Of a stretch of DNA of 51,393 nt, positions 1 through 51,393 are shown in pieces (position 1 is the first letter of the stretch; every line of letters begins with the position of its first letter). The stretch comes from a bacterium (GTDB lineage: Bacteria; T1Sed10-126). The notes beneath the pieces are model-generated. The model was given only the letters and a program-made list of their open reading frames with translations. It did not search any database and was not told the origin of the DNA. The translations under genes were made by a program, and so were the position numbers. The DNA lies in the NCBI GenBank assembly GCA_003554945.1, contig PWHN01000039.1:1-51393 (forward strand), given 5' to 3'.

Positions 1-2
1 AC

Positions 3-206
3 AAGTTTAACGCTGAAGAAAAGTTTGAGATAACGGTTGAAGAAGCAAAAATACCCGACCAGTGTATCTGCGGGCAAATACTCCAGGGGCTCGTCCGGCC
101 GTCCGAATGTCCGGCTTTTGGAGGTCAATGCACGCCCGATTCACCCCTGGGAGCCTGCATGGTTTCCTCGGAAGGCGCCTGTGCGGCCTACTACCGCTAC
201 AGTTAA
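3..206 (+). CDS. hypD: Hydrogenase maturation factor HypD, C-terminal fragment (5' truncated by window edge)
   Basis: Frame-3 translation KFNAEEKFEITVEEAKIPDQCICGQILQGLVRPSECPAFGGQCTPDSPLGACMVSSEGACAAYYRYS*; the Cys-rich C-terminus and GACMVSSEGACAAYY ending are typical of HypD. Missing from the supplied ORF track because it has no start in the window. Confidence 0.9.
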   Translation, partial: KFNAEEKFEITVEEAKIPDQCICGQILQGLVRPSECPAFGGQCTPDSPLGACMVSSEGACAAYYRYS

Positions 207-212
207 TTTTTT

Positions 213-449
213 TGGCTCTATTGAAATTCTTGCTGAAGACAGGCTACTCAAAGGTGTTGGGACTCATTCTTGATTGGCCTCCAGCCAATCTCCGAGGTAT
301 ATCTGGCAATAATCAGATCCTCCAGGATCTATTGCCAGCTATAAATCCGTCAAACACCTTCGAGTAACCTAATTAAAGTTTATAGCTATTTAAAACGCAG
401 GAAGAGTCAATTGCTTTCTAAGATAGTAAAAAGAATTTCAATAGAGTCA
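213..449. mobile_element. Putative MITE-like element with 18-bp terminal inverted repeats
   Basis: GGCTCTATTGAAATTCTT (214-231) against AAGAATTTCAATAGAGTC (431-448): 17/18 match as reverse complements; large internal palindromes; no ORF of meaningful length. Confidence 0.6.
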
Positions 450-497
450 TTTATTTATTTCCCACTTAAATTTTGCGTTATTCACTGACCAACGGAT

Positions 498-1352
498 GTG
501 AGTATATTGCCCGAGTTGCCTGAAGTTGAAGTTATACGACGAGATCTACTGCCGCTAAAAGGCAGGCGAATTGAAACGGTTGAAGCCACCGATCCGGATT
601 TATTTGAATCACCGCTCACGCCGGACGGGGCAGAGGATAAGTTTACCGGTCAGAAGCTGTTGGATATAAAACGTTACGGGAAATATCTGGCCTTCCAGAT
701 AGCCGGTGGGTGGTTAATTTTTCATCCCCGGATGTCAGGTAAGGTGCAATTCAGAGATTCTCCGCCCGGAGGAGCGGACAGGTCAAAACTGATTTTCAAA
801 TTTGAAGGGTTGACCGAGCGCCGGCTCTATTTTACTTCTCTCCGACGATTTACCCGTTTTTACTGGCAGAGTAAGCAAGACCTGCTTGCTTTTGAGAAAT
901 TTAAGGGGATGGGGCCAGACCCCTTCTGGCCCAATTATACCTGGCAGAATTTTAAACACGGATTGCTGAACCGGCGTTCGGCGGTGAAGACACTGCTTAT
1001 GAACCAGAAGTTTATAGCCGGCGTTGGTAATATTTATGCATCCGAAGCCTGTTTCAGGGCGGGAGTTGACCCGAGGAAAAAAATCCCTGAAATAAGGCGG
1101 AGGACGCTCAAAAAGTTATACCGGATTATTCCAAAGCTATTGCGGGAAGCAGTAGCTGCGCGTGGTTCGAGTCTTGAACCGGCAACGTCTGCAACAGCAT
1201 ATTTAGATGCCAGCAGCCGGCCGGGGAGGTTTAAATTTTATCATCGGGTTTACGGTCGAGAAGGAGAGTATTGCGTTGACTGCGGCGGTCGGGTGAAGAA
1301 GATAAAACAGGCCGGCCGAAGCACCTACTTTTGTTCGAGCTGTCAGCAGTAG
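498..1352 (+). CDS. mutM: Formamidopyrimidine-DNA glycosylase (Fpg/MutM)
   Basis: N-terminal LPELPEVEVIRRDL, NQKFIAGVGNIYASEACFRAGVDP, C-terminal zinc finger CVDCGGRVKKIKQAGRSTYFCSSCQQ. Confidence 0.95.
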   Translation: MSILPELPEVEVIRRDLLPLKGRRIETVEATDPDLFESPLTPDGAEDKFTGQKLLDIKRYGKYLAFQIAGGWLIFHPRMSGKVQFRDSPPGGADRSKLIFKFEGLTERRLYFTSLRRFTRFYWQSKQDLLAFEKFKGMGPDPFWPNYTWQNFKHGLLNRRSAVKTLLMNQKFIAGVGNIYASEACFRAGVDPRKKIPEIRRRTLKKLYRIIPKLLREAVAARGSSLEPATSATAYLDASSRPGRFKFYHRVYGREGEYCVDCGGRVKKIKQAGRSTYFCSSCQQ

Positions 1353-1391
1353 TAACAGTCAGAACCTCTCACCGGTTTTCTCACCCCTTTA

Positions 1392-1412
1392 TTCCCCCCT
1401 TCAAGGGGGGAA
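1392..1412. repeat. Palindromic C/G-tract hairpin (module D): TTCCCCCCTTcAAGGGGGGAA
   Basis: Perfect inverted repeat; related copies near 3575, 31143, 37169 and 47058. Confidence 0.75.
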
Positions 1413-1539
1413 AGATGCGTTGGAAGGTTTTGTTTAGCCCCGCGAGCTGTTTGCAAGAAGCGGGGGTTTCTGTTATTGTAACTACGCTTGGATTAAAAAA
1501 AACGGGAACATTTTTATCATTTTATTAGGAGTGTTTAAG

Positions 1540-1908
1540 ATGGAAGTTAACATTCAGAAAATTGAGGAAAAGGCGAAGAGTTTAGGACGAGCTCTGGGTC
1601 AGTCAGATACGGTAAAAGCGCTGGCGCGCGCCGAGGATGGTCTGCGTGATGACGAAGAAGTAAAAGAGGAGTTTGAAAAGGTCCAGAAGCTTCAGTCTGA
1701 GCTGATGCAGAAGGCCCAGCGCGGAGAAGAAGTGAGTGACGAAAAACAGCAGGAATTGAAGGAGGCGATGAGTACTCTGGAAAAGCGTAGTGAATTTCAA
1801 CAATTTGTAGCTGCGCAGACAAATTTTGAAAAACTGATGAAGCAGGTGAACCAGTTCATTCAGCAGGGCATATCAGAAGGTCAAGATTCAAAAATAGTTG
1901 AAATTTAA
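1540..1908 (+). CDS. YlbF/YmcA-family protein
   Basis: Short helical protein MEVNIQKIEEKAKSLGRALGQSDTVKALARAEDGLRDDEEVKEEFEKVQKLQ... resembling the Com_YlbF family; SD AGGAG upstream. Confidence 0.7.
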   Translation: MEVNIQKIEEKAKSLGRALGQSDTVKALARAEDGLRDDEEVKEEFEKVQKLQSELMQKAQRGEEVSDEKQQELKEAMSTLEKRSEFQQFVAAQTNFEKLMKQVNQFIQQGISEGQDSKIVEI

Positions 1909-1928
1909 GCCAGTGGGTAGCCGCTATA

Positions 1929-2678
1929 ATGACTGAACTGTCTCGCTCAGAGGCGCCTTTTAGAGTCTGTAATCGAGGACCATGGACGACTGTAGAATAC
2001 GAGGCGTGGCCGGATTTTTCCCTGGGGCAGACCACCGCTCTGACAGGAGGAGCCGGCGCAAATTTTCGGTCCGGCGATCTGGCCGATATGCTTATCACTT
2101 CTTTTATTGGAGAAAATTACCATCAGCCAGAGCAGGTACACGGAAGACGGGTGGCTGAATGTCAAAAATTTTCCTGTTGCTATCGTAACCTCGACGGGCT
2201 GGTAAGCAGTCGCCCAAACCAGGTGTTAACTGTTCTAACTGCCGATTGTTTGCCGGTATATATAAAAGAAGTGGACAACTCCCGCTGGGCGTTGGTTCAT
2301 GCCGGCTGGCGGGGACTCACTGCTGGTATTGTTACCAGGACACTGAGAAGCAAGTTTAGCGGTCCGGTCGATGTTTTAGTGGGAACCGGGATAAGTCCGA
2401 AAACATACATGATCGGGGAAGAAGTGGCGGAGGCGGCAGCCTCTTCGCTTGATCTGGAGGTTTCAGAGCTATTAACTCTGAACGTGTTGAGAGGAGACAA
2501 AACGGAATATTATCTCGACTTGCAGGAACTACTCCGGCAGCAGTTACAGAGAGATACAATTTCAGTTAATAGTTTTAGCTGCACTACGCTTTCTACTGAC
2601 GGTGATAAAGTGCCAATGATCAGTTTTCGCTGTCAGAAAAGCGAGGAGAGAATGCTGCACTGGATTTATAAGGAGTGA
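1929..2678 (+). CDS. pgeF: Laccase-domain / PgeF (YfiH, YlmD) family protein
   Basis: EQVHGRRVAE, VLTADCLPVYI, ALVHAGWRGLTAGIV motifs. Confidence 0.9.
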   Translation: MTELSRSEAPFRVCNRGPWTTVEYEAWPDFSLGQTTALTGGAGANFRSGDLADMLITSFIGENYHQPEQVHGRRVAECQKFSCCYRNLDGLVSSRPNQVLTVLTADCLPVYIKEVDNSRWALVHAGWRGLTAGIVTRTLRSKFSGPVDVLVGTGISPKTYMIGEEVAEAAASSLDLEVSELLTLNVLRGDKTEYYLDLQELLRQQLQRDTISVNSFSCTTLSTDGDKVPMISFRCQKSEERMLHWIYKE

Positions 2679-2687
2679 CTTTTTGTC

Positions 2688-3392
2688 TTGGATAATGGCC
2701 GTGGTCCTGAGCACTGGGAGAAAATAGTAGAAGAGGTGAGGGATTTTGCTGTTGAAGCTGGCAGAAACCCGTCTGAAGTAAAGCTTGTCCCGGTCACAAA
2801 AGGATTTGGTGTAGAATTAATACGTGAGGCCTATCGATTTGGTTTTGATGTTTTTGGAGAAAATCGTGTAGGCGAATATCTGGCCAAGAAAGAGGAACTT
2901 CAACCAGAGATTGCCGACGATGTCGAGTGGCATTTTATTGGACATCTACAATCTAACAAAGTAAGAAAAATAGTTGATGAGTTTGAGCTTATTCACAGTT
3001 ACGACCGTATGTCGCTGCTGAAGGAGTTTAAGAAGCGGCTTGAGCGCACCGGCGGAAGACAGAGTGTTCTTCTTCAGGTTAATGTTAGCGGCGAAGATTC
3101 CAAATATGGCTTAACTCCTGAGCAAGCGCCGGCTCTTCTGGAAGAGACACTGGTAGTTGACTCAGTTGTTGTCGAGGGCTTAATGACCATGGCTCCCTGG
3201 ACGGAAGATGAGAAAGTTTTGAGAAAAACATTTTCTGACTGTCGGAAGTTGCGCGACAAGCTTGAGCAGCGGTACAAAATTGCTCTGCCTGAGCTATCGA
3301 TGGGAATGACAAACGACTACAAGATAGCGATAGAAGAGGGGGCGACTATTTTGCGGCTGGGGCGAGCGTTGTTTGGCGAAAGACCAGGGTAG
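2688..3392 (+). CDS. yggS: PLP homeostasis protein YggS/YlmE family
   Basis: LVPVTKGFGVELIREAYRFGFDVFGENRVGEYLAK, WHFIGHLQSNKVRKIV, LSMGMTNDYKIAIEEGATILRLGRALFGER. Confidence 0.95.
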   Translation: MDNGRGPEHWEKIVEEVRDFAVEAGRNPSEVKLVPVTKGFGVELIREAYRFGFDVFGENRVGEYLAKKEELQPEIADDVEWHFIGHLQSNKVRKIVDEFELIHSYDRMSLLKEFKKRLERTGGRQSVLLQVNVSGEDSKYGLTPEQAPALLEETLVVDSVVVEGLMTMAPWTEDEKVLRKTFSDCRKLRDKLEQRYKIALPELSMGMTNDYKIAIEEGATILRLGRALFGERPG

Positions 3393-3504
3393 TTGAAAAA
3401 GGTATAAAATACTTGTTTGACGCATACTCTCAAATGTCGCTTAGTTCGTAATTTCGAGCAAGCGACCGTAGGGAATACAATTCGGGATCCATGTTGAACT
3501 CGAC

Positions 3505-3647
3505 GTCATTCCGGCCCCCGAGCCGGAATCCATCTTGAATTTTAAGGGTTATCGTTCAAAACCATCCCCCCTTTCTTTCCCCCCCTTGAAGGGGGGAAAG
3601 ACAAAGAGGGGTGAAAAAATGGATTGCGGGTCGTAGCCCGCAATGAC
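3505..3647. repeat. Intergenic hairpin cluster: module A (3505-3541), C/G-tract module D (about 3575-3599), module B (3619-3647)
   Basis: GTCATTCCGGCCCCCGAGCCGGAATCCATCTTGAATTTT; TTTCCCCCCCTTGAAGGGGGGAAA; ATGGATTGCGGGTCGTAGCCCGCAATGAC. Confidence 0.85.
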
Positions 3648-3760
3648 AACCAATAGGTCAAAACCTGTGACGATATTTGGGTTCAAAGGGATACAGGGGT
3701 CGCTAAGCAAGTATGGTATAAAAAAGAGCGTAAAAAATATTACCGGGGAGGCCATTATCG

Positions 3761-4594
3761 ATGAGCAGTAAAGAAAAGCTTGGTATTGTTGGCGTTGGCA
3801 ACATGGGCGAGGCTCTTGCGGCAGGACTGTGTGAGAGAGGAGAAGAACAGATAGAATTAATCGTTTTTGACATAGATAAGACAACGCTGGAGAATGTTGC
3901 CCAAAAATATGACCTTGAAGCAGCGGATTCTCTGGAGGCCCTGGTTGTAAAGTCTGATTATTTGTTGTTTGCTGTGAAGCCGGAGGCTGTACAGCAAGTG
4001 GCCAAGCGGGTGACTGAATACATAGAAGGCTGGCCGGAGGCCGAAAAAATTAATGGCGTAATTTCGATCGCCGCCGGCCTGCGGACTGACTACTTAAGAC
4101 GTTTTCTACCGGAAGAGGTGGGAATTGTCCGGGTCATGCCTAACACTCCTCTCAAAATTGGAGAAGGGATGAGTTTTCTGGCCTCTGAGCCGGGCGACCG
4201 ACGGCCAGATTTGCTGAGCCTTACTGAAAATATTTTTTCCTCCCTCGGCCGGGTTGAAGTGGTAGACGAGGGGAAGATGAACGCGGTTACGGCTCTGTCG
4301 GGATCAGGTCCAGCCTATGTTTTTTACTTTCTCGAGGCCTTGAAAGAGGCGGGCGTTTATCTCGGGTTGGAGTCGAAAATTGCCGAATCGGTGGCCCTGC
4401 AAACACTGGTTGGGGCCGGGCGTCTTGCGGAAGATTCTTCGGAAGATTTCTATGCTCTTCGGGCAGCCGTGTCGTCGCCCGGGGGGACAACGGTTGAAGC
4501 GCTCAAACATCTGGAGGAAAACGGATTAAAAGGCAAGCTGCAGGAGGCAATTAAAAAAGCAGCTTCACGTGCCGCTGAGCTGGAACAGCAGTGA
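3761..4594 (+). CDS. proC: Pyrroline-5-carboxylate reductase
   Basis: LGIVGVGNMGEALAAGL; VMPNTPLKIGEGMSFL; ALSGSGPAYVFYFLEAL; PGGTTVEALKHLEENGLKG. Confidence 0.95.
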   Translation: MSSKEKLGIVGVGNMGEALAAGLCERGEEQIELIVFDIDKTTLENVAQKYDLEAADSLEALVVKSDYLLFAVKPEAVQQVAKRVTEYIEGWPEAEKINGVISIAAGLRTDYLRRFLPEEVGIVRVMPNTPLKIGEGMSFLASEPGDRRPDLLSLTENIFSSLGRVEVVDEGKMNAVTALSGSGPAYVFYFLEALKEAGVYLGLESKIAESVALQTLVGAGRLAEDSSEDFYALRAAVSSPGGTTVEALKHLEENGLKGKLQEAIKKAASRAAELEQQ

Positions 4595-4618
4595 TTGTAA
4601 AACATTAAAGTTGGTTTT

Positions 4619-4800
4619 CAGTTTATAGTTTAAAGTTAAAACAATAAACCGTGTTGCGGATTAAAACTGGTAACTATAAACTGGTAACTGGAGATCTTAA
4701 AATGGATTGCGGATCAAGTCCGCAATGACAAGCGTTGGGTCAAGACCGTTCCTGAACTTGACGTCATTCCGGCCTACGAGCCGGAATCCATCTTGAATTT
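4619..4800. repeat. Intergenic repeat cluster: 12-bp inverted repeat CAGTTTATAGTT/AACTATAAACTG (4619-4630/4672-4683), module B (4702-4729), module A (4763-4800)
   Basis: Direct inspection; hairpin cores match those at 3505-3647 and 16900-17045. Confidence 0.8.
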
Positions 4801-4934
4801 AAAGCGTTATCGTTCAAGCCCCCCTGAAGGGAGGAAGAAAAAGGGGAGAAAACCTTGGAGGAAAGAGATAAATCAAGAGCGGGGAGAAGTTCAGAAATCG
4901 TATACAAGAGAATATATAAGAGGAGTTGAAATTT

Positions 4935-5408
4935 ATGCCGCTGGAGCCAATTGACATACAGAACAAAGATTTTAGCCGCTCCTTTCGGGGTTATACGACC
5001 CGGGAAGTGAATCAGTTTCTTGATCAGGTTGCTGACCGTCTGGAAGCGCAGAAAGAAAGTTTGCGTAAAACCGAGGAGGAGCTGGAAAGGCTTCGAAATG
5101 AGCGTGACAGACTGCGCCAGCGAGAGGAAAAACTCCAGGAACTGGTAGAAACAGCTCGCGATCTATCGGATAAAATAGAAGAAGAGGCTCGGGCGGAGGC
5201 CAATCGAATTAAAGAAAGAGCGCGAGACGAAGCGAAACAAATTAGACGTGAAGCCCTGGAAGAGGCTGATAAAATTCGTGCTGAACAGGTAGACTTGAGG
5301 GCCAAAAAACGGTCCGCCCGTCAGCAACTCCTTCAGCTTGCCGATGAAATAAGAGCTTTTGTTGAAAACTCAGGGAGTGAGACCGATGAACTATCGGATG
5401 AGAGTTAA
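4935..5408 (+). CDS. divIVA: DivIVA domain protein
   Basis: MPLEPIDIQNKDFSRSFRGYTTREVNQFLDQVADRLE followed by a coiled coil. Confidence 0.88.
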   Translation: MPLEPIDIQNKDFSRSFRGYTTREVNQFLDQVADRLEAQKESLRKTEEELERLRNERDRLRQREEKLQELVETARDLSDKIEEEARAEANRIKERARDEAKQIRREALEEADKIRAEQVDLRAKKRSARQQLLQLADEIRAFVENSGSETDELSDES

Positions 5409-5655
5409 AGTAAATCCATCGACCAGTCATGTAAAGCTGCGTTGGCGCACTGATCATCTGAAGGTTAATCTAACTGCGCCACCGGAAGACGGTAAAGCAA
5501 ACGAGCAACTTATACAGATAATTTCAGATGAATTTCAAATATCAAAGTCGGATGTTGAGATTATTGTCGGCGAAAGAGATGAGTTCAAGACATTAAAGAT
5601 GCAGAATCTGGACCGTGAACAACTGGTTCGACGTTTAAACGATTTGAAAGGATGA
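5386..5655 (+). CDS. yggU: DUF167 / YggU family protein
   Basis: MRVKVNPSTSHVKLRWRTDHLKVNLTAPPEDGKANEQLIQIISDEFQISKSDVEIIVGERDEFKTLKM. Confidence 0.88.
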   Translation: MNYRMRVKVNPSTSHVKLRWRTDHLKVNLTAPPEDGKANEQLIQIISDEFQISKSDVEIIVGERDEFKTLKMQNLDREQLVRRLNDLKG

Positions 5656-7376
5656 GTAAAATGACTGACCAGAAGAAACAAAAAATGGGTGAAATGCTTC
5701 TTGAAAATGGAGTGATAAAAGAATCTGATCTGAAGGAGGCGTTGGAACTTCAAAAAACTTCTGATAAAAAGCTGGGTGAAATTCTCCTGGACATGGAAGC
5801 CATAGAAGAGGAAGAGCTGGTAAATTTTTTAAGTAAACAGACGGGTTATCCAGTTGTTAACCTGGCCAGCTATCCAATTCAGCAGAGAGCAGTTAAGACC
5901 CTGGACGAGACGAAGGCGCGTCGTTATAACGTTTTGCCCCTGATGATTGAGGGGGAAACTCTAACAGTGGCGATGAGTGATCCGCTGGATATAATTGCTC
6001 TTGACGACGTGGAACAACTAACAGAGTTTGAGGTGGAACCGGTTATCTCCCGATATACGCAGCTAAGTGAATACATTGGCATGTGTTATTCCGAGGAGGA
6101 GCGCCCGGGGCCCAAAAGGGTTGTTAAAATAAAAAGTACCGGTCCAACGCAGGGCGAAGATATCCAGGACAGCCTACGTCGAAAAAAAGAGAAACCGGCG
6201 GTTAGAATGGTTAACAAAATAATCACCGACGCGCTGGAAAAAAACGCTGATCATATACATTTAAACCCCAGGAGATCTTATACGCAGGTGCTTTTTCGTG
6301 TTGACGGGGTAAGTCGCCGCCATACTGATCTTCCTGTGCGCCACCACGATGCTATAGTCTCACGTCTGAAACTAATGGCCGAAAGATCTTCCAACGGTGT
6401 ATCGGGTAAGTCTCACTATCAGATTATCCGTGTGGATTACGGGGAGGAAAACGTCATATTCCGTCTGCGCGAGACAGAGACCCGGTTTGGCGACAAACTG
6501 ACTGTGAAAATTTGTAGAGGTCAGAATTACGAGCGCGGACTGATAGATTTAGGATTGGACATGCCCGATATTTCTACACTGGAGTGCTTTCTGAGTGCTC
6601 CGCGAGGACTGATGATTTTTTCCGGTCCCTCCGGTAGTGGTAAAACTACCTCTTTATACGCTTCGTTGCGTTTTTTTGCAGATACTCCCAATACAATCAT
6701 AACGGTAGAAAATCCAATTGAATATGATCTTGATTTTTGCACTCAACTGGAAGTTCCCGGAGATTCCCCCGAGGCCAAGGCAGCTAAAATATACGAAGCC
6801 GTGAAAGCGGATCCTGATATTCTGGCGGTCAGTGATATGGGGGAGCCCAAGGTGGTCCGTGCCGTGCTTTATGCAGCGGCGACGGGGAGCAAGGTTATTT
6901 CAACTTATTACGCCGATAACGTCATTGATACCCTGTATCATCTTGCCAACACTCCCGGTGTTGATCGGTTTCAACTTGCAAATTCCCTTATTGGCGTCAC
7001 AGCTCAGCGACTGGTCCGTCTTTTAGATGCGGAGACAAAAAAGGAATACAGTCCAACCGCAAGAGAACGTAAGCGGCTGAACCTCTCCGGCGATGAGACA
7101 GTATATAAAGCCAATCAAGTGACTGACCTGTCCACCGGTTATAATGGTCGGACCGGTATTTTTCAGCTTCTGCCGGTAACTGATGATCTGCGGCTCTGTA
7201 TTTTAAATGATGAATCTTACAGCACCTATCAGCAAAAGGTAGCAGAGCTTAACCCCCCGACACTGCGTGAAAAAGGTGTGCAAAAGTTACTGGCCGGTAT
7301 TACTTCCGTGGAAGAAGTGCTGCGAGCTACTTTCCGTGAAGATTTTGTTCAATCACTTGCCTTTAAAACGGAGTGA
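5652..7376 (+). CDS. Divergent GspE/PilB-family type II secretion / type IV pilus assembly ATPase
   Basis: N-terminal GspE-N-like region, Walker A FSGPSGSGKTTSLYASL; degenerate Walker B and His box (ADPDILAVSDMGEPKV, TGSKVISTYYADN); no C-terminal CxxC motif. Confidence 0.85.
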   Translation: MSKMTDQKKQKMGEMLLENGVIKESDLKEALELQKTSDKKLGEILLDMEAIEEEELVNFLSKQTGYPVVNLASYPIQQRAVKTLDETKARRYNVLPLMIEGETLTVAMSDPLDIIALDDVEQLTEFEVEPVISRYTQLSEYIGMCYSEEERPGPKRVVKIKSTGPTQGEDIQDSLRRKKEKPAVRMVNKIITDALEKNADHIHLNPRRSYTQVLFRVDGVSRRHTDLPVRHHDAIVSRLKLMAERSSNGVSGKSHYQIIRVDYGEENVIFRLRETETRFGDKLTVKICRGQNYERGLIDLGLDMPDISTLECFLSAPRGLMIFSGPSGSGKTTSLYASLRFFADTPNTIITVENPIEYDLDFCTQLEVPGDSPEAKAAKIYEAVKADPDILAVSDMGEPKVVRAVLYAAATGSKVISTYYADNVIDTLYHLANTPGVDRFQLANSLIGVTAQRLVRLLDAETKKEYSPTARERKRLNLSGDETVYKANQVTDLSTGYNGRTGIFQLLPVTDDLRLCILNDESYSTYQQKVAELNPPTLREKGVQKLLAGITSVEEVLRATFREDFVQSLAFKTE

Positions 7377-7383
7377 AAGAGTT

Positions 7384-9225
7384 TTGATTACGTCTTGTAA
7401 GCTCTTGGGGACACGGGCTATTATTTTTGTCGTTTGTTGTTTATCCGCGATGAGCTTAATCCTTTTATCCCCCCCTGTTCAGGCGCTGGAAGAAGCCGAA
7501 GAATTAGATGAAGCCGGGGAGCTCCGGGAGGCGTATTACCGCTACCGGGATCTTTTCGAAGAAAATCCAGAAGATGAAGAAGTGGCTCTCGGGTTACTTC
7601 GTGTGGCAACTGATCTGGAACGTTGGGAAATGGCCGCTGCTGCGCTGGAACGCTACGATTGGCTTGAACCGGACAGTCCTGAAGTTGCCCGTCAGGCCAC
7701 CCGCATGTATTATCACCAGAACGAGTTGGACACAGCTCTGGAGTATGCAGAAATTTATCGTGAGCGTGCCCCCGGTGACTGGCGGCCCTTCCATTTTTTA
7801 TCTCAAATACATTTTGCCCGGCATGACTACCTCAGAGCTCGTGATTCTGTCAACTCAGCCGAGTTACGTTCGCCGGATAATCCCTGGGTTTTGCTTGACA
7901 GGTTTCAACTGGAGCTCCGGTTGCGTGATCGGTTTGACGAAGAGATTCTTGACCGGCTCCTGGAAACGGCTCAGCATGCTAACATTTTTTGGGATATTGC
8001 TGGGCTTGATGAGGTCCGTGATGATCTTGAGCGGACCCGTGAAATTCTGGAAACCGGACTGAATTTTTTGCCGGCAGAGCGACCTCCTATTTTGCGCCCG
8101 GTTTCAGAGGACCAATATCGTTACCGTCTGGCCCGCATTCAGTACAGACTGGGAGATCTGGAGGCGGCGTCGGAAACTATGCAGCCGGTTGAAAACGGTC
8201 TTCGGGTTGAATGGTTTAAAACCATGCTGATCGAAGAACCCGAAGAACGTCTTGAACAGCTTGCTGTGTTGTTTGCCGACAACCCGGACAATCCAGCACT
8301 GCAATGGTATTTATCCCGAGAGGCGCGGCAACGCCAGGGTCGTGAAGGCGAGCTCCGCCAGCAGCTTGCAGATTATTTTTATCGTGAGTTCAGGAGTAAT
8401 TTCTTTCTCAATTACCTTGAGGCTTCACTAAGTGCTCTCAATCGAAGTCTGGAAATGGATCCGTTGAATGCCAGCCGGCAGTTTGAGCTAACCCGATATT
8501 TTGGCGAAAGAGGCTGGGAACGTTCACAGCTTCAGGGGGGAGAAAGGGTTGAGGAACTGGGGATTGACCCGCCCGAGCAGATCAGTGATTATCTTGAGGG
8601 GTTGAGGGTATCGCCAACCCCGGAAGGTTTTATTTCCCCTGTTAATCCAACCGTAAAGATAGCTATCAATATTGAGGATCCTTTGACTGCACCGCCGGAA
8701 ATAGAAGAGATACTGGCCTCGATGTTCCGACAGCTTTTCCACCATTACCCAGTTTTTGAGCTGGATGAAGTGATAACGGAAACTATGGCAGCCGGAGAGT
8801 TACGCCGTGAGGTTCGTGAGACGGATATTGAAGGAGCACTGCGTCTTAATATTCGAAAGTGGGAGGAAGAAATAATTGCTGAACTTAGCTTCTATTTGCC
8901 CGGGGAGGAAGAGGAAACTTTAACCTTTTATGACGCCGGGCAACGTAATCTATGGCGTCTGCTGGATTTTTCTCTTACAAATTTTCGTGATCACTGGCCC
9001 TGGACGGGTCGGGTCTTTGAAACCAGCGAAAGCGGCGCTCTTATCAACCTGGGAAGAATACATGGGTTGGGCGAGGGCGACCTGTTTGAACTGGGCGAGC
9101 GCGAATTCCCGGTTTCGGAAATTTATGAGCAGTGGCTGGAGCTTGAATTTCCCAGTCCTATTTTTGAGGGAAGGATACAAAGAGGTTCGAGAGCGCGATT
9201 AATCGAGCGAAGGGAGGAGGATTAA
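7384..9225 (+). CDS. Secreted or membrane-anchored TPR-repeat protein of unknown function
   Basis: Signal-like hydrophobic N-terminus (IIFVVCCLSAMSLILLSPPVQA), repeated TPR-like helices (A-x-x-L-x-x-x-P-x-D). Start placed at TTG 7384 after a GAAAGAG SD; the ORF track start at 7267 overlaps the upstream gene. Confidence 0.7.
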   Translation: MITSCKLLGTRAIIFVVCCLSAMSLILLSPPVQALEEAEELDEAGELREAYYRYRDLFEENPEDEEVALGLLRVATDLERWEMAAAALERYDWLEPDSPEVARQATRMYYHQNELDTALEYAEIYRERAPGDWRPFHFLSQIHFARHDYLRARDSVNSAELRSPDNPWVLLDRFQLELRLRDRFDEEILDRLLETAQHANIFWDIAGLDEVRDDLERTREILETGLNFLPAERPPILRPVSEDQYRYRLARIQYRLGDLEAASETMQPVENGLRVEWFKTMLIEEPEERLEQLAVLFADNPDNPALQWYLSREARQRQGREGELRQQLADYFYREFRSNFFLNYLEASLSALNRSLEMDPLNASRQFELTRYFGERGWERSQLQGGERVEELGIDPPEQISDYLEGLRVSPTPEGFISPVNPTVKIAINIEDPLTAPPEIEEILASMFRQLFHHYPVFELDEVITETMAAGELRREVRETDIEGALRLNIRKWEEEIIAELSFYLPGEEEETLTFYDAGQRNLWRLLDFSLTNFRDHWPWTGRVFETSESGALINLGRIHGLGEGDLFELGEREFPVSEIYEQWLELEFPSPIFEGRIQRGSRARLIERREED

Positions 9226-9226
9226 G

Positions 9227-10066
9227 TTGAAGACCATAGACAGATACGGACAACCGTTATTTGTAATAGGTAATCCGGTTGAACATACTATTTCACCGCC
9301 AATTCACAACCGGGCTTTTCAGGTGGCAGAACTTCCGCACCGTTATTTTGCGCTTCAAGTAGAGGCAGGGGAGCTGGGCAGGCTGGTTGATTTACTTATC
9401 GACTTAGACAGTCCCGGTGTTAACGTCACGCTCCCCCACAAGGAGAGCATTTGTTCGGTCATATCAAACAAAAGCAGCGAGGTTAAGCGTCTGGGTGCTG
9501 CCAATACAGTTTACCGTCGACGCGGGGAACTGCGGCTTGCGAACACTGACGTCTACGGTTTTTCTAAACTGGCCGCCCCCTGGGAGGAAGAGGCCCGCCG
9601 CGGTGGTGTGTTATTGCTTGGAGCCGGTGGTGCTGCTCGTGCATGTCTGCTGGCTTTTGAACAAATGGGCTGTGAAAAGGTAACTATATACGATGAAGTT
9701 AAGAAGAAAGCAGCGAGAATGGAGGAAGAATTTCGGGAATTGCAGATTGATGTTATCGACAAACCGGAGCTTGACAAAGGGGGATTTGAAGCCCGAGTTG
9801 TGGTCAACGCCACGCCGGTCGGGCTTGAGGAAGGCGAGCCTTCAGTGCTGCCGGAAAAAGTGATCGAACCGGATATGGTCGGGATTGATCTTATTTACAA
9901 CCGGCGCACAAAATTTTTAGAACTTTTCGAAGCTAAAGGATGTCCGAATTGTGGGGGGCTGGATATGCTGGTTTACCAGGCTGCTCGCTCCTGGGAGCTA
10001 TGGACGGATCGACAGCCACCGGTTGAAGCAATGTTTGAAGCGGCCCGGGAAGCAGTTGGAACGTAA
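9227..10066 (+). CDS. aroE: Shikimate dehydrogenase
   Basis: GNPVEHTISPPIHNRAF, NVTLPHKESI, ANTVYR, LLGAGGAARACLLAFEQMG, NATPVGL. Confidence 0.95.
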   Translation: MKTIDRYGQPLFVIGNPVEHTISPPIHNRAFQVAELPHRYFALQVEAGELGRLVDLLIDLDSPGVNVTLPHKESICSVISNKSSEVKRLGAANTVYRRRGELRLANTDVYGFSKLAAPWEEEARRGGVLLLGAGGAARACLLAFEQMGCEKVTIYDEVKKKAARMEEEFRELQIDVIDKPELDKGGFEARVVVNATPVGLEEGEPSVLPEKVIEPDMVGIDLIYNRRTKFLELFEAKGCPNCGGLDMLVYQAARSWELWTDRQPPVEAMFEAAREAVGT

Positions 10067-10884
10067 TGTTTTCAATTCTATTTCTGATTTTTTTGTTTGG
10101 TCTCTGTCTGGGCTCGTTCCTTAACGTCTGTATTTATCGTCTGCCCCGTGAACAATCGGTAATCGGTGGCCGCAGTTACTGCCCCGCTTGTGACCGAATG
10201 ATTGCCTGGCACGATAACATCCCGCTTTTGAGTTATGTCATTTTACTTGGCCGCTGCCGCTACTGCGACGAAAAGATAAGTTTTCGTTATTTTACAGTTG
10301 AGCTGCTTTCGGGACTGGCCCTCGTATTGGCGGGTTATTACTGGCTTTTTCGGCCGCAGAACCCCTACTGGTTCAATTTTATTTCATACTCCTACCTTAT
10401 CCTCGTATCAATTGCAATTTTGTTTATAGATCTTGAATTTTCTATCATTCCGAACCAGCTCAGCTATTCGCTGATAATAACCGGATTGGCCGCCGGTTTT
10501 TTCACTCATGCTCCACTTTCGCCTGCCCGTGTTTCCTTTGCTCCACAGCAGTTCTGGTGGTCCCTGGCCGGTTTTCTGGTTGGAGGAACAATATTTCTTG
10601 TTCTGGCCCTTGTCTCGCCACTGATTTATGGCCAATCCGCGCTGGGTATGGGGGACGTGAAGCTGATTGCTGGCTATGGTGCCTGGATGGGTCCCCGGGC
10701 GGCTCTATTTATAATTGTTGTCGGTTCTCTAATCGGTGCCGTGGTTGGTTCAACCTTAATGATTGCGCGTGGTAAATCACTGCGCAACGAAATTCCTTTT
10801 GGACCTTTTCTCTGTCTGGCCGCCGTATTTTATCTCTTCTGGGGAGCTGAACTGGTCTCCTGGTATGTGGGGTTATTTTCTTGA
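10066..10884 (+). CDS. Prepilin peptidase (A24 family, PilD/GspO type)
   Basis: LGSFLNVCIYRLPR, CPACDRMIAWHDNIPLLSYVILLGRCRYCDEKIS, GMGDVKLIAGYGAWMG. Confidence 0.93.
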   Translation: MFSILFLIFLFGLCLGSFLNVCIYRLPREQSVIGGRSYCPACDRMIAWHDNIPLLSYVILLGRCRYCDEKISFRYFTVELLSGLALVLAGYYWLFRPQNPYWFNFISYSYLILVSIAILFIDLEFSIIPNQLSYSLIITGLAAGFFTHAPLSPARVSFAPQQFWWSLAGFLVGGTIFLVLALVSPLIYGQSALGMGDVKLIAGYGAWMGPRAALFIIVVGSLIGAVVGSTLMIARGKSLRNEIPFGPFLCLAAVFYLFWGAELVSWYVGLFS

Positions 10885-11384
10885 CTGTCGCTCCCTGGCG
10901 CGTTTACTTGCTTGGTTTTATGGGAGCCGGCAAGACTACTGTGGGGGAGCAGCTGTGCGAGGAGCTTGGCTGGCCGGTTAAGGAACTCGATGAGCTGATT
11001 GAGCAGCGAGCTGGGGCGACGATTCCGGAAATTTTTGCCGAACGGGGGGAAGCCGAGTTTCGCCAACTGGAAACAGCAGAACTCAAGCGGGTGTCCCGGC
11101 AAAAGCCGCCGTTAATTATTTCCTGCGGTGGTGGCGTTCCGCTGGCACCCGAAAATCGAAAGGTCATGAGAAAAAACGGGAAACCAGTTTATCTGTATGT
11201 CTCACCTGAAGTTGCCTGGCAGCGTGTTTCTGGTGACGCCAACCGTCCGCTGGCTCAATCACGCGAACAGTTTTTTAAACTCTGGAACGAGCGTGACCCT
11301 ATCTACAGCCGTTTTAATAACCGTGTTGACACGACTGATAAGACCCCTAAAGAAATCGCAAAAAAAGTGTTGGAGTTGTTATAA
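10881..11384 (+). CDS. aroK: Shikimate kinase
   Basis: VYLLGFMGAGKTTVGEQL, ELDELIEQRAGATIPEIFAERGEAEFRQLE, ISCGGGVPL, RPLAQSREQFFKLWNERDPIYSR. Confidence 0.95.
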   Translation: MTVAPWRVYLLGFMGAGKTTVGEQLCEELGWPVKELDELIEQRAGATIPEIFAERGEAEFRQLETAELKRVSRQKPPLIISCGGGVPLAPENRKVMRKNGKPVYLYVSPEVAWQRVSGDANRPLAQSREQFFKLWNERDPIYSRFNNRVDTTDKTPKEIAKKVLELL

Positions 11385-11498
11385 TAGTGTCTCAAAATAG
11401 CTATCAGTATGAAAATTATGAGATTTTCTGGTCATGACAGCCAAAATAAAAATACTGGTCAATTTTTTTAAACAAATATATATGAAGGAGTTGTAACT

Positions 11499-11996
11499 AT
11501 GGCACAACCAAATGAGGTAAATCAGCACCAGCGTGTGGCGGTTTTTGTTGACGTCCAAAACATGTATTATTCAGCACGCTATCAGTACAGCAACAAGGTC
11601 AATTTTGAAAAGCTGATAGAGAAGACGATTCGAGGCCGTAAAATGATCCGAGCCATCGCCTATCTGGTTCAATCGGATGAAATTGATCAATCACGCTTTG
11701 AGGAGATACTGGACCAGTCCGGCTACGAGGTTAAGAATAAGCAGTTACGCACCCGTCCGGACGGCAGTGCAAAAGCTGACTGGGACATGGGGATTGCAAT
11801 TGACGCGATTGCCATCGGTGAGAAGGTAGATGTTGTCTGTCTTGTCAGCGGGGACGGCGATTTTGTAGACATGGTAGAAATGCTCAAGGGAAATGGAGTC
11901 AAGGTGGAAGTATTTTCTTTCCCCTCCAGTACTGCAGAGGAGCTCAAACAGTCCGCGACTGAGTATTATCCTATGGACGAGGAATACCTGCTGTAA
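11499..11996 (+). CDS. NYN-domain (LabA/DUF88 family) protein
   Basis: VAVFVDVQNMYYSARYQYSNKVNFEKL; KADWDMGIAIDAIAIGEKVDVVCLVSGDGDFVDMVEMLKGNGVKVEVFSF. Confidence 0.9.
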   Translation: MAQPNEVNQHQRVAVFVDVQNMYYSARYQYSNKVNFEKLIEKTIRGRKMIRAIAYLVQSDEIDQSRFEEILDQSGYEVKNKQLRTRPDGSAKADWDMGIAIDAIAIGEKVDVVCLVSGDGDFVDMVEMLKGNGVKVEVFSFPSSTAEELKQSATEYYPMDEEYLL

Positions 11997-12008
11997 GCGG
12001 CTTTATCT

Positions 12009-12932
12009 GTGGTTAAACAGCAGCTTTTTATAATGGATCCACCGCCTGAAGAGGTGGATCCTGACCATGACACTACATACGTTCTAATAGAGGAAGCTTG
12101 CGCCCGGGGGTATGAGGTCTGGACAGCACCGGCTTCGAGTTTAAGTCTCGATCAATCCGGTCTTTCAGTAAATGCAGAGAAATACGGGAGTGACGATAAG
12201 ACAAAGAGGCAAGTGGATGTTGATAGATTTGAACTGGTCTGGATGCGAGAGGATCCGCCTTTTGATCGTAATTATTTGTTTGCCACTTATCTGCTGGAGT
12301 ATGCGGCACCCCCGGTGATTAATAATCCCACTGGACTCAGGGATTCAAATGAAAAACTATTTATTCTCGAATTTCCTGAGCTAATTCCTCCCACCTGGGT
12401 AGGAGCTGAACTGGCGGAAGCAAAACAGTTTGTTGAAACTGTAGGCGGTAAGGCAGTGGTCAAAAGTCTCTCCGGTTATGGCGGTGAAGAGGTTCACCTG
12501 CTAACTCTGGGTGATGAGCATTTCCAAACTATATTTGCAGAGTTAACTGACGACGGTTGTCGCCCGGTAATGCTGCAGAAGTTTTATCCCGAGGTCAGGG
12601 GAGAGGGGGACAGGCGTTTGATTTTGCTGGACGGTCGGCCGATTGGCGGATTGACCCGTTACCCGGCAGCGGGAGACTTTAGGGCTAACCTGCATTCTGG
12701 CGGCAGCGCCGGCGAAGCTTACGTTTCACCGGCCGAAGAGAAGCTTTGCCGGCAGATTGCTCCTGAGTTAAAAAATCGCGGTCTTTATCTGGTTGGGCTT
12801 GATCTTGTGGGAGGATTGATTACTGAAATAAATGTAACCAGCCCTACCTGTGTCCAGGAGATTAATCGGCTTGCCGGAAAAAAATTGGAGGCAGATATAC
12901 TGGATTTTGCCGAAGCTATTCTGGAGGGGTAG
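12009..12932 (+). CDS. Glutathione synthetase-like (GshB family) ATP-grasp protein
   Basis: FIMDPPPEEVDPDHDTTYVLIEEACARGYEVW; REDPPFDRNYLFATYLLE; VINNPTGLRDSNEKLFILEFPELIPPT; VVKSLSGYGGEEVHLL; GDRRLILLDGRPIGGLTRYPAAGDFRANLHSGGSA. Confidence 0.88.
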   Translation: MVKQQLFIMDPPPEEVDPDHDTTYVLIEEACARGYEVWTAPASSLSLDQSGLSVNAEKYGSDDKTKRQVDVDRFELVWMREDPPFDRNYLFATYLLEYAAPPVINNPTGLRDSNEKLFILEFPELIPPTWVGAELAEAKQFVETVGGKAVVKSLSGYGGEEVHLLTLGDEHFQTIFAELTDDGCRPVMLQKFYPEVRGEGDRRLILLDGRPIGGLTRYPAAGDFRANLHSGGSAGEAYVSPAEEKLCRQIAPELKNRGLYLVGLDLVGGLITEINVTSPTCVQEINRLAGKKLEADILDFAEAILEG

Positions 12933-12991
12933 AGGTCTTTTGAAATTTAAGGCAGGATACGGAGTTTTCAACAGGCAGGAGGTAGCACAAA

Positions 12992-13612
12992 ATGCTCACA
13001 TTTGCGGTGCCCAAAGGACGTATGCTGGAGCAGACCACTCGCTGTTTGCGTGAGGCCGGCTGGTCTATTCCTGATTTTGATCCCGGCAAGCGTGAATTAA
13101 TTTTTTATGACAACGACCGCAACTTTAAATTTGTGCTTGTCAAACCCTACGACGTGCCCACTTATGTTGAGTATGGAGCTGCCGAAATAGGTGTTGCCGG
13201 GAAAGACATAATTGAGGAACGGGAAGCAAATGTATACGAGTTGCTTGATTTAAAGTTCAGTCGCTGCCGCTTATCCGTTGCTCGTCCCGAACAGACTCCC
13301 CCCGGTGCTGTAAGTTCGCGGGTTGCCACTGAATTTGTAAACTTAACTAAAAAGTATTTTTCTTCGCGTGGGGAAAACGTAGAAGTTATCAAGCTACACG
13401 GCTCCGTGGAGCTTGCTCCACTGCTTGATCTGGCAGGTCGGATAGTTGACATAGTTTCAAGTGGTCGAACGTTAAAACAGAACAATCTGGTTGAGGAGGA
13501 AGTTATTTTAAAATCAAGCGCCCGTCTGATTGTTAACCGGCCTGCGTTAAAGCTGCACCAGGAAGAAATCAAAGAGAAAATCAAACGTTTAAAAGGAGTG
13601 TTAGACCAGTGA
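12992..13612 (+). CDS. hisG: ATP phosphoribosyltransferase, short form (HisGS)
   Basis: MLTFAVPKGRMLEQTTRCLREAG; 206 aa without the C-terminal regulatory domain; DIVSSGRTLKQNNL. Confidence 0.95.
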   Translation: MLTFAVPKGRMLEQTTRCLREAGWSIPDFDPGKRELIFYDNDRNFKFVLVKPYDVPTYVEYGAAEIGVAGKDIIEEREANVYELLDLKFSRCRLSVARPEQTPPGAVSSRVATEFVNLTKKYFSSRGENVEVIKLHGSVELAPLLDLAGRIVDIVSSGRTLKQNNLVEEEVILKSSARLIVNRPALKLHQEEIKEKIKRLKGVLDQ

Positions 13613-14883
13613 TAGAAATTTTAAACACAGCTACCGATGAAATTAGTTTTAAACAGAGCCCTCTGGCAAGGGAAGACGCTGAAACTCAGCGTAAGATCAA
13701 GAATATGGTGGGTAAGATACGTCGTGAGGGTTGGCCCGCTGTTGTGGAGTATTCGCTTGAATACGATGATGTCGATCCAGAGCCCTCACCGTTAGCTCCT
13801 TCACAACTGGAAGAGAGCTGGGAACAACTTGACTCCCGTGCCAGGAAGGCGCTGAAAAAAGCCAAAAAACGCATTGGTCGTTATCAGAAGGCCCTGCTAC
13901 CCAGTTCACGCAATTTCACAGAATTAACCGGTGGTTTGCTTGGTGATATAGTCCGGCCGCTGAATCGTGTCGGCTGCTACATTCCCGGCGGTCGAGTTCC
14001 GATGCCTTCGTCAGTATTAATGACGGCTTACATTGCCGAAGTGGCCGGGGTCGAGGAAATAATTATCTGTTCGCCGCCCGGAGAAGACGGACTGCCTCAT
14101 CCTACTATTCAGGCCGCCGCTCACCTGTTGGAGGACGTTGAAGTGTACGGGATCGGCGGTGTACAGGCGATCGCCGCCATGGCTTACGGAGCCGGCGAGC
14201 TCCCCGGAGTTGATCTGGTTGCGGGCCCTGGAAATAATTACGTGACCCTGGCTAAAAAAGAGGTATACGGTGATGTTGATATCGATATGTTAGCAGGTCC
14301 CTCGGAGATTGCCATAATTGCCGAGCAGCCAGCCGCCAATCCTCGATTTGTTGCCGCCGATCTGCTCTCGCAGGCTGAACACGACCCCCGGGCACGCGCC
14401 TATCTATTTACTCCTCATTTGACGCTGGCTGAAAAGGTTCGTGAGGAAATAAATAAATTAAGTGCCAATCATCCCCACGAAGACGTGATGGAAAAATCAT
14501 TGCGTGACTCTGCATTGATAGTAACTTCCGGGATAGAGGAGGCAATTAGTCTCTCCAATCAGCTTGCTCCCGAACATCTGGAGCTACACGTCATCAAGCC
14601 GATGGCTCTGGTTGACGACTGTGAAAATGCCGGCGCCATATTTTGTGGCGACTGGACACCAGAGGCAATAGGCGATTATGTCGCCGGCCCCAGCCATACT
14701 TTACCTACCGGGGGCAGCGCCCGTTTCTTCAGTCCACTCTCGGTCTACACGTTTATTCGTCACCAGTCGTTAGTTGCGTTGACCGAGGGCGATTACCGGG
14801 AAATAGCTCCTGCTACTGAAACACTTGCAGAACTGGAGTCTCTACCCGCACACAAATATAGCTCAGCCGTCAGGCTCGAGTGA
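13609..14883 (+). CDS. hisD: Histidinol dehydrogenase
   Basis: VGCYIPGGRVPMPSSVLMTAYIAEVAGV; GPGNNYVTLAKKEVYGDVDIDMLAGPSEIAIIA; EHLELHV. Confidence 0.97.
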   Translation: MIEILNTATDEISFKQSPLAREDAETQRKIKNMVGKIRREGWPAVVEYSLEYDDVDPEPSPLAPSQLEESWEQLDSRARKALKKAKKRIGRYQKALLPSSRNFTELTGGLLGDIVRPLNRVGCYIPGGRVPMPSSVLMTAYIAEVAGVEEIIICSPPGEDGLPHPTIQAAAHLLEDVEVYGIGGVQAIAAMAYGAGELPGVDLVAGPGNNYVTLAKKEVYGDVDIDMLAGPSEIAIIAEQPAANPRFVAADLLSQAEHDPRARAYLFTPHLTLAEKVREEINKLSANHPHEDVMEKSLRDSALIVTSGIEEAISLSNQLAPEHLELHVIKPMALVDDCENAGAIFCGDWTPEAIGDYVAGPSHTLPTGGSARFFSPLSVYTFIRHQSLVALTEGDYREIAPATETLAELESLPAHKYSSAVRLE

Positions 14884-14900
14884 CTTTCTGAGGTGATAAT

Positions 14901-15488
14901 ATGAATGGCCGTAGAGCTTTAGTAGAAAGAGAGACAAAAGAGACGGATTTAGTGGTGGAGCTAAGCCTCGACGATTACAATGACCCGCTTATCGATACTA
15001 CTGTCCCCTTCTTTGACCACATGCTTGAACAACTTGCTAAACACAGTGGTTTTGCTCTACGTGTTGAAGGGAGCGGTGACACAGAAATCGATTCTCATCA
15101 TCTAATTGAAGATACCGGAATTGTCCTTGGACAGGCTTTAAACGAAGCTTTAGGCGAACGTCGCGGCATAAGTCGCTATGCCAGTCTGGACCTTGTTTTT
15201 GATGAAACTATGGTGCGAGGCGCCGTGGATATAAGCGGCCGAGCTTTTTTTGACTGTAACCTGGAGATAGACGGTGATATTGAAGGTTTCCCGCTCGAAG
15301 TTTTGCCTGAATTTTTAAGATCTTTCGCCGATCAGGCAAATATTACATTACACATCGATCAGATTAAATCGAGCAACAGGCACCATCTCGCGGAAGCCGT
15401 TTTTAAATGTCTGGCCAGAATTTTGCGAGCGGCGGTTAAGGTGACAGGGGAGGACGTCCCCTCGACCAAGGGAACTCTTACAAAGTGA
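14901..15488 (+). CDS. hisB: Imidazoleglycerol-phosphate dehydratase
   Basis: PFFDHMLEQLAKHSGFAL; DSHHLIEDTGIVLGQAL; SNRHHLAEAVFKCLARILRAAV. Confidence 0.97.
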   Translation: MNGRRALVERETKETDLVVELSLDDYNDPLIDTTVPFFDHMLEQLAKHSGFALRVEGSGDTEIDSHHLIEDTGIVLGQALNEALGERRGISRYASLDLVFDETMVRGAVDISGRAFFDCNLEIDGDIEGFPLEVLPEFLRSFADQANITLHIDQIKSSNRHHLAEAVFKCLARILRAAVKVTGEDVPSTKGTLTK

Positions 15489-16099
15489 TTAAAATTGTTG
15501 ATTATGGAGTCGGCAACCTCCGTTCCGTTCAAAAAGCTTTCGAAAAGGTGGGCTATACCGCCTCTTTAGTTTCTAAACCGGAGGAATTGCAGGGTTGCGA
15601 TCTGCTTGTTCTGCCCGGCGTCGGAGCTTTTGATCGGGCTGTTTACAACCTCAAACAGCGAAAACTCTGGTCTCCAATTGCTGAGCATCTCAAGGCGGGG
15701 CGTCCCTACCTGGGGATATGTCTGGGATTGCAGCTTCTGTTTGAAGGAAGCGAGGAGGGACGGGAGAGTGGATTTGCACAATTTCCGGGGAAAGTTATTG
15801 AGTTTAAAAATATTACCCCGGTGCCTCACATGGGATGGAATGAGACCGTCTGGGTTAACGAGGGAGTCAATTTAAGTCCGGCTGCGGTTGAAATTCCCTG
15901 TTACTACTACGTTCATTCCTACTTTCCTGTTCCCGCCGATCCCGATCTAACAGCGGCTTACTCTGATTACGGAGGTCGGTTCTGTTCAGCGGTGCGGCGC
16001 GGAAATGTTATGGGTGTACAATTTCACCCGGAGAAGAGTCAGTTCGCCGGTCTTAATTTTTTAAAAAAATACTGTGAAGGAGTCCTAAATTATGACTGA
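15485..16099 (+). CDS. hisH: Imidazole glycerol phosphate synthase, glutaminase subunit
   Basis: IKIVDYGVGNLRSVQKAFEKVGY; LPGVGAFDRAV; YLGICLGLQLLFEGSEEG; GVQFHPEKSQFAGLNFLKKY. Confidence 0.97.
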   Translation: MIKIVDYGVGNLRSVQKAFEKVGYTASLVSKPEELQGCDLLVLPGVGAFDRAVYNLKQRKLWSPIAEHLKAGRPYLGICLGLQLLFEGSEEGRESGFAQFPGKVIEFKNITPVPHMGWNETVWVNEGVNLSPAAVEIPCYYYVHSYFPVPADPDLTAAYSDYGGRFCSAVRRGNVMGVQFHPEKSQFAGLNFLKKYCEGVLNYD

Positions 16100-16826
16100 A
16101 AACAATTTTAATGTTATCCCGGCAATTGATCTGAAGGCTGGGCGCTGCGTCCGTCTTTACCAGGGAAAGCGTGAGCAGGAAACAAAATATAGCGATAACC
16201 CGACCGGTGTCGCCCGACGCTGGGAGGAACTTGGTGCCCGCCGCCTGCACATTGTAGACCTGGACGGAGCTTTTGAAGAGGAAACTAAGAATCAAGCAGT
16301 AATAAAAGAAATTATTGCAGAACTTTCTATACCCTGCCAGGTCGGCGGTGGTTTGCGCTCAAGGGAAGCTCTTGCTGAGCTTTTTGAGGCGGGGGCAGCG
16401 GCCGGAATAGTTGGAACCGCCGGCATTAAGGAACCCGACTGGCTGGGCGAGATGGTGGGTGAGTTTGGTGCGGATAAAATTTATGCCGGCGTTGACTGTG
16501 ACGCCGGTGAAGTTATGGTTTCCGGCTGGAGAGAAGGGGCTTCGCTGCAGCGTGACCGGTGGCTTGAAAAGCTGGAAAATATTGGCGTGAAAACTATAAT
16601 ATATACTGATATCAGCCGCGACGGGACGGAAGAGGGTCCAAACCTGGCGGCTGTGCAGGAGGTCCTGGAAAGTTTTAATCTAAACGTGATTGCTTCCGGC
16701 GGCGTTGGTTGTCTTGAAGACGTCCGCCGTCTTCAGGCTCTAAATCATCCGCGCCTGCTCGGGGTCATAACCGGCAAAGCTCTCTACGAGGGTAATTTAG
16801 ACCTTGCTAAGGCCCTGGCCATTTAA
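16092..16826 (+). CDS. hisA: HisA isomerase (ProFAR isomerase)
   Basis: NVIPAIDLKAGRCVRLYQGKREQETKYSDNP; LHIVDLDGA; QVGGGLRSREALAELFEAGA; YTDISRDGTEEGPNLA. Confidence 0.96.
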   Translation: MTENNFNVIPAIDLKAGRCVRLYQGKREQETKYSDNPTGVARRWEELGARRLHIVDLDGAFEEETKNQAVIKEIIAELSIPCQVGGGLRSREALAELFEAGAAAGIVGTAGIKEPDWLGEMVGEFGADKIYAGVDCDAGEVMVSGWREGASLQRDRWLEKLENIGVKTIIYTDISRDGTEEGPNLAAVQEVLESFNLNVIASGGVGCLEDVRRLQALNHPRLLGVITGKALYEGNLDLAKALAI

Positions 16827-16899
16827 TTGAGAAAGTAAAGAGGGAGGCATTGATACCTATAATTTTGGGCAACACCTGCAGGTCGCTCTTGAACTTGAC

Positions 16900-17083
16900 G
16901 TCATTCCGGCCATCGAGCCGGAATCCATCTTGAATTTAAGCGGGTATAGTTCAAAACCGTAAAAATGGATTGCGGATCGTAGTCCGCAATGACGACCTTT
17001 AGTTCAAAACCGTAAAAATGGATTGCGGATCAAGCCCGCAATGACGTTCGTTGGATAAAGCCCTGGGACGTCATACGTTCCCA
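16900..17083. repeat. Repeat cluster between hisA and hisF: module A (16900-16936), module B (16965-16993), module B (17018-17045), module C (about 17064-17083)
   Basis: AGTTCAAAACCGTAAAAATGGATTGCGGATC occurs exactly at 16948-16978 and 17001-17031; hairpin cores as elsewhere. Confidence 0.85.
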
Positions 17084-17174
17084 TAATCACGTGGGGCTGC
17101 TGAATAGCTTCAATATAATCATTGGACGTGGCGGTTGAGGGATAGAAATAAATATTTAATTGGAGGCCTATGAT

Positions 17175-17948
17175 ATGCTGCAGAAACGGATAATTCCCTG
17201 TTTGGACGTTGATGACGGTAGGGTAGTAAAGGGTGTTAACTTTAAAAATTTACGAGATGCAGGTGATCCGGTTGAAGTTGCACGCCGGTATGACGAGCAG
17301 GAGGCCGACGAGCTTGTCTTTTTAGACATCACAGCTTCATCCGACCGGCGAGAAATTATGATGGAGACGGTTAAGCGGACGGCTGATGAAATTTTTATGC
17401 CTCTTACTGTTGGCGGTGGCATTAGGACGACGGAAGACATGCAAAAAATCCTTGCTGCCGGCGCGGATAAGATATCAATTAATACCGCTGCAGTGGAAAA
17501 TCCCGATCTGATTGAAGCTGGGGCCGAACAGTTCGGTTCGCAGTGCGTGGTGGTTGCTATTGATGGCCGGAGAGTCGACGCTGACAGCTACGAGGTTTAT
17601 ACTCACGGTGGGCGAGAAGCGCGTGGGTTGGACGCCGTAGAATGGGCTCGTGAGGTCGAGAAACGGGGAACCGGTGAGATACTTTTAACCAGCATGGAGA
17701 CCGACGGGACCAAAGATGGTTTTGACATTCCCCTGGTTAAAAGCGTCGCTGAAGCCGTGGATATTCCTATAATTGCCAGCGGCGGAGCCGGTGAGCCGGC
17801 CCATTTTGTCGAAGTGTTTAAAAAAACTGAAGCTTCCGCGGCGCTGGCTGCTTCTGTCTTTCACTACGATGAATACCCGGTACCCGAGGTAAAAAAATAT
17901 TGTCGGGATCACGGTGTTGCTGTCCGCCCACCCTGGGGAGGTAAATGA
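17175..17948 (+). CDS. hisF: Imidazole glycerol phosphate synthase, cyclase subunit
   Basis: [55 protein letters not shown]. Confidence 0.97.
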
Positions 17949-17949
17949 A

Positions 17950-18603
17950 ATGACAGAGATAAATTTTGATGAGAATGGACTGGTGCCGGCAATTGCCCAG
18001 GATTATGAGACAGGCGAGGTTCGAATGCTGGCCTACATGAACGCTGAGGCCGTGAATAAGACGCTTGAAAGCGGTTATGTTCACTACTACAGTCGCAGCC
18101 GGCAGGAGCTCTGGAAAAAAGGCGAGACCAGCGGTAATCTGCAGAAATTCAGAGGACTGCGTCGTGATTGTGACGCCGACGCTCTGCTTATCCTGGTCGA
18201 ACAGGAAGGGGTCGCCTGTCATACCGGCGAGAGAAACTGTTTTTACGAGGAGTATGATCCGGATACTGAAAGCTGGAACAAGGTGGACTCGCTTCCCCGA
18301 GACTTGCTCGGAGCCATTCTTGGTGAACTGCAGCGGATAATTCGCTCGCGGGCTGAAAATCTTCCCGAGGGCTCGTATACCACCCGGCTGCTGGACGATG
18401 CGCCGGACAAATCATCTCTTGACCGTATCCTTGAGAAAATTGGCGAGGAAAATACTGAACTCATGCTGGCTGCTAAAGACCAGGATAACCGTCGGTTTGT
18501 CGAGGAGAGCGGTGATTTGCTCTACCATCTGCTGGTTCTCTGCCGCCGGCTTGATGTTGAGTTAAGCGACCTAGCTGAAGTTCTTCAGGCCAGGCGCAAG
18601 TGA
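17950..18603 (+). CDS. hisI: Bifunctional phosphoribosyl-AMP cyclohydrolase / phosphoribosyl-ATP pyrophosphatase
   Basis: HisI part [44 protein letters not shown]; HisE part [37 protein letters not shown]. Confidence 0.95.
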
Positions 18604-18615
18604 GGATTATTTGCT

Positions 18616-20106
18616 GTGCTAACTCCATCGCTTGATGAGTTGCCCCCATCCGGGAAACTTGACGGCTTAATACCGGTCTATCGTAAGTTTAATGCCGATA
18701 CTCTAACTCCCGTTTCCGCTTACCTTAACTTAACCGACGGAGCTAGCAAACCGGGTTTTTTGCTGGAAAGTGTAGAAAAGGGAGATCAACTGGCTCGTTA
18801 TTCTTTTGTCGGGGTTGAACCCCGCGGCACGATTGAAGTCAAAAACGGGCAGGTTAATATGCCAAATTTTCTAACGCCGGTTGAAACTGCCGATCCCTAC
18901 GAAGTTGTGGATACTATTACCGAAAAGTGGAATTACAGGGCTGACGATGCTCTGCCGGCTTTTACCGGCGGGCTGGTCGGTTATTTTGGCTATGAGACGG
19001 TACATCAGATTGAACCGAGTGTGCCTGTCAAACCGCCGACAGAGGAGATATCCTTTCCCGACTGTTTACTTTATTATGTTGAGTCGATGGTTATTTTTGA
19101 CCATGTGGAGCGTTCCGTCTATCTGGTCGGACACCTGGATACACGAGCCGAGAAGGCAATAGAACAGCAGTATGTTGAAATAGAAAAAAGGTTGAAGCGC
19201 TGGCGTGAAATGCTCACTAAGGCACCGGTGGCCCCGCCGGTGAAAGAGCCTGACCAGCCGGTGAGTGAACGTGTCAGGTCAAATTTCAAAAAAGAACAGT
19301 ATCTTGAAGCAGTGCGGACGGTGCAGGATCACATAAGGACTGGCGATGCCTTCCAGGTTGTTATATCGCAGCGTTTTGAGCTTGAAGATCCTAACCATCC
19401 GTTCAATATTTATCGCCGTCTGCGGAGCTTGAACCCCTCACCATATATGATTTATTTTGACTTCGAAGATTTTCAGCTCGTTGGCGCCTCGCCCGAGATG
19501 CTCGTTCAAAAAGAGGGAAGCACCGTTAGAACACGGCCAATCGCCGGCACCCGCCGCCGCGGAGCTGATCCGGTTGAAGACCAGGCGCTGGCCCGTGAGT
19601 TACAAAACGATACCAAAGAACAGGCCGAACACACTATGCTTGTCGACCTGGGGCGCAATGACCTCGGTCGTATTTCCAAACCGGGAACGGTCCGGGTAAA
19701 TGAAAGAGCCGTGGTTGAACGCTACTCTCACGTGATGCACCTGGTTTCAGACGTTGTTGGGGAGATAAAAGACGACTGCACTGCTGTGGATGCGCTGCGA
19801 GCTACTTTCCCGGCCGGTACTGTAAGTGGTGCTCCGAAGGTTCGCGCTATGCAGATAATTGACGGCTGTGAACCCGACCGCCGTGGTCCTTACTCGGGTG
19901 CCGCCGGATTTTTTGGTTTTAACGGTGATCTTAACACATGTATAATTATTCGAACGTTGATTAATCAGGGGGATAAAGTTTACGTTCAGGCTGGTGGCGG
20001 TATTGTGGACGATTCGCGTCCGGGACGAGAATTTGAGGAGACCCGTGAGAAAGCCCGCGCTCTTCTGCGCGCCCTCGAAACACTCCCCGACACCGACTTT
20101 ATTTAG
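18616..20106 (+). CDS. trpE: Anthranilate synthase component I
   Basis: TPVSAYLNLT; GDAFQVVISQRFE; TRPIAGTRRRG; DLGRNDLGRISKPGTV; FPAGTVSGAPKVRAMQII. Confidence 0.96.
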   Translation: MLTPSLDELPPSGKLDGLIPVYRKFNADTLTPVSAYLNLTDGASKPGFLLESVEKGDQLARYSFVGVEPRGTIEVKNGQVNMPNFLTPVETADPYEVVDTITEKWNYRADDALPAFTGGLVGYFGYETVHQIEPSVPVKPPTEEISFPDCLLYYVESMVIFDHVERSVYLVGHLDTRAEKAIEQQYVEIEKRLKRWREMLTKAPVAPPVKEPDQPVSERVRSNFKKEQYLEAVRTVQDHIRTGDAFQVVISQRFELEDPNHPFNIYRRLRSLNPSPYMIYFDFEDFQLVGASPEMLVQKEGSTVRTRPIAGTRRRGADPVEDQALARELQNDTKEQAEHTMLVDLGRNDLGRISKPGTVRVNERAVVERYSHVMHLVSDVVGEIKDDCTAVDALRATFPAGTVSGAPKVRAMQIIDGCEPDRRGPYSGAAGFFGFNGDLNTCIIIRTLINQGDKVYVQAGGGIVDDSRPGREFEETREKARALLRALETLPDTDFI

Positions 20107-20120
20107 CTCCTCGAAGAAAA

Positions 20121-20161
20121 GTCCCCTCTCCCCTGGAGGGAGAGGGTTAGGGTGAGGGGGA
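20121..20161. repeat. Palindromic C/T-G/A-rich intergenic repeat (trpE-trpG junction)
   Basis: CCCCTCTCCCCTGGAGGGAGAGGGTTAGGGTGAGGGGG; hairpin CCCTCTCCC/GGGAGAGGG. Confidence 0.7.
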
Positions 20162-20252
20162 AAGCTTTTTGGAGAGGTTTTATTTAAGGTGCTCCGGAGT
20201 TTTAGTTGTTGAATAATTGAAAGAAACAAGAATGCCGTCTGCGAGTGATAAT

Positions 20253-20867
20253 ATGGACCTTTTAGTAATTGATAACTACGATAGCTTTACATACAACCTT
20301 GTGCAGTATATCGGCGAGGTGGCAAGCGTACCCCGGGTTGTTCGTAACGATAAAATAACCGTGGAAGAAATAAAGAAAGATCCGCCGGAGGCAATTGTAA
20401 TCAGTCCCGGACCGGGCCGCCCGTCAGACGCTGGAATTTCACTTGCCGTTATTGAAAAGCTTGGCCCGGATCTGCCGATACTGGGGGTCTGTCTCGGCCA
20501 GCAGTGTATAGCTTCTGTTTTTGGGGGGAAAATCGTTCAATCAAAAGAAATTTACCACGGCAAAACTTCGCCGATCTATCACGCCGAGACGCCGCTTTAC
20601 AAGGGAGTTGAAAATCCTTTTGAGGCGACTCGTTATCATTCGCTCGAAGTTGATCCGGCCACCCTGCCCGACGAGCTGGCCGTTGATGCACTTACTGAAG
20701 ACAACGAAATAATGGGTCTGCATCACGTTGAATTTCCACTAATAGGAGTTCAATATCATCCGGAGTCAATTTTGACCCAGGCCGGCAAAAAAATCATTAA
20801 AAATTTTTTAGACTATGCTCGCAACCCCCGTCCGCTGGGGGACTCGGAGTTGGTGAAAAAAACTTAG
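20253..20867 (+). CDS. trpG: Anthranilate synthase component II (glutamine amidotransferase)
   Basis: LLVIDNYDSFTYNLVQYIGEV; ISPGPGRPSDAGIS; GVCLGQQCIASVFGG; GVQYHPESILTQAGKKIIKNFL. Confidence 0.95.
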   Translation: MDLLVIDNYDSFTYNLVQYIGEVASVPRVVRNDKITVEEIKKDPPEAIVISPGPGRPSDAGISLAVIEKLGPDLPILGVCLGQQCIASVFGGKIVQSKEIYHGKTSPIYHAETPLYKGVENPFEATRYHSLEVDPATLPDELAVDALTEDNEIMGLHHVEFPLIGVQYHPESILTQAGKKIIKNFLDYARNPRPLGDSELVKKT

Positions 20868-20917
20868 TGACCGGTTACGGTCGAAAATGTAACCGTAAGT
20901 GTCTACGTTTTCTGGTT

Positions 20918-21110
20918 GTCATTCCCGTGGAAGCGAGAATCCAGCGGAAGTTCGGTGATCGGTAACTTCGGTAGAACAAGGTCAACCTCAAAGTCACTGG
21001 ATTGTCCGGTCAAGCCGGGCAATGACGACCGAAAGTCACTGGATTGCCCGGTCAAGCCGGGCAATGACAGAACGGAGATGATATGGATTGCTGGCCAAAC
21101 CCGCAATGAC
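20918..21110. repeat. Repeat cluster between trpG and trpD: GTCATTCCCG-type half-copy (20918-20943) and three module B copies (20998-21026, 21040-21068, 21082-21110)
   Basis: TGGATTGTCCGGTCAAGCCGGGCAATGAC, TGGATTGCCCGGTCAAGCCGGGCAATGAC and ATGGATTGCTGGCCAAACCCGCAATGAC in close succession. Confidence 0.85.
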
Positions 21111-21170
21111 GTCGGTGGCGCTAAACAGGTACCAAATACGAATAAATAAAAAAAGAGAGGAGCAATAATC

Positions 21171-22199
21171 TTGAATTTTTCGGAAATTCTGGAGTCAATA
21201 ATTGCAGGAGAGAGATTAACTTTTGACGAGGCCCGCCGGCTGATGGACAGTATAATGGATGGAGAGCTGGACGGTGCCCAGATAGGTGGACTGCTGGTGG
21301 CTTTACGTTCCCGCAGTGAATCGCCGGAAGAAATAGCCGGTTTTGCCGACAGCATGCGCGACCATGCCCGTTCGCTGGATATTAGCTCAAAATATCGACC
21401 GCTTGTTGACACCTGTGGTACCGGTGGGGATGCCGCCGAGACTTTTAATATTTCAACCCTTGCTGCTATTGTGGCGGCTGCCGGCGGAGCACGGGTTGCC
21501 AAGCACGGCAACCGGTCGGTCTCGAGTCGCTGTGGTAGCGCTGATCTGCTTGAGGCGCTGGGCGTGAAAATAGAACTGGCTCCCGAGGCGGTAGAAGAGT
21601 GTATCCGTGAGGTGGGAATTGGATTTATGTTTGCACCAATTTTTCACATTGCCATGAAGCACGCTATCGGCCCCCGCAAGTCGCTGGGGATACGGACAGT
21701 TTTTAATCTTCTCGGTCCACTTACCAACCCGGCCGGTGCTGACCGGCAACTACTTGGAGTCTTTGGCGCCGAATGGGTAAATCCGGTTGCTAACGCTTTA
21801 AACCGTCTGGATATAGATAGAGCGCTTGTTGTCCACGGTCTCGACGGGATGGACGAAATAACCCTCAGCCGGCGCACAAAATTTGCCCGGCTGGAAGGCG
21901 GCGAATTAAAGCACGGGCAGTTTACACCAAAGGATTTTGGCCTGGAACGAGTGGATCTTGCTGAGCTACGGGGAGGTGGCCCGGAAGAAAATTGTCAGCT
22001 TGCCCGGGATTTGCTGGCCGGTCAAGCGCCGCGTCCGGCGGAAGATATAGTCTGTGTGAACGCCGCAGCCGTATTAGAGCTGGCTGACCGGGCAGAAAGC
22101 ATAAGAAAGGGAGTTGAGCTGGCGCGCGAGGCAATTCACTCCGGTAAAGCTGTCGAGAAGCTCAAACATTTCGTTGAGTTCACTCAACAGGCTCGATGA
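21171..22199 (+). CDS. trpD: Anthranilate phosphoribosyltransferase
   Basis: VDTCGTGGDAAETFNISTLAAIVAAAGGARVAKHGNRSVSSRCGSADLLEALGV; FNLLGPLTNPAGA. Confidence 0.97.
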   Translation: MNFSEILESIIAGERLTFDEARRLMDSIMDGELDGAQIGGLLVALRSRSESPEEIAGFADSMRDHARSLDISSKYRPLVDTCGTGGDAAETFNISTLAAIVAAAGGARVAKHGNRSVSSRCGSADLLEALGVKIELAPEAVEECIREVGIGFMFAPIFHIAMKHAIGPRKSLGIRTVFNLLGPLTNPAGADRQLLGVFGAEWVNPVANALNRLDIDRALVVHGLDGMDEITLSRRTKFARLEGGELKHGQFTPKDFGLERVDLAELRGGGPEENCQLARDLLAGQAPRPAEDIVCVNAAAVLELADRAESIRKGVELAREAIHSGKAVEKLKHFVEFTQQAR

Positions 22200-22230
22200 T
22201 ATTATCATGTTTTTGTGCTACCATTAAATT

Positions 22231-22866
22231 ATGTGGATAAAAATTTGTGGACTCTGTAATTCTCATGATGTCCGGCAGATTGCTCGTCTTGACGGTGTGT
22301 CTGCTATTGGTTTGAATCGGTATAAGCCCAGCCCACGTTATCTTACACGCAAACGGGCCGCCGAATTCAGTCGTCTGATCAGGCGAATTAATCCGAACAT
22401 CTCCGTTGTGGCTTTATATGTCAACGCCCCCGTAGATGTTATATTTTCTGACGCCGATGAGTTCGCGCCGGATATTATACAACTACACGGCGACGAATCA
22501 CCGGAATATGTGCGCCGTCTGCGCACTCAAAGAGCTTCGATTATCAAAGCTTTCAGGATTGAGCCTGACTTTGATTTTTCAAAACTAAAGGACTACGAAG
22601 TCTGGCGTTATCTGCTCGACGCCTATCATCCGGAAAAATACGGTGGGACCGGGGAAGTGGCTCCCTGGGATAAAATTGCTGCTGAACAGGGGGAGACAGA
22701 GATAATTCTTGCCGGCGGATTGACGCCGGATAATGTTGCCACCGCTATCAAAACGGTCAGACCGTGGGGGGTCGATGTCGCCGGTGGCGTGGAAAAGAAA
22801 GGACGCAAACAGATAGATCAGGTGCAAAAATTTATTTCTGAAGCTAAAATAGCCGGAGGAGCATAA
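22231..22866 (+). CDS. trpF: Phosphoribosylanthranilate isomerase
   Basis: MWIKICGLCNSHDVRQIARLDGVSAIGL; IQLHGDESPEYV; LAGGLTPDNVATAIKTVRPWGVDVAGGVE. Confidence 0.95.
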   Translation: MWIKICGLCNSHDVRQIARLDGVSAIGLNRYKPSPRYLTRKRAAEFSRLIRRINPNISVVALYVNAPVDVIFSDADEFAPDIIQLHGDESPEYVRRLRTQRASIIKAFRIEPDFDFSKLKDYEVWRYLLDAYHPEKYGGTGEVAPWDKIAAEQGETEIILAGGLTPDNVATAIKTVRPWGVDVAGGVEKKGRKQIDQVQKFISEAKIAGGA

Positions 22867-22868
22867 AA

Positions 22869-24080
22869 ATGCCAATTTCATATCACGAGGAGAGACATTT
22901 TGGAGAATTTGGTGGACAGTATGTCCCCGAGACTCTGCTCGCTCCGCTTGAGGAGCTAACAGAGGCGTATAAAACTTTTGCGAGTAGCGAAGAGTTCCAA
23001 AAAGATTTTAAGCGTATAGTATCGGAATACAGCGGTCGTCCGACACCTCTGACCTATGCGCAGCAGCTCTCCCGGGATCTCAACCGTGAAATTTATTTAA
23101 AACGTGAAGATCTCAATCATACCGGAGCGCATAAACTCAACAACGCTATTGGCCAGATATTACTTGCTGACCGCATGGATAAGGAGAGAATTATTGCTGA
23201 AACCGGCGCCGGCCAGCACGGTGTCGCTGTCGCTACTGTCTGTGCTTATTTTGACAAAGAATGCATAGTCTACATGGGTGAAAAAGATATTAAGCGCCAG
23301 TCCCTGAACGTCTATCGCATGGAGCTGCTCGGGGCGCGGGTGGAACCGGTTAAAACCGGTGCCCGCACTCTGAAAGACGCTACAAGTGAAGCGATACGTG
23401 ACTGGGTGACCAACGTTGAAAACACTCACTATCTGCTCGGGTCGGTCGTCGGTCCTTATCCCTATCCGGACATGGTCCGCGATTTTCAGGCGATTATTGG
23501 CGAAGAAACGAAGGAACAATTTCAGACTCAGACGGGCACCGACCCGGATGGTCTTGTCGCCTGTATTGGGGGCGGTTCTAATGCTATGGGCCTTTTTGCC
23601 CCTTTCCTTGATAATGAAGAGATAGAGTTATTTGGCGTTGAGGCGGCTGGTGAAGGTATTGATAGCGGTCGTCACTCGGCTCCGCTTGTTACTTCCGGTC
23701 ACGGCGTCTTACACGGCAGTAAAAGTTACCTGATGTCTGATGAAGACGGTCAGGTGCAGACCCCTCACAGCGTTGCCGCCGGTCTTGATTACCCGGGAGT
23801 TGGTCCTCAGCTTGCTGATCTTAAAGAAAAGGGACGGCTGCAGGTTAAAGCGGTTAAAGATGACCAGGTCATTAAGGGTTTTAAATATCTCTCGGCACTG
23901 GAAGGAATCATACCGGCGTTAGAACCGGCGCATGTGTTTGGATTACTGGCCGAGGAGCCCGACTGGCTCGGAGACTGTGAACAGGTGGTTATAAATCTCT
24001 CCGGTCGTGGTGATAAGGATGTGCTTGAAGTGGCTGAATATGAAGGCCGTGATCTTCTTGCCGGGGGTGAGGCGGAGTGA
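22869..24080 (+). CDS. trpB: Tryptophan synthase beta chain
   Basis: GEFGGQYVPETLLAPLEEL; LKREDLNHTGAHKLNNAIGQILLA; AETGAGQHGVAVATV; CIGGGSNAMGLFAPF. Confidence 0.98.
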   Translation: MPISYHEERHFGEFGGQYVPETLLAPLEELTEAYKTFASSEEFQKDFKRIVSEYSGRPTPLTYAQQLSRDLNREIYLKREDLNHTGAHKLNNAIGQILLADRMDKERIIAETGAGQHGVAVATVCAYFDKECIVYMGEKDIKRQSLNVYRMELLGARVEPVKTGARTLKDATSEAIRDWVTNVENTHYLLGSVVGPYPYPDMVRDFQAIIGEETKEQFQTQTGTDPDGLVACIGGGSNAMGLFAPFLDNEEIELFGVEAAGEGIDSGRHSAPLVTSGHGVLHGSKSYLMSDEDGQVQTPHSVAAGLDYPGVGPQLADLKEKGRLQVKAVKDDQVIKGFKYLSALEGIIPALEPAHVFGLLAEEPDWLGDCEQVVINLSGRGDKDVLEVAEYEGRDLLAGGEAE

Positions 24081-24877
24081 ATAGACTTAAGAAGGTGTTT
24101 AAAAAGAGACTTGAGGCAGGTCAAAAACTCTTTCTTCCTTATCTCTGTGCCGGCGACCCAGATCTTGAAACTTCACGCGAATTAGTTTTAACTGTAGATG
24201 AAAATGGTGCCGACGTGTTAGAATACGGTTTCCCGTTCAGCGACCCGGTGGCCGACGGTCCCACGGTTCAGAAGGCGGGCCTGCGTAGTTTTGACTCGGG
24301 CGTTAGCCTCACGAAAGTCTTTGCGACAGTATCTGATCTACGGTCTGAGACGGAGCTGCCGCTGGTTATGATGACTTACTACAACCCCGTGTTAAAACGG
24401 GGAGAGGACTGGTTTTTAGAGCATACCTCTGAAGCTGGCTTCGATGCTATCTTGGTCGTTGACCTGCCCCCCGAGGAGGGGCTGGAGTTTTATCAGCGTG
24501 CCGCCGATTACGAGCTGGAGACAATTTTGCTGGCAACACCAACAACGCCTCCCGAACGGGTCCGTGAGTTAAGTCAGCTTGCGACCGGTTTTATTTACTA
24601 TGTTATGGTTACCGGTGTAACCGGCGCTCGGACCGGTTATGACACAAAACTGGCCGAACGTCTGCAGGTCGCACGTGAGGCCTGTGAAATTCCACTGGTT
24701 GCCGGTTTTGGTGTCTCAAACTATGAAATGATTGCCCCTTATCTTGACTATGTTGACGGGGTTGTAACGGGGAGTGCACTGATTCAAAAAATTGAGGATA
24801 ACCTCGGTGAGCCGGACAAAATTAAATCTGAAGTGGAACAATTTGTGCGCAATTTAGCCGAACCGCTTCACAGTTAG
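24077..24877 (+). CDS. trpA: Tryptophan synthase alpha chain
   Basis: LFLPYLCAGDPDLETS; EYGFPFSDPVADGPTVQKAGLR; MTYYNPVLKRG; GVTGARTGY; AGFGVSN. Confidence 0.97.
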   Translation: MNRLKKVFKKRLEAGQKLFLPYLCAGDPDLETSRELVLTVDENGADVLEYGFPFSDPVADGPTVQKAGLRSFDSGVSLTKVFATVSDLRSETELPLVMMTYYNPVLKRGEDWFLEHTSEAGFDAILVVDLPPEEGLEFYQRAADYELETILLATPTTPPERVRELSQLATGFIYYVMVTGVTGARTGYDTKLAERLQVAREACEIPLVAGFGVSNYEMIAPYLDYVDGVVTGSALIQKIEDNLGEPDKIKSEVEQFVRNLAEPLHS

Positions 24878-24912
24878 CATTCTCGTAATTTTCGCCGGGA
24901 AGTGATTGTCAA

Positions 24913-26256
24913 ATGAGAGCTTTTAAAGATATATTTGCTCGTTTTATTTTTGCGTTCTTGTTTTTGGCGTTATTTGTTTTTGCTGGCACCTTATTTCCCG
25001 GTGGAGTGAGTGCGGAAGAACCGGCCAATGAATTTTATTACCAAATTGAAATAAATACCGCTATCAATCCTATCACAGCCGACTACCTTGAGCGGGCCCT
25101 GGAGGTTGCCGAAGCTGACGGTGCCCTGGGACTTATTGTTAAGCTGGATACTCCCGGCGGGCTGATGGAATCTCTTTCTCGCATGAACTCCGCCATATTA
25201 AACACTGACGTGCCGGTAATTGTCTGGGTTGGTCCGGCCGGTGCCCGGGCAGCTTCGGCCGGCGCTTTTCTTACTTACGCCGCTCACGTGTCGGCAATGT
25301 CACCGGGGACCAGAATTGGTGCCGCCCACCCGGTAACAGGAACGGGTGAGGATCTTGAGGGAGAGATGAAGGAAAAAGTTGTCAGTGACGCCGTTGCTCA
25401 GATCAAGAGCCTGGCCCGTCGTCACGATCGCAATGAAACATATGCCGAAAAATTTGTTCGTGGCAGCCTGGCGATCGGTCATGAAGAAGCATTTGAAAAT
25501 AATGTTGTAGACTATCTGGCCGACTCGGTCGAGAATTTAATTGAGCAGTTAGAAAGCCGCCAGCTTGTTATTCGCGAGGATCATGAGGTTAAATTAGTCG
25601 CGGCGCCAGTTGTCGAAATAGAGCGCACCTGGCGTGAAAATTTCTTTGGTGTCCTGCTCAATCCCAACCTTGTCTTTATCTTTCTTACGCTTGGAATTTA
25701 TGGGCTAATTTATGAGTTTTCCAATCCCGGCCTGGGAATTGGAATTGTCGCTGGAGGAATCTGTCTTTTGATTGCTCTTTACGGATTAAACATTTTGCCG
25801 GTAAACTATGCTGGGCTTGGTTTGCTGCTTTTAGGAGTGGTTTTAATGGGGCTTGACCTGTTTGTGCCGAGTTACGGTGTTTTGACTCTCGGTGGACTGT
25901 TTTCTTTTGTGCTTGGCTCTGTTATGCTTTTTGACACCGCGGCCTTCGCCGTCTCACCGGGAGTAATTGCCGGTGTAGCTCTGGCGACTGTCGGATTTTT
26001 TGTTGCCGCCGGCTATCTGGTAGCAACAAGCTGGGGTAATCCGGTTGAAATTGGTGATGATTCAATTGTTTCACGGACCGGGGTAGCCCGGTCGAAATTG
26101 GACCCCGAGGGCAAGGTTTACGTCTGGGGAGAATACTGGACTGCTGTGAGTGAGTCTGGTGAAACTGTTGCCGAAGGAACTGAAATTGAAGTGGTTGACC
26201 AGGAGCGTAACAAATTATTTATTAAACCTTTGAGTAAGGAAAGGAGTGAGGCGTGA
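24913..26256 (+). CDS. NfeD-family membrane protein with ClpP-like serine protease domain
   Basis: [74 protein letters not shown]-terminal TM segments and OB-like NfeD domain. Confidence 0.92.
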
Positions 26257-27032
26257 TGGAATTGGCAGTCGGACTGGTAAGTTTTTTAGCTGTGGTAGCG
26301 CTAATTATTTTGAGTGGGGTAACAATTGTTAAAGAATATGAACGAATAGTTGTTTTTCGGTTGGGACGTTACGTAGGCACGCGGGGACCGGGCTTGACTT
26401 ACGTGATTCCGGTAATCGAAAAGAAAGAACGGGTTCCACTGCGTATTATAACTCTTGACGTGCCGGCACAGGAGGTTATGACTGAGGACAATGTACCTGT
26501 TGAAGTAAATGCTGTCGTTTATTTCCGGGTTAAAAAGCCCGAGGATGCAATAATTCAAATCAGCAACTATTACAAGGCCACAAGTGAAATCGCACAGACC
26601 ACGCTTAGAAGTGTGGTCGGGCAGTCTGAACTCGACGAGTTGCTGGCTGAACGCGAGCAGGTAAATCAACAGCTCCAGGAGATTATTGATGAGCAAACCG
26701 ACCCCTGGGGAATTAAGGTTACCGCTGTAGAGGTTAAAAACGTTGAGCTGCCTTCTTCAATGCAGCGAGTTATTGCTCGCCAGGCTGAAGCTGAACGTGA
26801 ACGGCGTGCTAAAATTATTGCCGCCCAAGGTGAATACCAGGCTTCTGAAAAACTTAACCAGGCTGCCGAGGTCATTGGTCAGACCCGGGTTGGTATCCAG
26901 CTTCGCTTTCTGCAGACTTTAACTGAAATTTCTTCGGAAGGCAAAACTACTGTCGCCTTCCCACTTCCTGTTGACGTTTTCAGCCAGTTGTCTAATCTTC
27001 TTGAAAGCATAAATGAGCCTGCAGAGGGTTAA
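26253..27032 (+). CDS. Slipin / SPFH (stomatin-like) family protein
   Basis: [69 protein letters not shown]. Confidence 0.95.
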
Positions 27033-27133
27033 TACGCATAGTTTTAAAAGATTCAACTAACTTGATTAGCGAACACTAAAGCAGAATTATGGATAGTAAC
27101 TATACTTGATATATTGCATCGTATGCAGAGGGT

Positions 27134-28588
27134 GTGATTACACTGGACAACAATCTTAAAAACAAGAAACCAAACATAATTCAGGGAGGACTGGGTGTAG
27201 CAGTTTCCGGTTGGGAATTAGCTAGAGCTGTCTCGAAGCTCGGTGAAATTGGAGTCATCTCTGGAATATGTCTGGATAACGTGATGATTCGGGAACTTCA
27301 AAATGGTGACCCCGATGGCCGACTGGAAGCGCTCAGTCACTATCCCGACCAGGAAATTGTTGAGCACATCAAGGAGAAGTTTTACGTAGAAGAGGGAATT
27401 TCGCCGGATCAACCCTACAAGGTTTTGCCAACCCACGGAGTGGATCCAGAGCCGCGTCTGCAGCGTATTCTATCCGCCGCTGTTTTCAGTGAAGTTTACC
27501 TGGCGAAAGAGGGACATGACGGTGTCGTTGGTATGAATTTGCTGAGCAAACTGAAACGTTATACGCTTGCCTGTCTCTATGGGGCAATGCTTGCCGATGT
27601 TGACCTGATTATCATGGGAGCGGGTATTCCTGTGGAGGAGGCCAACCAAATTAGCAATCTCGCCGCTGGTAAGCCCGCTCGCCTGACTCTTGAAATTGAC
27701 AAATCGCTCTGCTCAAATCCTCGCAACCAATACTTTTATAAGCTTGATCCAGCTGATATTCTACCTGCCCCCCCTGAACTACCGTGTCCTGATTTCTTTC
27801 CAATTGTATCCACTGATACGTTAGCCCGTATTCTTGATCATAAGATCTCCGCTGATGTAATTAGCGGTTTCGTGGTTGAAAAACCGGTCGCCGGTGGTCA
27901 CAATGCCCCACCGCGTAATAAGCAATATGACGACGACGGGAATCCCATCTATGATGATCGCGACCAGGCACGAATGGAGAAGATGCAGGAGCTGGGTTAT
28001 CCCTTTTACCTGGCTGGTGGCTACGGCAGCCCTGAAAAGTTGAAACAGGCCCACGCTGTTGGCGCTGAGGGAATTCAAGTCGGCTCCCTCTTTTCTCTCG
28101 CCGACGAGTCAAATTATCCCCCCGAATGCAAAAAGAAACTTATTCGTGAGATTCACCGGGATAACGTGGCGGTTCGAACTGACGGACGCATTTCACCAAC
28201 TGGTTTTCCTTTTAAGGTGGTCGAACTTGAAGGGACGCTGGGGATTCCCGAAAATATGGAAAAACGACGACGCGTCTGTGAACTTGGTTATCTGCAGCAG
28301 ATTTACCTGGACAAAGATTGTGAGATCAAACGCCGATGTCCTTCTGAACCCATTCAATCTTATCTTGCAAAAGGTGGAGACAAGGAAGAAACCGAAGGAC
28401 GCGGTTGCTTGTGTAACGCTCTGTTTGCAAACATCGGCCTGGCCCAGAGACGCCCCTGGGGCAATGAAGGGGAAATATTTACAGCCGGCGATGAAATTGT
28501 CAATCTACCGCTTGGTTCTGCCAAAAAACCACACTATACGGCCAGCGACGTAATTGATTATCTCTACTCTTCTACGGGGAGTGATTGA
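27134..28588 (+). CDS. Nitronate monooxygenase / 2-nitropropane dioxygenase-like FMN TIM-barrel protein
   Basis: [36 protein letters not shown]-like [51 protein letters not shown]. Confidence 0.82.
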
Positions 28589-28803
28589 TTGTGGAGTGTT
28601 CAAATGAAAGTGCTAACATGGATTTTTGTACCTGTACTTATGAGCCCTGCCCCCGTAAGGGTAAGTGTTGTGAGTGTATCCAGTATCACTGGAAATCAGG
28701 ACAACTGCCGGCCTGCCTTTTTCCCGATGATGTCGAAAAAACGTATGACCGCAGCGTAGAGAAGTTTGTAGAGGCCGCTCAGAATCGTCAGCCGTGGTGG
28801 TAA
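28585..28803 (+). CDS. Small Cys-rich protein, DUF6485-like
   Basis: [37 protein letters not shown]; coupled to the upstream gene. Confidence 0.65.
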
Positions 28804-28823
28804 AACTTTTGTAGGCTTGTTTT

Positions 28824-29807
28824 TCAGGCTTCAGGCGTGCCGAATAACATCTGCCCCTTTTCCGCCACCTCTTCTAAAGAGTGTGCTAACTCAGCGCCCA
28901 GAAGCACTATTAGCCAGGAGGCATACAGGCCCACCAGGAATATCGGTAATATTCCCAGACTCCCGTAAATTCGGCTGATCATTATCAGATTGACTATGTA
29001 AAGCGAACTTAACATGCTGTTTAGTTGAAGAAGTGACCCCCCTACGACTCCACCAATTATAGCAGCCCAAAATTTTACTTTTGTGTTGGGCAGGATCAGG
29101 TAGATAAAAGTGAGTATAAACCAGAAGAGGACAAATGGAGTCATGGTGCCAATTAAGGGATTTAAGTAGGGAATTTGCTGAAGTTGACGACCAACAATTG
29201 TATGCTGCCACTGGCCGGATAATGTTACCGCCAGCGAGAGAAAAATTAAGCCGATGACTATTATAACCAGGTACAGAGCTGCCCGGCTCAATAGAGAGCG
29301 GCTGCTGGTTCCCCCCCAGATGTCATTAAATATGTGTTCCATCGTCAAGACAAGTGAAACGGACAGAAATAGCAGGAAACCAAGCCCGATCAAACCCATC
29401 TGACCGCTACCGACTGATTCGATAACCTCTTTAACTCGCTCACGTATGTCTTCAATACGGGGCATAGCATCAAACTGAGCTTCAAAATTCTGATTAAGTT
29501 CAACCTGGTTTTCATGTTCCAGCAGGCGAAGCTGTGGAACCGTGTTCACAATTAGGTTGTCAAGCAGCTCATTTGTCTGATCTGGTCCCAGGTGATCCAG
29601 GGCAATATTGGCAACAGAGAAACTTAGAGCAAGCAAAGGGACCAGACAGAGGACCGTTGCATAACTCAGCGCAGCAGCTTTCAGCAGGTGGTATTTCTGA
29701 AAAAAGTTGTTGTAAAGCCGCCGTGGAAGCCGGGTAACCGTATACCAGAATATATACAAGGAATTTTCAGAAAAATAACTTTTGAATTTTTTTCGCAAAT
29801 AGGACAT
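28824..29807 (-). CDS. YihY/BrkB-family inner membrane protein
   Basis: FFQKYHLLKAAALSYATVLCLVPLLALSFSVA; multiple TMs; the only confident - strand gene. Confidence 0.88.
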   Translation of the reverse strand: MSYLRKKFKSYFSENSLYIFWYTVTRLPRRLYNNFFQKYHLLKAAALSYATVLCLVPLLALSFSVANIALDHLGPDQTNELLDNLIVNTVPQLRLLEHENQVELNQNFEAQFDAMPRIEDIRERVKEVIESVGSGQMGLIGLGFLLFLSVSLVLTMEHIFNDIWGGTSSRSLLSRAALYLVIIVIGLIFLSLAVTLSGQWQHTIVGRQLQQIPYLNPLIGTMTPFVLFWFILTFIYLILPNTKVKFWAAIIGGVVGGSLLQLNSMLSSLYIVNLIMISRIYGSLGILPIFLVGLYASWLIVLLGAELAHSLEEVAEKGQMLFGTPEA

Positions 29808-30007
29808 GGCCGTTCATCTCTTTTTTTATTTTTATCAGGTTTGTTAGTTCAGGAGACATCCAAGTCTTTCCCAGACGGTAAAGAAAATCCAGAGTGTACT
29901 TAACTATTATTATCGGGTATTCAGGGGATTTTGTCCAGAAATTAGTTGATAATCACCGCATAATTTTGTATTATTTCTAAAATAGCTTTTTAGGGCAAGC
30001 AGGTGAT

Positions 30008-31075
30008 ATGATGAAGCGACCAAAGATAAATCTAATGTTTTTTTTAATAACGTTGGTTTGTGTTGTATTTTTACTGCCCCCGGCTTCGCAGGCAGAAAGC
30101 CATCTTACTGTGCTTACCTACCACGGTTTTGGCACCCAGCTCAGCGAATATTTTTTACCGCCTGATGTTTTTCGCGGTCAGATACTTTATATGAAAAATA
30201 ACGGTTACAATTTTCTTTCACTTGCGGAAGTGGAAGAGCATCTCAGGACAGGCGATTCCTTTCCGGACAATGCTGTTTTTATCACAGTAGATGACGCTTA
30301 TTTATCCACCTACACTGAAGCCTTTCCTTTTTTGAAAAAACACGACATTCCCTGGGCGCTATACGTCTATACCGAAGTAATAGAAGAGGAGCACCCGGGA
30401 GATTATCCGTCTTTTGTTACCTGGGATATGCTGGAAGAAATGGTTGATGCCGGCGTTTACATAGGCAACCACTCGCACACGCACTCTTACTTTTTAAATC
30501 CCCGGGATGATTATGACACCTGGATTGAAGAAGAAATTCTGAAGGCGGAGGAAAAACTTGAGGAACGTCTTGACGTGGAAATTACTTCTTACGCACCTCC
30601 CTATGGTATATATGACACGTACATGCTCGATGAAATTCGAGATCATACCGACTACAATACTGTTTTAACTTCTGATGCCGGTGTGGTTGACCAGCGCAAC
30701 GATACCTTTCTCTTGCCCCGTTTTGAAATTCGTGAATCAACTCTTGCGGTGGGTTTTCTCACCACCATCGACAGACGGCCGCTGCCCGTAGAGGAATTTT
30801 CTCCGGCGGCCGGGGCCCGGCTTGATTCAACCCCGGATACTATTTACATCAATTTGAAAGAGCCCGAAAACGTTTTAGACGATCTTGTTGAAATTTATTT
30901 GCTGGGCGCCGGTCAATTAGACTGGGACTGGAAGGACAGGTCTGCCGGCAGACTGGTCGCCCGGATCCCCGGTGAGTTAAAAAATAGCTGGAATACCGTA
31001 ACGATCCGAGCTGTTGATCCGGAATCCCGGCGTTATCGCAAATATAGCTTCAGCTTCATCTATTCACCCGATTAG
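30008..31075 (+). CDS. Polysaccharide deacetylase (NodB-homology) family, secreted
   Basis: Signal peptide; LTYHGFG; DNAVFITVDDAYLSTYTEAFPFLKKHDIPWALYVYTEVI; IGNHSHTHSYF; ITSYAPPYGIYD. Confidence 0.88.
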   Translation: MMKRPKINLMFFLITLVCVVFLLPPASQAESHLTVLTYHGFGTQLSEYFLPPDVFRGQILYMKNNGYNFLSLAEVEEHLRTGDSFPDNAVFITVDDAYLSTYTEAFPFLKKHDIPWALYVYTEVIEEEHPGDYPSFVTWDMLEEMVDAGVYIGNHSHTHSYFLNPRDDYDTWIEEEILKAEEKLEERLDVEITSYAPPYGIYDTYMLDEIRDHTDYNTVLTSDAGVVDQRNDTFLLPRFEIRESTLAVGFLTTIDRRPLPVEEFSPAAGARLDSTPDTIYINLKEPENVLDDLVEIYLLGAGQLDWDWKDRSAGRLVARIPGELKNSWNTVTIRAVDPESRRYRKYSFSFIYSPD

Positions 31076-31287
31076 ACGAAACTGCTTCCCTCTTAGTCTC
31101 CTCGTTTTTAATTAAGTCCTCTCCGAAAAGGGTTAAACATCTCCTCCCCCTTGAGGGGGGAGGATTAAGGTGGGGGTGAAGGAATTTTGGACCCCTTCGG
31201 TAGGTTCTGGTTTAGCCTTGATTAACTTTGCAATATTCGGGTAACTTTGCTAAACTTATTAAACATCAAAAAAATTACGGAGGATAG

Positions 31288-31403
31288 AACCTTCCAACGA
31301 TTTCGTCATTGCCGGGCTTGACCCGGCAATCCATCTTGAATATACCATAGATTCCGGGTCTGCGGTCGCTACGCTCCCTTGCCCGGAATGACGTTGGAAG
31401 GTT
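31288..31403. repeat. Composite palindromic intergenic element bounded by 12-bp perfect inverted repeats AACCTTCCAACG/CGTTGGAAGGTT
   Basis: IR at 31288-31299 and 31392-31403; contains hairpins GTCATTGCCGGGCTTGACCCGGCAATCCATC (from 31305) and ATTCCGGG...CCCGGAAT (about 31351-31389). Confidence 0.8.
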
Positions 31404-31421
31404 TTGTATGGAGGACTACTA

Positions 31422-31967
31422 TTGTTTACTATACCGGAAGTTGTTGAAAAAATAGAAAAAGGGATTAGTTATATCTCGCCCCTGAGCTGGCTCTACTCAC
31501 GCCCTTACAGGCAGGTTGTTCGGCGTGAAATGGAGCTTGCTTCGGTTAATTCTGATGCGACTGTTCTCAATATAGGCTGCGGCGCGGTTCCATTTACCGC
31601 CCGTTTTGTTGTGCAGCAGACTGGTGCCGGTGTGATCGCCGTCGATACAGATTCCCGGGCGGTTGATAGGGCCAGCCGGCTTGTCCAGACCTGGGGGATG
31701 GCAGATCGGATTGAGCTTAGACATGTGGACGCGACAAAACTTTTGGACGTAGATTTTGATCTTGCCCTGGTGGCTCTCCAGGCTCAGCCAAAAACGGCCA
31801 TATTTGAACGGTTAAGTGAAATTGCCCCGGCGGGACGCGCTATTTTTCGCAGACCCGCTGCTGGTTACCAGGATCACTACGATGCTCTGCCGGAACAACC
31901 TCGGCCGGCAGCTTACGTGGAACAGGACATGAAGACTTTTGACCGTTCAGTTCTGTATGATTTGTAG
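31422..31967 (+). CDS. SAM-dependent methyltransferase-fold protein, nicotianamine-synthase-like motif I
   Basis: TVLNIGCGAVPFTARFVVQQTGAGVIAVDTDSRAVDRASRLVQTWGMADRIELRHVDATKL. Start at TTG 31422, about 7 nt after GGAGG. Confidence 0.7.
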   Translation: MFTIPEVVEKIEKGISYISPLSWLYSRPYRQVVRREMELASVNSDATVLNIGCGAVPFTARFVVQQTGAGVIAVDTDSRAVDRASRLVQTWGMADRIELRHVDATKLLDVDFDLALVALQAQPKTAIFERLSEIAPAGRAIFRRPAAGYQDHYDALPEQPRPAAYVEQDMKTFDRSVLYDL

Positions 31968-31993
31968 AGGAATATTTTGTAGGATTTTAAAGA

Positions 31994-33007
31994 GTGATTC
32001 CAATGAAACGTATTTTTACCTGGATTTTAAGTCTGTTTTCTATCACGGGTTTAATTTATTATGCCGGTCCCACTGAAATTTTATCGGTTTTATCCAAATT
32101 TAATCACCCACTATTTTTCTTTCTCGTATTGCTTCAGATATTAACGTTGTCGGTGCAATACTTCGTCTGGCATCGATTGTTAAATCTTGCCGGCGCTCAA
32201 ATTCCTTATTCCCGGGTGGCAAAAATTTCTCTTGCCGGCAGCTTTGTGGAAAGCGTCACACCCTCGGTAAAATTTGGTGGCGAAGCCGCTAAAACTTATC
32301 TGTTTCACCGGCACACCGGACTCAGCTACGACCGACTCACCTCGGTTCTCATGGTTCAGAAGTTCGTTTCTGTCCTGCCCTTTCTGATCTTACTGCTGCC
32401 CGTCTTCGGGCTGGCGGCTCTCTACTTAAATTTTCCCCCGGTTTTACATCTGTTGCTTCTCGTCGGGATTTTACTGCTGCTCGCTGCAACCGCGACTGTT
32501 TTTTATCTTAACCCTGCCACTGCCTCCATTTCCAACCAGGAGCCGGACGGTCTAAAAAACCAAATTTTTCTGAAACTTCAAGCCGTCCGTAGATTTGTGG
32601 GGCGTTCTGTACAGCATGCCCGTCATTTGGCCGGCGCTGCTGATCTTGCTGCGCTGCTGGCGCTCTCTACGGTTATCTGGCTGCTTTATCCACTGAAACT
32701 TTATCTTGCCGCTGTAATCCTGGGTATCCAGGTCACGCCCCTATTCATAGTCGTAGTTACTTACGCCGCCTACCTGGTCAGTATGTTCCCCCTTTTCCCC
32801 GGCGGCCTGGGCTCTTACGAGGGCACGGCAGTGCTGTTATTTATTCTTAACGGCTATCTTCCTCACCAGGGATTGAGCCTTGTGCTTATATCCCGGGCGG
32901 TCACCTTCTGGCTGCCTCTGCTTGTTTCCGGAGTTGTTGCGGCCTTTGTCTTTCAGACACAACTGGCACAAGGTTTGTACCCGCAGCGAGCCGGAAGTAG
33001 CGGCTGA
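31994..33007 (+). CDS. Lysylphosphatidylglycerol synthase TM region / UPF0104-like integral membrane protein
   Basis: TPSVKFGGEAAKTYLFHRHTGLSYDRLTSVLMVQKFVSVLPF; MFPLFPGGLGSYEGTAVLLFILNGY; polytopic. Confidence 0.85.
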   Translation: MIPMKRIFTWILSLFSITGLIYYAGPTEILSVLSKFNHPLFFFLVLLQILTLSVQYFVWHRLLNLAGAQIPYSRVAKISLAGSFVESVTPSVKFGGEAAKTYLFHRHTGLSYDRLTSVLMVQKFVSVLPFLILLLPVFGLAALYLNFPPVLHLLLLVGILLLLAATATVFYLNPATASISNQEPDGLKNQIFLKLQAVRRFVGRSVQHARHLAGAADLAALLALSTVIWLLYPLKLYLAAVILGIQVTPLFIVVVTYAAYLVSMFPLFPGGLGSYEGTAVLLFILNGYLPHQGLSLVLISRAVTFWLPLLVSGVVAAFVFQTQLAQGLYPQRAGSSG

Positions 33008-33011
33008 ATCA

Positions 33012-33929
33012 ATGTCATCTGAAAAAAATGCTCCTACGAAATCTAAAAAACAGACCGGGGTGAAACTTTTTAAAAACTTTACTTCGCCGCTGTTTAAACT
33101 GGCCAGCATGCTGTTGTCCCAATTAGAATATATCGGCACTTTTATCCCGGGTTTTACTTACCTCTACACTAATCTTTTCTATCGGAAAATGATTGCTCGT
33201 GAGATAAAAGCAGCCGGTGTGGAACCTGGTGATAAAGTCTTACATGTTGGCTGTGGTTCCTTGCCCGCCACTCCCATAGCTCTCGTTCGAGCCGGCTGCA
33301 GAGTGATTGCGCTTGAGCGTAACGAAAAATCGCTCGAGCGTGCCCGTAAGGTAGCCGCCTGGAGATTGAATAAAAAGGAGCTATCGATGCAGTTGGAATT
33401 TCGCCACGGTAATGGCCTGGGTGTTGACAGTAGTGGTTACGATGCCGTCTGGGTTTCGCTGCACGTCAACCCTCAGCCTGGGATTATACAACAGATAATT
33501 TTTAATCTTGATCAGGGAAGCTGTGTTGTTTATCGGAAGCCGACCGCCTGGCTCTCACAGTTTTATCCCCTTGTTACTCCAGAGGAGCTTGGTGGGAATT
33601 TAAATTCACAGTACCTCACGGGATGGCTGGGGAAGGAGTCCGTTGTAATCTGGTCTCAGGACTTCGAACCAGATGAAAAAATTGTTTCTCAAGATGACGG
33701 CGAGGAGATCAGTCTTGCCGACTGTCGAATTGGCGAGGCGGGGGTTATAACTCAAATACCAGACTGTCAGCTGCTTGCCCCTCTCGGGCTGCGGCCTGGC
33801 AAATACGTTCGTTTACGAGCCCGGCAGAGTTGCGGCGGTCCTCTCGTCGTTCAGACTGCCGGCCGCAAAGTGGCCGTCGATCGAGATCTGGCAGACGCCA
33901 TTAGGTTGAGGCGAAAGAGCAATGGCTGA
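33012..33929 (+). CDS. Methyltransferase-fold domain fused to C-terminal FeoA domain
   Basis: KVLHVGCGSLPATPIALVRAGCRVIALERNEKSLERARK; C-terminus ISLADCRIGEAGVITQIPDCQLLAPLGLRPGKYVRLRARQSCGGPLVVQTAGRKVAVDRDLADAI is FeoA-like. Start taken at ATG 33012. Confidence 0.82.
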   Translation: MSSEKNAPTKSKKQTGVKLFKNFTSPLFKLASMLLSQLEYIGTFIPGFTYLYTNLFYRKMIAREIKAAGVEPGDKVLHVGCGSLPATPIALVRAGCRVIALERNEKSLERARKVAAWRLNKKELSMQLEFRHGNGLGVDSSGYDAVWVSLHVNPQPGIIQQIIFNLDQGSCVVYRKPTAWLSQFYPLVTPEELGGNLNSQYLTGWLGKESVVIWSQDFEPDEKIVSQDDGEEISLADCRIGEAGVITQIPDCQLLAPLGLRPGKYVRLRARQSCGGPLVVQTAGRKVAVDRDLADAIRLRRKSNG

Positions 33930-35712
33930 TTGTCACCAGTCCCGCCAGGAAGTGGAGGAACTCGAATCTTCCATTCTCCTCATTGGTCCCCCCAATGTAG
34001 GCAAAAGCGTAATTTTTAACTACTTCACCGGGCTCGACGTGGGTATGGCAAATTATCCGGGAACTACGGTTGAGTTTTCAGTCGGTGAAATTGATATTGG
34101 GGGAGAGGAATCTGCTCGTAGCTATCAACTTATCGACGTGCCCGGGACTTACACTCTGGAGGCTACTAACGCCGCCGAACAGGTTGCAGTTGATATGCTC
34201 ACCCAGCGCCCGGCCGCCGCCGTCTGTGTGCTTGACGCTCAAAACATGGAAAGCAGTCTTTATCTGCTGCTGCAGCTTTTGGAACACGAAATCCCAACCG
34301 TGGTTGCCGTAAATCGGACCGACTTGCTGGCTAACGAAGGTATGGCTGTCGACGTTGACTATCTCTCTTCCAAACTGGGACTTCCTGTGGTTGAGACAGT
34401 TGCCGTTGAGCAACGTGGACTGGAAACTGTTCGCACGGAGCTGTCCCGGCTGGTTGAAGAGCAGGCGCAACAGCGACCACATTTTTCTTCCGAAAAAATT
34501 TCTGACACAAACTCTCACTCCCGCTGGGAAAAAGCCGAAAATTTAGCCCGATCTGCCTATTATCGAGTAGGGGAGGACCAGACAGAGGCCAAGGAAAGCT
34601 GGGATCAGTTACTTGTTTCTCCAGCGACCGGTTTTCCAATAGCATTGCTTGTGCTGACCCTGATTTTTGGTCTTGTCGTCGGTCTCGGTCTGGGGTTACG
34701 CCGTTTCTTGCTCAGCCCGCTTTTTGAACACTTCGTTATTCCTCTGATTGAGTTAGGTGTTACGTCTATAATTCCCCCGGGACTCTGGCGCTCAATTCTG
34801 ATTGGCGAGTATGGTTTTCTGGTCAAGGGACTGGAGTGGCCATTTGCCCTGGTCATGCCTTATGTTCTTAGTTTTTATCTCGGGTTAACTATGCTTGAAG
34901 ACAGCGGCTACATGCCTCGGCTGGCTGTTCTACTTGATGGAATTCTCAACAAGATAGGCCTGTCCGGCGGCAACATAATTCCACTCCTGCTGGGCTACGG
35001 CTGCGCCATCCCCGGTATCCTGGCCGCCCGGGCAATGGCCAACCGCAAGGAACGACTTACTATCGCCGTCATGATTTCACTTGCTGTTCCCTGCATTGCC
35101 CAGACCGGTGCTTTTATTTCGCTGCTTGCTGAAGCCTCTATCTGGCTCATACCGCTGGTTTTTCTCTTTTCGTTTGCCGTATTAGTGCTGGCCGGTATAA
35201 TTCTTGATTTGCTAATCTCCGGCGACTGGACGCCAACGGTGCTGGAAATACCGGAATTGCTGTTGCCCCGGCCCGGTGTGATCGCCAAGAAAATATGGCT
35301 GCATTTCAAACACTTCCTGGTTGATGGGGCTGTGCCAATGGTAATCGGTGTCGGTTTAGCCGCTTTGCTTTACGAAACTGGAGCTATGGAAATTATGGCT
35401 TATTACATGCGGCCTCTTGTTGACGGCTGGCTGGGTTTGCCGGAAGAAGCGGCGACACCCCTGTTACTTGGCATTATGCGCCGTGAACTGACCGTTTTAC
35501 CGCTTCTGGACATGGAATTATCGTTCCTTCAGCTTTTTGTGGGCTCAGTTGTTGGACTCTTTTACGTCCCCTGTATCGCTGTCATTGCCACCCTGGCTAA
35601 AGAATACGGAATACGCGTTGCCGCCGCTATATTACTCTTAACAACAACTACAGCTTTTGTTGGTGGAGGTCTTATTCTTCGCGCCGGCTGGCTGTTGGCG
35701 GCTATGTTTTAA
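33922..35712 (+). CDS. feoB: Ferrous iron transporter FeoB (short form, about 596 aa)
   Basis: G1 GPPNVGKSVIFNYFTG, G2 NYPGTTVEF, G3 DVPGTYTLE, NRTD; gate regions GYGCAIPGILAARAMANRKERLTIAVMISLAVPC and LFYVPCIAVIATLAKEYG. Confidence 0.93.
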   Translation: MADCHQSRQEVEELESSILLIGPPNVGKSVIFNYFTGLDVGMANYPGTTVEFSVGEIDIGGEESARSYQLIDVPGTYTLEATNAAEQVAVDMLTQRPAAAVCVLDAQNMESSLYLLLQLLEHEIPTVVAVNRTDLLANEGMAVDVDYLSSKLGLPVVETVAVEQRGLETVRTELSRLVEEQAQQRPHFSSEKISDTNSHSRWEKAENLARSAYYRVGEDQTEAKESWDQLLVSPATGFPIALLVLTLIFGLVVGLGLGLRRFLLSPLFEHFVIPLIELGVTSIIPPGLWRSILIGEYGFLVKGLEWPFALVMPYVLSFYLGLTMLEDSGYMPRLAVLLDGILNKIGLSGGNIIPLLLGYGCAIPGILAARAMANRKERLTIAVMISLAVPCIAQTGAFISLLAEASIWLIPLVFLFSFAVLVLAGIILDLLISGDWTPTVLEIPELLLPRPGVIAKKIWLHFKHFLVDGAVPMVIGVGLAALLYETGAMEIMAYYMRPLVDGWLGLPEEAATPLLLGIMRRELTVLPLLDMELSFLQLFVGSVVGLFYVPCIAVIATLAKEYGIRVAAAILLLTTTTAFVGGGLILRAGWLLAAMF

Positions 35713-35716
35713 TAAT

Positions 35717-35986
35717 ATGGAGGTAGGTCGGGATGTCATGGGCACTATGGCCAATACGCTTATCCTTGCTTATGTCGGCGGCGCCATTCCTTTTCTTTTG
35801 CTTTTAATGCACAATCAAATTCACTGGCTGCGTATTGTAAATATGGATTTTATGGCCGCTGAAATCCTCAGTGGTATTGCCGGCACGCTGGGTCTTGTCG
35901 TAGCTATCCCTATTACCGCTCTTTCAGTTGCACTGCTTCCGGAGAAGCTGTCAAATTTGTCTATGCCGCTGCCCTTTTGTTCCTAA
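35717..35986 (+). pseudogene. YibE/F-family 3' remnant (C-terminal about 89 aa only)
   Basis: MEVGRDVMGTMANTLILAYVGGAIPFLLLLMHNQIHWLRIVNMDFMAAEILSGIAGTLGLVVAIPITALSV resembles the conserved C-terminus of YibE/F; the upstream part is absent and replaced by feoB. Confidence 0.7.
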
Positions 35987-36070
35987 AAGATTGGTATTAA
36001 GTTACAACTTGATTTAAGGATTGTTCCTTAGTCTCGCAAAAGCGTATTATTAAAAAAAGGAGCGATAAAT

Positions 36071-36943
36071 GTGACCTGGTTTCGCAGTCGTTGGCCCTGG
36101 ATGTTAGCAGCGGTGCTTCTGGTGACGGTGATGATTGGGTGGGGTGTCTATCAGGAAATGGTTCGTGAGCTTCCTGAGGGATTAATTCAGGCGGCCGGAC
36201 GGATAGAGGGAGATGAGGTCCGGGTTTCGGCAGAAGTTTCTGCCCGGGTTGATTCGGTTGCTGTTAATGAAGGTGATACTGTAACAACAGGTCAACTGCT
36301 TGTCGAACTTGACAGTAGCCGCCTAAAAAACCAATATAATGCTGCTTCTGCGCGTCAAAAGCAAGCTGAAGCTCAACTTGAATATGTGCAGCAGGAATAC
36401 AGGCGCCACGAAACCCTCCTGCGTCGTGACCAGGTAAGCACTCAACAGTATGAAAAAGTTCGGTCCGAGTATCTTTCTGCCCGGGCTGAACTCCAGACCA
36501 GCCGGGCCAAGTTAGATCAGGCCGAGAATGATCTCGAAGACGTCCGGATCAAATCGCCACTTTCAGGTCACCTTCTGGCCCGTTTCGTCGAACCGGGTGA
36601 ATGGGCCGGGGTGGGGACACCTTTGGTGGAGATAGTGGATCTCGAAAAATTATACATGAAGGTTTACGTTCCCGGACCGCTGGTGGGGAAACTAAGCCAC
36701 GGGGCAAGCGCTAAAATTTACACTGACGCTTATCCTGATGAGCCTTTTTCGGGTCAAATTCGCCGAATCTCTGACCGGGCTGAGTTTACTCCACGCACCG
36801 TCGAAACCCGAGAGGAGCGGCCCCGTCTAGTGTTTGCGGTTGAAATTGCTATTGATAACCCGGCGGGCAGGCTGAAACCGGGCATGCCCGGCGACGCAAT
36901 CCTCCGCTGGGATCCCGATGTCGACTGGCAACCCCCGCGGTAA
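36071..36943 (+). CDS. HlyD/YbhG-like membrane fusion protein
   Basis: N-terminal TM, AAGRIEGDEVRVSAEVSARVDSVAVNEGDTVTTGQLLVELDSSRLKNQYNAA; coiled coil; VRIKSPLSGHLLARFVEPGEWAGVGTPLVEIVDLEKLYMKVYV. Confidence 0.92.
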   Translation: MTWFRSRWPWMLAAVLLVTVMIGWGVYQEMVRELPEGLIQAAGRIEGDEVRVSAEVSARVDSVAVNEGDTVTTGQLLVELDSSRLKNQYNAASARQKQAEAQLEYVQQEYRRHETLLRRDQVSTQQYEKVRSEYLSARAELQTSRAKLDQAENDLEDVRIKSPLSGHLLARFVEPGEWAGVGTPLVEIVDLEKLYMKVYVPGPLVGKLSHGASAKIYTDAYPDEPFSGQIRRISDRAEFTPRTVETREERPRLVFAVEIAIDNPAGRLKPGMPGDAILRWDPDVDWQPPR

Positions 36944-36977
36944 AATTAATTTGTATTTTGTAAGCGTTCAAAAAATC

Positions 36978-37195
36978 TGGACACGGATTCACACGGATTA
37001 AAGGGATTATGTAATTGTTTGGTGCCCCCGGCGTTATGGTGGGAACCAATAACGTCCCAGGGCTTGATCCAACGGTCGTTATTGTGGTCTTGATCTTCAG
37101 TTTGTCATTGTGGGAACGTATAACGTTCCAAGGCTCCGACCCGCAATCCATTTTCTCCCCCCCCTTTGTCTTTCCCCCCGTCAAGGGGGGGAAAA
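36978..37195. repeat. Intergenic repeat cluster: ACACGGATTCACACGGATTA motif (about 36979-37000), module C (37040-37059), module B with nested palindrome (37104-37152), module D (about 37169-37195)
   Basis: TGGGAACCAATAACGTCCCA; GTCATTGTGGGAACGTATAACGTTCCAAGGCTCCGACCCGCAATCCATT; CTTTCCCCCCGTCAAGGGGGGGAAAAG. Confidence 0.75.
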
Positions 37196-37245
37196 GAAAG
37201 GGAGGAATGACGAGGATTAATGTTTAGTGTATTTCCCTACTGGAC

Positions 37246-39117
37246 GTGCATAAATACATGCCGGCAATAAATGCTCAAAACGTTAGCAAAAGTTACACGG
37301 ACGAGGAAATCGCTCTTGACCGTGTCTCGCTGACCGCGGAATCTAACCGGATAACCGGTCTGGTTGGACCCGACGGTGCCGGCAAGACGACGCTGATGAA
37401 AATAATTGCCGGCGTTCTCTGGCCCGATGAGGGGGATGTGCAGGTCGGCGATATAGACGTCCTTCAACAACCCGAAGAACTCAAGGCAAATATTGGTTTT
37501 ATGCCCCAGGGGCTGGGAGCAGCCCTGTACGACCGGCTTTCTATCCGGGAAAACATGGAGTTTGTTCGTGACCTGCGGGGCCTGGATGAGGCTTCTTACC
37601 AGGAACAGATACGTCCTCTGCTGAAATTAACTCGTCTGGAAAAATTTATCGAACGCCGTGCCGGGCAACTTTCCGGCGGTATGCGTCAGAAGTTAGCACT
37701 TATTCTTTCCGTTCTTCATTACCCCGACGTATTGCTGCTCGACGAACCGACAACCGGTATTGATCCCCTGTCTCGCCAGGAGTTCTGGACTCTGATAGCC
37801 CGACTGCGTGAGGAACGCGACCTGACAGTTCTCGTTTGTACGGCCAACCTGGAGGAGGCAGAACGCTGCTCAAATGTATTTCTGTTCCACGAAGGACAGA
37901 TTCAGCAGCGCGGCTCGCCGGAGCAGTTGAAACTAGAGCTTGCCGGCCAGGTATATAGGCTTGAATACTCCACTAACAAATCTTTGCCCGCTGTGAAAGT
38001 AGGGGAGGAGGCGCTGGATTTTTATCGTGACGGTCACTATCTGCGGCTGCGGAAAAAGGAAAATAGTAAGTTTCCCGACTCAATCTCTGATTATGACTGG
38101 CAAGCGGCGGAAGCTACTGTGGAAGATGTTATGCGCTCCGTCGTTCCCCGGACGGAGCTCCCCCCTTTGCCTGCTGTTAATGGGGACAAATCCACAGGAG
38201 CAAAAATTAATTTTGAGGGGCTAACAAAGCAGTTTGGTAGTTTTACTGCCGTCAACGAGGTTAGTGGCAGGCTGAAGCCGGGCGAGGTTTACGGCCTTCT
38301 TGGCCCCAACGGTGCCGGGAAAACAACTCTAATAAAGATGATCTGCTGTCTGTTGGAGCCAACTGCCGGCCAGGTTTTTGCCGATGACCGTAACGTCTGG
38401 GAAGAACGCGAGTGGTTCAAGCGCCAGCTCGGCTACATGTCTCAGCAGTTTTCCCTCTACCGGGACCTGACGGTGCGCGAGAACGTCGAGCTTTACTCAG
38501 GGCTTTATGATGCCGACCGGGACTTTTCCAAAGCTCTGCTTGAAAGATTTGATCTCATCAATTATGAGGGAACTCTTACTGCTGATTTGCCCGGGGGGAT
38601 GCGACAGCGCCTGGCGCTGACAACGGCACTTCAGCATCAGCCGCGATTTCTTGTTTTAGACGAACCGACCTCGGGTGTTGACCCAGCCGCCCGCGAGGTT
38701 TTCTGGGAGACGATAAGACAGACGGCCCAGGAGCGGGACCTGACCGTTCTTGTTACCACCCATTACTTAAGCGAAGCGGAATATTGCGATCAACTGGGAT
38801 TAATGAACGAGGGCGATTGGATCGGTTCAGGCAGTCCCGCAGATATTCGTGAACAGGCTTATCGCCGCGGTGGCGGTGTACTCTTGGTCCGGGCGGAGCA
38901 GTTTCGTGAAGCTTCCCGCCGGCTTCGCCGGGAATTTTCCGATTTGACCGTGATTGGCCGTGATATCCGGATTCGCACTCGTCAGCCCGAAGAGACGGCA
39001 AAAGAAGTTAAGGCGAAATTGTCGGGACTTGCGGGCACAGTCCATACTGAACCGGCCGAACTGCTAATGGAAGAGGCCTTTATCGACCACATCCGTGCCC
39101 ACGAGGCAAATAATTAA
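37246..39117 (+). CDS. ABC transporter, tandem duplicated ATP-binding domains (YbhF-like)
   Basis: Two Walker A (GPDGAGKTTLMKII, GPNGAGKTTLIKMI), two signatures (LSGGMRQKL, LPGGMRQRL), two Walker B (VLLLDEPTTGIDP, LVLDEPTSGVDP). Confidence 0.95.
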   Translation: MHKYMPAINAQNVSKSYTDEEIALDRVSLTAESNRITGLVGPDGAGKTTLMKIIAGVLWPDEGDVQVGDIDVLQQPEELKANIGFMPQGLGAALYDRLSIRENMEFVRDLRGLDEASYQEQIRPLLKLTRLEKFIERRAGQLSGGMRQKLALILSVLHYPDVLLLDEPTTGIDPLSRQEFWTLIARLREERDLTVLVCTANLEEAERCSNVFLFHEGQIQQRGSPEQLKLELAGQVYRLEYSTNKSLPAVKVGEEALDFYRDGHYLRLRKKENSKFPDSISDYDWQAAEATVEDVMRSVVPRTELPPLPAVNGDKSTGAKINFEGLTKQFGSFTAVNEVSGRLKPGEVYGLLGPNGAGKTTLIKMICCLLEPTAGQVFADDRNVWEEREWFKRQLGYMSQQFSLYRDLTVRENVELYSGLYDADRDFSKALLERFDLINYEGTLTADLPGGMRQRLALTTALQHQPRFLVLDEPTSGVDPAAREVFWETIRQTAQERDLTVLVTTHYLSEAEYCDQLGLMNEGDWIGSGSPADIREQAYRRGGGVLLVRAEQFREASRRLRREFSDLTVIGRDIRIRTRQPEETAKEVKAKLSGLAGTVHTEPAELLMEEAFIDHIRAHEANN

Positions 39118-39168
39118 TTTTAGTGTCATTCGAGCCGCCGACCCGAAAGGGGACGAACCACTACTGAC

Positions 39169-39263
39169 GTCATTCCGGCCTCCGAGCCGGAATCCATCTT
39201 GAATTTTAAACGGGGATAGTTCAAACCCGTAAAAATGGATTGCGGATCGTGGTCCGCAATGAC
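39169..39263. repeat. Intergenic module A (39169-39206) plus module B (39235-39263)
   Basis: GTCATTCCGGCCTCCGAGCCGGAATCCATCTTGAATTTT; ATGGATTGCGGATCGTGGTCCGCAATGAC. Confidence 0.85.
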
Positions 39264-39373
39264 GCCGGTGACGCTAAACAGGTTCGATAAATGTTATGTC
39301 AAGCTTGTGACTTTCTGATGGAGTTCTGGAGAGAAAATCAAAAGAGGGAAGAGTGAAGAGGTGAACAACTACG

Positions 39374-40534
39374 ATGTTTAAACGTCTATGGGCGGTCATT
39401 CTTAAGGAAACTCGAGAATTTGTACGGGACCCGCTCTACGTCTCACTTGTTGTTATTGGTCCCATACTGATGCTGGTCATGTTTGGTTATGGAATGGATA
39501 TGGACGTTGAAGAGCTGCACATGGTTGCAGTCGACCACGACAATTCGGAATACAGCCGTGAACTTCTTGAAAAATTTCAGCACGACAATACCTTTTTACT
39601 CCAGGAAACTATTTATTCGACTGCCCAAGCGGAAGAAATGCTTAAAGCTGCCGAGGCTCGCTTTGCCCTGGTGATTCCACCTGATTTTGGCAGTAAAATT
39701 TCCCGGGGAGAGCAGGCCGAACTTGAAGCTCTCGCCGAAGCCACCTACACGACCCAGGCCCAGACGGCTCTTGGCTATGCGGAGGCTATCGCTCAGCAGT
39801 ATCTCGATCAAATCTGGCGCCGGCGTGGAGGGGAGGGTAGTGGTGGGGAGTCTTCCGGGGAGAGCTGGCTGCGTGGACTTCCATTTTCTATCGGATTGCA
39901 GCATAACGTCTGGTTTAATCCTGATCTTGAGAGTAAAAACTATCTGATCCCGGGCCTCTATGCCATTGTCTTAACCTATTTCCCGGCGGTTATTGCCTCC
40001 TTCATGTTTGTCCGCGAACGGGAGACCGGAACTGACCTTAATTACCTGGCCTCAACCGCCCAGCCCTGGGAAATTGTTTTTGGCAAAGCGATTCCCTACG
40101 GGCTGGTAGTCAGCCTGGTTCAGTTTGTCCTCGCTGCTATAGCACTCGGTATCTTCCAGGTTCGTTTCCAGGGGAGTCTGCTGCTTTTGTTTCTGGCTGG
40201 AACCTTCTATATCTTCTGCACTATAGGGCTCGGTCTCTTTATTTCAGTTCTCTGCCGCACCCAAATTTCCGCTCTGATTATTACGGTTGTTGCAGTTCTC
40301 TTGCCCTCATTCATGTATTCGGGTTTATATGGTCCGGTGGCCCCGGATGAACCGCTTGCCCTGGCTATTTCTCACCTGGTTCCCGCCTATTATTTTGTTA
40401 CTATCTGCCGGGGTATTTTTCTGAAGGGTCTTGGGCTGACCTATTATGCTTTTGAGGTCGCAGCACTGTTTGTTCTTACACTGTTCATCTACGGGGTTGC
40501 CATATCTGCTTTTAGCAAGAGGAGAAAAAAGTGA
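39374..40534 (+). CDS. ABC-2 type permease (YbhS/YhhJ-like)
   Basis: LWAVILKETREFVRDPLYVSLVVIGPILMLVMFGYGMDMDVEELHMVAVDHDNSEYSRELLEKF; FNPDLESKNYLIPGLYAIVL; RERETGTDLNYLASTAQPWEIVFGK. Confidence 0.93.
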   Translation: MFKRLWAVILKETREFVRDPLYVSLVVIGPILMLVMFGYGMDMDVEELHMVAVDHDNSEYSRELLEKFQHDNTFLLQETIYSTAQAEEMLKAAEARFALVIPPDFGSKISRGEQAELEALAEATYTTQAQTALGYAEAIAQQYLDQIWRRRGGEGSGGESSGESWLRGLPFSIGLQHNVWFNPDLESKNYLIPGLYAIVLTYFPAVIASFMFVRERETGTDLNYLASTAQPWEIVFGKAIPYGLVVSLVQFVLAAIALGIFQVRFQGSLLLLFLAGTFYIFCTIGLGLFISVLCRTQISALIITVVAVLLPSFMYSGLYGPVAPDEPLALAISHLVPAYYFVTICRGIFLKGLGLTYYAFEVAALFVLTLFIYGVAISAFSKRRKK

Positions 40535-40553
40535 TTGGGTATAACCAACCGTC

Positions 40554-40696
40554 GTCATTCCGGGCGAAGCGAAGCGGAGACCCGGAATCCATGTTGAATT
40601 TACGAAGGTCATTGAATAAGGCCATTGAACATGGATTGCGGGTCGTGGCCCGCAATGACAACCGTTGGGTCAAGTCCTGGGACGTTATTTGTTCCC
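40554..40696. repeat. Intergenic module A variant (40554-40600), module B (40631-40659), module C (about 40678-40696)
   Basis: GTCATTCCGGGCGAAGCGAAGCGGAGACCCGGAATCCATGTTGAATT; ATGGATTGCGGGTCGTGGCCCGCAATGAC; TGGGACGTTATTTGTTCCC. Confidence 0.85.
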
Positions 40697-40790
40697 GGCA
40701 ATGCGCAGCGGGGTTCACAATAACGAAGACTGGCTCAAGTTTTAGAACGCCATTGATTTTCGTCTGTGACGAAGTTTGGGGGAGATGCTG

Positions 40791-41900
40791 ATGTTTGGAC
40801 GCATTTTCACTCTACTGGGCAAGGAGTTCGCACAGCTCCTGCAGGACAAGGCGCTGCTGGGGATAATTTTGTATGGCTTCACTATCGCTATTTATACTGC
40901 TGCCTCTGTCTTTATTTTTGAACCCCGTGAAGCCTCAGTGATTATTCTCGACCATAGTCGCAGCGAACCCAGCCGAGAATTGGTCCATAAATTGCAAGAA
41001 CCCCATTTTGAAATCCGTGATTTTGTTTCAAGCGAGGCTGACATTGAGCGATATCTGATGGAGGAACGGGCCGCTCTTGCTCTTGTTATTCCGCCAGATT
41101 TTCAGGAACGGTTGCCCCGGGGGGACGCCCAGGTGGAGCTGGTGCTCGACGGTACAATGTCGGTTACAGCAACTATGGCCGCCCAGTTTATTTCCAGTAT
41201 TGTCCACGATTATGGTGTCCAGTTGCGCCGGAGGCATGGAATCGATGCGGCCGGTCCTTCGCTGACCGTTCATCCCCGGCCGCTGTTTAATCCTGATTTA
41301 AAACACGAGTGGTTTGGGGGTCTGATTGAATTTTTGTTTATGATGACTATCTTTGGTATGTTACTTACTGCTGCCGCTCTTGTGCGTGAGAAAGAACACG
41401 GCACCCTGGAACAGCTCGCCGTAAGTCCTGCCAGCTCCTTTGAAATTCTCGTCGCCAAACTTATGATGGCCGTAATTGTATGTTTGATATTTTCAACCCT
41501 GAGCCTTTTTGGCATCATTCAGACACTGTTCGGGTTTCCCATAAACCAGCAGGTCTTTCTCTTTTACGGGGCTACAGCACTGTTTCTTTTTACCATGTCC
41601 GGCCTTGGAGTGGCGATCGCCGCTGTTACGGAAAATATATCACAAGCGACGCTGGCCCTGATACTTCTTCTAACACCAATGCTTTTCCTCTCCGGTGTTG
41701 TTATGCCCGTCGAGAACCTGCCCGGTTTTATGTACTGGGGCAGTTATATTTTCCCACTTCGCTATTACCTCGAGATCAGTTTTGCGACTTTGGTCCGCGG
41801 TGCCGGTTTTTTTGTCGTCGCCCCCCAGCTCCTCCTGATGACAGTCCTCGGCCTCTTTTTCTTCGCTTTTTCCGTCTACTACTTCCACCGCACGGTTTGA
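40791..41900 (+). CDS. ABC-2 type permease (YbhR-like)
   Basis: FGRIFTLLGKEFAQLLQDKALLGIILYGFTIAIYTA; LFNPDLKHEWFGGLIEFLFMMTIFGMLLTAAALVREKEHGTLEQLAVSP. Confidence 0.93.
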   Translation: MFGRIFTLLGKEFAQLLQDKALLGIILYGFTIAIYTAASVFIFEPREASVIILDHSRSEPSRELVHKLQEPHFEIRDFVSSEADIERYLMEERAALALVIPPDFQERLPRGDAQVELVLDGTMSVTATMAAQFISSIVHDYGVQLRRRHGIDAAGPSLTVHPRPLFNPDLKHEWFGGLIEFLFMMTIFGMLLTAAALVREKEHGTLEQLAVSPASSFEILVAKLMMAVIVCLIFSTLSLFGIIQTLFGFPINQQVFLFYGATALFLFTMSGLGVAIAAVTENISQATLALILLLTPMLFLSGVVMPVENLPGFMYWGSYIFPLRYYLEISFATLVRGAGFFVVAPQLLLMTVLGLFFFAFSVYYFHRTV

Positions 41901-42042
41901 TGTTGGGATAAGTCCTGAACAGCTCTTCGCTCTCAATTGATTTATGTGGTGGAGTACGTTATATTTATTTTGTAGATAGGATAGGTATTCAGGAGGAAAG
42001 AGTAGACAAAAAAGATACTCTATTTTTTGTGAGGTTTCCATT

Positions 42043-42258
42043 ATGACTAACACCACAAAAATCATGGATGACGTGATGAATTTGTCGCCAGTGAAAAGGG
42101 CAAAATTGATTGATCAACTGCTTTCCAGTTTAGATAAACCAGACACCGAAATTGATAAGAAGTGGAAAAAAGAAGCCGAAAATCGATTAAAAGCTGTGCG
42201 AGAAGGAAAAATTCGTAGTGTACCATTAGCCGAAATTCTTTCTAAGTATCAAGCCTGA
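42043..42258 (+). CDS. Putative addiction module antitoxin (TIGR02574-like)
   Basis: MDDVMNLSPVKRAKLIDQLLSSLDKPDTEIDKKWKKEAENRLKAVREGKIRSVPLAEILSKYQA; ATGA-type overlap with the toxin remnant. Confidence 0.78.
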   Translation: MTNTTKIMDDVMNLSPVKRAKLIDQLLSSLDKPDTEIDKKWKKEAENRLKAVREGKIRSVPLAEILSKYQA

Positions 42259-42429
42259 TGGATGTTCAATTTCTTGAAGTCGTTTACTAAAAATACACGA
42301 CGAGCTCTTGTTCGTCGTTTCCCTTACGGAATAATTTACCAGCCCCTTGAAGAATATATTGAAGTTGTAGCCGTTGCTCATTTGCATCGTGATCCTACCC
42401 GGTGGAAAAAGCGTCTTGAAAATTTATAA
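42258..42429 (+). pseudogene. RelE/ParE-family toxin with internal deletion
   Basis: ATG at 42258 reads MDVQFLEVVY*; a different frame (ATG 42262) encodes MFNFLKSFTKNTRRALVRRFPYGIIYQPLEEYIEVVAVAHLHRDPTRWKKRLENL*, the C-terminal part of ParE/RelE toxins; the middle of the domain is missing. Confidence 0.72.
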
Positions 42430-42452
42430 CCGATGTCCGGGAGGGAATAATT

Positions 42453-44345
42453 TTGTCTGAAGATGCAGAACAGCTTAAATTCAAACATATTTTTGAATCC
42501 TCTCGCGATGCTATAATGCTACTCGACCGCGATGGTTTTTTTGATTGTAACGAAGCCACCCTGCGTCTGTTTGGCCTCGATTCCCGCGAAGAGTTCATTC
42601 AGTATAGTCCCGGTGAACTTTCTCCGTCGGCTCAACCTAATGGTGAGTCCTCATTTGAAGCCACTCAACAGCATATTGAGCGAGCCTTCGAGGAAGGGGA
42701 GGACTTTTTCGAGTGGACTCATCAGCGTAAAGGTGGCGAAAATTTTCCGGCGGAAGTCCAGTTGAGCCGGGTTGACCTTGAAGACCGGCCAGTGCTCCAA
42801 GCTCTTATTCGAGACATTACAGAGCGCAAGCGCCGCGAACGGAAACTTGACTCCCTGAACCAGCAGCTCGATGCCCTTAATCAGCAGCTTGAAGCCCAGA
42901 ATCAGCAGCTTCGTGCCACCGAAAAGCATCTCCAGCAGGAGATTCATGAACGCAAACGAGTTGAATCTCGCCTTAACATGATCCTCAATACTGTTTCTGA
43001 TCCGATTTTTGTCAAGGACGAAAATCACTGCTGGATAGAGGTGAATGACGCTTTCTGTGAGTTTATGGGCTATTCTCGCGATGAATTACTCGGCAAGTCT
43101 GACTACGACTTTTTTCCAAAAGAAGAGGCGGACGTCTTCTGGGAAAAGGATAATCTAGTCTTTGAAACAGGGGAGGATAATGTTAACGAGGAGTATTTTA
43201 CCGATGCTGATGGTAATCAACATATTATTTCTACAAAAAAGTCGCTTTTCACGGTTCCGGGTACGGGAGAAAAAATTCTGGTTGGTGTGATCCGTGATAT
43301 TACAGAATACAAAAAGGCCAAGAAACAGATTGAAAAGGAAAAAGAATATACCGAACGAATTATCAGGAATTTTTTGGATACTTTAATTGCCACCGATACT
43401 GATGGAAATATAACAAAAATAAACGAGGCAACAGTAGAGTTGCTGGGCTACAGTGAAGAGGACCTCATTGGTGAACCTGTCACCAAAATTTTTGCTCCCG
43501 GGGAGGCTTCTTTGATAGAGAGGTTCTTTTCCGACCGAATTAATGGTCGTTGGAATAGTGGTAACCTCCGGAATCTTGATCTTCATTATCAGACCAGCGA
43601 CGGCGAACTTATCCCCATGTCTTTTAACATTTCAATTATAAGAGACGACAACGGTAAACTTCGCGGTATTGTTGCCGGAGCCAAGGATATCAGTGCTCTG
43701 AAAGAGGTTCAGGAGGAGCTGGGAAACCAGTTGCAAGAGAAGAAAACACTCCTTCGAGAAGTCCATCACCGGGTGAAAAATAATCTCTTCACAATGATAA
43801 GTTTTCTGGAAATGGAGCTGATGCTTTCTGAGTCTGAGGAGACAAGATCTGTCCTTGAAGTAGCAATCAACCGGCTCCATACTATGGCCCTGATTCATCA
43901 GCACATCTATTCCCGGGAAGATATCACTTCATTGAGCTTCAGTGATTTTTTAAAGGAACTCTGTGAAGAAATTATCTCTACTCTACGTGACCCCGGGACT
44001 CAGATTGAATTCGATTTTGATATTGACGAAATGGATTTAACTCTTGACCAGGTAATTCCCTGCGGTCTGGCTATTAACGAACTGTTAACTAATGCTGTAA
44101 GCCACGGTTTTGAAGGCCGAGAAAACGGTAAAATGGAAGTCGTTTTTAAAAAAATAAGGGAGACCGCAGAGCTGATTGTTCGCGACGACGGCCGGGGTTT
44201 GCCTTCTGGTTTTAACCTGAATGACGACGCCTCGCTCGGATTGAGGCTTGTTAAATCCATAGTAGAAAATCAGCTCGATGGAAGCCTCGACTTTAGTTCA
44301 CACGAAAAAACAGAATTTAAAATCAACTTTTCCCTCGTACTTTGA
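42453..44345 (+). CDS. Multi-PAS sensor histidine kinase, HisKA_2 type
   Basis: Three PAS-like regions, EKKTLLREVHHRVKNNLFTMISFLEMEL, NELLTNAVSHGFEG, VRDDGRGLPSGF, LGLRLVKSIVENQLDG. Confidence 0.92.
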   Translation: MSEDAEQLKFKHIFESSRDAIMLLDRDGFFDCNEATLRLFGLDSREEFIQYSPGELSPSAQPNGESSFEATQQHIERAFEEGEDFFEWTHQRKGGENFPAEVQLSRVDLEDRPVLQALIRDITERKRRERKLDSLNQQLDALNQQLEAQNQQLRATEKHLQQEIHERKRVESRLNMILNTVSDPIFVKDENHCWIEVNDAFCEFMGYSRDELLGKSDYDFFPKEEADVFWEKDNLVFETGEDNVNEEYFTDADGNQHIISTKKSLFTVPGTGEKILVGVIRDITEYKKAKKQIEKEKEYTERIIRNFLDTLIATDTDGNITKINEATVELLGYSEEDLIGEPVTKIFAPGEASLIERFFSDRINGRWNSGNLRNLDLHYQTSDGELIPMSFNISIIRDDNGKLRGIVAGAKDISALKEVQEELGNQLQEKKTLLREVHHRVKNNLFTMISFLEMELMLSESEETRSVLEVAINRLHTMALIHQHIYSREDITSLSFSDFLKELCEEIISTLRDPGTQIEFDFDIDEMDLTLDQVIPCGLAINELLTNAVSHGFEGRENGKMEVVFKKIRETAELIVRDDGRGLPSGFNLNDDASLGLRLVKSIVENQLDGSLDFSSHEKTEFKINFSLVL

Positions 44346-44611
44346 ATTATTTACTTATTTTTGTCATTTCCCTTTTTCGTGATCAAATCTTACTGGAAAA
44401 AGTCATTGTCCTATTTCTCCTTTTTGAAAGAAAAGTCGTCTTAATAGCAGACATGAGAGGGGACGGCAGAGCGTTCCGAATTATTTTGCTTGCCGGGGAT
44501 TCTGCTTTGCAATGGCTGTGGGGTTAGTTATTATGAAGATAAGTGAAACGGTAAAATATAAAAGGGAAACTAACCTGTAGCAGGTGGTATATAGCCAAGG
44601 GAGGTTTTATT

Positions 44612-44977
44612 ATGTGGGTACTGTTTGGTGTGGCAATAATGGCACTTTTAATCCTGGGGCTTGTTTATTTTGACATGAGCTCCGAGGAGGTCTCGCCAGT
44701 TTTGCGTATCCTGGCACCAGTCTTAATTGCAGCCAGCCCTGTAGTTATGATGTGGGACGTGATACTGGCTAATATCGGGCCCGACCCGATGGCATTTCTG
44801 GGCCAAACGCAGTATCGTATTCTTGGTTTCTTAGCACTGTTGATCGGCATGATTCTGTGGAAATACGGCTCTGAAATAAAGTTTCAGCTACCTCAGGAGC
44901 CTGAACCGGCTGCCCAGGAAGTTACCACTGGTGACCGTTCACCTGACGTTTCACCCCCGGCTGATTCAGACGAGTAG
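44612..44977 (+). CDS. Small membrane protein of unknown function
   Basis: SD AGGGAGG upstream of ATG; three hydrophobic segments, acidic tail; no recognised family. Confidence 0.55.
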   Translation: MWVLFGVAIMALLILGLVYFDMSSEEVSPVLRILAPVLIAASPVVMMWDVILANIGPDPMAFLGQTQYRILGFLALLIGMILWKYGSEIKFQLPQEPEPAAQEVTTGDRSPDVSPPADSDE

Positions 44978-45077
44978 CTGAGGTCTGCTGAAAAAGGGCA
45001 TGTTTAATTGGATGTGGGTCTGTTGCGGTGTTCTGTGCAGGTTGATATCAAAATAAAATAGAGGAGGCCTGGTCGGG

Positions 45078-45398
45078 ATGACGGCGGCTGAGAACTACGA
45101 TAAGTTGATACGCGATCGAATTCCAGAGCTAATTGAATCTTCGGGCAAAGAGTGTACAGTTCGTGAGCTCGAGGGCGACGAATATTCTCAGAAACTAAAG
45201 CAAAAATTGCTGGAAGAAGTGAAGGAATATCTTGAGTCGGGAAAATTTGAGGAAATTGTTGATATTTTTGAAGTGCTGCGTTATCTTGTTAAAGCTCACG
45301 ATAAAACAATAGAAGAGCTGGAAGAGCTCCGACAGGATAAAAAAGAAAAACGTGGTGGTTTTGAGAAGGGGCTCTTGCTTCAAGAAGTCAGGGGATAG
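45078..45398 (+). CDS. MazG-like / PRA-PH-like nucleotide pyrophosphohydrolase-fold protein
   Basis: NYDKLIRDRIPELIESSGKECTVRELEGDEYSQKLKQKLLEEVKEYLESGKFEEIVDIFEVLRYLVKAHDKT. Confidence 0.8.
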   Translation: MTAAENYDKLIRDRIPELIESSGKECTVRELEGDEYSQKLKQKLLEEVKEYLESGKFEEIVDIFEVLRYLVKAHDKTIEELEELRQDKKEKRGGFEKGLLLQEVRG

Positions 45399-45481
45399 GG
45401 GGTGTTTGTTTGAAATTTGGATCAAACGGTGATAACGATGGAGAAAATATTATCCATAGATTCTATTAACATTATAAATTA

Positions 45482-46993
45482 GTGCAGTTATTGTCGATTC
45501 TATCCACGCGGTTTATTTCCTCGCGCACGATGCGTGTTTTTATTCTGGCACTTCTGCCGCTGGCCGGTTTCAGTTTTGTTCTTTTCGGCCCACCGGCCGT
45601 GTCTCTAACCCTGTTTTCAGTTGCCGGCGTATTGATTGCCGAATTGATTTACTGTGTGCTGGCTGAAAAAAAAATATCACTAACGGATGGCAGCGCTTTA
45701 ATTACCGGCCTGCTGCTTGCCTTCAGTCTCCCGCCCGCTTTTCCCCCACTTCCGGCAGCCCTGGCCGGAGGACTGGCTCTGGTGCTGGTAAAACTGCTGG
45801 CGGGCGGTTTTGGCCAAAATTTACTGAATCCCGCCCTTGCTGCCCGGCTTCTACTTCATTTGCTCTATCCCGAGCGAATATTTGAATGGTCCCGCCCATT
45901 TGCTTACCTGGCCGCCGAGGCCGGTGCCGTAACCGCCGCCACTCCGATTAGCGGTCTGTTGGCGGGCCGCGAAGCAATTTCGATTTCTCCGCTACTTTTA
46001 GGGTTCACCCCGGGCTGCATAGCCGAAACCTCTATTTTGCTGATAGCCCTGCTGGGACTGGCCTTAATACTTACCGGTTGCTTGAGCTGGAGACAGCCTT
46101 TATCTGTTCTTGTTGGAGCGGTTATTACAGCTCTTGTTTTGACTGCGTTCGCTATCTCCACAATTGGCTTTTTTCACCATCTTTTCTCCGGCGGCCTGTT
46201 CCTGGGCGCTTTTTTCTATGCAACCGATCCGGTTACTTCTCCCCGCGGAAAGTGGGGAAAAACGGTTTATGGTTTGCTCATTGGAGCATCTGTGGTGATA
46301 ATACGGGAGTTCACTATTTTCCCCGGGGGCACGATGTTTGCTATACTGCTCTTTAATCCTCTTGTCCCGGTCTTTAACTGGATAGAAAAAGGACGGGGAC
46401 TGAGTCGACTGAATCCGCTCCGGCGACCACTGACAATTTTAATAACGGCCCTCTTCGTGGGGCTAAATATCTTTGCCCTGTTTGGCGGCGAACTGGATCC
46501 CGCCCGCTTTGTCTATATAGTTGAGGAGCCAGAACCGGTTTTTGTGGAGGACGTAACTCGCGAAAAATTAACCACATACGGGGACCGTGATTTGCCTATT
46601 TACCGGGCCCTGGACGCTGAGGGAGAGTTTTCACACTATGAGTTTGAGGCAGTTGGGCCCGGCTTTGTAGGTGAGGCTAAGGTGCGGGTCAGGATAGCTC
46701 CTGACCTGCAAGAGCTGGGGGGAATTGATATATTAGAATCAGGAGCGACCGGCGAGTGGGAACAGCGAGTAACCGAATACGTTGAAGAACCGGATAACTG
46801 GGAGGAATATGCGTTCAAGAACTGGTTTGTCGGGCTGAATCCTCACCCCGAGATCGAATTGTTGGAGGAGGGACCGGTTGAACAGGACAACCAGGTGGTA
46901 ACGGCGACCGGCGCCACGATATCGTCGCGTGGTATTGTTCAGGCGATAAACGAGGCGCTGCCGGAAGTTAAAGATAAACTTACTGAAAGGTAG
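45482..46993 (+). CDS. RnfD/NqrB-like membrane protein fused to C-terminal RnfG/NqrC-like FMN-binding domain
   Basis: GGFGQNLLNPALAARLLL, AGAVTAATPIS, GFTPGCIAETS, YATDPVTSPRGKWGKTVYGLLIG (RnfD); C-terminal VVTATGATISSRGIVQAINEAL flavinylation-like motif (RnfG). Confidence 0.85.
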   Translation: MQLLSILSTRFISSRTMRVFILALLPLAGFSFVLFGPPAVSLTLFSVAGVLIAELIYCVLAEKKISLTDGSALITGLLLAFSLPPAFPPLPAALAGGLALVLVKLLAGGFGQNLLNPALAARLLLHLLYPERIFEWSRPFAYLAAEAGAVTAATPISGLLAGREAISISPLLLGFTPGCIAETSILLIALLGLALILTGCLSWRQPLSVLVGAVITALVLTAFAISTIGFFHHLFSGGLFLGAFFYATDPVTSPRGKWGKTVYGLLIGASVVIIREFTIFPGGTMFAILLFNPLVPVFNWIEKGRGLSRLNPLRRPLTILITALFVGLNIFALFGGELDPARFVYIVEEPEPVFVEDVTREKLTTYGDRDLPIYRALDAEGEFSHYEFEAVGPGFVGEAKVRVRIAPDLQELGGIDILESGATGEWEQRVTEYVEEPDNWEEYAFKNWFVGLNPHPEIELLEEGPVEQDNQVVTATGATISSRGIVQAINEALPEVKDKLTER

Positions 46994-47010
46994 AACCTTT
47001 CAGCCGCCCC

Positions 47011-47080
47011 GTCATTGCGGGCTACGACCCGCAATCCATCTTTACAACCCCCATTGTCTTTCCCCCCTTCAAGGGGGGAT
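47011..47080. repeat. Intergenic module B (47011-47040) and module D hairpin (about 47058-47080)
   Basis: GTCATTGCGGGCTACGACCCGCAATCCATC; CTTTCCCCCCTTCAAGGGGGGATAG. Confidence 0.85.
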
Positions 47081-47147
47081 AGTCTTGAACGATGACCGTT
47101 TAAAATTCAATGAAGTTAGAAGATTTTTACCAAGAGGAGTGATTTGG

Positions 47148-47621
47148 ATGAGTGAAGTCCAGGTGACGGTAATTGGAAGCAGTCAGCCTGACGAAAGAAC
47201 CGCGGAGCTGGCTTACCGGGTGGGGGAGCTACTCGCCGAAAGTGGTGCTACCGTTGTTTCCGGCGGCCGCGGCGGGGTTATGCGCGAAGTCTGCCGTGGG
47301 GTTAAGGAGAATGGCGGTGGTTTGACGGTGGGGATACTGATGGGCAAAACAGCCACGGATGCGAATGAATTTTTAGACGTTATTATTCCCACCGGACTGT
47401 CGGAAGCGCGGAACCTCCCCAATGTCCTGGCGGGACAGGCAGTTATTGCAGTCGGTGGGGCCGAGGGAACTCTGTCTGAAATCGCTTTCGCTATTAAAAA
47501 CGGTCGTCCGCTTTTTGGCGTTAAAACCTGGGAACACCCCCGGTTTGAATTCCCGGCCGACCTGACTCCCGAGGAAGCCGTCAAAGGCGCACTGCAGGCT
47601 GCTCGCCAGCGAAGCCTATAA
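47148..47621 (+). CDS. TIGR00725 / LOG-like (SLOG) Rossmann-fold protein
   Basis: VTVIGSSQPDERTAELAYRVGELLAESGATVVSGGRGGVMREVCRGVKENGG; VAVGGAEGTLSEIAFAIKNGRPLFGV. Confidence 0.85.
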   Translation: MSEVQVTVIGSSQPDERTAELAYRVGELLAESGATVVSGGRGGVMREVCRGVKENGGGLTVGILMGKTATDANEFLDVIIPTGLSEARNLPNVLAGQAVIAVGGAEGTLSEIAFAIKNGRPLFGVKTWEHPRFEFPADLTPEEAVKGALQAARQRSL

Positions 47622-47712
47622 ATTTTTCCGAAAAACTTGTAAAATTTATTATGCAAAAAAACTTTTTCCTATCAAAAACGTAAGCAATTTTATCTACCGA
47701 GGAGGCAAAAGT

Positions 47713-48003
47713 GTGAGTCTCGATGAGGATAAGCGACTTGAAGCTGTGATTTCCGGACGTGTGCAGGGAGTTGGATTTCGTTACTTTACGACCCGGTGTG
47801 CCGACTCAATTGGCGGAATAACCGGCTGGGTAAAAAATGAACCGGACGGTACCGTTAAGCTGGTTGCTGAAGGTGCCGCTAAAAATCTGGAACAGTTGCT
47901 AAAGAAAGTGCAGAAAGGGCCAACCAGCGCCCGGGTTAGCAACGTAGATCTCAAATGGAAACAGGCTAAAAACGATTTTGATTCTTTTGGCGTCAGGTAT
48001 TAA
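47713..48003 (+). CDS. acyP: Acylphosphatase
   Basis: LEAVISGRVQGVGFRYFTTRCADSIGGITGWVKNEPDGTVKLVAEG. Confidence 0.94.
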   Translation: MSLDEDKRLEAVISGRVQGVGFRYFTTRCADSIGGITGWVKNEPDGTVKLVAEGAAKNLEQLLKKVQKGPTSARVSNVDLKWKQAKNDFDSFGVRY

Positions 48004-48021
48004 TATATTTAGGTGATCAAG

Positions 48022-48780
48022 TTGGCTGGACATTCTAAGTGGTCGAATATTAAGCATCGAAAAGAAAAGCAAGATAAGAAAAAGGGCAAGTTGTTTGGGA
48101 AATTTGCCCGGCGAATTATATCTGCAGCGCGGCGGGGCGGTGGAGACCCGGAAAAAAATACGGAACTCCGGAATATAATCGAACGCGCCCATGATCACGA
48201 CATGCCCAAGGAAAACATTGAGCGGGCGATTAAGAAGGGGACCGGGGATTTACCCGGCGTAGAATACGAGGATTATGTCTACGAAGGCTACGGACCCGGG
48301 GGAGTAGCGGTGATTGTCGAAGTTACCACGGACAATAAAAACCGCACTATTGCACAGATCCGTAAAATTTTTGACGAACACGAAGGTAACGTCGGCGAAC
48401 GCGGATGCGTCTCCTACCTTTTTGATAAAAAAGGCTACATAACAGTGAATCAGCAGCAGATTGATGAACTGGAGCTTTTTGAGCTGGTTGTCGAAGCGGG
48501 GGCTGAAGATATCGACCAAAATGACAGCGGTTTTTATGAAATTTTTACCAACGTTGAAAATTTTTCTGATGTTAAAAATCGCCTGGATGAAGAAGATATC
48601 GAGACAGATGTCGCCGGGATCACGAGGATCCCGTCAACCACGGTTCCTGTGAAAAATAATTGTGGCGAACAGGTGCTCAAACTCCTCGAAGAGTTGGACG
48701 ATCACGAGGATGTGCAGGAAGTTTACAGCAATTTTGAAATGGATGACCGGGCTCTGGAAAAAGTAGAGGCGGCGAATTAG
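48022..48780 (+). CDS. yebC: YebC/PmpR-family protein
   Basis: (TTG start) LAGHSKWSNIKHRKEKQDKKKGKLFGKFARRIISAARRGGGDPEKN. Confidence 0.96.
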   Translation: MAGHSKWSNIKHRKEKQDKKKGKLFGKFARRIISAARRGGGDPEKNTELRNIIERAHDHDMPKENIERAIKKGTGDLPGVEYEDYVYEGYGPGGVAVIVEVTTDNKNRTIAQIRKIFDEHEGNVGERGCVSYLFDKKGYITVNQQQIDELELFELVVEAGAEDIDQNDSGFYEIFTNVENFSDVKNRLDEEDIETDVAGITRIPSTTVPVKNNCGEQVLKLLEELDDHEDVQEVYSNFEMDDRALEKVEAAN

Positions 48781-49285
48781 AATTACCCGTATTCTGGGAC
48801 TCGATCCGGGGCTGGCGACGACGGGATATGGAGCGATAGAATATGAGCGACCTTCCCGGTCCCCGGAAGCTTTGAGTTGGGGAACAGTGCAAACAGCCAG
48901 CAGTACTGATTTTACAATCCGGTTGCGTCAGCTTCACGAAGCTGCAGAGGAGCTGGTAGAAAAATTTTCTCCCGATATTGCGGCAGTGGAAAAACTTTAT
49001 TTCAGTAAAAATGTTAAGACGGCCATAAAGGTAGGTCAGGCCCGCGGTGTTATTATGCTGGCTGTCGCTCGCAGCAACATCCAGGTGGTCGAGTATTCGC
49101 CGTTAAAAATTAAGAAGACAATCACCGGTAGCGGTAAAGCCGACAAGAAAGCGATGCAAAAGATGCTTCGTGACGAGCTTGGGTTGGGGCAGCCACCGCA
49201 GCCGGACGATGCGGCCGACGCCCTCGCTGTCGCCTACTGTCACCAGGTGATTGCCAGGTTCGAAAGTAAAATTCCTGAAAATTAA
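48776..49285 (+). CDS. ruvC: Holliday junction resolvase RuvC, probable ATT start
   Basis: Translation from 48776: IRITRILGLDPGLATTGYGAIEYERP...VEKLYFSKNVKTAIKVGQARGVIMLA...PDDAADALAVAYCH. The supplied ORF starts at 48872 and loses the catalytic N-terminal Asp. No ATG/GTG/TTG between the in-frame stop (48764-48766) and the conserved RILGLDPG. Confidence 0.88.
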   Translation: MRITRILGLDPGLATTGYGAIEYERPSRSPEALSWGTVQTASSTDFTIRLRQLHEAAEELVEKFSPDIAAVEKLYFSKNVKTAIKVGQARGVIMLAVARSNIQVVEYSPLKIKKTITGSGKADKKAMQKMLRDELGLGQPPQPDDAADALAVAYCHQVIARFESKIPEN

Positions 49286-49307
49286 TCCCAGAGCCAACTG
49301 GTCCTTC

Positions 49308-49334
49308 GTCATTGCGGGGTTGACCCGCAGTCCA
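49308..49334. repeat. Intergenic module B copy after ruvC
   Basis: GTCATTGCGGGGTTGACCCGCAGTCCAT. Confidence 0.75.
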
Positions 49335-49486
49335 TTTTTCCCCTTCAAGGAGGTAAAGGAGAGTGGGGATGATGGAGGTGGCTTTTGAGTTCACAAAGAT
49401 TTTCCTTTCAGAAATTAAGAAAAATAGGTAAACTTTCAGAAAACAAAAAGTGTCATCAAAAAATCTGGCCGGATGGTGGTCTGAAG

Positions 49487-51393
49487 ATGAGCGAACCCGC
49501 GGTTAAGCCTGGAGAGAGAGAGCAAGCAGAAGAGAAGGAAAGACTGGAGTTTGTAGGTAAAAGTTTAACCCGCCGCGAAGGGGTGCCCAAGGTTAAAGGA
49601 GAAGCTGAATACGTAGATGATATTCAGCCTGAAGACTGTCTCTACGGACGAACCATACGGTCGCCTGAACCGCGCGGCAAAATCAAGAATATTGAATTTA
49701 AAGACGGAATCCCGTGGGATGAGTTTGTAATTGCCTATCCCCAGGACATTCCCGGTGAAAATATCTGTGCGATGATTAAAAACGAGATACCTTTTCTGGC
49801 TGAAGACGAGGTAAAATATCCCGGTGAGCCAATCGCACTTATCGCCCACAAGGACGAGCGTCTCGTCGATAAAGCTATTGAACATGTGGAAGTTGAAATT
49901 GAGATTGACGGATATCCCGCCTTTTTTACTATCGATGAGGCCCGCGAGGCTGATTTTTCTCAATACGGTGAAGATAACGTTCTCTGTGCTTACGACATAA
50001 CCGACGGTGACGTTGACGCCGGCTTCGCCGAAGCAGATCTAATTGTGGAAAATACCTATCGCACCCAGGCGCAGGAACACCTCTATATTGAGCCTAACGG
50101 TGTAATCGCCACCTACGACGAAAGCGGAAAAATTACTATCAAGGGTTCTCTCCAGTGTCCATATTATGTTCACGGTGCCATGGTCCACATGTTTGACGTT
50201 GACGAGGACTCTGTGCGGGTAATCCAGACGACTACCGGAGGCGCTTTCGGGGGCAAAGAAGATTATCCCAGTTTGCTTGCCGGTCACGCCGCTCTCCTTT
50301 CAATGAAGGCAGGAGGTCGGACGGTAAAAATGGTCTACAACCGTGAGGAAGACCTGCTTGCCACCACCAAACGACACCCGTCGCTTACGACGGCCAAAGC
50401 CGGTTTTACGGAAGAGGGTGAGCTGGTTGCGTTGGACGTTGATTTTGCCCTCAACGGCGGCGCTTATCCAACCCTTACCTCTACGGTTCTTTCCCGGGGG
50501 ATTCTTCACTCTTTTGGCCCTTATCGCTGTCCTAATGCAGATTTAAGAGCAAAGGCATACATGACCAATTCAACTCCTTTCGCTGCCTTCCGAGGTTTTG
50601 GAGCGCCTCAATCTATTTTTGCAATTGAGCTGTTGATGAACGAGGCAGCCCATGAGCTGGGCCTGGACCCGGCCGAGTTAAGACGCCGTAATTTTCTCCA
50701 GAAAGGCGACAGTATGCCGACCGGTCAGGTGATAAAAGAGGACATTGATCTGGAAGCATTGATGGATAGAGCCCTGGAAAAAATTGACTACGAGGCAAAA
50801 AAGAAGGAGTTTAGCCGCTTCAATCGAGAAAACGAATACCGCAAAAAAGGAATTTCTCTTGCTACTTTCTTCCACGGCAGTGGTTTTACCGGTAAAGGTG
50901 AGGAAGAGCTGGCCTCGCGTGCGGCAGTCCGCATAACAGAAGAAAACCCGCTTGAAATTCTGGTTGCTAACGTAGAATACGGTCAGGGTATACACACCGG
51001 TTTTACGCAGATTGCTTCGGAGACCTGCAAACTTCCTCCCCACTGTGTGGAAGTTCTGGAACAGGACACCGACAAAGTCCCGGACAGCGGACCCACAGTT
51101 GCTTCAAGGTCAACAATGATTGTTGGTCGGCTGGTTCAGGACGCCTGTCAGGCAATCGTTGAGGAGCTTCAGGAAAAGGCTGGGCTGTCGGAAAATTTTG
51201 ACGCGGATGACTTTCAGGAAGCGGCCGACCGTTACCTTGAAAATTACGGCGAGTTGCGAAAAGAAGTCCAGCACGAGGATCCCCCCGATGCTCGCTGGGA
51301 CGAAGAGACCTACACGGGTTCAGCCTACAGTGGCTACGCCTGGAGCTGTGATGTTGCCGAAGTGGAGGTTGACCTGGTCGACTATCGCACTCG
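49487..51393 (+). CDS. Xanthine dehydrogenase / aldehyde oxidase family molybdopterin-binding subunit (3' truncated by window edge)
   Basis: ORF open to the window end: MSEPAVKPGEREQAEEKERLEFVGKSLTRREGVPKVKGEAEYVDDIQPEDCLYGRTIRSPEPRGKI; QTTTGGAFGGKEDYPS; TNSTPFAAFRGFGAPQSIFAIELLMNEAA. Confidence 0.92.
   Translation, partial: MSEPAVKPGEREQAEEKERLEFVGKSLTRREGVPKVKGEAEYVDDIQPEDCLYGRTIRSPEPRGKIKNIEFKDGIPWDEFVIAYPQDIPGENICAMIKNEIPFLAEDEVKYPGEPIALIAHKDERLVDKAIEHVEVEIEIDGYPAFFTIDEAREADFSQYGEDNVLCAYDITDGDVDAGFAEADLIVENTYRTQAQEHLYIEPNGVIATYDESGKITIKGSLQCPYYVHGAMVHMFDVDEDSVRVIQTTTGGAFGGKEDYPSLLAGHAALLSMKAGGRTVKMVYNREEDLLATTKRHPSLTTAKAGFTEEGELVALDVDFALNGGAYPTLTSTVLSRGILHSFGPYRCPNADLRAKAYMTNSTPFAAFRGFGAPQSIFAIELLMNEAAHELGLDPAELRRRNFLQKGDSMPTGQVIKEDIDLEALMDRALEKIDYEAKKKEFSRFNRENEYRKKGISLATFFHGSGFTGKGEEELASRAAVRITEENPLEILVANVEYGQGIHTGFTQIASETCKLPPHCVEVLEQDTDKVPDSGPTVASRSTMIVGRLVQDACQAIVEELQEKAGLSENFDADDFQEAADRYLENYGELRKEVQHEDPPDARWDEETYTGSAYSGYAWSCDVAEVEVDLVDYRT

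Follow-up and report, generated by a model that had tools for sequence, protein, structure and literature searches.

Feo is considered the principal route by which anaerobes import ferrous iron, and nicotianamine synthase (NAS) produces metal-binding molecules. In MtNAS, the archaeal enzyme from Methanothermobacter, Tyr107 and Glu81 take the proton from the acceptor amine (PMC10491745), and the equivalents of these two residues are essential in AtNAS1 (PMC10248798). A survey of Fe/S in methanogens reported FeoAB without NAS-like or LPG partners (PMC8351635). In the open-access literature we found no description of FeoB with a nicotianamine synthase, nor of a fusion between FeoA and a methyltransferase. 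The gene set analyzed here, in which NAS-like enzymes and an LPG_synthase_TM membrane protein accompany FeoAB, appears to be undescribed.

The genes were found in a bacterial contig (PWHN01000039.1), whose 51,393 nucleotides were analyzed as a whole and are referred to below as the window. Four genes lie head to tail on the plus strand at 31422-35712. The first, MT1 (31422..31967), encodes a minimal NAS-like protein of 181 aa; its TTG start is preceded by GGAGG just 5' of it, and an alternative TTG lies at 31404. The second (31994..33007) encodes a flippase-like LPG_synthase_TM protein of 337 aa, which is matched over its whole transmembrane part by PF03706 (1.2e-42, 146.8 bits) and TIGR00374 (3e-26). 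The third (33012..33929) encodes MT2-FeoA, a fusion of 305 aa with a NAS-like part at about 33084-33677 and a FeoA domain at about 33711-33911 (8e-12). The fourth (33922..35712) encodes the ferrous-iron transporter FeoB (596 aa). Pfam detected FeoA as well as the G domain (FeoB_N, 8e-44) and the Gate membrane domains (1e-25) of FeoB, and TIGR00437 scored 312.8 bits against a cut-off of 315.65. This FeoB is the single strong FeoB_N match in the window genome. The intergenic spacing is 26 bp and then 4 bp, followed by an 8-bp overlap between the last two genes. The original prediction, made from the sequence alone, had described four tightly packed co-directional genes, the last two overlapping, and had named an LPG-synthase-TM-like protein, a methyltransferase-FeoA fusion and FeoB among the products; the spacing and the domain matches confirm each of these assignments.

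All four genes are kept in the same order in the second genome of the phylum, the only other one compared (G001, locus L029), where an intact YibE/F gene (PF07907, 2e-76) lies downstream of feoB. In the window, feoB is followed by the 3' part only of a YibE/F gene (35717..35986, plus strand), which shares 80% identity with the C-terminus of the intact L029 protein over 84 residues and does not feature in the original prediction. YibE/F is found near the gene set in 9 of the 79 genomes examined, and the remnant in the window may be a lost optional part of the set. Since the same set recurs in dozens of genomes, 79 of which were examined, the four-gene arrangement is not a chance one. REP-like palindromic repeats (TTGCCGGGCTTGACCCGGCAATC and variants) occur in the window at 21000-21064 and 31309-31331, and one of the copies lies upstream of MT1. 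Elsewhere in the window, one ORF (45482-46993) combines an NQR2/RnfD/RnfE-type membrane domain with an FMN-binding (RnfG-like) domain.

When single sequences were searched against PDB and Pfam, the link of MT1 and MT2 to NAS was ambiguous. The Pfam NAS model PF03059 (gathering cut-off 27.1 bits) gave 24.3 bits for MT1 and 16.7 for MT2, and general methyltransferase models matched MT1 too (Methyltransf_25, 3e-6). The ambiguity was resolved by family profiles and structures. PF03059 rose above its cut-off in some relatives (51.5 bits in L239, 37.9 in L237 and 32.8 in G393). A profile of the four MT proteins from the window genome and its relative retrieved MtNAS first from PDB (2e-13), followed by CntL (5e-9) and by ordinary methyltransferases from 9e-7. 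With the MT1 profile A2 (17 sequences), MtNAS was again best (1.5e-16) and CntL next (6e-16). The MT2 profile A3 (15 sequences) also matched MtNAS best (7.6e-21), and one ordinary methyltransferase, 3bus (7e-13), scored near CntL. Profile-profile comparison with archaeal NAS by hhalign gave 99.5-99.6%. The AlphaFold models of MT1 (pLDDT 93) and MT2 (pLDDT 84.5) both had MtNAS as the top Foldseek match, with TM values of 0.76-0.82 to MtNAS structures for MT1 (MtNAS entries are PDB 3FPE, 3FPJ and 3O31). The original prediction that both methyltransferase-fold proteins resemble NAS was thus upheld, as MtNAS topped all profile and structure searches and neither protein turned out to have the structure of an unrelated methyltransferase.

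The residues characteristic of NAS were examined in an alignment of 83 family members. The SAM-binding glycine motif of NAS, GxGxxP[ST], is conserved in the family, and the two versions of it first noted in the window, GCGAVPFT and GCGSLPAT, are genuinely present. The position of the catalytic Tyr107 is occupied by Tyr in 82 of the 83 members. A Glu seven residues further on is found in all 83 and in 12 of 13 NAS sequences, and an Arg is kept in 83/83 and 13/13, respectively. In MT1 the conserved residues are E12, Y29, E36 and R143. A Glu that is an uncertain counterpart of Glu81, invariant in the family (83/83), lies in the helix before the Tyr at a distance of 17-18 residues, compared with 26 for Glu81 of NAS, and falls outside the aligned region. 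Judged by sequence profile, predicted structure and these NAS-specific residues, both "methyltransferases" are NAS-like. In contrast to archaeal NAS, both are largely devoid of the helical N-terminal domain that closes the reaction chamber, with about 90 residues missing. The hhalign match spans the C-terminal core alone, and MT1 has 181 aa versus about 280-300 in NAS. Since this domain is missing, the acceptor may differ from that of NAS. In a quick tree, MT1 sequences formed one clade (SH-aLRT 99) and NAS a separate one (100), and divergent single forms, mostly from methanogens, formed a third (94).

The locus was also compared with other described systems. CntL, from opine metallophore loci of the staphylopine type, is the next-best match of MT1 after MtNAS, and the transfer of an aminobutyrate group from SAM to an amino acid is the likely chemistry common to both. 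Unlike the Cnt loci, however, the set has FeoAB in place of a dedicated metallophore importer and contains two paralogous enzymes. Among the Pfam-annotated neighbors in the window there was no CntM or CntK, nor an importer dedicated to metallophores, the flanks of relatives having been covered for the system's own parts. The missing NAS N-terminal domain, together with the lack of CntM and CntK beside the window genes, therefore sets the system apart from the usual opine metallophore pathways. As in Feo systems, FeoA and FeoB are both present, adjacent or overlapping, and relatives have Fur-like sites, but here there are additional NAS-like and LPG_TM parts and FeoA is often fused to MT2. The likeness to LPG_synthase_TM and MprF flippase-like proteins (PF03706, TIGR00374) extends over the whole transmembrane region; compared to MprF, there is no LysPG synthase domain, and the partners are NAS-like enzymes and FeoAB.

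The distribution of the gene set was surveyed in several ways. A contig scan yielded 19 loci with relatives (L063-L081), most of which have FeoB, FeoA and LPG_TM beside the NAS-like genes; the scan loci L082-L088 were rejected as other methyltransferases without the gene set. Whole-genome searches with the MT1 profile, in counts that include the seed genomes, found matches in 22 of 59 genomes from the class of a Halanaerobiaceae match, 24 of 98 from the class of a Syntrophomonadaceae match and 17 of 46 from the order of a Spirochaetaceae match. The corresponding numbers were 4/100 for the phylum of an Acetothermia match, 6/220 for the Methanocrinis class and 3/196 for the order of a haloarchaeal match. 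A PF03059 search added two further carriers in the methanogens' phylum; since this model under-detected the family there, the A2 profile was used thereafter. In 386 genomes sampled as relatives, most of which belong to other families within the same domain, matches this strong were confined to two: the window genome and its single relative.

The gene set was then examined in 79 genomes, which included Halanaerobiia, relatives of the Syntrophomonadaceae and Spirochaetaceae matches, Acetothermia, methanogens, haloarchaea and others. In 68 of them, the NAS-like genes have FeoB within 3 kb. Ten of the remaining 11 have their genes less than 3 kb from a contig end, and the other is a haloarchaeon without any FeoB_C match. 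In most relatives tested, the FeoB of the set is the sole FeoB_C match. LPG_TM is near the NAS-like genes in 60 of the 79 genomes and not near in 19, some of them at contig ends. Canonical archaeal NAS genes, in contrast, had no FeoB or LPG_TM within about 1.5 kb. The linkage of the NAS-like genes to feoB is well shown by these results; the lack of linkage in relatives that would have refuted the original prediction did not appear. Methanogens and some bacteria have a simpler form, with FeoA-FeoB, one NAS-like gene and LPG_TM (L137-L140, L197, L242-L244 and L265). Haloarchaea also have MT1-LPG pairs without an adjacent FeoB (L078 in G401 and L151 in G835); by eye, the L078 pair is near ORFs resembling cytochrome bd oxidase subunits. 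Divergent relatives of the family in Thermoplasmata (L075:2415-2981 and L081:3463-4017) show no FeoB linkage in the available sequence.

The order of the genes was found to vary. The orders observed were MT1-LPG-MT2-FeoA-FeoB, MT1-MT2~FeoA-FeoB-LPG, LPG-MT2-MT1-FeoA-FeoB, MT1-LPG-FeoA-MT2-FeoB and FeoA-FeoB-NAS-LPG, and in four genomes (G950, G965, G403 and G1101) components are separated. Fusions among the 79 genomes were of the types MT2-FeoA (30 genomes), LPG-MT2-FeoA (4) and LPG-MT2 (2), and one relative of the Spirochaetaceae match has an MT1-MT2-FeoA fusion in an 802-aa open frame (L237:6419-8824). The fusion domains were confirmed by Pfam in three examples. Since gene order varies, components separate and the fusions differ, the linkage is functional rather than a frozen order, and mere inheritance of a single operon was rejected as its explanation. 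The fusions LPG-MT2-FeoA, LPG-MT2, MT2-FeoA and MT1-MT2-FeoA tie the parts of the set together. They would position the NAS-like domain on the inner side of FeoB, flanked by the membrane protein and FeoA. The fusions to LPG and the lack of a lid domain favor a large or membrane-bound acceptor.

For the iron regulation considered in the original prediction, the signal came from relatives and not from the window itself. A Fur-like site was defined as a match to at least 11 of the 14 bases of TGATAATNATTATCA in the roughly 250 bp preceding the first gene, together with that gene's first bases. Such sites were present at 15 of 35 loci versus 19 of 555 upstream regions used as controls (p 1e-11), and at 11 of 34 loci in a second, separate set versus 12 of 558 controls (p 3e-9), p values that are optimistic because related loci are not independent. 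The upstream region of the window operon has no Fur-like site, with a best match of 8/14. A DtxR-type operator was also considered and was rejected (1 of 35 loci). As to habitat, 14 of the 19 named loci are from MAGs with sample names (CSSed, T1Sed, T3Sed and B1Sed) that match or resemble those of Kulunda soda-lake sediments, which have a pH of about 10 and molar carbonate (PMC6146748). Other carriers include Methanocrinis natronophilus and a Natronolimnohabitans. This soda-lake bias among the named loci, in a scan seeded from the window lineage, is suggestive only.

We propose, with a probability of roughly 0.5, that the gene set is an accessory module of the FeoAB ferrous-iron importer, in which NAS-like enzymes make an iron ligand, the LPG_synthase_TM protein carries it outward and FeoB imports the iron. 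MT1 and MT2 would use SAM as the donor of a 3-amino-3-carboxypropyl (aminobutyrate) group and pass this on to an amino acceptor at the inner membrane face, beside the LPG_synthase_TM protein, FeoA and FeoB. The product would be a polyaminocarboxylate iron ligand, either free or linked to the head group of a lipid, which the LPG_synthase_TM protein would carry to the outer face. This ligand may prevent Fe(II) from precipitating where pH, carbonate and sulfide are high, and deliver it to FeoB. What the data show is the NAS-like fold and residues, the conserved linkage, the fusions and the Fur-like sites in relatives; from these we infer which reaction the module catalyzes, which ligand and metal it handles and which way transport runs. 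In a possible version that we put forward tentatively, the lid-less enzymes would add the aminobutyrate chain to a lipid head group and the fused or adjacent LPG_synthase_TM protein would flip it outward, such that a membrane-anchored ligand gathers Fe(II) at the FeoB entrance. Several observations count against our proposal of an accessory module: the NAS N-terminal domain is missing, the window has no CntM, CntK or importer and no Fur-like site, and 19 of 79 genomes have no LPG_TM nearby. FeoB, in addition, is generally thought to import free Fe(II) and not chelates.

The main rivals to an outward-going ligand are a cytosolic buffer and a modification of FeoA or FeoB. A nicotianamine-like buffer in the cytosol could trap and distribute Fe(II) leaving FeoB, with the LPG protein merely anchoring the enzymes or regulating. 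This would agree with the fusion of MT2 in 30 genomes to FeoA, a cytosolic partner of FeoB, and with loci that have no nearby LPG gene (L066, L077 and L228). Such a role is nonetheless doubtful, since 60 of 79 genomes have the LPG gene nearby, 6 have it fused to MT2, and it still pairs with MT1 at loci that lack an adjacent FeoB. The persistence of that pair also argues against modification of the proteins themselves, in which MT2 or MT1 would tune the transporter by adding aminocarboxypropyl groups to FeoA, FeoB or the LPG protein. Although an active site without the NAS lid domain and the direct fusions to FeoA and LPG are consistent with a protein substrate, the NAS-type residues indicate a free amine as the acceptor, and we regard protein modification as unlikely.

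It is somewhat more unlikely that MT1 and MT2 are ordinary methyltransferases, with a lipid, envelope or regulatory role, whose resemblance to NAS reflects the shared Rossmann fold only. The matches of Methyltransf_25 to MT1 and of 3bus to profile A3 are in line with this possibility, but NAS came first in every profile and structure search, hhalign linked the proteins to archaeal NAS at 99.5-99.6%, and both groups share Tyr107, the Glu after it and the Arg. Least likely of all is that the transporter is FeoB-like and the set serves another metal, such as Mn or Zn. Opine metallophores have a broad metal range (PMC7438024) and the FeoB in the window scored slightly below the TIGR00437 equivalog cut-off (312.8 vs 315.65), whereas the upstream sites match the Fur consensus TGATAATNATTATCA and this FeoB is the sole strong FeoB_N match in its genome, as the set's FeoB is the sole FeoB_C match in most relatives tested.

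The results bear on how Feo obtains iron where Fe(II) is nearly insoluble, as at a pH of about 10 in molar carbonate (PMC6146748). A recurrent module of metallophore-type enzymes and a flippase-like protein on FeoAB would give a testable answer, and it may show how anaerobes in alkaline, salty habitats acquire scarce iron. If true, a membrane-anchored ligand would be a surface-bound alternative to secreted siderophores, common to bacteria and archaea of alkaline, anoxic habitats. The module would also add to NAS-type chemistry a large new branch, one found in bacteria and archaea, and would suggest a cargo for LPG_synthase_TM proteins beyond their known lipid roles. It would mean, finally, that genes annotated merely as "class I methyltransferase" beside feoB can be iron genes.
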